Assembly (NCBI GenBank): GCA_000155715.1 | Contig: DS990614.1 | Coordinates: forward strand, 1-40,417 | Reading direction: 5' to 3' | Source of the DNA: a gamma proteobacterium HTCC5015 | GTDB taxonomy: Bacteria; Pseudomonadota; Gammaproteobacteria; HTCC5015 | Length of the DNA stretch: 40,417 bases | Shown here: piece after piece, positions 1 through 40,417 of the stretch | Numbering within the stretch: position 1 is the stretch's first letter | How the letters are laid out: every line of letters starts with the position of its first letter | The notes under the pieces: model-generated | The model's database searches: none | The model's input: the letters and a program-made list of their open reading frames with translations, nothing else | What the model was told of the DNA's origin: nothing | Made by a program: the position numbers and the translations under genes

Positions 1-1168
1 TAACCGCGTTAGCCGCCTTGATAGCCACATTGGTGTTAATGTCGGCACCGAGCTCGTTCAGGGTGTTTTCCAAGGCAGACAGGCAAAACAGAATATTGCG
101 CTGGCGGCTGGCGTAGCCCATTTGGCCGATGCGCCATACCTTGCCCGCTAGAGCGCCCAGCCCCGCACCAATTTCCAAATCGTATTCGTTGAGCAGCTTG
201 CCGCGCACGGCGGCATCGTCGGCGCCCTCGGGGGCGTAGACGGCGTTGAGCTGGGGTAGACGGTGTTCTGCATCGACCACAAAGCTTAGCCCCATGGCTT
301 CGAGACCCGCAGCGAGTGCTTGGTGGTTGTCGAGGTGGCGCTGCCAAGCGTTTTCCAAGCCTTCCTCTTGCAGCATGACGAGCGATTCGTGCAGTGCATA
401 GAGTGCGTTGATAGGCGCGGTGTGGTGGTAGGCGCGCTTAGCACCTGAGCCCCAGTAGCCCATCACCAGTTCCATATCCAAAAACCAGCTAACGCTTTTG
501 TGCTGGCGGTTTTTAATGGTTTCTACGGCGCGCTCCGAAAAGCTCACAGGGGAAATGCCGGGCGTGCAGCTCAGACACTTTTGCGTGCCCGAGTAGATGG
601 CGTCGATACCCCAGGCGTCGACTTCCAGTTCAGAGCCGCCTAGGCTGGTGACGGCGTCGACAATTGTTAACAGGCCGTGTTTCTGTGCGAGGGCGCAAAG
701 GGTTTTAGCATCTGAACGCGCGCCAGTTGACGTCTCGGCGTGGACAAAAGCCAGCACCTTGGCGTCGGGGTTCGCTTTGATGGCATCTTCGACTTTTTGC
801 GGATCGACCGCCGAGCCCCAGTCGTCTTGCACCATGATGGCCTCGGCGCCGTTGCGTTCGACGTTCTCTTTCATGCGGCCGCCGAATACGCCGTTTTGGC
901 AGACGATGACTTTATCGCCAGGCTCTAGCAGGTTGTTGAAACAGGTTTCCATGCCCGCAGAGCCGGGTGCGGAGACGGGCAGTGTCAAAGCATTTTGCGT
1001 TTTAAAGGCGTATTGAAGCAGGCTTTTGACTTCGTCCATCATGCCGACAAAGGCGGGGTCGAGGTGCCCAATCGTAGGGCGCGCCATGGCGGCAGACACT
1101 CGTGGGTGGACATCCGAGGGGCCGGGGCCCATCAGCGTGCGAACGGGGGGGTGAAAGCTAGAAATCAT
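1..1168 (-). CDS. Class V aminotransferase, alanine/serine-glyoxylate aminotransferase family (3' end outside window)
   Basis: PLP-dependent cytosolic enzyme expected to move an amino group between alanine or serine and glyoxylate. I translated it from the minus strand: 389 residues are visible and the stop lies beyond base 1. Family members are about 380-400 residues, so little is missing. It starts MISSFHPPVR, followed by the family hallmark LMGPGPSDVHPRV near residue 12. The segment SAPGSAGMETC (about 66-76) is the cofactor phosphate region. The PLP-binding lysine is K197 in YSGTQKCLSCTPG. The start at 1168 is the first ATG of the conserved N-terminus; the ribosome site in front is weak. 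It stands alone, 280 bp from sbcB. The exact amino donor cannot be told from sequence; phosphonoacetaldehyde-forming relatives are a less likely reading. Confidence 0.88.
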   Translation of the reverse strand, partial: MISSFHPPVRTLMGPGPSDVHPRVSAAMARPTIGHLDPAFVGMMDEVKSLLQYAFKTQNALTLPVSAPGSAGMETCFNNLLEPGDKVIVCQNGVFGGRMKENVERNGAEAIMVQDDWGSAVDPQKVEDAIKANPDAKVLAFVHAETSTGARSDAKTLCALAQKHGLLTIVDAVTSLGGSELEVDAWGIDAIYSGTQKCLSCTPGISPVSFSERAVETIKNRQHKSVSWFLDMELVMGYWGSGAKRAYHHTAPINALYALHESLVMLQEEGLENAWQRHLDNHQALAAGLEAMGLSFVVDAEHRLPQLNAVYAPEGADDAAVRGKLLNEYDLEIGAGLGALAGKVWRIGQMGYASRQRNILFCLSALENTLNELGADINTNVAIKAANAV

Positions 1169-1261
1169 ATCAAGTCGCTAGTAGTTGATTAACATGGTGA
1201 TGCATCTTACGGATACGGCGTGGTCAGGCCAAGTATTTCCCATTCGTTTTGATGATGTGAA

Positions 1262-1417
1262 GAAACACAGTGGCCACTGAGGATACAGAGAACACAGAGG
1301 GTTTTTTAACGTTTGTGTTCACCAAGAGATTCGTCACACAAAGCGTGCTACCACAAGGCTAGCTACTCCAACTTCAAGGCTCTGTGAGCTCTGTGTCCTC
1401 AGTGGCCCCTGTGTTCC
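1262..1417. repeat. Imperfect inverted repeat of the CTCTGTGT...CAGTGGCC family
   Basis: A left arm at 1262-1300 and a right arm at 1378-1417 are near reverse complements (about 39 bp), separated by about 77 bp. Both contain GGCCACTGAGGA/TCCTCAGTGGCC and CACAGAG/CTCTGTG. Single related copies lie at 11904-11933 and 22099-22128. The element fills most of the 280-bp gap between the aminotransferase and sbcB. No coding potential was seen here. It might form a large hairpin in RNA, but there is no U-tract typical of an intrinsic terminator. Confidence 0.7.
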
Positions 1418-1448
1418 ATAACCCAAACCAAACAATTTGAGTATCACA

Positions 1449-2873
1449 TCAAGCGATGTGCTCTACATAGTCGGCGAGTTGTTTCAGGACGTGTAACTTG
1501 CTGTCGTCGTGTTCGTATTCCTGTGCCAGTGCCATGAGTTTGTTTTGAAATTGATCGAGATTGAGATAGCCGCTTTTCCCATCGTGGATATGTTCTCGGC
1601 ACAGCTCCGCCCAGCGCTGTTGTTCATCGCTGTCTAGGCTCATCGGGTAGTTGCGGGCGCGAAAGCGAAACAGTAGTTCGGGCAGCCGCTTGTCTTGGAA
1701 GGGTAAATCCAAGTTGCTCAATTGCTCGGGGCTGGCGCTGTGAATTTGGCGCATGAGGGCTTTGTCGCTGTCGCCGATAAAACCGCCGCCATAGAGCGAT
1801 TGGTCGGGATCGGTGATGGGGTCAAATTGTTGTTGGCCAAAGGCCGCTTGCACGCGTTGCTCTAAATCGTCGATTGGCTTGAGTGTTTCGATGCGAGCTA
1901 CTTGTTCCTCTATGTCGATGCCCAACCGCTGGGCGGCCTCCTCACTCAGTGTGCTTAACGGGGCGATAACCGGACATTTGTTGAGGTGTACGGTTTTTAG
2001 AGGCAACCGTTCTTTATCGCCTAAATCTTCACGGCGCGTGAATACGCGCTCGGCGATGGCCGCGCTGTCGAGGGCAATGAGCTCGGCGGGATCGTGGGCG
2101 AGGTCGTAGACAATGATGCCGTTTTTATTGCTGGGGTGTCGCGCGACGGGCACCACAATCGCGGTGCTGGCGCGTTCGTTGCCGTACATGCCCGAGATAT
2201 GAACGACGGGCTCCTTGGCGGCTACTTTTAATTGCCCCGCCAATTTGCGTTTGTCGCGATTGTGTAAACAAAATTGCCAGAGCTTGGGTTGCTTCTCTTT
2301 AATCCGTTTGGCGACGGCAATGGTGGCTTCGATATCGGAGTAGGCGTCGTGGGCCTTACTGTGGACAAGGCCGTTGGCTTGGGTGAGATCTTCGAGTTTG
2401 TTACTCGGTGTTCCATCCTCGTGAAAAGGCCACTCGATGCCCTCGGGGCGCAGCGCGCGGGTGAGCCGCACGACATCGATTAAATCCCAGCGCGAGCAGC
2501 CGTTTTGCCACTCCCGTGCGTAGGGATCGATAAAGTTTCGATAAAAGCCATAGCGCATGAACTCATCGTCAAAGCGCAGGCTGTTGTAGCCCAGCACGCA
2601 GGTATTGGGCTGGGAGAATTCGCGGTGAATGCGTTGAATGAACTCGCTCTCGGGCAAGCCCTCTCGCGCCGCCACTTGCGGTGTGATTCCCGTAATCAAA
2701 CAGGCCTCGGGGTCGGGGAGAAAATCGGGGCTGGGCTGGCAATAAATGACTAAAGGGTCGCCAATGGGGTTGAGGTCGGCGTCGGTGCGCTGTCCCGCAA
2801 ATTGGGCAATGCGTGTGGTCTTTGGATCGGTGCCAAAGGTTTCGAGGTCGTACCAGTAAAAAGTTTGGCTCAT
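1449..2873 (-). CDS. sbcB: Exodeoxyribonuclease I (ExoI)
   Basis: Single-strand-specific 3'-5' DNA exonuclease used in recombination and mismatch repair. The 474-residue length matches the E. coli enzyme (about 475). The N-terminal DEDDh nuclease domain is intact: D9 and E11 in WYDLETFG, D102 in LRFDDEF, and H175 with D180 in KAHDAYSD. Their spacing equals that of the E. coli catalytic set with a constant offset of six. The rest forms the SH3-like and helical ExoI C-terminal domains (for example PEQLSNLDLPFQDKRLPELLFRFRAR, given here only as a region around 385-410). It starts 3 bp after the DUF2058 stop, so the two genes are very likely co-transcribed. Identification is secure. Confidence 0.96.
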   Translation of the reverse strand: MSQTFYWYDLETFGTDPKTTRIAQFAGQRTDADLNPIGDPLVIYCQPSPDFLPDPEACLITGITPQVAAREGLPESEFIQRIHREFSQPNTCVLGYNSLRFDDEFMRYGFYRNFIDPYAREWQNGCSRWDLIDVVRLTRALRPEGIEWPFHEDGTPSNKLEDLTQANGLVHSKAHDAYSDIEATIAVAKRIKEKQPKLWQFCLHNRDKRKLAGQLKVAAKEPVVHISGMYGNERASTAIVVPVARHPSNKNGIIVYDLAHDPAELIALDSAAIAERVFTRREDLGDKERLPLKTVHLNKCPVIAPLSTLSEEAAQRLGIDIEEQVARIETLKPIDDLEQRVQAAFGQQQFDPITDPDQSLYGGGFIGDSDKALMRQIHSASPEQLSNLDLPFQDKRLPELLFRFRARNYPMSLDSDEQQRWAELCREHIHDGKSGYLNLDQFQNKLMALAQEYEHDDSKLHVLKQLADYVEHIA

Positions 2874-2876
2874 GGG

Positions 2877-3479
2877 TTACCACACTAAATCGTCGGGAAC
2901 GGCGTAGTCCTTGTAGGGGTCGTCGGGGTCTTCTCGGGGCACTTCGTAGATAAAGCGATCGGGGTCAATCTCGAGCACCGAGGCGACGGCGGCTTTGGGA
3001 ATCATCTTGGTTTTGGCCTTAATGAGCGTAATGACGAGCTCGCCATCTGCCAGCCGTTGCTGCTGCTCAGCCGTCACATAAATACCGCGAATTTTTCCCT
3101 CGTAGGGGTAGTTGAATTTGACCTTGCCTTCGGGATCGGTGGCGGGCTCTTCGATCGCTTGTTCCTGTAGCGCGTTGAGCAGTTGAATATTGAGCAGGCG
3201 GCGCTGCTCGGCCTGCTCTTGTTTAGCGCGCTTCTCGCGCTCTGCTTCGCTCACTTTGTTCGCAGCGGCGTGGGCCTTGCGCGCCTCTTTGTTAGCGACG
3301 CCCTGGGGGGCAGAATGCTTTGCCTTCGATTGAGGCAAACCGCGACGCGGCTTGCGCTTAGCAGACTTGCCCGAGGGCTTGTTCGATGGGCGGCGGCGCT
3401 TATCGGCTTCGGCCTTGGTGACATCGTCTTCAGAGACGAGGCCAGCTTTGAGAAGTTGATCGGCAAAGGAACCGCTCAT
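2877..3479 (-). CDS. DUF2058 family protein (YaiL-like)
   Basis: A conserved gammaproteobacterial protein of unknown biochemical role, 200 residues (family about 170-200). The N-terminus (SFADQLLKAGLVSED, about 4-18) is the family signature. Residues about 25-105 are very rich in Lys, Arg, Ala and Glu and probably form a charged coiled coil. The C-terminal half carries the conserved FNYPYEGKIRGIYVT and KMIPK segments. The basic middle suggests nucleic acid or ribosome contact, but that is inference only. No signal peptide or membrane segment is present. It is the first gene of a likely two-gene unit with sbcB, 3 bp downstream. Confidence 0.88.
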   Translation of the reverse strand: MSGSFADQLLKAGLVSEDDVTKAEADKRRRPSNKPSGKSAKRKPRRGLPQSKAKHSAPQGVANKEARKAHAAANKVSEAEREKRAKQEQAEQRRLLNIQLLNALQEQAIEEPATDPEGKVKFNYPYEGKIRGIYVTAEQQQRLADGELVITLIKAKTKMIPKAAVASVLEIDPDRFIYEVPREDPDDPYKDYAVPDDLVW

Positions 3480-3568
3480 AGTGTACTCATTGTGTTGGGC
3501 GGGCCATTTTTGGGCCAGCGTTTGACGGATATCAAGCGACGCCTGTGCAAAGCAGGGCGTACGGGCGA

Positions 3569-3574
3569 TATAAT
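3569..3574 (+). promoter_or_regulatory. Putative -10 box for trhO operon
   Basis: A perfect TATAAT lies 29 bp before the trhO ATG, in the 123-bp gap between divergent DUF2058 and trhO. No good -35 hexamer is seen at 16-18 bp (the region reads TGCAAA). A leader of about 20 nt would follow. It is supported by motif and position only. Confidence 0.45.
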
Positions 3575-3602
3575 ACGCGCCCTGTGAAGCGAGTTTAAGT
3601 CC

Positions 3603-4643
3603 ATGTCAGAAATGCCTGTATCTAGAACCCACGCCTCCGGCCCCATTGTGGTGGCTGCGTTGTATCAATTTTTTCCCTTCGATGACTATGAAAGCTGGCG
3701 GCAACCCCTGCTGGATAAGCTGACACAACACCAAGTGTGCGGCACATTATTGATTGCTCACGAGGGGATTAACGGTACGATTGCTGGATCCCGCGACGGC
3801 ATTGATGCCGTGTTGAACTATTTGCGCTCGGACTCGCGCATGGCGGAGTTGGAACACAAAGAATCCTATTGTGACGAGCAGCCGTTCCTGCGCACTAAGG
3901 TGAAGCTCAAAAAAGAAATTGTCACTCTGGGCGTAGAGGGAGTGAGCCCCCGTAGCCTCGTCGGTCACTACGTGGAACCGAGCGAGTGGAACGAGCTCAT
4001 CAGCGATCCAGAAGTCTTGCTGATCGATACGCGCAACGACTACGAGTATGAAATTGGCACGTTTGAAGGCGCGGTCGATCCCAATACCGAGACGTTTCGC
4101 GAATTCCCAGAATACGTCAAAGAGAACCTCGACCCCCAAAAGCACAAAAAAGTGGCCATGTTTTGCACGGGTGGCATTCGCTGCGAAAAATCGACGAGCT
4201 ATTTACTCGACCAAGGTTTTGATGAGGTCTACCACCTCAAGGGCGGCATCTTAAAATACCTAGAAGAAGTGCCTGAAGAGCAGAGTTTGTGGCGCGGTGA
4301 GTGTTTTGTCTTTGATGATCGAGTCGCGGTGAAACACAACTTGGAAGTGGGGCAGTACGATCAATGTCACGCCTGTCGCCACCCCATTACCGAGCAAGAC
4401 AAACAATCGCCACACTATGTGAAGGGCGTGAGTTGCCCCAAGTGTTACGACAAGCTGAGCGAGGAGCAGCGCCAGCGTTTTGCCGAGCGCCAGAGACAAA
4501 TGGAATTGGCTAAGCAGCGCGGCGAATCGCATTTGGCGGGTGACTTAGAAGCCGCTAAAGCGCGCAAACAGGCGGAAAAAGAGCGCCAGCGTGCACTGGC
4601 CGCCGAGCGCAGTGGCTCAGCTCACCCCGAGGGCGAACAATGA
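3603..4643 (+). CDS. trhO: tRNA uridine(34) hydroxylase, rhodanese family (TrhO/YceA)
   Basis: Oxygen-dependent enzyme that hydroxylates U34 of tRNAs on the way to 5-methoxyuridine or cmo5U in the anticodon wobble position. It has 346 residues, as expected. An N-terminal acylphosphatase-like part (about 15-110, with [15 protein letters not shown]) is followed by a rhodanese domain (about 120-225). The catalytic Cys188 sits in [12 protein letters not shown], with the second conserved Cys194. Behind it are two CxxC pairs, CHAC (255-258) and CPKC (about 279-282), suggesting a metal site. The tail is a highly charged helix. Its stop overlaps the following GST-like gene by 4 bp (ATGA), implying translational coupling. 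Confidence 0.94.
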
Positions 4644-5209
4644 TTTTACAAGGTACTCAAGGCGGACCACATACGCGCCGCGCTCGCTTGGCCTTAGAGG
4701 CCGCCAGTATGGATTACCAGTTTCAACCGTGCGATGGCGACGAGCCGACGCTGAACATCGCCAAAGGCGAGCCGCCGCTAGAGGGCAGTGTGGAAATTGT
4801 CGATTGGGTGCTGGATCAGCCCGGCGCGCCCCAGTGGTGGAACGAAACCGATGTCGATCAACTCGATGATGGCCTGTATTTAATCGAACTCTGCGACGGG
4901 CCCTTTTCAGATTATGTGGCGGCCTTTCTCGAGAGCGACGACCGCGAACAGCGTTTAGAGGCCGAGGCGTGCGCGGCGGGGTTTGTCGATCAGCTCACCC
5001 AGCTACTGGAGCAGGCTACGGATCACACGGCACCCGCATTGCTCGGCTCGGAAGTCGGGCTGGCCGACTTTGCCATTTGGCCCTTTATAGAGCGCTTTCA
5101 AGCGGTGGCGGAGCATCTGCCAGAAACAGCGCTTGTCTGGCAGAGATGGTGTGAAATAATGCGAGCACATCCACACTGGCTGGCGGTGTTGGTGGCGGAG
5201 CAACCATAG
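4640..5209 (+). CDS. Glutathione S-transferase-like protein with shortened N-terminal domain
   Basis: 189 residues, slightly shorter than usual cytosolic GSTs (about 200-220). The start resembles the thioredoxin-like GST domain ([20 protein letters not shown]), but the usual catalytic Ser/Cys/Tyr position before the conserved proline is replaced by QGGPH. The beta strand holding the cis-proline (typically KVPVL) is not recognisable, and the domain is compressed to about 58 residues. The all-helical C-terminal domain (about 75-185) keeps the typical [21 protein letters not shown]. It overlaps trhO by 4 bp, so it is made with a tRNA modification enzyme. A conventional glutathione-conjugating activity is doubtful; it may be a structural or redox-accessory GST relative. 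Confidence 0.8.
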
Positions 5210-5217
5210 GAAGAGGT

Positions 5218-5232
5218 CTAGCAGGCTGCTAG
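5218..5232. repeat. 15-bp palindrome CTAGCAGGCTGCTAG, copy 1
   Basis: A near-perfect palindrome (CTAGCAG-G-CTGCTAG) directly after the GST-like stop codon and about 30 bp before the SH3-protein start. The identical 15-mer occurs at 12909-12923, downstream of the MATE gene. It may be a small dispersed palindromic repeat. Confidence 0.6.
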
Positions 5233-5262
5233 CGGTTTTGAAATTGAGTGAGTGGAGTTCAC

Positions 5263-5796
5263 ATGAAATGTATGCGTTTTATGGTGCTGATTGCACTGTT
5301 TGTCGCCACGCTGACCGTGGCGGCTAGTAGCGACTACTGGCTGGTGCGAGACAGTCAGCTTCGATCCAAGCCTATCTTTAATAGCGGCGGCAGTCGCATT
5401 GATCAGGGCACAGCGGTGAGCGTGATCAAAAGCGATGGCGTGTGGCGGAAGGTATCGGCGCCGGGCGGAAAGACAGGGTGGCTGCCTAGCTACGAACTGC
5501 GCCAAAGCGCCGGCGTGGTGACACAAAAGAAGGATGGCAGTGTGTTGGGAATGTTGATACGCAGTACGTCGCGTTTATTTGGCCGCTCGGCTAGCGAGGA
5601 TGTCGAACAGGGCGTAGTGGCCACTATCGGCGTTCGCGGCCTGTCGGAAGAAGAGCTCAAACAGTCCAAACCGAATTACCAGCGAGTCGATCAGATCAAG
5701 GCTTGGGCGAGCTCTGCACCAAAAGCGCGTAAAGCCGCTAGCAACGCTGGCTTAAAAGCCGTGAAGGTGGCTGAGATTCAGGGGGCATCGTCATGA
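5263..5796 (+). CDS. Exported SH3-domain protein
   Basis: 177 residues. A signal peptide is evident (MKCMRFMVLIALFVATLTVAAS, described here as residues 1-22). It is followed by a bacterial SH3-like domain, about 25-85, with YWLVRDSQLRSKPIF and the closing GKTGWLPSYEL. Such domains usually bind cell-wall peptides or periplasmic partners. The rest (85-177) is Ser/Ala/Lys-rich with no recognised fold. I chose the ATG at 5263, preceded by GGAG at 6-nt spacing, instead of an in-frame GTG at 5248. The stop overlaps the M48 protease start by 4 bp, suggesting that the two periplasmic proteins work together in envelope quality control. The specific role is unknown. Confidence 0.82.
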   Translation: MKCMRFMVLIALFVATLTVAASSDYWLVRDSQLRSKPIFNSGGSRIDQGTAVSVIKSDGVWRKVSAPGGKTGWLPSYELRQSAGVVTQKKDGSVLGMLIRSTSRLFGRSASEDVEQGVVATIGVRGLSEEELKQSKPNYQRVDQIKAWASSAPKARKAASNAGLKAVKVAEIQGASS

Positions 5797-6695
5797 AATA
5801 TTGTATGCCATGGATTGTTGCTCTCCTTGCGTTAAGCGCGACGCTGTCTGCAAACGCGTTTGATTTGGGCGGTTTGGGCGACAAGCTCAAAGAAGCAGAG
5901 AAAAAGCTCGACAAGGCGAAAACCAAAATTGAACAGGTTGAACACGAAACGCGCTTTATTCGAGGCGATGTTAGCGATAAAGAAGAACGCAGTATTGGGC
6001 GCGATTTGGCGGCAACGCTGGTAAATGCGGCGCCCCCCGTTAAAAATGCGGCACTACAGCGCTACGTCAATCGCGTTGGGCGCTGGGTCGCTCAACAGTC
6101 GAGCCGACCTAAACTCAACTGGACCTTTGCCGTGCTCGACACGGACTCGATTAACGCTTTTGCCGCTCCCGGTGGTTATGTGTTTATTACTCAGCCACTG
6201 TTTTTATTGCTGGAGAACGAAGCCCAGCTCGCCGCGGTGTTGGGTCACGAAATTGCTCATATCGAGGAAAAACACCACATCGACGCGCTGCAAAAACGCT
6301 CGGGTTCACAGTTGTTGACCAAGGGGCTGTTGAGCGCGAGTCGCGATAAACTCGACAAAAACAATCAAAAGGCGCTGGATAAGCTGATCGGCGCGGGTAA
6401 ACAGTTGTACACCTCGGGCTTGGATCGCGGCGACGAATTGGCCGCTGACCGCAAAGGTGTGGTGCTGGCCACGCGCGCGGGGTATTCACCCTATGCCATG
6501 CTGGGGGTGTTGGCGCTACTCGATGGCATCGACCCCAGCGACAAATCGATGGCGCTAATGACGCACACGCACCCCGCTGCAGGCGAGCGTTTGAACGCGC
6601 TAGAGCCTGCGGTAGTGACGTCGCTGACGCGCTATGCCAATCAGCCTGAGGTGGCGAGCCGCCTGCAAAAACAACAAGCAAAACTATTGAAATAA
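5793..6695 (+). CDS. Periplasmic M48-family zinc metalloprotease
   Basis: 300 residues with a signal peptide (about 1-22, ending SANAF). A lysine/glutamate coiled segment follows (about 25-50). The M48 peptidase domain contains the zinc motif HEIAH in VLGHEIAHIEEKHH (about residues 149-162). The third-ligand region is about 60 residues later in GLDRGDELAADRKG. The family includes BepA, YcaL and LoiP, proteases that handle misassembled outer-membrane proteins or lipoproteins. No TPR domain follows, so it is closer in layout to the short YcaL/LoiP type than to BepA. Cys5 lies inside the signal region but is not in a clear lipobox. The gene is translationally coupled to the upstream SH3 protein and followed by a strong terminator. 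Confidence 0.9.
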   Translation: MKYCMPWIVALLALSATLSANAFDLGGLGDKLKEAEKKLDKAKTKIEQVEHETRFIRGDVSDKEERSIGRDLAATLVNAAPPVKNAALQRYVNRVGRWVAQQSSRPKLNWTFAVLDTDSINAFAAPGGYVFITQPLFLLLENEAQLAAVLGHEIAHIEEKHHIDALQKRSGSQLLTKGLLSASRDKLDKNNQKALDKLIGAGKQLYTSGLDRGDELAADRKGVVLATRAGYSPYAMLGVLALLDGIDPSDKSMALMTHTHPAAGERLNALEPAVVTSLTRYANQPEVASRLQKQQAKLLK

Positions 6696-6713
6696 TTTAG
6701 AGGCGCTACAAGA

Positions 6714-6757
6714 GGCCAGTGCATGCTTTGTAAACAGGTGTGCACTGGCTTTTTTTA
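6714..6757 (+). terminator. Rho-independent terminator after the trhO-M48 unit
   Basis: Arms GCCAGTGCA (6715-6723) and TGCACTGGC (6741-6749) pair perfectly over 9 bp around a 17-nt loop and are followed at once by a run of T. It lies 19 bp after the M48 stop and ends the operon before plsB. Confidence 0.88.
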
Positions 6758-6825
6758 ATGGCGAGTAACTTTATATTTCCTCACATTTTAACCGCGTTGT
6801 AATGACTTCATCGCGGCTTTATTAC

Positions 6826-6834
6826 TGCTAGAAT
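6826..6834 (+). promoter_or_regulatory. Putative extended -10 promoter for plsB
   Basis: TGCTAGAAT matches an extended -10 (TGn plus TAGAAT at 6829-6834), 46 bp before the plsB start. The -35 region at 17 bp spacing (CTTCAT) is poor, which is acceptable for extended -10 promoters. It lies between the upstream terminator and plsB. Confidence 0.42.
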
Positions 6835-6879
6835 GATCGCCTGTTCTTTGCTGCGGCACACTGGGAGGCTGCTTGGCCA

Positions 6880-9351
6880 ATGCGAGCGTTTCAATCGTTT
6901 TCAATGCTGTTTTATTTATTGTTTCGCCGACTATTAAACTCGGTGATTCGAGTCAACGTCTTGCCCGAGAGTTTGAATCACCTCGGTATCGACCCTGAAA
7001 AACCCGTTTGCTATGTGATGGAAACCCACTCGATTTCCAACCTAATGGTATTGGATATTCAAACCAAGGTTTTAGGGTTGCCTCGCCCCCGCGCGGTGCT
7101 GGGCGAGGGGCCATTGTCACAGTGGCGCTCGGTTTACTCTCTCATTCCGCGCCGAGGTCCCAACGCGTTTGTCCGCAGCTTGCGTTCTGACCCTAAAAAA
7201 TTGCGCGAGATCATCGAGGTGGTCAACGGCGGCGGTGATGACACCGACGTACAGTTGGTGCCCGCTTTTGTGCTCTGGGGGCGTCCCGTTGAAAAGGAGA
7301 ACAGTTGGTTCAAAGCGCTGTTCTCTGACAGCTGGAAAATGACGAACCGCTTTAGCAAATTGATTACCATTTTGCTGCACGGACGCAAAACGCTGTTGCA
7401 GTTGAGTCCCGCTATTTCGCTGCGCGAGGAAATCAAACGCAGCGCTTTGGAAGACCTCGAACACCGTTTGAGTGAGAGCATGGCGCAGCAGTTGAACGAC
7501 CTGCGCCGAGCGACGATTGGCCCCGATTTGTCACACCGCCGCACTCTGGTTAACGAGCTGTTAAAAACGGCGGCTGTGAAGCGCGCCATTGTTACGACCA
7601 TGAAGGAAGAGGGGCTCGATAAAGAGAAGGCCGTGGCGCGAGCGCGAAAGTATGGCAACGAGCTGGCGGCGGACTACTCCTCATCTGTGATTAAGTTTTT
7701 GGAGATTGTGCTCTCTTGGGTTTGGAACAAGCTCTACGACGGGGTTGAGATCGGTCACTTGGAGCGCCTGCAACAAGCGGCGCCTGGCAATTGCCTGATT
7801 TACGTGCCTTGCCATCGCAGTCATATCGACTATTTGCTGCTGTCCTATGTGTTGTATACCAATGGCCTCGTACCGCCGCATATTGCCGCCGGTATCAATC
7901 TCAATCTGCCTATCGTCGGCCCTATTTTGCGCGGCGGTGGTGCCTTTTTTATGCGCCGTAGCTTTCGCGATAACCCGCTCTACCAAGCCATTTTCACCGA
8001 GTATCTGCACGCCAACTTTGTGCGCGGCGTGTCGGTGGAATACTTTGTCGAGGGCGGTCGAAGCCGCTCGGGGCGCATGCTCAATGCCCGCCCAGGCATG
8101 TTGCAAATGACGGTGCGCAGCTTTTTGCGCAACTCGGAAAAGCCGATCACCTTTGTGCCCGTTTACATCGGCTATGAAAAACTGATCGAGGCGAAAACTT
8201 ATATCAGCGAACTGTCGGGCAAAAGTAAAAAGAAAGAAAGCTTAGTCGGCATGATTCGCTCGTTTTTAAAACTGCGCGGCTCATTCGGCAAGGTGCATTT
8301 GAATTTTGGTGAGCCCTTTCAGCTGTCGGAGATGCTCGACCGCGAGCAACCCGATTGGCGCACCCAGCAGTACAGCACAGACTATCGCCCCGATTGGTTG
8401 AAAGGGGTGGTGAACAATCTCGGTCGAGAGGTGACTCAGCGAATTAACGAGGCGGCGGCACTCAACCCCGTTAACTTGTCAGCTCTGGCGCTACTGTCGA
8501 TGCCGAAGCGCGCCATGGGTGAAACCGAGATGGCGCGGCAAATTGATCTCTTCTTGAAGTTGTTCAATCACCTGCCTTACTCCTCCTCTTCTACGGCGCC
8601 CAATATGACGGGCAAAGAAGTTATCGACTATGTCGAGCGCACGGGCATGGTGTTTCGCCGTGAGCATCCCATGGGCGACGTGTTGTATCTCGAAGGCCCT
8701 GAGTCGCTGCTGATGAGTTACTACCGCAACAATGCGCTGCATTTATTTATTTTGCCGTCTTTGGTGGCCAGTTGTTTCACCAACAAGCGCGAATTGAGTG
8801 ACGATGCCGTTTTGTCAGTGTGCATGGCGATGTATCCCTTCCTGCAACAGGAGTTGAGCTTGAGAACGCCGCCCGAAGGTGTTGAGGAAGAGCTAAAACG
8901 CTGTATTCAAGGCTTGCTGGATATGGGCTTGTTGGTGCGCCACTGGACGACCAATGAATTGCGTCGCCCCACCTCGACGACGATGGAAGCGATGCAATTG
9001 CGCGTTTTATCCGAGTTAGTGCGCCCCATGCTAGAGCGTTATTACATGGCGGTCTTCCTGCTTAAGCAAAACGGTTCGGGCAGTTTAACGGTGGACGAAT
9101 TTCAAGATCGAATGCAGAAGCTGGCCCAGCGCGTGGCGATGTTGTTTGAACTGAATTCCCCCGACTATTTTGATAAATCGTTGTTCAGAGATTTCACACA
9201 AGCTCTGCTCGATCAGGAGTTGGTGGTTGAAAACGATGAGGACAAGCTGGTTTATAGCGAGGCCTTACAAATTTTTAATAACGACACCAAGGCGTTGCTC
9301 AATCAGCAGTTGCGACACAGTCTGCACCAAGTGGTGGGAGAAGACGCTTAA
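6880..9351 (+). CDS. plsB: Glycerol-3-phosphate 1-O-acyltransferase PlsB
   Basis: Membrane-associated enzyme that acylates glycerol-3-phosphate at sn-1, the first step of phospholipid synthesis. The 823 residues match the family (E. coli about 807). The acyltransferase block I HX4D is H312RSHID317 in VPCHRSHIDYLLLSY. Block II is GGAFFMRRSF (about 352-361), and block III lies in VEYFVEGGRSRSGR (about 384-397). Long N-terminal and C-terminal helical regions flank the catalytic domain, as in E. coli. A GGAGG lies 11 nt before the ATG, a longish spacing, but this start gives the conserved N-terminus. It is monocistronic here, with its own putative promoter. The function is secure. Confidence 0.96.
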   Translation: MRAFQSFSMLFYLLFRRLLNSVIRVNVLPESLNHLGIDPEKPVCYVMETHSISNLMVLDIQTKVLGLPRPRAVLGEGPLSQWRSVYSLIPRRGPNAFVRSLRSDPKKLREIIEVVNGGGDDTDVQLVPAFVLWGRPVEKENSWFKALFSDSWKMTNRFSKLITILLHGRKTLLQLSPAISLREEIKRSALEDLEHRLSESMAQQLNDLRRATIGPDLSHRRTLVNELLKTAAVKRAIVTTMKEEGLDKEKAVARARKYGNELAADYSSSVIKFLEIVLSWVWNKLYDGVEIGHLERLQQAAPGNCLIYVPCHRSHIDYLLLSYVLYTNGLVPPHIAAGINLNLPIVGPILRGGGAFFMRRSFRDNPLYQAIFTEYLHANFVRGVSVEYFVEGGRSRSGRMLNARPGMLQMTVRSFLRNSEKPITFVPVYIGYEKLIEAKTYISELSGKSKKKESLVGMIRSFLKLRGSFGKVHLNFGEPFQLSEMLDREQPDWRTQQYSTDYRPDWLKGVVNNLGREVTQRINEAAALNPVNLSALALLSMPKRAMGETEMARQIDLFLKLFNHLPYSSSSTAPNMTGKEVIDYVERTGMVFRREHPMGDVLYLEGPESLLMSYYRNNALHLFILPSLVASCFTNKRELSDDAVLSVCMAMYPFLQQELSLRTPPEGVEEELKRCIQGLLDMGLLVRHWTTNELRRPTSTTMEAMQLRVLSELVRPMLERYYMAVFLLKQNGSGSLTVDEFQDRMQKLAQRVAMLFELNSPDYFDKSLFRDFTQALLDQELVVENDEDKLVYSEALQIFNNDTKALLNQQLRHSLHQVVGEDA

Positions 9352-9427
9352 CGAACAGGGCAGGCGCTGTCCTTCTCGCTGGTGGCTTTGTGCTCAGCAG
9401 GGATGGCTGCAGCACGGATTCGTTGGG

Positions 9428-9447
9428 GGTCGGCTTAAAAGCCGACC
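9428..9447. repeat. GTCGGC...GCCGAC small palindrome, copy 1
   Basis: GGTCGGCTTAAAAGCCGACC, an 8-bp stem with a 4-nt loop, lies in the convergent gap between plsB and yaaA. It belongs to a family also present at 21774-21791, 27808-27825 and 36164-36181. It could act as a bidirectional transcription stop, but it lacks a U-tract. Confidence 0.65.
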
Positions 9448-9478
9448 TACTGACTCGGTGGGTCGGGCTGGAGGGTGT

Positions 9479-10252
9479 TTAAGCCGACTCGCGAGTAAAC
9501 AGCCATTGGTCACCTTCTGACAGGGCTTCGTTAAATTGATAACCCTCCCAGTTAAAGTGTTTTAAATCTTCGGGTTTGTTGATCTGGTGGTCGATGGCGT
9601 ATCGCGTCATTAAACCGCGCGCCCGTTTGGCGAACAGGCCAATCATTTTATAACCGCCGTCTTTAGCCTCTTTAAATTGCGGTGTGATCACTCGTATGTC
9701 TAACTGCTTTTCTCGCACGGACTTGTAGTATTCGTTGGAGGCCAAATTCACCAGTGTGTCGCCACCGCTGTCGTGCACGGCTTGTTCGATGGTTTCTTTG
9801 ATGGTGTCGCCCCAAAATTCATAGAGATTTTTGCCGTGTTCTGTCGGCAGCTTGGTGCCCATTTCGAGGCGATAGGCTTGCATTAAATCGAGGGGCTTTA
9901 GAACGCCGTAGAGCCCACTCAAAATACGTAAGTGTTTTTGTGTGTAGTCGAGCGCGCTGTCGGGCAGCGTCTCTGCGCTCAGCCCAGTGTAAACATCACC
10001 CTTAAAGGCAAACAAGCTGGCTTTGGCATTCTGTGGAGTGAAGGGCGTTTGAAAGTCTTGGTAGCGCTGCACATTGAGAGCGGCGAGCTTGTCGCTGAGT
10101 TTCATCAGCTTGGCGACCCCCGCCTCGTCGTACTCTCGCAGTGTCTCTATTAGCATTTGGCTTTGCTTGAGAAAGTCGGGCTGCGTGTAACGCTCCGTGG
10201 GAGAGGCGTTTTCAAAGTCGAGTTTTTTCGCGGGCGATATGACGATTAGCAT
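9479..10252 (-). CDS. yaaA: Peroxide stress protein YaaA (DUF328/UPF0246)
   Basis: Cytosolic DNA-binding protein that lowers free iron and limits oxidative DNA damage under peroxide stress in E. coli. It has 257 residues from the chosen ATG at 10252, which gives MLIVISPAKKLDFE exactly at the family N-terminus; a GTG three codons upstream (10261) is also open. Conserved blocks include LSDKLAALNVQR, FKGDVYTGL, LRILSGLYGVLKPLDLMQAYRLEMG, NLYEFWG, NLASNEYYKSV and FAKRARGLMTRY, distributed across the full length as in E. coli (258 residues). It converges on plsB with a palindrome between, and diverges from the ABC1 kinase gene across about 66 bp. No OxyR site was identified by eye. Confidence 0.95.
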   Translation of the reverse strand: MLIVISPAKKLDFENASPTERYTQPDFLKQSQMLIETLREYDEAGVAKLMKLSDKLAALNVQRYQDFQTPFTPQNAKASLFAFKGDVYTGLSAETLPDSALDYTQKHLRILSGLYGVLKPLDLMQAYRLEMGTKLPTEHGKNLYEFWGDTIKETIEQAVHDSGGDTLVNLASNEYYKSVREKQLDIRVITPQFKEAKDGGYKMIGLFAKRARGLMTRYAIDHQINKPEDLKHFNWEGYQFNEALSEGDQWLFTRESA

Positions 10253-10318
10253 GGTGCGCACTGTAAATTTGCATGGTAGAAAGGGGTATTTTACACAGAA
10301 ACTCGATTGAGCAGGTCA

Positions 10319-11668
10319 ATGAATTCGGACGATAAGGACAATCAAAAGCAGGCATCGCGACCCGCGACGAAGGGGCGCCGCTTTATGAAACTCGCCGGCA
10401 TGTCTGCCTCGGTAGCCAGTCGCTACGCGGGCAATCAGTTTAAGCGAGCCTTTCAATCTCAAGAGCGCCGCGACAGCAGCCGCTCGGAGTATTACGCCAA
10501 AGTCGGTGAGGAAATTGCGGGTACTTTGGGCGAGCTCAAAGGGGCGGTGATGAAGGTCGGGCAAATTGCGTCTCAGGCTAAGGACTTGCTGCCTGAGGAA
10601 ATATCGGGCGCGCTCACTCAGCTTCAGCGCGAGGCGCCCCCGATGGAGTTCTCGGTCATAGAGGAGCAGGTGAGTCAGAGCTTAAATGGCCCCTTGGATG
10701 AGTTGTTCTCAACATTTGATCGAGCGCCCTATGCTGCCGCCTCGATTGGTCAGGTCCACCGTGCTGTGACGCATTCTGGCCAAGAGGTCGTGGTCAAGGT
10801 TCAGTATCCCGGTGTGAGAGAGGCGGTCGATTCCGATTTGAATCATCTGCGCTTTGCCCTGCGCGCCAGTCGCCTGTTGAAAGTCAAAAAAGGGATCGCC
10901 GATGACTATTTTCGAGAAATTCGCGAGCGTATTTTAGAAGAGCTCGACTATGTAAACGAAGCGGCCAATCTCAATTTGTTTCGAGAGTTTCACGCTCGGC
11001 ACGACTCGAAAATTGTCATTCCCAAGGTGGTGGATGCGTTGAGTAGCCACGATGTGCTGACACTGACATTCGAGGCAGGAGATCATATTGGCGATGAGGC
11101 GTTGGAACACTACGACCAAGAGCAAATCAATGCCATTGGCCGCCGCTTGTTTCACGCCATGGGCCGCGAGATTTTCGAGTTAAAAGCCGTACACGGCGAT
11201 CCCCACCCGGGGAATTTTGCCTTTCGTTCCGATGGCTCGGTGGTGATGTACGACTTCGGTTGCATCAAGAAGCTTGACCCCCATGTGGTGGATCACTACC
11301 GCCATATCGTGATCGCTGGCTTGGAGGGCGATTACGAGGCGCTCGATCAACATTTGATCAAGCTAGGGGGGCGCATTGCCAGCGGCCCCTCGGTGGAGGA
11401 TGAGTACTACGATCTATGGCGCGAGATATTTCTGCGCCCCTTCTTTAGTAACGGCCCGTTTGATTTTGCGGCTTCGACGATGCACGAGGATGTGGTGAAA
11501 AATATTCCCTCGGCAATGAAACGCATGAACTCTTTTCAGCCTGTGGTGGGCACGGCCTTTATCGACCGCGCTGTGAGCGGCCATTATCAAACCATGCGCA
11601 GCCTCGGTGTTAAGGCAAACTTTAGCGATGATTTGTACGATGTGCTGGCCTTGGGGGCTGGCGCTTAA
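10319..11668 (+). CDS. ABC1/UbiB/ADCK-family atypical kinase
   Basis: 449 residues from the ATG at 10319; a TTG at 10307 would add four. It is a member of the ABC1 (UbiB, ADCK, AarF) protein-kinase-like family linked to ubiquinone and other quinone lipids. Seen features: the family-specific KxGQ motif (KVGQ, about 79-82), the alanine-rich loop AAASIGQVH in place of a glycine-rich loop, the ATP lysine in VVVKVQYPG, the catalytic-loop HGDPHPGNF (about 290) and the metal-binding YDFGC. No terminal transmembrane helices, which classical UbiB has, are obvious, so it is more like the shorter soluble AarF-like proteins. The substrate is unknown. It is monocistronic, with repeats downstream. Confidence 0.88.
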   Translation: MNSDDKDNQKQASRPATKGRRFMKLAGMSASVASRYAGNQFKRAFQSQERRDSSRSEYYAKVGEEIAGTLGELKGAVMKVGQIASQAKDLLPEEISGALTQLQREAPPMEFSVIEEQVSQSLNGPLDELFSTFDRAPYAAASIGQVHRAVTHSGQEVVVKVQYPGVREAVDSDLNHLRFALRASRLLKVKKGIADDYFREIRERILEELDYVNEAANLNLFREFHARHDSKIVIPKVVDALSSHDVLTLTFEAGDHIGDEALEHYDQEQINAIGRRLFHAMGREIFELKAVHGDPHPGNFAFRSDGSVVMYDFGCIKKLDPHVVDHYRHIVIAGLEGDYEALDQHLIKLGGRIASGPSVEDEYYDLWREIFLRPFFSNGPFDFAASTMHEDVVKNIPSAMKRMNSFQPVVGTAFIDRAVSGHYQTMRSLGVKANFSDDLYDVLALGAGA

Positions 11669-11700
11669 GCAGCGGGCCTCCGCAGGAATGGAAGCTTGGC

Positions 11701-11933
11701 CATAGGTGCCATCGTTTTGGAGATTCCAAATCCAGCCTAGAGTGATGGTTGGGAGACAGCAAGGATAACGAAAAAAATTGCCTCCTTGTGCTGGTAACAA
11801 AAACAATCTCGTCGCTCTGGACTTGATCCAGAGCCTCCCCATCGGAGCCACGGCTTTGGAGATTCCAAATCGAGTTTGGAATGACGGCAGGGCGGCTTGT
11901 CAGCGCTCTGTGTTCTCAGTGCCCTCTGTGGCT
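11701..11933. repeat. Degenerate dispersed-repeat cluster between ABC1 kinase and ttcA
   Basis: The 295-bp gap holds two copies of the palindrome ATTCCAAATC...GGAATGACGG: a degenerate one at 11723-11748 and a good one at 11862-11887. It also holds one copy of the CTCTGTGTTCTCAGTGCC repeat (11904-11933). The same ATTCCAAATC element occurs at 25276-25301, 35478-35503 and 35991-36016. No gene or promoter is recognised here. Confidence 0.7.
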
Positions 11934-11963
11934 AATAAAATTTTATGACGAGCCTTGGTGGAT

Positions 11964-12860
11964 TTATGGCATTTGAAAATCAAAGTCGGGATGCTGCAAC
12001 GAAGGTGGCGTGCTGAACGTCGCTTGATCGTCACTCCAGCGCTTTTGTGCGCTTCTATCCATTTCTCCTCGATTTAATTGCAAGCCTTCAAAATCAAAGA
12101 GCGCTCTATCGGCGAGCTGCGAGGGCGCCACGGATTGCAGGGCGGAGAAAATCGTTTCGATGCGGCCGGGGAACTGCTTGTCCCAATCGCGCAGCATAGC
12201 CTTGATTTCTTGGCGCTGAAGTTTGGGCTGAGAGCCGCACAGATTACAGGGAATGATGGGGAAGTCTTTGGCCTCGGCGTAATCGGCGATATCCGCTTCT
12301 TTGCAGTAGGCCAGCGGGCGGATCACCATGTTTTTGCCATCGTCGCTCAACAACTTGGGCGGCATCGATTTCATTTTTCCCGCGTAGAACATATTGAGAA
12401 AGAGCGTTTCAATCATGTCATCGCGGTGGTGGCCGAGCGCGATCTTGGTAAAGCCGTGCTCCTCGGCATAGCCGTAGAGCGTACCGCGGCGCAGGCGAGA
12501 GCAAAGGCCACAGGTGGTTTTGCCCTCGGGGATCACGCGTTTCACCACCGAGTAGGTATCTCGCTCAATGATGTGGTGGGGCATGTCGATGCTGTTGAGG
12601 TAGTCGGGCAGAATGTGCTCGGGAAAGCCCGGCTGCTTTTGGTCGAGATTCACCGCAAACAGCTCAAAAGAGACTGGCGCACTTTGTTGCAGGCTGCGCA
12701 GAATCTCCAGCATTGTGTAGCTATCTTTGCCACCGGAAAGGCAGACCATGACGCGGTCGCCGTCCTCAATCATATTGAAATCGGCAATCGCCTGTCCCGT
12801 TTGTCGGCGCAGGCGCTTCTGTAACTTGTTGAAATCGTAGCGAGATTTATCTTTTGGCAT
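11964..12860 (-). CDS. ttcA: tRNA 2-thiocytidine(32) synthetase TtcA
   Basis: Iron-sulfur enzyme that thiolates cytidine 32 of certain tRNAs using ATP. It has 298 residues (family about 300). The PP-loop ATP motif is SGGKDS at 42-47. The [4Fe-4S]-binding pairs are C117-x2-C120 (CGLC) and C205-x2-C208 (CNLC). The conserved GHHRDD is at about 143-148. The C-terminal tail is Gln/Ser-rich and poorly conserved. It is a single gene with its own start just after an AT-rich GATTATAGC stretch. It has no coupling to the MATE gene, 114 bp upstream on the same strand. Confidence 0.96.
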
Positions 12861-12908
12861 AGCGGCGGATTATAGCACTGGATGGCGGTGCTCACAGTGT
12901 CTTGCACC

Positions 12909-12941
12909 CTAGCAGGCTGCTAGGAAGTGCCCTTGGGCACT
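12909..12941. repeat. Double palindrome (CTAGCAGGCTGCTAG copy 2 and AGTGCC-GGCACT hairpin)
   Basis: CTAGCAGGCTGCTAG (12909-12923) repeats the 15-mer at 5218-5232. It is followed closely by AGTGCCCTTGGGCACT (12926-12941). On the minus strand this lies just downstream of the MATE stop and could help end or stabilise that transcript. No U-tract is present. Confidence 0.55.
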
Positions 12942-12974
12942 GTGCCGCGTGAAGCGTTGGCTGGCTAGTGTCGT

Positions 12975-14333
12975 CTAGGGCGTGGGGTGTTCTCGGTGTA
13001 GCTGGTCTTGACAGCGGCTCAGCATGGGGCGCCCCAGAAGCATGGCGAGCCAGTTGCCGATGACGGCGCCAATAAAGAGTCCGATCAAGTCCCCCAGCAG
13101 GCTGCCGAGCCAAGCGCAGGGGGCAATGCAGACGAATACGCGCAGGCTGCTGAGCCACAGTGTTTTATTGGATTGGCCGCTGGCGTTGAATGCTGTGTTC
13201 ATAATCATCACTGCGCCGTAGCCACAGTAGGCCAAAGGCATAATCCACAGATAGTGTTGGGTCAGCTCAATCACCTCGGGGTCGCTGCTGAAAACGCGGC
13301 TGAGCCAAGGCGATAGCAGCAGCATAAGAAGGTACAGTGACAACTGAAACAGCACGGCAAATTTTAGGCTCAGTGTGAGGGCGTCCCAAGCGCGGTGGAG
13401 CTGATTTTTGCCAATGTTCTGCGCCATGTAGGGAGACAGCGCAGAGGTTAGCGCGAGACACACGACCAGCGCGATGGCCTCCATGCGCGAGCCCGCCCCA
13501 AAGGCGGCGACAGCCGCTTCGCCGTGGTGGGCGACGAGAGCGGTCAATATGCCATTGGCGACGGGGGCGAGCATATTGGCAATAGAGATAGGCACGCCAA
13601 TGCGCAGTAGCTCCCGCCAAAAGCGAGTTAGAAAGCCCCAGTCAATGCGCTGAAATACCAAGAGACGCTCGCGTACGCGAATCAACCAAAAGGCTAAAAC
13701 AAAGCCCAGCCCCCAAGCGATGGCGCTGGCAATGGCTGCCCCGCGCATGCCCATGGCGGGCACGGGGCCCCAGCCAAAGATTAACAAGGGATCGAGTAGC
13801 GCGTTTATAAAGCCGCCTAACACCATAATAATGCTGGGCCAGCGCGTGTCGCCGGTGGCGCGTAGAGCGCCATTCGTCACCATGGGAACGACCATCAGGC
13901 CGACTGCGGGATACCAGATTCCCATGTATTCGCGAATGTAGGGTAGGGTGTCATCATCGGCGCCGAGGAGGCGAAACAAAGGGTCGAGCGTGGCGAGGCC
14001 AACGAGCCCTAGTGCGACGGTAAGCAGTACGGTGAGAAGCAGGCTGTCGGTGGTAATGCGCTGAGCTTGTTCGTGGTCGCCGCGGCCAATGGCCTTGGCC
14101 AATAGAATAGAGGTGGCAATGGACAAACCAATCGTGAGATTGACTACGGTAAAGGTAACGGGGAAAGTAAAACTCACCGCAGCCAGTTCCAGTGTGCCCA
14201 GTCGACCGATGAACCATGTGTCAACGGCTTGGAATAGAATCATGGCCATAATGCCAATGACCATGGGCACCGTCATTTGGCGCAGGGTGGGGCCGATGGG
14301 GCCGTTTAAGATGGCATCGCTACGGGTGCTCAT
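12975..14333 (-). CDS. MATE-family multidrug/toxin exporter
   Basis: Inner-membrane antiporter of the MATE (DinF/NorM) family that exports cationic or organic compounds using Na+ or H+. It has 452 residues and about 12 hydrophobic segments, arranged as two six-helix halves. The N-terminus ILNGPIGPTLRQMTVPMVIGIM is typical (roughly residues 8-29). The segment LLAKAIGRGDHEQAQRIT (about 78-95) and the second-half YMAQNIGKNQLHRA are the conserved cytoplasmic loops. The substrate cannot be predicted. The start is the ATG at 14333, only 29 bp from the divergent DUF1853 start, so its promoter must be very compact or overlap that gene. Confidence 0.92.
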   Translation of the reverse strand: MSTRSDAILNGPIGPTLRQMTVPMVIGIMAMILFQAVDTWFIGRLGTLELAAVSFTFPVTFTVVNLTIGLSIATSILLAKAIGRGDHEQAQRITTDSLLLTVLLTVALGLVGLATLDPLFRLLGADDDTLPYIREYMGIWYPAVGLMVVPMVTNGALRATGDTRWPSIIMVLGGFINALLDPLLIFGWGPVPAMGMRGAAIASAIAWGLGFVLAFWLIRVRERLLVFQRIDWGFLTRFWRELLRIGVPISIANMLAPVANGILTALVAHHGEAAVAAFGAGSRMEAIALVVCLALTSALSPYMAQNIGKNQLHRAWDALTLSLKFAVLFQLSLYLLMLLLSPWLSRVFSSDPEVIELTQHYLWIMPLAYCGYGAVMIMNTAFNASGQSNKTLWLSSLRVFVCIAPCAWLGSLLGDLIGLFIGAVIGNWLAMLLGRPMLSRCQDQLHREHPTP

Positions 14334-14362
14334 GAGGAATCAACTCTGAAGTAGGTGGGGCT

Positions 14363-15652
14363 ATGTTAGCAGGTCGCAGTGCAAAATTAGTCATAGCCGA
14401 TGTGCGCTGGCTGTTGTCGAGCCCATTGCTGTGGGTGGCCGAGGGAGATGAAGGCATTGAAAACCTGCGTAGCGCCTCCCTCTCGCGTGTCTCAGCAGCG
14501 CTCGACGACTTAGCACTAGCCCCTATAGAAGCACTGGTCGACAGGGTGGGGGCGCCCCCCAAGAGTCACAAGCTCGGCGATTATTTCGAGTGGCTGGTGC
14601 AATTGTGGTTGTCGCTCGACCCGACGCTTCATCGAGTGTCGAGCAATCTGGTCTTGAGCCAAGGATCGCGCACATTGGGTGAGCTCGACGTGGTGCTAGA
14701 AAACCGGGAAGACAAGAGCTGGATTCACTTAGAAGTGGCGGTGAAGTTTTATTTGGGATTAGGGGGCGACTCCCAAGCGCTGTGGTTTGGTCCAGGACTA
14801 CAGGATCGGCTGGATAAGAAATACTACAAACTCAATCGCCAACAGCTGATGCGCAGCACCTCAGCAGAAGCCCAGCGCGCCCTCGCCGAGCTGGGCTGTG
14901 AACGTCCCGAGCAGATAAAACGTATGGCGCTGGTGTGTGGTGTTTTATTTGCCCCACAGGGAACGGACTACCGCCCTAGGTTGTGTCAGCCAGATCATTT
15001 GAAAGCACCGTGGATGACTCTGTCAGCTTGGGGTCAGTGCCGCGCGAGCAAGGGGCGTTGGTCGCGCCTCGCCAAATGGGACTGGCTCAACCCCCATTTG
15101 GCAGTGGCGTCTTCGCAGGCGAGGGGAGCTGAATCCGCGGCTAGCTTGGCTGGGGAGACAGCGCCAGTCATGCTTGCCAATGAGTTGGGGCAGTGCTGTT
15201 TTATCGTCCCCGATGACTGGCCTAGGCGGGCTTGGCAGCGGCGCAGTGAGGCGGTTCACGCTTGGCGGCAGCGCTATGCGGGAACGCGTTTTGAGACTGT
15301 GTTCTCGGACTGTCACATGGCGTTTAGCATCACCCGCCGTGTGGAGGGTGGCCAGTGCTGGCCCGAGGGGTTTTGGCTGGGGGCAGACACCCCCGGTAAC
15401 ACGGCGCCGCTTAGTGAGAGAGACAATCAAGCGCGCCGCGAGGAATTGCGGCAGCGTGTCGCTCAGTTGGGTTTGCCCGCGCACTCCATGAAAACGAGTG
15501 ATCCCTGGGGCGAGTATCCCGAGTGGGGATTATTTGTCGAGGCCGAGGCCGCCCGCTGGGAGCGGGCGTTGCTGGATATTGCTCAGTCGCTGGGGCAGGT
15601 CGCCATCTGGTACTGGCACCCCGAGCGAGGGGGCAAGCTACGATTTTTGTAG
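14363..15652 (+). CDS. DUF1853 family protein, possibly nuclease-like
   Basis: 429 residues, all cytosolic in appearance. Family hallmarks in the first third are DVRWLLSSPLL (about 13-23), LGDYFEWLVQLWL (71-83), GELDVVL (106-112) and HLEVAVKFYL (122-131). The order E76, D109, E124 and K128 on predicted strands resembles the PD-(D/E)XK nuclease core, although the spacing between E124 and K128 is longer than the usual ExK. The C-terminal half is variable, ending with WYWHPERGGKLRFL. The function is unknown and the nuclease idea is inference. A GGTGGGG lies before the ATG. It converges on the GGDEF-EAL gene with only 19 bp between stop codons. Confidence 0.85.
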   Translation: MLAGRSAKLVIADVRWLLSSPLLWVAEGDEGIENLRSASLSRVSAALDDLALAPIEALVDRVGAPPKSHKLGDYFEWLVQLWLSLDPTLHRVSSNLVLSQGSRTLGELDVVLENREDKSWIHLEVAVKFYLGLGGDSQALWFGPGLQDRLDKKYYKLNRQQLMRSTSAEAQRALAELGCERPEQIKRMALVCGVLFAPQGTDYRPRLCQPDHLKAPWMTLSAWGQCRASKGRWSRLAKWDWLNPHLAVASSQARGAESAASLAGETAPVMLANELGQCCFIVPDDWPRRAWQRRSEAVHAWRQRYAGTRFETVFSDCHMAFSITRRVEGGQCWPEGFWLGADTPGNTAPLSERDNQARREELRQRVAQLGLPAHSMKTSDPWGEYPEWGLFVEAEAARWERALLDIAQSLGQVAIWYWHPERGGKLRFL

Positions 15653-15671
15653 TACGCGATTGGAGGCGACC

Positions 15672-17708
15672 TCAGGCGAGGTTTTCCGCCGTTTTGGATT
15701 GGGCGTCGATGCGCTTTTGGATGAAATCGGGGATTTCTTCCGCCAATAGGGGTTTTGAAAATAGGTAGCCCTGAGCGTAGCGGCAGCCCATAGACTTGAG
15801 AATGTCCAGCTGCTCCTGAGTTTCGACGCCCTCGGCAGTGACGCCGAGACCGAGGTGATTGCCCATTTCGATAATACTGTGAACAATCTTGCGCGCCTCG
15901 TCGCTGTAGAGCATTTCTGCGACAAAACTCATATCAATTTTGAGCATGTCAAAACTCAATTTGTGCAAATAGCTCAGCGATGAAAAGCCGGTGCCGAAAT
16001 CGTCCATACACAGGTGTACGCCCATTTTTCGCAGCTCGCCAAAAAGTGCGGAAGCGACGAGATCGTTCTTTAAAATAGAGCTTTCAGTGAGTTCTAATTT
16101 CAAGTCGCGACCGCGTAGGCTGTGGGCCTCTAAGCTATTGAGGATGACTTCGAGAGACGGGCGGCCGTGGAAGTGTTGGGCGGAGTGGTTCACATTGACC
16201 GTTAGCCCACTGTGTTCGGGGAAGTGCTTCTTCCAAACACAGAGGTCGGCCAGTGCTTTATCGAGGACTTGTTGGTCGAGCGGTTTTACCAAGCCAATTT
16301 CTTCGGCTAGAGGAATGAAGTGGTTGGGAGCTAGCTCGCCTCGCTCGGGGTGGTTCCAGCGAACCAGAGCCTCGGCGGAAACGGTGAGGCCGCTCTCGAC
16401 GTCGATGATGGGGTGATAGCGGTTAAAAAACTCACGTCGCTCTAGGCCGTGGCGAATGCTGTTTTCCAGTTCGATGCGGTTTACCGCCTCTTGGTGCATT
16501 TCGACATTAAACAGTTCGTAGTGACCGCGACCGTTTTGCTTGGCTCGGGACATGGCAATATCAGCATCGCGGATAAGCTCTTCGGCGGTTTGGTTCTGTC
16601 CCTGGCTAATGGCGACGCCAATACTAATGCTCTCTGAAACGCGGTGGCCCTGAATCATATAGGGCTCTTGGAACTGTTCGTGAATGTTTTTAGCGGTTTG
16701 GATGGCCTCGGTGACATCGTCGATGTTCTCAATGATTAAGCCGTATTCATCGCCACCCATGCGCGCTACGAGATCATTCGGTCCGACGCAGCGGTTGAGT
16801 CGGTGGCCGACCGATTTGAGCAATTGATTGCCCGCTTGGTGGCCTAGGCTCTCGTTGATGACTTTGAAGCTGTCGAGGTCGGTGAGCAAGACGGCGAAGG
16901 GGCCGTTTAGGCTGCCTTCTGCTGAGGACTTGAACAAGTACTCCAAGCGCTCGATAAAATTCTGGCGGTTGGGCAAGCCAGTGACTTGGTCGTAGAAAGT
17001 GTGTTCCTGCAATTTTTGTTCTAGATTGCGGTGTCGGGCTTCTGAACGACGAAAATTGCGCAATATGACGGACAGAGACAGCATCAAAGCCACATAAAAG
17101 GCGATAAAAGCCAAGCCTTCCGTCATCAGTGCGCGGTGGTTTTTTTGTGCCAGTGCAGCGAGCAGTTGAGTGTGGTTGCGCTCTAGAGAAATGGCGGCAA
17201 AGGGTAGAGCCTCTTCGGGTAGTGGAAGATAGCTGACGACCCAAGTTTGTTCGCGTTGTTCGCCTTCGGTATCGGCAGTTGTGAACTGATCGATATGGTT
17301 GCTAGCAGAGCCGCCTATCGCTTGATCAAAGGCGGGAGATTCGAGGGTTTTGTCGATTTTATAAGTGTGATTGGAGAACAGTATTTTGCCATTGGCGTCG
17401 TAGAGCGCGACGCTAATATCCGATTCGTCGGGGGTGTTGTCATCAATCGCGCTGAGCAGGGCTTGCCCTGCGGGGCTTTCTAGGCGGCGGCTGGGTACGG
17501 CGGGATACTGGGCAACGGCCTGTGCCATGGGTTCAAACAGGGGGGCGATGCTGCGTTTTAGCAGTTCGGCTCGCAGCTGATTTTCACGCTCGAGAGCTTC
17601 CTGATGCGCCATTGTAGAGGAGTTGTGAGTACTCCAGAGCGAAAGCCCGCCCAATAGGCAAAACAGTATTGTTGTAGCGAGCCAGATGCTCTGCAGTAAC
17701 TTGGTCAC
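15672..17708 (-). CDS. Membrane GGDEF-EAL protein (cyclic-di-GMP turnover)
   Basis: 678 residues. The N-terminus has two transmembrane helices (about 7-27 and 196-216) enclosing a periplasmic sensor region of about 170 residues. A GGDEF domain follows (about 235-400) with signature G318GDEY and the preceding LTDLDSFKVINE. Then comes an EAL domain (about 415-665) with E446ALVR, DDFGTGFSSLSYL and TAEGVETQEQL. All visible EAL metal and catalytic motifs are present, so c-di-GMP phosphodiesterase activity is likely. The GGDEF site is GGDEY, and the RxxD inhibitory site is absent (the position reads VGPND). It may therefore act as a regulatory or weakly active cyclase. The signal sensed is unknown. 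It is monocistronic. Confidence 0.92.
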   Translation of the reverse strand: MTKLLQSIWLATTILFCLLGGLSLWSTHNSSTMAHQEALERENQLRAELLKRSIAPLFEPMAQAVAQYPAVPSRRLESPAGQALLSAIDDNTPDESDISVALYDANGKILFSNHTYKIDKTLESPAFDQAIGGSASNHIDQFTTADTEGEQREQTWVVSYLPLPEEALPFAAISLERNHTQLLAALAQKNHRALMTEGLAFIAFYVALMLSLSVILRNFRRSEARHRNLEQKLQEHTFYDQVTGLPNRQNFIERLEYLFKSSAEGSLNGPFAVLLTDLDSFKVINESLGHQAGNQLLKSVGHRLNRCVGPNDLVARMGGDEYGLIIENIDDVTEAIQTAKNIHEQFQEPYMIQGHRVSESISIGVAISQGQNQTAEELIRDADIAMSRAKQNGRGHYELFNVEMHQEAVNRIELENSIRHGLERREFFNRYHPIIDVESGLTVSAEALVRWNHPERGELAPNHFIPLAEEIGLVKPLDQQVLDKALADLCVWKKHFPEHSGLTVNVNHSAQHFHGRPSLEVILNSLEAHSLRGRDLKLELTESSILKNDLVASALFGELRKMGVHLCMDDFGTGFSSLSYLHKLSFDMLKIDMSFVAEMLYSDEARKIVHSIIEMGNHLGLGVTAEGVETQEQLDILKSMGCRYAQGYLFSKPLLAEEIPDFIQKRIDAQSKTAENLA

Positions 17709-17904
17709 AAAACCACCTAGGACACCTTACAGCAAATTCCATCTGCCACTCTTTGTGCCGTTTGTTATAAAAGTAATTCGTCGTCAGAGTGATAGCTCGG
17801 TCATCATACGGGGCGGCGTAGAGCGGGGCAAGGGCTTTTAAAGCCAGTGATTTACATTCGCCGACGGCTCAGAAGCGTGCAGGAGGTTTTATCTTAATGG
17901 CTCT

Positions 17905-17944
17905 CCCCCTTGGTGTGGCGCTCTAGAAAGCCACACCAAGGGGG
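17905..17944. terminator. Perfect 15-bp hairpin downstream of metH
   Basis: CCCCCTTGGTGTGGC (17905-17919) and its exact reverse complement (17930-17944) surround a 10-nt loop. The hairpin lies 17 bp past the metH stop. Neither strand has a following U-run, so it is either an atypical terminator or an mRNA 3' stabiliser. The rest of the 252-bp gap up to the GGDEF-EAL start shows nothing else recognisable. Confidence 0.65.
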
Positions 17945-17960
17945 AAGATTGGACGGATGG

Positions 17961-21662
<3,702 letters not shown>

Positions 21663-21697
21663 GGGCTTTTGCGGCGGTAGTTGTAAAAGGGGGCGAA

Positions 21698-21703
21698 ATT
21701 ATA
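21698..21703 (-). promoter_or_regulatory. Putative -10 box for metH
   Basis: On the minus strand the sequence reads GGTATAATTTCG, a perfect TATAAT centred about 39 bp before the metH ATG. The matching -35 position (AATACG) is weak. MetR or MetJ sites were not identified by eye. Confidence 0.42.
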
Positions 21704-21773
21704 CCTTATATAGAACGCGCCGTATTGAGCTGTTCGCTTTAGGCCGCTACAGCGCAGTTGGCCTATGTCGTGG

Positions 21774-21791
21774 GTCGGCCTTCAGGCCGAC
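21774..21791. repeat. GTCGGC...GCCGAC small palindrome, copy 2
   Basis: GTCGGCCTTCAGGCCGAC, a perfect palindromic stem near the metH side of the metH-btuB gap. It is the same family as 9428-9447, 27808-27825 and 36164-36181. Confidence 0.65.
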
Positions 21792-21825
21792 AACATTCGC
21801 TTGTTTGGCAAGCTATTACTGTTTC

Positions 21826-22094
21826 TAGGGCCTGTTAACACAAATTTGATGGTCACTGTTGTGACTAAAAAAGCGCCAATCAAGGCGCAAGGAGCGTGGT
21901 TTGGTGAATCCAAATGAGCGACGAGCAACGATGAGTGGCGCTTTTTTAGCCACAACCCGAAGGGCTGGAGCTATTTTCCGCCCAGCTGCGTTATCAGTCG
22001 TTTGTGTAGACGGACTACACGGCACGCCTTCTGCCTTGCTGGGCAGGAAAATGGCTTCCAGCAGAGATCATAAAATTTGTGTTAACAGGCCCTA
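21826..22094. mobile_element. 269-bp fold-back MITE-like element with 22-bp perfect terminal inverted repeats
   Basis: The ends TAGGGCCTGTTAACAC... (21826-21847) and ...GTGTTAACAGGCCCTA (22073-22094) are perfect 22-bp inverted repeats. Nested inside are three more inverted pairs. One is GTGACTAAAAAAGCGCCA (21861-21878) with its near complement at 21936-21953. A second is a longer imperfect pair around GCTGGAGCTATTTTCC and GGAAAATGGCTTCCAGC. The third is GTGTAG-CTACAC at the centre of the latter. There is no transposase gene, and short open frames inside are artefacts of the palindromes. The outermost TA on both sides fits a TA target site but is also part of the inverted repeat. It sits between metH and the cobalamin riboswitch. 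Confidence 0.78.
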
Positions 22095-22098
22095 ATAA

Positions 22099-22128
22099 CC
22101 TCTGTGTACTCGGTGCCCTCTGTGGCTA
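22099..22128. repeat. CTCTGTGT...CCCTCTGTGGC repeat copy
   Basis: Matches the copy at 11904-11933 at nearly every position and is related to the arms at 1262-1300 and 1378-1417. It lies 4 bp beyond the right end of the MITE-like element and just before the riboswitch promoter region. Confidence 0.6.
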
Positions 22129-22181
22129 AATTCTCTTATCCGCCGAGTTGCCGAAAAATCGAGTACAATTGCTCCACGACA

Positions 22182-22400
22182 CTAGGTGCCTCGCAAGCCT
22201 TCAGCGCGCGAGGATAATCGGGAAGCCGGTGCGAGCCATTGCTGAGCAGTGGTTCAAGGCCGGCGCTGCCCCCGCAACGGTAATGGCAAGACTTCGATTC
22301 ACACGGTCACTGTTTAGCGATAAACGGGAAGGCCATCGGAGAGCGCCACAGCCCGGAGACCGGCCTAGTGATGTCAATTCTCGGTTGCGGTGGGACGCCG
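22182..22400 (+). ncRNA. Cobalamin riboswitch controlling the btuB-like operon
   Basis: Conserved blocks appear in the right order. GGTGCC (22185-22190) begins the aptamer, followed by GGATAATCGGGAAGCCGGTG, the hallmark GCCCCCGCAAC (22268-22278), GGGAAGGCC (about 22326-22334) and AGCCCGGAGACCGGCC (22350-22365). Downstream, GCGGTGGGACGCCGATGGG probably belongs to the expression platform ahead of the start codon at 22428. When adenosylcobalamin is plentiful, receptor synthesis should fall. TACAAT at 22164-22169 could be the -10 of its promoter, though no good -35 is seen. The regulated genes (receptor, adenosyltransferase) agree with the ligand. Confidence 0.95.
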
Positions 22401-22427
22401 ATGGGTTTACTACAATGAGAGATTAAG

Positions 22428-24365
22428 ATGATACGCAAACGCGCACTTTCGGTGGCTTTGTCCACTGCCCTATGTCTTTCCCCCGTGCTGTCTAGCGCCG
22501 CTTTAGAAGTCGTGGTGACGCCTTCGCGCACGGCCGAAAAACCTCAAAATACCCCCGGCTATGTTGCTGTACTGGATCGACAACAACTGGCTGACAGCGG
22601 TGCTCGAACCATTGCGGAAGCACTGCGCGGTATTGGGTCGACGATTGTGAGGGATCTGTTTGGCGACGGCAGCCGCACATCGGTGGGCTTGCGAGGTTTT
22701 TCTGAAACGGCGTCTCACAACACACTGGTCTTGATCGATGGTCGCGAGTTAAATAACTCCGATTCCTCCTCGCCGGAGTGGAGCACTATTAGTTTAGAGA
22801 ACGTCGAGCGCATTGAGGTGTTTGAAGGCAGTGCGGGCGCTTTATACGGAGATAAAGCCGTGGGCGGTGTGATTAACATCATCACGCGAGCGCCTCAGGA
22901 TTTGTCGGGTCGCGTGCAAGTAGGGCGCGGCAGCTACAATCGCCGTATGTTACAGGCCGAGGTACAGGATCGCTTTGATAGCGGTCTCAACTACCGAGTG
23001 TTTGTCGAAGATCGTAAAGCCGACAACTATCGCGATAACAACGAATTGGAGTACGGCAGCTACCAAGGCCGTTTGGGTTTCTCGGGCGACCGTTTAGAGG
23101 CCTATCTCGAAGCGGGGCAAGTGATAGAAAACCAAGAGACGCCCGGCGCTTTGACTCAAGCCGATGTGGCGGCCGATCGCCGTCAGTCTTTGGCGCCTTT
23201 TGTGGACGACTTTTCTGATACGGAAACACAGTTCACCCGCGGCGTATTGAAGTATCAAGTCAGTGATACTTGGCGGTTTGAGAGCGACATCAGCGTGGAA
23301 AAGGCGGAGTCAGATTTTCGAATCAGTTCGTCTTTTGGCGCTGCCACATCAGATTCGTTTTTAAAGCGAGAGCAAAAAAGCTTTAGCCCGCGCTATATCG
23401 GCAAGTGGGAGACGAACCGAGGTACTTCTCGTATTACGCTGGGTGGCGATTTCTCGATGGTGGATTACAGCATCCGCTCTCCGTTTGGAACCACTCAAAC
23501 CGAGCGCGAGTCCGAGGCCATTTTTGCTCAGGGCTTAATTCCCGTGGTGGATCGCTGGTCGATCACGGCAGGTGCTCGCCACGCCGACGTCGACGATGTG
23601 ATTGACCAAGGCATGGGGGGACAAGCCTACGAATACGACAGCGATGTGGCCGAGTTGGGCGTCAACTTTGTCGCCTCAGATCAGGCGCGCTTATATCTCC
23701 GTGCGGATCAAAACTTCCGTGTCGCGACGACGGATGAGGCAAGCTTTACCTCGCCTGGCGTCACCCAGCTCAACCCACAAGAGGGGGTTTCCTATGAATT
23801 TGGCGGCGACTTTCTGTTTGACGATATCCAGTACGGCGTGAACCTCTATCAACTCGACCTTGAAGATGAAATTGCTTACGACCCCACAGCGCCCGGTCTA
23901 TTTGGTCCAGGTGCCAACGTCAATCTAGATGAAACGCGCCGCCAAGGGTTGATCGTTAGCTCCACGATTCCTTTGACGCAAATGTTGCAGTTGTCCCTCA
24001 ACTACCACCGCGTTGAAGCGGAATTTCGCTCGGGTGGCTTAAAGGGCAATCAAGTGTCGGGTGTACCCGAGGAAAGTGCGCGCTTATCGCTGGATATTGA
24101 ACCACTAGAAGCACTGACGATTTACACCGAAGCGGTCTACACTGGGCAGCAATATGTCTCGGGTGACAACACGAACACACTGGCGAAACGGGCGTCTTAC
24201 ACGCTGTTTAATGTAGCGGCTCGCTACCAAATGCAAGAGTGGGCCTTTGGTGCGCGCATCAACAATGTGGGTGACAAAGAGTACAACGCCAGTGAAAACA
24301 GCTTTGGCGGTATTCAGCCTGCGGCGGGAACGAATGGTTGGCTAACCGCTGAGTACCGCTTTTAA
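22428..24365 (+). CDS. btuB: TonB-dependent outer-membrane receptor, BtuB-like (vitamin B12 uptake)
   Basis: 645 residues; BtuB is about 610. A signal peptide covers about 1-24 (ending SSAAL) and is followed at once by a TonB-box-like EVVVTPSR. The plug domain (about 30-150) has TIAEALRGIGSTIV, SVGLRGF, NTLVLIDGRELN, IERIEVFEGS-type VERIEVFEGS and ALYGDKAVGGVINIIT. The remaining residues form the 22-strand barrel, ending in the C-terminal aromatic signature WLTAEYRF for Bam recognition. The cobalamin riboswitch in front and the cobalamin adenosyltransferase behind make corrinoid the likely substrate. I use btuB on context, since plug similarity alone would also fit other TonB receptors. The stop overlaps the next start by one base. 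Confidence 0.9.
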   Translation: MIRKRALSVALSTALCLSPVLSSAALEVVVTPSRTAEKPQNTPGYVAVLDRQQLADSGARTIAEALRGIGSTIVRDLFGDGSRTSVGLRGFSETASHNTLVLIDGRELNNSDSSSPEWSTISLENVERIEVFEGSAGALYGDKAVGGVINIITRAPQDLSGRVQVGRGSYNRRMLQAEVQDRFDSGLNYRVFVEDRKADNYRDNNELEYGSYQGRLGFSGDRLEAYLEAGQVIENQETPGALTQADVAADRRQSLAPFVDDFSDTETQFTRGVLKYQVSDTWRFESDISVEKAESDFRISSSFGAATSDSFLKREQKSFSPRYIGKWETNRGTSRITLGGDFSMVDYSIRSPFGTTQTERESEAIFAQGLIPVVDRWSITAGARHADVDDVIDQGMGGQAYEYDSDVAELGVNFVASDQARLYLRADQNFRVATTDEASFTSPGVTQLNPQEGVSYEFGGDFLFDDIQYGVNLYQLDLEDEIAYDPTAPGLFGPGANVNLDETRRQGLIVSSTIPLTQMLQLSLNYHRVEAEFRSGGLKGNQVSGVPEESARLSLDIEPLEALTIYTEAVYTGQQYVSGDNTNTLAKRASYTLFNVAARYQMQEWAFGARINNVGDKEYNASENSFGGIQPAAGTNGWLTAEYRF

Positions 24366-24925
24366 TGAAAAGGCGTATCGGAAAAGTCGTCACCCGAACG
24401 GGTGACGACGGCACCACGGGCTTAGCGACGGGCGCTCGCTTGTCCAAGTCTGCGCCTCGCATCCATGCCATTGGTGAGATAGATGAGCTCAATGCCTATA
24501 TTGGCCTTCTGCGAGCACTCTTACCCGACATGGAGACACTCGCTGAAATACAGCAACAGCTGTTTAATATAGGCGGCGAGTTAGCCATGGCAGATGGTTC
24601 GAAGTTGCTGACGGAGCCGGTTTTGTTGGCTCTAGAGAACGATGTTGCAGAACTGAATGAGCCACTGCCTCCGTTGACGGAGTTTATCTTGCCCGCGGGG
24701 GGCGAGTGCGCGGCGCGCTGTCATTTGGCTCGGGCAGTGGCTCGTCGTGCCGAGCGACAGTGGATAGCGCTGGCGGAGTGCGACGATGAGCGCGACACTC
24801 TCAACCCTTTGTCGGGGCGATATCTCAATCGTTTGTCAGATTATTTTTTTGTGCTGGCGCGCCTACAGGCAGAGGACAGCAGTCAATGGCGAGGCACTGA
24901 AAGGCCTAAGCATTCGTCACCCTAA
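24365..24925 (+). CDS. Cob(I)alamin adenosyltransferase, PduO type
   Basis: Attaches the adenosyl group of ATP to reduced corrinoid, making adenosylcobalamin in the cytosol. It has 186 residues, typical of the PduO/ATR family. The N-terminal ATP motif is TRTGDDGTTGL (about 9-19), followed by KSAPRIHAIGEIDELNAYIG. The second conserved block is FILPAGGECAARCHLARAVARRAER (about 116-140), and the tail has LNRLSDYFFVLAR. The start overlaps the receptor stop (TAATG), so translation is coupled and the riboswitch controls both. Together with metH and BtuB it suggests salvage of imported corrinoid. After it begins an 830-bp non-coding repeat region. Confidence 0.93.
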   Translation: MKRRIGKVVTRTGDDGTTGLATGARLSKSAPRIHAIGEIDELNAYIGLLRALLPDMETLAEIQQQLFNIGGELAMADGSKLLTEPVLLALENDVAELNEPLPPLTEFILPAGGECAARCHLARAVARRAERQWIALAECDDERDTLNPLSGRYLNRLSDYFFVLARLQAEDSSQWRGTERPKHSSP

Positions 24926-25754
24926 GTCCGTCATTGCTCCAAACCCCAAGCCACCGAAATACTCGTCATTCTTCGGTTCTTCGTCATTCCCGCGAAGGCG
25001 GGAATCCAGTATCTTTGAGTGATTGGGCTAGTAAGCCACTGGGCTCCCGCCTGCGCGGGAGCGACGGCAGGGGTGTGGGAGGGCGCCTTTATTCCCTGGG
25101 GTGCTCGAGCCGACGGTGCGCCGTCATTGCAATGACGGCCTTTCAGACTCGCCGACAGAGATGTGGGTGAGCAGCGTAAGCAGGAGCGAAAGGTTCAGGA
25201 TCTTCCAGCAGAAACCCACACTCTCGTCATCCTGAACTTGATTCAGGATCTTCCAATCGAAGTCCCGTTATGGAGATTCCAAATCAAGTTTGGAATGACG
25301 GGGTGTGGGGGCTTATTTTGATCATTAATGACGAATTTCCCGTCATTGCGAACGCAGTGAAGCAATCTGCGCATCGGATACACCCACAGATTGTGACGTC
25401 GGCAGGCCTTCCCGAAGTTTCCGTCATGCTTCCAAACCCCAAACCCCAAACCCCAAACCCCAAACCCCAAGCCACCGAAATACTCGTCATTCTTCGGTTC
25501 TTCGTCATTCCCGCGCAGGCGGGAATCCAGCGTCTTTGAGTGATTGGGCTAGTAAGCCACTGGGCTCCCGCCTGCGCGGGAGCGACGGTGGGGTAGCTTG
25601 TCGGAGGGCGCCTTTATGCGCTTGGGTGCTCGAGCCGACGGTGCGCCGTCATAGCGAGCGCAGCGAGGCAATCTGCCCATCGAATGCATTAACAGATTAC
25701 CGCGTCGGCTGCACTCGCTATGACGGGACTTGATATATCAACGGGCGATCGCCC
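24926..25754. repeat. 830-bp gene-free composite repeat region
   Basis: No credible gene lies here. Two copies of a unit (24929-25127 and 25421-25652) share, in order, a CCCCAAA stretch, CCACCGAAATACTCGTCATT, an inverted palindrome pair (24982-25067; 25502-25588) built of CCCGCG(A/C)AGGCGGGAA and CTCCCGCCTGCGCGGGAG, and GGTGCTCGAGCCGACGG. Between them are ATTCCAAATCAAGTTTGGAAT (described as 25276-25301) and CATTGCGAACGCAGTGAAGC (25344 onward). The same modules recur at 35299-36143 and after 40000. The open frames here are translations of palindromes. Confidence 0.85.
25434..25468. repeat. Five tandem AAACCCC heptamers (GGGGTTT on the minus strand)
   Basis: Five exact AAACCCC units in a row, preceded by CC and followed by AAG. 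The sister repeat at 24938-24950 has only one unit, so the array has expanded by four. The minus strand carries five runs of four G separated by TTT, a textbook G-quadruplex pattern. Confidence 0.9.
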
Positions 25755-27077
25755 CTATCTTACCCACACTTCGACGCGGCGATTCTTATCGCGTCCTTTC
25801 TCTGAGTGATTGCTGGCAACTTGCAGTGTACTGCCAAAGCCTCTTACGACTGAGGGCACAATGCCTTTTTTGATTAATTGATTGGCGACAAAGTCACTGC
25901 GTTCCATCGACAAAATATAGCTGCGCCAAGCGGCTTCTTCGGCGGCATCTGAAAAACCAGCGAGCACAACTTTGTATTGTGGGTTTTTCTGTAAAAAATC
26001 GACGAGACGATCGACATCCTGCAACGCTTTATTGTCGAGTTGGTACTCGCGCGGTTTAAAGCGGAAGTTCAGTGATAAACGTTCGGCGCCTTGAACGGTG
26101 GCTTTGTAGTTGGAAGGCGCTCGGCTGTCGACGCCCACTTCGTAAGGGGCAATGTTTTGTGAAATGAACCCAACCTTGGCCACTTGCTGTTGCCCCTTCT
26201 GGCTTTTGACAAATTGTACGAGGTCGCGCAGCAGTGGCTCATCGTTAAAGGGGTTGTAGAGAAACAAGCGCCGAGATAGGGGGTAGTCTTCTGTTGCGAC
26301 ACTGAGTTCGCTCGGCAGAATCGGTGTATTGTCGCCTTCGGCAATTGCCAATGGTTTGGAGCGCCGTACGGAAGGCAGACCCGTAAAACCGATGCCATTT
26401 AAATCTGCTGCTACATCGTCGGACAGTTGATCGTTAGATTCATAGCGTTTTGCACGGCTGGCTAGCGTTGCCTTTTTTCCTAGAACCAGTGATTTGAAGG
26501 TGTCAAAGGTGCCCGATTTATTATCTCGTGCGTACACTTGGATAGGCCTTGGTGTACCGCCCAGTTCACTCCAATTTGTTACCTGCCCAGAGAAAATGGC
26601 TCGAAGCTGGTCAATGGTCAGATGGTTGATGGGGTTGCTAGGGTGAACCACCACGGCGATACCATCGAGACCGACGACGATTTCTTTGCCCGATTCCGTT
26701 AAGTCGGCGATGTGGGCCACATCGGAGCGTTCGCTAGGTTTGATGGGGCGTGAGGCCATACCCAAATCGGCGGCATTGGCGAGAATACCTTTGAAGGCTG
26801 TGCCTGAGCCGTGGGCGTGAATGGTAATGTCGAGTGCCCCGTGAATCGTGTGGCTGGCACTCATCAAACGCTCGTTTTCAGCGGTTAGACGGTTGTCGAT
26901 CACTTGATAGCCGCGATCTGTTAACCACGCCTCTACCAGCGTAGGCATGAGAGTAGCGCCGATTGTGTTAGAGCCGTGTATTTGTAAATTCTTTGAGAGC
27001 GCCGGCGTGGTCGAGACGATTAAACCAAGGGCGAGAACAGTACGGAGTATTTTGTCGATGTTGGGTAAGAAGCGCAT
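25755..27077 (-). CDS. PstS-like phosphate-binding domain fused to C-terminal OmpA domain
   Basis: 440 residues. A signal peptide lies at about 1-29 (ending PALSK). A type II periplasmic binding domain (about 30-300) starts with LQIHGSNTIG and contains GSGTAFKGILANAADLGMASRPIK, plus NKSGTFDTFKSLVL for oxyanion binding. An OmpA/MotB-like peptidoglycan-binding domain follows (about 325-440), ending in KGRDKNRRVEVWVR. The layout suggests a phosphate (or similar oxyanion) binder tethered to the cell wall rather than a soluble partner of an ABC importer; no pst genes are nearby. A stem-loop hides its ribosome site (see the 27083-27108 entry). The DUF6580 gene is 86 bp upstream on the same strand. 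The ligand remains an inference. Confidence 0.88.
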   Translation of the reverse strand: MRFLPNIDKILRTVLALGLIVSTTPALSKNLQIHGSNTIGATLMPTLVEAWLTDRGYQVIDNRLTAENERLMSASHTIHGALDITIHAHGSGTAFKGILANAADLGMASRPIKPSERSDVAHIADLTESGKEIVVGLDGIAVVVHPSNPINHLTIDQLRAIFSGQVTNWSELGGTPRPIQVYARDNKSGTFDTFKSLVLGKKATLASRAKRYESNDQLSDDVAADLNGIGFTGLPSVRRSKPLAIAEGDNTPILPSELSVATEDYPLSRRLFLYNPFNDEPLLRDLVQFVKSQKGQQQVAKVGFISQNIAPYEVGVDSRAPSNYKATVQGAERLSLNFRFKPREYQLDNKALQDVDRLVDFLQKNPQYKVVLAGFSDAAEEAAWRSYILSMERSDFVANQLIKKGIVPSVVRGFGSTLQVASNHSEKGRDKNRRVEVWVR

Positions 27078-27082
27078 TGCAA

Positions 27083-27108
27083 CAGCCTCCCGAGTAAAAT
27101 GGAGGCTG
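27083..27108 (-). promoter_or_regulatory. Hairpin that masks the Shine-Dalgarno of the PstS-OmpA gene
   Basis: On the minus strand CAGCCTCC (27108-27101) pairs over 8 bp with GGAGGCTG (27090-27083) across a 10-nt loop. GGAGG is the Shine-Dalgarno, 8 nt before the ATG. The stem would block ribosome binding unless opened by a protein, another RNA or a temperature change. The pairing is seen directly; the regulatory role is inference. Confidence 0.6.
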
Positions 27109-27163
27109 CAGCTTAAAAAGGTTGCGTGACAGGTGGATTAAGCCGAATAAACTTGGCCAGATT

Positions 27164-27697
27164 TTACAAGGAGGAGGCTTTTGTACGGGTGCCGTGGCGA
27201 GCGGCCAAGTTGTACGCGCCAAAGAAAATACCCGCAAAGGCGAGATCGCCGATCACGCTGTATTGGTAAAAGGGAATGCCCGCGATATAGGCACTGAACA
27301 AGCCCGAGGCGTTCTGTGTATAGAAGGGACTCCCCAGCCAGCTGCCAAAGTTGGTAATCAGGTAAAATAAAGTCGAGCTAGCCAAGCTGCCGACAATGAT
27401 GGTGCTGCCGTTGTAGTGTCGCCGCAGTAAGCACCCAATGCCAACCGTGGCGGCCATGCCGGCGTAGACGAAAATTAGAGTGCTGTGTAAGCCAATCAAG
27501 AAATCGCTGATGAGCATGGCGCTGATAGGCGCTGCCAGTGCGATGCGCCAGTCGCGAAAGTGAGCGCCGGCGAACAGCGCCATGGCGGCGACGGGCGCAA
27601 TATTGGGTGGGTGGGGCAGCACGCGGTAGAGCGCCGCAAATAATATGACAGCGGCAAGCGCAGAGAGTCGCACAGTGTTGTCGGACAAGTTCTTCAT
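27164..27697 (-). CDS. DUF6580 small integral membrane protein, S-component-like
   Basis: 177 residues with about five or six hydrophobic helices. The signature is RVLPHPPNIAPVAAMALFAGAHF at about 25-47 (helix breaks around the prolines), then ISDFLIGLHSTLIFVYAG (63-80) and a C-terminal PFYQYSVIGDLAFAGIFFG. The size and repeated alanine/glycine-rich helices resemble the substrate-binding S-components of ECF vitamin transporters and the solitary B12 transporter BtuM. The B12 genes 2.5 kb away make a vitamin role thinkable, but there is no riboswitch and no identified ligand residue here. A TATAAT ends 6 nt before the ATG, so the transcript may be leaderless. The function is unknown. Confidence 0.75.
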   Translation of the reverse strand: MKNLSDNTVRLSALAAVILFAALYRVLPHPPNIAPVAAMALFAGAHFRDWRIALAAPISAMLISDFLIGLHSTLIFVYAGMAATVGIGCLLRRHYNGSTIIVGSLASSTLFYLITNFGSWLGSPFYTQNASGLFSAYIAGIPFYQYSVIGDLAFAGIFFGAYNLAARHGTRTKASSL

Positions 27698-27703
27698 AAA
27701 GCG

Positions 27704-27709
27704 ATTATA
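27704..27709 (-). promoter_or_regulatory. TATAAT immediately before the DUF6580 start
   Basis: On the minus strand GTTATAATCGCTTTATG puts a perfect -10 hexamer 6 nt before the start codon. No Shine-Dalgarno is present, and the -35 position is poor. Transcription from here would begin at or very near the ATG. Confidence 0.4.
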
Positions 27710-27807
27710 ACAGCTTTGTAGCTGGCTTTTAGCAATACAAATTCACTGCGTTTTTCGGTGTGTCAATTGAACGGTTTTGATTTCAGTCATGGAGTGTGTG
27801 CATTCTT

Positions 27808-27971
27808 GTCGGGCTGAAGTCCGACTTATATCTGTCTGCGTTTGTTGGCTGGCTCGCTCGCAATGAGCGCAGAGCCGCGGCAATCTACGCCTTCGTCGTC
27901 GTTGCGAGCGTAGCGAAGCAATCTTTATGGATGTCCCCTATAAGCAGATTGCTTCGCCTGCGGCTCGCAGC
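27808..27971. repeat. Palindromic repeats in the DUF6580-cysH gap
   Basis: The 283-bp gap holds GTCGGGCTGAAGTCCGAC (27808-27825, fourth family member of the GTCGGC palindromes). It also holds an inverted pair, GTTGCGAGCGTAGCGAAGC (27901 on, ending 27924) and GCTTCGCCTGCGGCTCGCAGC (within 27946-27971). The pair forms a long stem with a 21-nt loop just downstream of cysH. No gene is seen. Confidence 0.7.
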
Positions 27972-27980
27972 CGCCACGAT

Positions 27981-28601
27981 TTACTGTGTATGCAGGCCGC
28001 ACTCGCGGTTTTCCAGCACTTTTGTGGGATCGAAGTAATCGTGCTCGTTGGGCAGGTTATTGTCTTCTAGGTACTTGTCGAGTTCCTCGTCGCTCCAGTA
28101 GAAGAAGGGGCTCACTTTGATAACGCCGTCGCTACCTTGAGTGACGATATCCAAAGAATCGCGGAAAGCGGTTTGACCTTTACGCAAGTTGGTGAACCAC
28201 ACATCGGGTTTGTGTTCTTTCATGGCGCGGCCGAAGGGCTCGAGCTTAACCTGTTCTGTAAAGGTTTTGTGCAGTTCGTCCTCGACATCGGGAATGCCAC
28301 CCATGACGACGCTGCGGTGCGCGGCGGTTTGCTGGGGCACATAGAGTTTTACATTCAAGTCGAGGTCGGCAATGACCTTTTCAGCATGACGGTAAGTCGC
28401 GCTTGTGTTGTAGCCAGAATCGCACCAGATGACGGGCATATCGGCCTGTACTTGGGCACAAACGTGCAAGATGGCGGCTTCATAGGGGCGGAAGTTGGTC
28501 GTCACGATGGGGTTGCTTCCCTGTGCGACGGCCCAAGCGATAATTTCTTTAGGGCTTTTCTCTTTCAATTCGGCGTTAACGGCGGCTAGATCCAGTGACA
28601 T
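27981..28601 (-). CDS. cysH: Phosphoadenylyl-sulfate (PAPS) reductase, thioredoxin-type
   Basis: Reduces activated sulfate to sulfite. It has 206 residues, shorter than E. coli CysH (244), mainly because the segment before the C-terminus is missing. Seen features: the nucleotide-binding fold with PVIWCDSGYNTSATYRHAEKV (about 56-76), WFTNLRKGQTAFRD (about 135-148), SPFFYWSDEELDKYL, and the catalytic Cys201 in the tail motif ECGLHT. The CCxxRC...CxxC iron-sulfur motifs of APS reductases are absent, so PAPS is the expected substrate and an APS kinase is needed elsewhere. It is divergent from cysB across 145 bp. GAGAG precedes the ATG. Confidence 0.9.
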   Translation of the reverse strand: MSLDLAAVNAELKEKSPKEIIAWAVAQGSNPIVTTNFRPYEAAILHVCAQVQADMPVIWCDSGYNTSATYRHAEKVIADLDLNVKLYVPQQTAAHRSVVMGGIPDVEDELHKTFTEQVKLEPFGRAMKEHKPDVWFTNLRKGQTAFRDSLDIVTQGSDGVIKVSPFFYWSDEELDKYLEDNNLPNEHDYFDPTKVLENRECGLHTQ

Positions 28602-28746
28602 CTCAACTCTCTCTTAATTGCGGTTGTCGTATGGGCGCTTATTGTAATAGTCTTTTAATTCCATTTAATACTTAGAATGTATGTTTTTAGAATAAATTGA
28701 TATATTGGGAGTCGCGCTACGCAGGCGTGATTCTAGAGAGGCATCC
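28602..28746. promoter_or_regulatory. Shared cysH-cysB divergent control region
   Basis: A 145-bp AT-rich gap separates the two divergent start codons; the central part (28640-28710) is rich in A and T with runs such as TTTTTAGAATAAATTGATATATT. CysB-family regulators often bind such divergent regions and control both genes. No exact operator could be drawn by eye. Confidence 0.4.
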
Positions 28747-29718
28747 ATGAAGTTACAGCAACTTAGGTTTCTTGCTGCCATTGCAAAATACAACCTCAAT
28801 ATTTCGGCCGCCGCCGAGAAGTTGTTTACCTCTCAGCCCGGGGTGAGTAAACAAATCAAGCTGCTTGAAGAAGAGTTGGGTGTGCAGTTGTTTAGTCGAA
28901 ACGGCAAGCATCTCACTCAAATCACGCCCATTGGTGAGCGAGTGATTGAAAAAGCCAATCTCATTTTAAAAGAGGCGGCCAATATCAAAGCGCTAGCTGA
29001 GGAGTTTCGCGACGACAATAAGGGCACGCTGACACTGGCCACGACCCACACACAAGCTAGATATGTATTGCCTGCTGTGATTCGGCAGTTCTCTGCGGAG
29101 TTTCCTGAGGTCAAACTCAACTTGATTCAGGGTAGCCCCGAGCGCATCTCTCGCATGGCGGTCAGTGGTGAGGCCGACTTGGCCATTGCGACGGAAGCTA
29201 TAGCGAGTTATAGCGATTTGGTCATGATGCCCGCATATCGTTGGAATCGTTGCTTGGTGGTGCCGAGGGGACACGAATTAACTTTCGCTAAAAAAATCAG
29301 CTTAGGTGCGTTGGCTCAGTATCCCATGGTGACTTATGTGAAAGGATTAACTGGAAGAGGTGTTATGGATGAGGCCTTTGCTAAGGAGGGGCTGTCACCA
29401 GAAATTGTCTTTACAGCAACGGATGCTGATGTCATTAAAACGTATGTCAGGCTAGGAATGGGAGTGGGCTTGATCGCCCGACAAGCCTATGAGAATAGGC
29501 TTGATAGTGACTTAGTGGCTGTTGATGTTGGCCACTTATTTCAAGATAGCATTACCTATGTGGGGTTTCGAAGTGGGGCGTATATGCGTAAATACATGCT
29601 TCGCTTTCTCGAACTTTTTTCGCCACAGTTTGATCGCGATCAAATAGAAAAAATAGCTTGTCTCTCCAGCATCGAGGCTAAAAATTATTGGTCAGACGTA
29701 GTGATTCCTCGCTGTTAG
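28747..29718 (+). CDS. cysB: LysR-type regulator CysB
   Basis: Master activator of sulfate assimilation, responding to N-acetylserine and sulfide in E. coli. It has 323 residues (E. coli 324) from the ATG at 28747, giving MKLQQLRFLAAIAKYNLNIS. A 14-codon upstream extension is open but not conserved. The winged helix-turn-helix is at about 5-62 (ISAAAEKLFTSQPGVSKQIKLLEEELG). The effector domain (about 90-300) includes TLATTHTQARYVLP, VTYVKGLTGRG and MGVGLIARQAY. G+C content drops in the 3' half (from about 29280), approaching that of the next gene. The stop codon overlaps the convergent TPR gene's stop. Confidence 0.95.
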   Translation: MKLQQLRFLAAIAKYNLNISAAAEKLFTSQPGVSKQIKLLEEELGVQLFSRNGKHLTQITPIGERVIEKANLILKEAANIKALAEEFRDDNKGTLTLATTHTQARYVLPAVIRQFSAEFPEVKLNLIQGSPERISRMAVSGEADLAIATEAIASYSDLVMMPAYRWNRCLVVPRGHELTFAKKISLGALAQYPMVTYVKGLTGRGVMDEAFAKEGLSPEIVFTATDADVIKTYVRLGMGVGLIARQAYENRLDSDLVAVDVGHLFQDSITYVGFRSGAYMRKYMLRFLELFSPQFDRDQIEKIACLSSIEAKNYWSDVVIPRC

Positions 29719-31427
29719 CTTACGAGCTTTTCTAGCTCGTTTCGAACCTTTTTCAAAGTGTCGCGCCATGGGGTATGAACCTCTCTCAAAGCCAAGTGCA
29801 TATTGGGGTAGTGTTTATCCATATAAGTTGCATTTAAGTACCAGCGATCGGGGTGTTTAGTGGCTAGTACCCAAGTGTGCTGCCCTGTGGCAGCGCTAAT
29901 CTCTGATGTGGCAGTTCCTACGCCAACTACGGCAGTAGTGCTGGCACAGAGTGTCGCTAATCCATCAATATTATCTCTGCAGTCAATTTCCGTTTCTATT
30001 AAAGTTAGACCGGCATCTTTAAAGATTGCGCGTTCTTTATCTGTAACCGAATTTTGCAAGGAGAGTAGCTGGTAGTTTTTACCTCGAAAAATTTCAATAA
30101 AATCTTCTAGGCTGGGTTGCCAAAGATCTCTTTCAGGATTAACTTTTACGCTTCGCCAGAAAACACCGATGGTTATTTTTCCATCTTCAAGTATTTCTAA
30201 TACACTATCTTGAATATCTTTGCTTATTGAAAAATAGCCAGAATCACTTTTCTTGAAAAGATTCTTGTTAAGAAGAGCCGCACTTGCCATAAGGGCTTCT
30301 GTCTTAACATTGTCCTTCTTGAGGTGTTCAAGGGTGATCTTACCGTTGGGGTAACACTGTATATCGGGAAAACTTCGTTGAATTAAGGGAACTAGGCGTG
30401 GTTCGGGAAGAATGGCAATTCTTTTTTTGATCTCGGGACTTAGCCCGCTGAGGTAGCGACAAAATCTAACTTGATCTCCTAGACCTTGCTCGTAGCTGAG
30501 CAGTATGCGGCTATTATCTTGGGGTAAGCCTGTACTGAGATCGTGGTAGGGCAGAAAGTGGACTCTTATTGTCTTTCCTTCGGCAATATGCCTTTTCTCA
30601 TAGCGAGGTATGCCTTTTTCGAAATCGCCCTGCCCAAGTTCGATGGTTGACAGGGTCCACTCAGCAAATGGCTTCTTGCCAGATTCGGCATACTCACGGA
30701 ATTTTTCAAGTTTCTCGCTCGTAGGAGACAAGAAGTAATCTAATTTTGCTAGCTGGCGTTTGATATGTTCATTTTCAGAATTACTAACATCAAACTCTTT
30801 TAGAAGCTTGTATCCCTCTTGAAAGTCTCCCTTAGCTTCATAGCAACCTAACAACATTAGCGCGGTGCGGTCAGGGTAAAGGCCAAGATTGTTCTTTAAA
30901 AAATACTGTGCCGTTTCGATAGCTCGATCAATTTGCTGGCTCTGTATTAAACACTGAAGACAAAGCCCTAGGCACTGTAAATTTTTAGGGTCATGTTCAA
31001 TTAGTTTGGGGATAGCTTCGTTGATCTTATGGGAATCCTTAGTGTCACGTAGTATTTTTAAGTACTGATGAGTGAATTTGTCATCTTTGTAGTTTCCGTC
31101 GATGTGACTTTCTAAAAGTTTCCTAGCTTCAATTAGTTGCCGATTGTGGTACAAAATTGTGGAAATCTGAAATAAAGCTTGTTCTTTTTGTGAAGGTTTT
31201 TGGGCGTACTTCATAGCCCTGTTGAATAATTTTTGAGCATGGTCTAGTTGGAATCTAGAGGAAGCAAGCTTCCCCTTTAGATAAAGCACATCAAAATTTT
31301 TTGGAAGTTTTTTTTCGGCTTTACTAAGAATTCTTTGAGCAGCGTCAAAGTGTCCGCTGTTAATCAGCTTATTAGTGTGGTTAAAGTCAAAGCCTTTCTG
31401 GTGAATTTGCATGCCTTTGGAATTCAT
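29715..31427 (-). CDS. TPR protein with C-terminal glycosyltransferase-like domain (copy A)
   Basis: 570 residues. The N-terminal two thirds (about 15-230) are helical tetratricopeptide-like repeats, for example AQKLFNRAMKYAQKPSQKEQALFQIS. The C-terminal part (about 300-560) matches the GT9/GT41-like domain found behind TPRs: ILLSYEQGLGDQVRFCRYL, IGVFWRSVKVNPERDLW, LLSLQ, then AVVGVGTATSEISAATGQHTWVL and a final HPDRWYLNATYMDKHYPNM. Such proteins transfer sugars to proteins, and some modify flagellin or pilin; the acceptor here is unknown. It is last in an overlapping four-gene cassette (4-bp overlap with tylF-like). It is clearly AT-richer than flanking genes (31141-31200 has 19 G/C of 60). 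It is a diverged paralogue of the gene at 33399-35105. Confidence 0.82.
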   Translation of the reverse strand: MNSKGMQIHQKGFDFNHTNKLINSGHFDAAQRILSKAEKKLPKNFDVLYLKGKLASSRFQLDHAQKLFNRAMKYAQKPSQKEQALFQISTILYHNRQLIEARKLLESHIDGNYKDDKFTHQYLKILRDTKDSHKINEAIPKLIEHDPKNLQCLGLCLQCLIQSQQIDRAIETAQYFLKNNLGLYPDRTALMLLGCYEAKGDFQEGYKLLKEFDVSNSENEHIKRQLAKLDYFLSPTSEKLEKFREYAESGKKPFAEWTLSTIELGQGDFEKGIPRYEKRHIAEGKTIRVHFLPYHDLSTGLPQDNSRILLSYEQGLGDQVRFCRYLSGLSPEIKKRIAILPEPRLVPLIQRSFPDIQCYPNGKITLEHLKKDNVKTEALMASAALLNKNLFKKSDSGYFSISKDIQDSVLEILEDGKITIGVFWRSVKVNPERDLWQPSLEDFIEIFRGKNYQLLSLQNSVTDKERAIFKDAGLTLIETEIDCRDNIDGLATLCASTTAVVGVGTATSEISAATGQHTWVLATKHPDRWYLNATYMDKHYPNMHLALREVHTPWRDTLKKVRNELEKLVS

Positions 31428-32107
31428 AATGCTTTATAAAAATAAGTGGGTGTGTGAGTGAAGGGAAGTTTTTTTAATGGAGTATTGGGTTGATGCTCAT
31501 TTAAAAACTCGTCGACGGCTCGGGTGGCACCATCGACTAGGTTGTAGTCGTCTAGCATGATGAGTGCGCCTGGGGCGAGTCTCGGGAAGAAGTACTCGAG
31601 TGTCTTTTTAGTAGGTTCGTAAACATCGACGTCGATGTGTAAAAGGGCAACACTGAAATTTGGATTTTTCTCTAAAAATTGCGGGGCGGTTTCGAGTAAG
31701 TCACCCTCGATAAGTTGGTAGTTCTTGATGTTCTTTCTGGCGAGTAGTTGTTCTAGCTCTTGTTTGGGGATTCCGTCGCCACCCTTGCTTTCAAAGTCTT
31801 TAATAAAGTCTTGGTCATCCTTGTCTGCTTGCTTGGGAACAGGGAAGTGGCCGAAGGCATCAAAGCCAACGATTTCTCTTGGTAGAGCCGAATTCTCTAT
31901 GTCTCTAAACGTGGCAAAGCGCATCAGTGAGGCTCCCTTGTAGACGCCGCATTCAACAATGGCGCCTGGGACATTCTCAATACTTTTGTAGAGTTCGTAT
32001 TGGGCTATGGCTTTAGCGAGACGGCTGTTGCTGGTTGTAAGGTAAAAGCCATTTTCATAGTCATAGGCCTTTTCGAGGTCGAAGCCAAAAATCGTTTGAT
32101 GCTCCAT
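31424..32107 (-). CDS. TylF/MycF-family SAM-dependent O-methyltransferase
   Basis: 227 residues, like macrocin and mycinose O-methyltransferases (about 250), which methylate hydroxyls of deoxysugars. The SAM-binding motif is E52CGVYKGAS after PGAIV. It is followed by GFDAFGHFP (81-89) and the metal-site residues D159/D161 in LLHIDVDVYEP and D186-D187 in MLDDYNLVDGA. All of these are conserved in the family, so the enzyme looks active and metal-dependent. It overlaps the fused nucleotidyltransferase by one base (TGATG) and the downstream TPR gene by 4 bp. The context suggests that a sugar made by the cassette is O-methylated. The actual sugar is unknown. Confidence 0.9.
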   Translation of the reverse strand: MEHQTIFGFDLEKAYDYENGFYLTTSNSRLAKAIAQYELYKSIENVPGAIVECGVYKGASLMRFATFRDIENSALPREIVGFDAFGHFPVPKQADKDDQDFIKDFESKGGDGIPKQELEQLLARKNIKNYQLIEGDLLETAPQFLEKNPNFSVALLHIDVDVYEPTKKTLEYFFPRLAPGALIMLDDYNLVDGATRAVDEFLNEHQPNTPLKKLPFTHTPTYFYKAL

Positions 32108-33402
32108 CAGAAATTACCGTGTTCGCCTAAAATGTTGTTGATGTTCTGGTTGGTGTTGATGTCGATAAGGATTTTTCCCTCGGATTCAATAATGTCTCTC
32201 GCTTTATCAATCACCGCTTTTTCGAGCGCTTTGGGAATCACTACAATCCCGTCCGAGTCGCCAAAAATTAAGGATTCATACTCAATTGTCACACCATCAA
32301 TTTGGATGGTCTTGTTCATGAATTCAAAGTTGCCTTTTCCTTTGACATCCTTGCAGGTGTAGCCCTTTGAAAAGACGGGGAAATGCAGCTTGTCGACGCC
32401 CGACCGATCGCGTGTGTGACCGCCGATAATGGCGCCAACAGCACCCGCTCTGAAGGATAGGTTGGCGTTAAGTTCTCCAAAGTAGGCAAATTCGGGTACT
32501 TCGGTTTCCACTGCAATAATGTCGCCGCGCCGAACGGTGGGGTACATTTGATAGGCCTGATAGATGTCGTGTTGGTCTCCCGCTTCGGCTTTCTTGATTT
32601 TAAGCGTTTTGGCGCGGCCAAACATTTTTCGCTCAGGCAGGCTCAGCCCTAAACCTTGTATCACTTGGTTGGGATAGCCAAGCTCGTCTAGTACATCCGA
32701 GAGGACGGGGCTGGATAAGTGATTGGTTAAGTTTTTAAAGAGGCTACGCTCTTTTTCGTGCATACCTGCGGCAATCAAATTCGCCAGCTCAAAATCTTCT
32801 GGGTAGTTGACATCAATGGCCTCGAGAGGTTTGGCATCGATGACGATAGGGTTGTCGCCGATGCGGCGCTGAGTTTTCTGCAGCGCCTCTTTGCGAATGG
32901 CGTACAGCCCCATGGTCTCTACGATGGTGTCGGGAAGGTCGTTGCTGTTAGGAATGTTGTCGATGTCGTAATTGGGACGTCCATTTTCCCATGTATACAT
33001 TTTAGATTTTTCAACGAGCACCGCCGAGTCTTTGTCGGGGTTGTCGATCAATGCCTGAATGCAATCGCGAATGGTGTCGGCTTCAATGAAGGGGCTTGTT
33101 CCAAGAATTTGCAAATAAATATCTGCGTCGACTTGCTTCGCTTGGTTGAGTAGCAGTTGATTGCCATCGGTTTTATTGTCAGCAAGCTGTGGATCGCGCC
33201 GCAGTATCTGGCAATCTACATGGCTGGCAAGGTTGATGATGTCTTCGCTTTCTGTGTCTAAATAAACTTGATCGATTTCTGCAATGCGAGTGAGCTTTTC
33301 GAGCGTATGCAGGAAAAGTGGCTTGGCATCGAGTAGGGCTAAATTTTTATTTTTAATGCGCCCGCTTGTGCCTTTGGCGGGTAAAAAAGCGGCAACTTTC
33401 AT
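32107..33402 (-). CDS. Fusion: NeuA-like CMP-sugar cytidylyltransferase + RraA/HMG-aldolase-like domain
   Basis: 431 residues in two clear parts. Residues 1-215 are an acylneuraminate cytidylyltransferase-type domain: LPAKGTSGRIKNKNL (7-21) is the CTP-binding P-loop-like motif, QILGTSPF (98-105) follows, and IDVNYPEDF (196-204) carries a metal aspartate. Residues about 225-415 are an RraA-fold domain: SPVLSDVLDELG, YFGELNA (307-313), GGHTRD (327-332) and FGDSDGIVVIP (380-390). The GGxxRD plus GE(L) pattern is that of the pyruvate-forming HMG/CHA aldolases rather than the RNase E inhibitor RraA, which lacks the aspartate. The pairing suggests making (or breaking) a keto-acid sugar and activating it with CMP. 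It overlaps both neighbours. Confidence 0.9.
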   Translation of the reverse strand: MKVAAFLPAKGTSGRIKNKNLALLDAKPLFLHTLEKLTRIAEIDQVYLDTESEDIINLASHVDCQILRRDPQLADNKTDGNQLLLNQAKQVDADIYLQILGTSPFIEADTIRDCIQALIDNPDKDSAVLVEKSKMYTWENGRPNYDIDNIPNSNDLPDTIVETMGLYAIRKEALQKTQRRIGDNPIVIDAKPLEAIDVNYPEDFELANLIAAGMHEKERSLFKNLTNHLSSPVLSDVLDELGYPNQVIQGLGLSLPERKMFGRAKTLKIKKAEAGDQHDIYQAYQMYPTVRRGDIIAVETEVPEFAYFGELNANLSFRAGAVGAIIGGHTRDRSGVDKLHFPVFSKGYTCKDVKGKGNFEFMNKTIQIDGVTIEYESLIFGDSDGIVVIPKALEKAVIDKARDIIESEGKILIDINTNQNINNILGEHGNF

Positions 33403-35105
33403 GGTGTGCTCCGTTCGGCTGATTGAGCGAGTAGCTGTTCGATATTGTGTTTTAAGGGGGCATCTGCCTCGGACCAGTCTTGGTTCATATTCAATACGAC
33501 TGGCGTCATATTAGGATAGTATTGTTTCAAGTAGGGTTCGCCAAGATACCAGCGCTCGGGGAGTCGCTTGGCCACAAGAATTGTTGGTACGCCACATGCG
33601 CCTAATAAATCTGCAGTAGCGGTAGCTGTGGATAGGGCGAGGTCGAGATTTTTCGCTGTAGAGGTGAGGCTGCTTAAGTCATCTTTTGTGTCGAAATTTT
33701 CAAGTATCTCTAACGGGAAGCCTGCATTAGCCTCAAAAATTTTCCGCTCTTCTTCGGTAACATGGTTTTGTAGGGCCACCACTTGAATATTTTTTCCTCG
33801 TAAGGCTTTGGCGTAATGGGCAAGAGGATAATACCAATGTTGGCGGCTGGGGTTGTCCACTACACTGCGCCAGCAAAGTCCTATGATGGGTTTGTTGTCT
33901 TTTTTTGTGTTAGAAAGTGACGGGTGGACGTCGTCGATATCACAGGATAGATAATTGTTGATCGGCGTGAATTCTTGTCGCTGCTCGAGATTGGCAGCGC
34001 TGGCGTGTTTTAACTCAATGTCAAAGCCTTCTGAGCGGACCCAGTCAGCACAAATTTTGTCTTCCCGGATAAATTTTATGTGGGGGAAGCTGTTGCTAAA
34101 TAAATCAATCAGTCGCGAATCACAGGCAACCCAAAGCTTTGCATAGCATGAGGCGTCCAAGCTTAAGAAATGTCGGCTGGAGCGGATCTGGTCGCCTAGC
34201 CCTTGATCTGGTGTGAGAAGAAGACGCCGGCCTTTTAGGTGTGCAATAGAGAGTTTTTGGGGGAGTGGGATGAATCGCTTTTTTTCGCGATGCTGTGGAG
34301 TGTTGTATATGTGTTCGTAGTTCAATATCCCTTGGGCAAAATCCCCAGAACTTAGTTGAAAACAACCTATAGAAAATTTGATGTAAGAGTTGTCTGCTTT
34401 TTGAGAGAGTTCTTGTGCAATGTTTTTTGCCGATTCACTATGGCCCATTGCCCAATCATGCCAGAGCAAGTCATTTAATAGACCATTGTCACCGGGCGAG
34501 AGTCTGTGGGCTTTTTGGATATGCTTATGTGCAAGCCCAATGTTATGGCTTTGTAGATAAAGTTTGTATAGCAAGTGTTGTGCGTTAGGGGTTTCTGTAG
34601 AGATTTTTTGGGACTTTAAAAACGTTATTGCTTCATGTATGCGTCCATGAGTCGTTAAAATTTGACAGGCAGTAGATGTTGGCCAGAAGTCCGTGGGGCT
34701 GCTGGTTTGCAGTTCTCGGAGTATTTCTAAACACTGATCTACTTTTCCTTCGTAAGAATACCCTTGTACAAGTAGTTGCGAGGTGCTGCCAAGTGAATAG
34801 GGGCGAGATAGGTAGTGCTCTAACAGTTCTATACCTTCCCGTGTGGTGAGATGGTCGTAGCAGGTCAACGCTGCGTGGAATAACAGATGCTCTATATCCT
34901 GAGGCTCTTTGGCGATTTCAAGGCCTTTCTTGAAGTGGTCTACCGCTTCGCGGTAGTTCCGTTGTTTGATCAAGTTTTGAGCAATCAAGTTGAATAGCAG
35001 TGGGTGGCCGCCCAGTGCGTCGTTGATGGCCAAGTATTCCTTCTCAGCACCGAGAATATCTCCCGCTTGCTCCTGTGCTTGGGCGGCTTCGAGTCGCTCT
35101 TGCAT
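33399..35105 (-). CDS. TPR protein with C-terminal glycosyltransferase-like domain (copy B)
   Basis: 568 residues, first gene of the cassette. TPR-like helices span about 1-260 (for example NYREAVDHFKKGLEIA and GRIHEAITFLKSQ). The C-terminal half has the same domain as copy A: RLLLTPDQGLGDQIRSSRHFL, IGLCWRSVVDNPSRQHWYYP, VVALQN, then LALSTATATADLLGACGVPTILVA and LPERWYLGEPYLKQYYPNM. The closing lines agree between the two copies while the TPR parts differ, as expected if they share a donor sugar but recognise different proteins. Its stop overlaps the fusion gene by 4 bp. A repeat-rich non-coding region begins about 190 bp upstream. The promoter is not clear. Confidence 0.82.
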   Translation of the reverse strand: MQERLEAAQAQEQAGDILGAEKEYLAINDALGGHPLLFNLIAQNLIKQRNYREAVDHFKKGLEIAKEPQDIEHLLFHAALTCYDHLTTREGIELLEHYLSRPYSLGSTSQLLVQGYSYEGKVDQCLEILRELQTSSPTDFWPTSTACQILTTHGRIHEAITFLKSQKISTETPNAQHLLYKLYLQSHNIGLAHKHIQKAHRLSPGDNGLLNDLLWHDWAMGHSESAKNIAQELSQKADNSYIKFSIGCFQLSSGDFAQGILNYEHIYNTPQHREKKRFIPLPQKLSIAHLKGRRLLLTPDQGLGDQIRSSRHFLSLDASCYAKLWVACDSRLIDLFSNSFPHIKFIREDKICADWVRSEGFDIELKHASAANLEQRQEFTPINNYLSCDIDDVHPSLSNTKKDNKPIIGLCWRSVVDNPSRQHWYYPLAHYAKALRGKNIQVVALQNHVTEEERKIFEANAGFPLEILENFDTKDDLSSLTSTAKNLDLALSTATATADLLGACGVPTILVAKRLPERWYLGEPYLKQYYPNMTPVVLNMNQDWSEADAPLKHNIEQLLAQSAERSTP

Positions 35106-35298
35106 AATGATTGCCTAGTGGTGTGATTTAGCGTGTATAGAATTAGCCAACCATCTTAATGAAAAGAGAGGAGCTGTACAGTGCTTTGAGCAGTGGTCGA
35201 TATTTTTGTTTTATTGCAGAGAGATTGAGGGATTTTGTGTAGGGGCTGGTGTAGCGTGCTCCACCGTTGCTGTGAGGTGTAATCCCGCAATACTTGCG

Positions 35299-35630
35299 GG
35301 AGGCTCGCCTTGGGCCGATAGTGCCTCTTCATTGCAATGACGATTTTTTTGCTTCGTCGACAGGTATGTCGGTAAGGGGCGTGAGAAGGAGTGGAAGCTT
35401 CAGGCTCTTCAGTTCGGCCTCGCCGTTGTCATCCTGAACTTGGTTCAGGATCTCCCTGTCAAGGCTCCGTTTTGGAGATTCCAGATCAAGTCTGGAATGA
35501 CGGGGTGTGGGCCTTGTTTTTGGTCATTGCGAACGCAGTGAAGCAATCTGCTTATCGAACATGCCAACAGATTGCGTCGCTGCGCTCGCGATGACGACTC
35601 GGAGTGCAGGTTGCCGCGTCGGCTGTGCCT
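35299..35630. repeat. 332-bp direct repeat, copy 1
   Basis: Matches 35812-36143 at a constant offset of 513 bp with about seven mismatches by eye. It contains TATGTCGGTAAGGGGC, TCCTGAACTTGGTTCAGGA, ATTCCAGATCAAGTCTGGAAT (within 35478-35503) and CATTGCGAACGCAGTGAAGC. Sequence 35106-35298 before it shows nothing recognisable apart from an AT-rich stretch ahead of the TPR gene. Confidence 0.9.
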
Positions 35631-35670
35631 TTCCGAAATGTCTGTCATTCCTCCAAATCTCCGAAATGCT

Positions 35671-35757
35671 TGTCATTCCCGCGCAGGCGGGAATCCAGCG
35701 TCTTTCAGTGAGTGGGGGATAAAGCCACTGGGCTCCCGCCTGCGCGGGAGCGACGGT
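35671..35757. repeat. REPIN-like inverted palindrome pair
   Basis: TCATTCCCGCGCAGGCGGGA... and ...CTCCCGCCTGCGCGGGAG in inverted orientation about 30 bp apart. It is a third copy of the pairs at 24982-25067 and 25502-25588, lying between the two 332-bp direct repeats. Confidence 0.8.
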
Positions 35758-35811
35758 GGGGTGCAGCGTGTAGGTGCCTCGCTTCGGACAGCGGCTATAA
35801 AGCTCACTTGT

Positions 35812-36143
35812 GGAGGCTCGCCTTGGGCCGACAGTGCCTCGTCATTGCAATGACGATTTTTTTGCTTCGTCGACAGGTATGTCGGTAAGGGGCGTGAGAA
35901 GGAGTGGAAGCTTCAGGCTCTTCAGTTCGGCCTCGCCGTTGTCATCCTGAACTTGGTTCAGAATCTCCCTGTCAAGGCTCCGTTTTGGAGATTCCAGATC
36001 AAGTCTGGAATGACGGGGTGTGGGCCTTGTTTTTGGTCATTGCGAACGCAGTGAAGCAATCTGCTTATCGAACATGCCAACAGATTGCGTCGCTGCGCTC
36101 GCAATGACGACTCGGGGTGCAGATTGCCGCGTCGGCTGCGCCT
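35812..36143. repeat. 332-bp direct repeat, copy 2
   Basis: Near-identical partner of 35299-35630. It is followed by a short tail and the palindrome GTCGGCCTGAAGGCCGAC (36164-36181). No gene is present between 35106 and 36245. Confidence 0.9.
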
Positions 36144-36163
36144 CCTCGCAATGATGACACACT

Positions 36164-36181
36164 GTCGGCCTGAAGGCCGAC
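36164..36181. repeat. GTCGGC...GCCGAC small palindrome, copy 4
   Basis: GTCGGCCTGAAGGCCGAC. It is the same family as 9428, 21774 and 27808, and lies about 65 bp downstream of the DUF934 stop on the minus strand. Confidence 0.65.
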
Positions 36182-36245
36182 CCACGGAGGGTGGGCGCTC
36201 TCTCTTTCCTTTTGCAAAAAAAAGAGGAAGAGTATCTATCTGCGG

Positions 36246-36716
36246 TTAAAGGGCGTAGTTATCTTGATAGCCGCTGCTAAAGTCTTTGAAAGCGGTCATT
36301 GCGTCGTCAAAGCTGCGACCGTCATCAAGGGCGAAGCTATTGATGCCGCAGCGGTGCATGTAAAAGATTTGATCACGCAGTACATTACCGATCGCGCGCA
36401 GCTCTCCCGTGTACCCAAAGCGCTCGCGCAGTAGCTTGGCAAAACTGTAGCAGCGGCCGTCGACAAATTGCGGAAACTCGAGGGCAACGAGATCGAACTG
36501 TGCCAATTTTGCGCCGATTTCGTAGATGTCGTAATCATTGCCATTAACCGAAACACCGACGCGGCCATTGTGATGGCTTAATATCTCATGCTGATCGACC
36601 CAGCGCTGATAGGGGACGATGATGTCGCCCTCGGGAATTGGGCAATCCATGCTGAGTTCGCGGTAGTGGTCTTCGACCACGGCTTGGTCTTTAATGATGT
36701 ATTGTGTGCTGCTCAT
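36246..36716 (-). CDS. DUF934 protein, sulfite-reductase partner
   Basis: 156 residues. The family is almost always found directly behind siroheme sulfite reductases, and the role is thought to be accessory. Seen features: EGDIIVPYQRWVDQ (about 29-42), LVALEFPQFVDGRCYSFAKLLRERFGYTGELRAIGNVLRDQIFYMHRCGINSF, described here as the conserved core around residues 75-127, and the acidic end. The start lies 4 bp after the reductase stop, so the two are translationally linked. No metal or cofactor motif beyond two cysteines (about 88 and 118) is seen. The role in electron transfer or assembly is unproven. Confidence 0.9.
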   Translation of the reverse strand: MSSTQYIIKDQAVVEDHYRELSMDCPIPEGDIIVPYQRWVDQHEILSHHNGRVGVSVNGNDYDIYEIGAKLAQFDLVALEFPQFVDGRCYSFAKLLRERFGYTGELRAIGNVLRDQIFYMHRCGINSFALDDGRSFDDAMTAFKDFSSGYQDNYAL

Positions 36717-36720
36717 ATTA

Positions 36721-38370
36721 TTAAGCCTTTAGCGCCGCTTTAAAGGGGTCAATGCCCACGCGTTGATAGGTTTCTATAAAGCTTTCTTCGCCTTCGCGTA
36801 AATCGAGGTACTCGTCGAGTAATTTCTTGACCGTGGGTGCCACCTCGTCGGCTTTGACGGGCTTGCCGACAATTTTGCCGGTTTCGGCGTCGAGTTCGCG
36901 GGAGCCCCCGATTTGAATCGCGTAGAACTCTTCACCCTTGCGCTCGCGTCCCATGATGCCAATGTGTCCCGCGTGGTGATGGCCGCAGGCGTTCATGCAG
37001 CCAGACATTTTAATTTCTAAATGGCCGATGTCATGGATGTAATCGATGTCGTCGAAATAGTCGTTAATCGATTGGGCAATGGGGATAGAGTGAGCGTCCG
37101 CTAGGCCGCAGTAGTCGAGGCCGGGGCAGCAGATCATATCCGTGAGCAAGCCAATGTTGCTGCGTGCTAAATCGAGCTCGCTCAGCTTTTGCCACAGCGG
37201 GAACAGATCCTCAATGCGCACATCGGCAAACACGATGTTTTGATCGTGGGTCACGCGGATTTCACCAAAGCTGTACTGGTCGGCCAAGTCCGCAAGGGCG
37301 TGCATTTCTGCCGTCGTGACATCGCCTGGCGCGCGGTCGGCGTGGGCGAGGGAGATGGTCATGGCTCGGTAGCCCTTGACCTTGTGTCGCGTGCCGTTGT
37401 TGACCACCCAGCGGCTGAACTCGGGGTTCTCTGCTTTTTGTGCATCGAGCTCTTCAAATTCAACGGCTTTAGCATCGTACTCGGGCGCGGTGAAGTGGGT
37501 TTTCATCTCCTCAATACGGGCGTCGCTGAGTTCTAGGCCCGTTTTGTCCATGGCATCGTACTCGGCGTCGACCAGTTCGCGTAGTTTGTCCATGCCCAGC
37601 GCTTTGACCAAGATTTTAATGCGCGCTTTAAATTTGTTGTCGCGATTGCCTTGTAGGTTGTAAACGCGAATGATCGCCTCTAAGCGACCGAGTAATTCGC
37701 GTTTGGGGATGAATTCGTACATGCACTGCGAGACCAGCGGTGTGCGGCCCATGCCGCCGCCGACCCAGACAGAAAAGCCCACGTCGCCTGCTTCGTTTTT
37801 CACCAAATACAGACCGATATCGTGCCACTTAACGGCGGCGCGATCTTGGCTGGCACCGCTAACGGCAATTTTAAATTTGCGCGGTAGGTAGGCAAATTCA
37901 GGGTGAAACGTTGACCACTGGCGAATAATTTCGCAATAGGGGCGTGGGTCTTCTAATTCGTCGGCGGCAATGCCGGCAAATTGGTCGACGGTGGTGTTGC
38001 GAATGCAGTTGCCACTGGTTTGAATGGCGTGAATCTGCTGTTCGGCGAGCTCGCCGAGCAGGTCTGGCACATCCTCTAACTGTGGCCAGTGGTATTGCAT
38101 GTTCGTACGCGTGGTGAAGTGGCCATAGCCTTTGGAGTACTTTTCGGCGCAGTCACCTAGGCGGCGGAGCTGATTCGACGAGAGCATGCCGTAGGGGATG
38201 GCAATGCGTAACATCGGTGCATGCAATTGGTAGTAAAGCCCGTTTTGCAGTCGCAGGGGGCGAAATTCTTCTTCGTCCAGCGAACCGGCTAGATTGCGTC
38301 GAACTTGGTCGCGAAACTGCTCGACCCGTTCTTCGATCATCTTTTGGTCTTTAGGGCTATAGCGGTACAT
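36721..38370 (-). CDS. Siroheme [4Fe-4S] sulfite (nitrite) reductase, hemoprotein
   Basis: 549 residues, the size of ferredoxin- or flavoprotein-dependent sulfite reductase hemoproteins. Two homologous halves are visible. The cofactor cysteines are C415-x5-C421 (CPGLDYC) and C458-x3-C462 (CMNAC), the classical siroheme-cluster ligands. Substrate arginines and lysines lie in FTTRTNMQYHW (85-95), SGNCIRNTT (119-127) and KFKIAVSG. It converts sulfite to sulfide, matching neighbouring sat and cysH. No flavoprotein CysJ is in the window, so ferredoxin may be the donor. Nitrite reduction is possible in this family but unlikely here. It is followed 4 bp later by DUF934. Confidence 0.92.
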   Translation of the reverse strand: MYRYSPKDQKMIEERVEQFRDQVRRNLAGSLDEEEFRPLRLQNGLYYQLHAPMLRIAIPYGMLSSNQLRRLGDCAEKYSKGYGHFTTRTNMQYHWPQLEDVPDLLGELAEQQIHAIQTSGNCIRNTTVDQFAGIAADELEDPRPYCEIIRQWSTFHPEFAYLPRKFKIAVSGASQDRAAVKWHDIGLYLVKNEAGDVGFSVWVGGGMGRTPLVSQCMYEFIPKRELLGRLEAIIRVYNLQGNRDNKFKARIKILVKALGMDKLRELVDAEYDAMDKTGLELSDARIEEMKTHFTAPEYDAKAVEFEELDAQKAENPEFSRWVVNNGTRHKVKGYRAMTISLAHADRAPGDVTTAEMHALADLADQYSFGEIRVTHDQNIVFADVRIEDLFPLWQKLSELDLARSNIGLLTDMICCPGLDYCGLADAHSIPIAQSINDYFDDIDYIHDIGHLEIKMSGCMNACGHHHAGHIGIMGRERKGEEFYAIQIGGSRELDAETGKIVGKPVKADEVAPTVKKLLDEYLDLREGEESFIETYQRVGIDPFKAALKA

Positions 38371-38457
38371 ATCAGTCGCTCTCTTGCGTGTTTTTGAGTG
38401 TTTCTTTTGCCGTTATGGGCTAATGGCGTTGGCATTGGCATTTCGCCTGCATGGGCA

Positions 38458-38482
38458 GGCTCCTACACCAACTGTAGGAGCC
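38458..38482. repeat. GGCTCCTACA hairpin between sat and sulfite reductase
   Basis: GGCTCCTACA and TGTAGGAGCC form a perfect 10-bp stem with loop CCAAC, 18 bp past the sat stop. It shares GGCTCCTAC with the inverted pair at 39902-39976. It could separate sat expression from the downstream genes. Confidence 0.65.
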
Positions 38483-38500
38483 TTTAAGCTTAAGCATAGC

Positions 38501-39712
38501 TTATTTGGCGGAGGCGCCGCTTAGCTTGACCTCGACGCGATCTTCATCCGCGAGTCCTTCGTAGTGCTCGCGCAAGATGGTGAGTACCTCGGGGCGGCTA
38601 AAGTTTTCGGGTACATCGCCACCTTCAGAGAGCAGTTTACGCAGTTTAGAACCTGAGAGTAGCAGGCGATGCTCCGCATCGTGAGGACAGGTCTTCATGG
38701 AGGCCATGCTATTGCAGGCTTCACACCAGAAAGTCCAGTCGATCTTGAGCGGTTTTGTGAGCAATGCACCCTCGGGGACTTTGTCGAAAATGTCGTGGGC
38801 GTCGAAGGGACCGTAGTAGTCACCGACACCGGCGTGGTCGCGCCCTACAATCAGGTACGAGCAGCCATAGTTCTGGCGGAATACCGCGTGTAGCAGGGCT
38901 TCGCGTGGCCCTGCATAGCGCATATCTAGTGGGTAGCCAGCCTGCAACACTGTATTGTCGACAAAATAGTTATCGACCAAGGTGCTGATGGCCTTGGTGC
39001 GAACATCGGCGGGGATGTCGCCGGGCTTCAAATTGCCTAGCAGCGAGTGGATCATGACGCCGTCGCAGATTTCGATGGCGATTTTGACCAAGTATTCGTG
39101 GGAGCGGTGTAGCGGGTTGCGAGTTTGAAAGGCGGCGACATTGTTCCAGCCGCGCTTTTCAAATTCGGCGCGCGTTTCCGCGGGGGTCTTGTAGATGCCC
39201 GCAAAACGCTGAGGGAAGTCGCCTTGAGAGAAGACCTGAACAGGGCCCGCGAGGTTGATGTCACCTTGCTCCATGACCATTTTGACGCCGGGGTGTTCTT
39301 CCTCCGTCGTGGTGAAGACATGCTCGCACTCAAAGGCTTTATCGATGCTGTATTTTTCTTGCAGTGTCAGTGTGCCGACAATTCCGCCACCAAATGTCAA
39401 TGCAACTTCTTCGCCTTCATTAAGCGCGTCGGCGGTGGCTTGTTCGGTAGAAAGGGTAATAGGGATGGGCCAAAAAAGGCCATCGGTCGTTTTCATGTCG
39501 CGACATACGCCTTCCCAGTCAGCTTTGCCCATAAAGCCTTTTAGCGGCGTGAAGCCGCCAATGCCCAGCATGATAAGGTCGCCAAACTCGCGTGAACTCA
39601 GTGGAACCTGCTTGAGTTCAGTCGCTCGTTTCTTGGCAGGTTCAAGCTCTGCGCCTTCTAGCATTAGGGGTATGAGTTGGTCACTGCCATGTGGCTTAAT
39701 CAGTCCAGTCAT
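38501..39712 (-). CDS. sat: ATP sulfurylase (sulfate adenylyltransferase), single-chain type
   Basis: Makes adenylyl-sulfate (APS) from ATP and sulfate. The 403 residues fit the homo-oligomeric Sat class, not the CysDN heterodimer of E. coli. Motifs: [13 protein letters not shown] (196-208), the nucleotide- and sulfate-binding core; [13 protein letters not shown] (290-302); and a zinc site C330-x2-C333 with C342 and H344 in FWCEACNSM...TCPHD. No APS kinase domain is attached. It is the upstream gene of the sat-sulfite reductase-DUF934 row and probably belongs to the CysB regulon. A TATAGT lies about 56 bp before the start. Confidence 0.95.
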
Positions 39713-39767
39713 AGGGCACCTGTCAATTGTGAGGGTTGAAAGTGGTTTGAGTAAATTCAGGGCGCGG

Positions 39768-39773
39768 ACTATA
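39768..39773 (-). promoter_or_regulatory. Putative -10 box for sat
   Basis: On the minus strand GCTATAGTCC contains TATAGT, 56 bp upstream of the sat ATG. Just further upstream is CTGATATTCAAATCAG, a short interrupted palindrome that could be part of a regulator site. The -35 hexamer is weak, as expected for activator-dependent cys promoters. Confidence 0.38.
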
Positions 39774-39901
39774 GCACAGAAGGCAGGTAACTGATTTGAA
39801 TATCAGATTATGTTTTTATTGCTTTTTGTTATTACGCGGTTGATTGCCTGTAGCCTTGGTGGGGCGTAAAGGTGTTCTGCCATATATCCGCTAAAGCCTG
39901 C

Positions 39902-39976
39902 GTAGGAGCCTGCCTTGCAAGCGAATAGTTGCTGCGTGCCACCGGTTGGTGATTCGCCTGCAGGGCAGGCTCCTAC
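39902..39976. repeat. REPIN-like inverted pair (GTAGGAGCCTGCC / GGCAGGCTCCTAC)
   Basis: GTAGGAGCCTGCCTTGCAAG... (39902-39925) and ...CCTGCAGGGCAGGCTCCTAC (39953-39976) are 24-bp inverted repeats around a 27-bp spacer. A lone half lies at about 38444-38466. It lies upstream of sat in a gene-free stretch. Confidence 0.78.
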
Positions 39977-39999
39977 GGCTGCTCTGGCGTCTTAGTTAC

Positions 40000-40417
40000 G
40001 GAGATCCTGAAGCTTCCGCCCCTTACCGACATCCTTGTAGGCAAATCATGTTCAGGATGACGACTAGGGGGGGGCAAGATGATGGTGACAGGCAGGGTTT
40101 AGAAGGGCGCTTTTATGCTCGTGGGTGCTCGGCCCGAGGGCTTGTTTGGGTCGGGCCGAAGGCGACCCTCCCACAGAGTGTTTCTCGAGTTGTCGATGTG
40201 TGCCCTGTTGTGGAGGCCGCCTATATGCCCTTGTTGACCTGTGGGAGGCCCGCCTCGGGCCGACAGTGCGCCATCGGTGCGAACGCAATGAAGCAATCTG
40301 CCCATCGAATGCACCAACAGGTTGCCACGTCGGCTGCGCCTCCTCGCAATTGTATGTGTTCAGCAATGACCGTCATCCTGCCAAGCTTCAAATCTCCGAA
40401 ATACCCGTCATTTCTCT
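40000..40417. repeat. Composite repeat region at the right edge
   Basis: Gene-free to the window end. It contains an inverted version of the module in 35360-35450 (GATCCTGAAGCTTCC...CTTACCGACAT...TTCAGGATGACG, 40003-40060) and a forward copy of GCGAACGCAATGAAGCAATC (about 40280-40299), followed by GTCGGCTGCGCCTCCTCGCA as at 36131-36150. Frames of 72 and 100 codons here are repeat translations. Confidence 0.75.

Follow-up and report, generated by a model that had tools for sequence, protein, structure and literature searches.

The locus analysed here raises the question of how a perfect tandem array of a G-rich heptamer came to lie between two convergent bacterial genes, and whether it does anything there. 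The window, that is, the whole stretch of 40,417 nucleotides that was analysed (contig DS990614.1 of the gamma proteobacterium HTCC5015), holds at 25432-25470 a perfect period-7 array, (CCAAACC)5.6, whose minus strand reads as G4T3 repeated five times. TRF assigned to it a period of 7, 5.6 copies, 100% matches and a score of 78, and the remaining eight TRF rows of the window scored 30 to 39. The five exact AAACCCC heptamers reported in the preliminary description at 25434-25468 were confirmed by both the sequence and TRF, with starts at 25434, 25441, 25448, 25455 and 25462. Additionally, the two-unit pattern AAACCCCAAACCCC, searched with up to one mismatch, gave four matches, against a shuffle mean of 0.01, and none of 100 dinucleotide shuffles reached four. 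In the whole genome (2,625,605 bp in 30 contigs, 98.86% complete), two or more adjacent exact heptamers were found at this locus only.

The array lies in an intergenic region of 829 bp (24926-25754) that consists mostly of direct and inverted dispersed repeats. On the plus-strand side, the genes for a TonB receptor and a cobalamin adenosyltransferase (24365-24925; PF01923, E 3.1e-52) end at 24925, 509 bp from the array, and on the other side a minus-strand gene combining a PstS-like periplasmic binding domain with an OmpA domain (25755-27077; PF12849 and PF00691) ends at 25755, at a distance of 287 bp. The earlier placement of the array downstream of both gene sets, between convergent ends, was therefore correct. 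Among the dispersed repeats, an inverted repeat search recovered at 25225-25300 a further CGTC-tagged stem-loop-like element that opens with CGTCATCCTGAACTT, and a CCGTCATTGCGAACGCAGTGAAGCAATCTG-type element was found twice, at 25340-25403 on the plus strand and at 25646-25726, where it is also an inverted repeat with 19-nt arms, separating the PstS/OmpA gene end from the array. No ORF of 100 aa or longer reaches into the region, and a coding explanation was rejected given that the ten overlapping ORFs of at least 40 aa reach only 44 to 89 aa and run through repeat sequence. Within 24800-25900, a search limited to the sigma-70 consensus returned no promoter-like match, and Rfam returned for 24000-27200 two matches, both far under their gathering scores. 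No terminator was found at the array; two plus-strand terminator-like matches, at 25779 and 25852, were set aside, as they fall inside the PstS/OmpA gene and their number is within the shuffle spread (2 versus a mean of 1.2, sd 1.3).

The preliminary description had overlooked that the array belongs to a composite element, of which it forms the left edge and an inverted dimer of CGTC-1-type REP units, at 25503-25587, the body. Such REPs are described in PMC3733652 as carrying a CGTC tag, an 8-bp stem, a 4-nt loop and a CCA tail, and as occurring in intergenic inverted dimers, predominantly of the HH kind. The plus-strand unit at 25503-25529 (27 nt) shows the tag CGTC, the 8-bp stem ATTCCCGC/GCGGGAAT, the loop GCAG and the tail CCA, and the second, inverted unit at 25561-25587 (minus strand, 27 nt), recovered as an inverted repeat, has a changed stem, GCTCCCGC/GCGGGAGC, so that the tags of the dimer point outward. 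The terminal unpaired CGTC also opens the other REP unit of the window, at 24982, and the same stem was found with other 4-nt loops such as GAAG and GTAG. A-T pairs at the first two stem positions are almost invariable in CGTC-1 REPs according to the same source; they are present in the plus unit and replaced by G-C in the inverted one. Genome-wide, the unit was matched at 63 places with at most one mismatch (32 exactly and 31 with a single mismatch, mostly at the first base of the tag), and a reversed control pattern was matched at none.

The relationship to transposases points in the same direction. PMC3733652 states that tyrosine transposase genes are not flanked by CGTC units; the present genome has two Y1_Tnp (Y1-type transposase) genes, and none of six CGTC-REP words was found in the 3.2-kb loci around them, a result that covers Y1-type transposases only. 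As a separate observation, one of these genes, which is RAYT-like, is flanked on each side by a tandem array of units of about 84-85 bp that contain GTAGGAGCCG and are GTAG-REP-like (locus L069, 1085-1425 and 1954-2526), and the other (L070) was seen by eye to lie amid GTAGGAGGCC-type sequences. The element thus resembles the dRS3-like CGTC-1 REPs of Neisseria treated in PMC3733652 in tag, stem, loop, tail, inverted dimers and intergenic setting, and the mosaic dRS3 clusters of Neisseria, in which intergenic CGTC-1 units are interleaved with other repeat families, are comparable to this region, although the latter has only two CGTC-1-type dimers and other companion repeats. An expansion of an edge heptamer such as that found here is, however, not mentioned in the abstract or the relevant sections of that source. 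A crude sorting of 30 REP loci of this genome by gene position (11 unidirectional, 9 in an open frame, 7 convergent, 3 divergent) was distrusted, as it put the array's own locus inside an open frame of 133 codons.

The origin of the array is best approached through its unexpanded relatives. The composite element has an unexpanded partner with 92% identity at 24939-25130 on the plus strand, which, as had been noted before, contains a single exact AAACCCC heptamer (24941-24947). The two copies share homology on both sides of the array; their offset amounts to 493 bp to its left and 521 bp to its right, and the difference of 28 corresponds to four times seven, that is, to a gain of exactly four heptamers; the description of the array as expanded relative to its partner was therefore accurate. 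The left-edge segment between the array and the REP (25471-25502, plus strand), which is common to the partner copy, was found at 12 places in the genome with up to three mismatches; exact heptamers were absent from seven of these, one was present at four, and five were present only here. Since 11 of the 12 family places carry no exact heptamer or a single one, a low unit number is likely the ancestral state. In addition, the unexpanded copies already hold two adjacent, imperfect heptamers (for example, CCAAACC|CCAAATC and CCAAACC|CCAAGCC), which differ at one or two of seven bases in eight of the 11 copies and at three or four bases in the other three. These places are related copies picked by their similarity to a sequence that holds the pair, so the eight do not count as independent observations of it, and a background rate of 2.6% for adjacent heptamers with up to two mismatches was left unused, as it was possibly inflated by masked N runs.

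We consider it probable, therefore, that the array arose by a recent replication-slippage expansion, in which four 7-bp units were added to a latent pair of heptamers bordering a CGTC-1-type REP on the left, and that it is most likely neutral, with a predicted quadruplex as its by-product. Polymerase slippage is also suggested for bacterial heptamer repeats in the discussion of PMC4692102. In such a course of events, the two imperfect heptamers of an unexpanded copy would mispair, and the inverted repeat of the REP, 32 bp away, may add polymerase pausing; slippage would then add the four units, by which the minus strand would pass the number of four G-tracts and would probably fold into a G-quadruplex in K+.

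The quadruplex potential attributed to the minus strand in the preliminary description is upheld by computation. The minimal four-tract motif was located by a motif scan at 25444-25468 on the minus strand, with a fifth G4 tract at 25437-25440, and the G4Hunter score of 2.56 is the maximum of the window. When quadruplexes were enabled in ViennaRNA, whose energies serve for orientation given its approximate quadruplex parameters, none was predicted with one, two or three units, and four or more units gave a quadruplex of four tetrads. Among the 12 family sites, a quadruplex was predicted at the array, and a marginal one at L075 (-13.6 versus -12.3 kcal/mol, a gain of 1.3). In section 12 of PMC4692102, a melting temperature of more than 95 °C in K+ is reported for the quadruplex of (GGGGATT)3GGGG, and by analogy with it the array is very likely to form one in vitro. 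A second G3+N1-7 motif of the window lies at 18219-18246 on the plus strand, antisense within a metH-like gene (17961-21662, minus), and other stretches of the genome, amounting to 142,320 bp, gave nine such motifs; quadruplex motifs as such are thus not rare here. Another quadruplex-capable motif, of the type GGGAGAGGGGTTGGGGGAGAGGG, was seen to recur in this genome, at loci L222, L224, L229 and L233.

The array was also sought in other genomes. The composite element was matched in 15 of the 55 genomes drawn as relatives, its own genome included, and the other 14 matches are pieces of 24-41 bases. No orthologous intergenic region was found among the 55, and three genomes of the same family, two of which are only 63% and 73% complete, gave no match to the element; neither this set nor the 369 genomes of the class that were searched includes another member of the genus. 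Near-full-length relatives of the PstS/OmpA protein reach only 49% (G051) and 47% (G036) identity. Three exact tandem units were found in 2 of the 369 genomes; in the other of these two, the units (L201, 1501-1521) have repeated TTCCGTGTTGTTCCGTG-type words on either side, and no CGTC REP was seen within 150 bp. Among GTDB contigs, stretches with four tandem units number at least 117. All 80 matches that were listed were examined; 21 lying within 100 bp of a DNA end were dropped and 59 were kept, of which 30 fall in mechanically called ORFs of at least 100 aa.

A first alternative to a single neutral expansion is that the array is a hypervariable locus, VNTR or phase-variable, whose length changes under selection. 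Its units are perfect, as is typical of an array that is young or still changing, and this would fit such a locus. Nevertheless, it lies outside any recognised promoter or gene, as judged from ORFs of at least 100 aa and the sigma-70 consensus, and none of the 11 other family copies is expanded, which makes this explanation unlikely.

Somewhat less credit is given to the proposal that the array works as a G-quadruplex, either in DNA or towards the 3′ end of the PstS/OmpA transcript, forming a roadblock between the convergent genes. Its convergent position is suitable, the predicted fold is far stabler than the hairpin that the strand would otherwise form, and the high melting temperature of the closely similar (GGGGATT)3GGGG oligonucleotides adds to its plausibility. 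Against it, the gene ends lie 287 and 509 bp away, whereas the G-rich heptamers covered in PMC4692102 favour positions within 50 bp of genes. Moreover, transcription coming from the PstS/OmpA gene would have to read through two inverted repeats that separate the gene end from the array, at 25646-25726 and 25503-25587, before an RNA quadruplex could arise, and many transcripts may not reach the array. Only one of the 12 family sites is expanded, besides. The role is thus improbable, and the suggested effect of the array on transcription or replication did not gain support; no function was found for it, and selective neutrality is the most likely state. The functions usually proposed for REPs are 3′-end formation and mRNA protection, and any task that the region may have would fall to the hairpins of the REPs, at the ends of the convergent genes.

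More improbable still is an error of assembly or sequencing, the true copy number being one or some other number. The draft nature of the genome, with 30 contigs and many near-identical REP copies, and the single unit of the partner copy could raise this suspicion, but the array is perfect, its 39 bp would fit within an ordinary short read, and it has flanks unlike those of the partner, so that no chimeric join needs to be invoked. Finally, ciliate telomeres have the repeats T4G4 and T2G4, and the likeness to them that had been pointed out holds for the G4 tracts separated by T; it is superficial, however, as the array is bacterial, 39 bp long, internal to its contig and devoid of telomere context, and the derivation of its unit from a heptamer that occurs singly in sister copies of this REP flank led to the rejection of a telomeric explanation.

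Having preferred slippage at a REP edge, we may consider whether such edges are generally prone to it. Noncoding tandem repeats with a period of at most 30 were counted within 100 bp of a REP core, in a post hoc test that used REP-centred loci and a crude coding mask. In the first set (the window and 46 loci of the same genome, with overlaps masked), 5 of 7 lay near a REP core versus 27% of the noncoding length (p 0.017). In the second set (20 further stretches, with already-seen DNA masked), the corresponding values were 5 of 10 and 23% (p 0.06, which alone is not significant at 0.05). Both sets together gave 10 of 17 versus 25% (p 0.003), and 9 of 16 when the present array was left out (p 0.008). 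These results are suggestive of a clustering of short tandem duplications at REP edges in this genome. Individual cases were also noticed: three separate CGTC REPs (L030, 1573-1611; L219, 3240-3285; L222, 3374-3411) carry at their outer end tandem duplications of similar 20-bp units with GAGCGACG, and other tandem duplications lie at REP ends at L024 (1495-1542) and L011 (1584-1620). On the other hand, the AAACCCC arrays of other prokaryotes show no link to REPs, which counts against a REP-edge habit: among the matches listed, a CGTC/REP-like word was found within 300 bp in 2 of 59, against 4.2% in the control.

A broader proposal, which is tentative and rather doubtful, would make REP edges the cradles of simple-sequence repeats: hairpin-induced pausing would cause repeated duplications of 7-30 bp at the outer edges of CGTC REPs, and in the present case one of them would have crossed the threshold of four G-tracts, giving rise to a quadruplex element like those that occur genome-wide in Xanthomonas and Nostoc. 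In the titles and abstract openings of the literature on tandem duplication at REP edges, on TTTGGGG in connection with telomeres and on quadruplexes at convergent 3′ ends, no match to this case was found.

Both G-rich heptamer repeats and CGTC REPs are already published. The former comprise GGGAATC in Xanthomonas and GGGGA(C/T)T in Nostoc (PMC4692102), which are intergenic 7-bp tandem units with G-tracts of three to four, often in four or more units, as is the present array, which is itself intergenic and has at least four tandem G-rich heptamers. Those repeats were shown to form quadruplexes in vitro, and slippage is named as a possible origin for them, whereas here the quadruplex is a prediction. 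They are also found genome-wide and near genes; in contrast, tandem AAACCCC occurs in this whole genome as one GGGGTTT array, at a REP edge and hundreds of bases from genes, with no dispersed copies. The words GGGGTTT and TTTGGGG are absent from the main text of PMC4692102, and no regulatory role was identified there for the Xanthomonas and Nostoc heptamers either. TAACTGA heptamer repeats are reported for Beggiatoaceae (PMC4679880), and instability of quadruplex repeats is reported in E. coli (PMC7023247).

The array is thus of ordinary origin, an everyday kind of sequence accident. The locus may serve to illustrate how a short step can lead from a dispersed palindromic repeat to one capable of forming a quadruplex, unexpanded sisters being kept in the same genome, and if REP edges are general slippage hot spots, they would be one source of the heptamer repeats seen in other bacteria.
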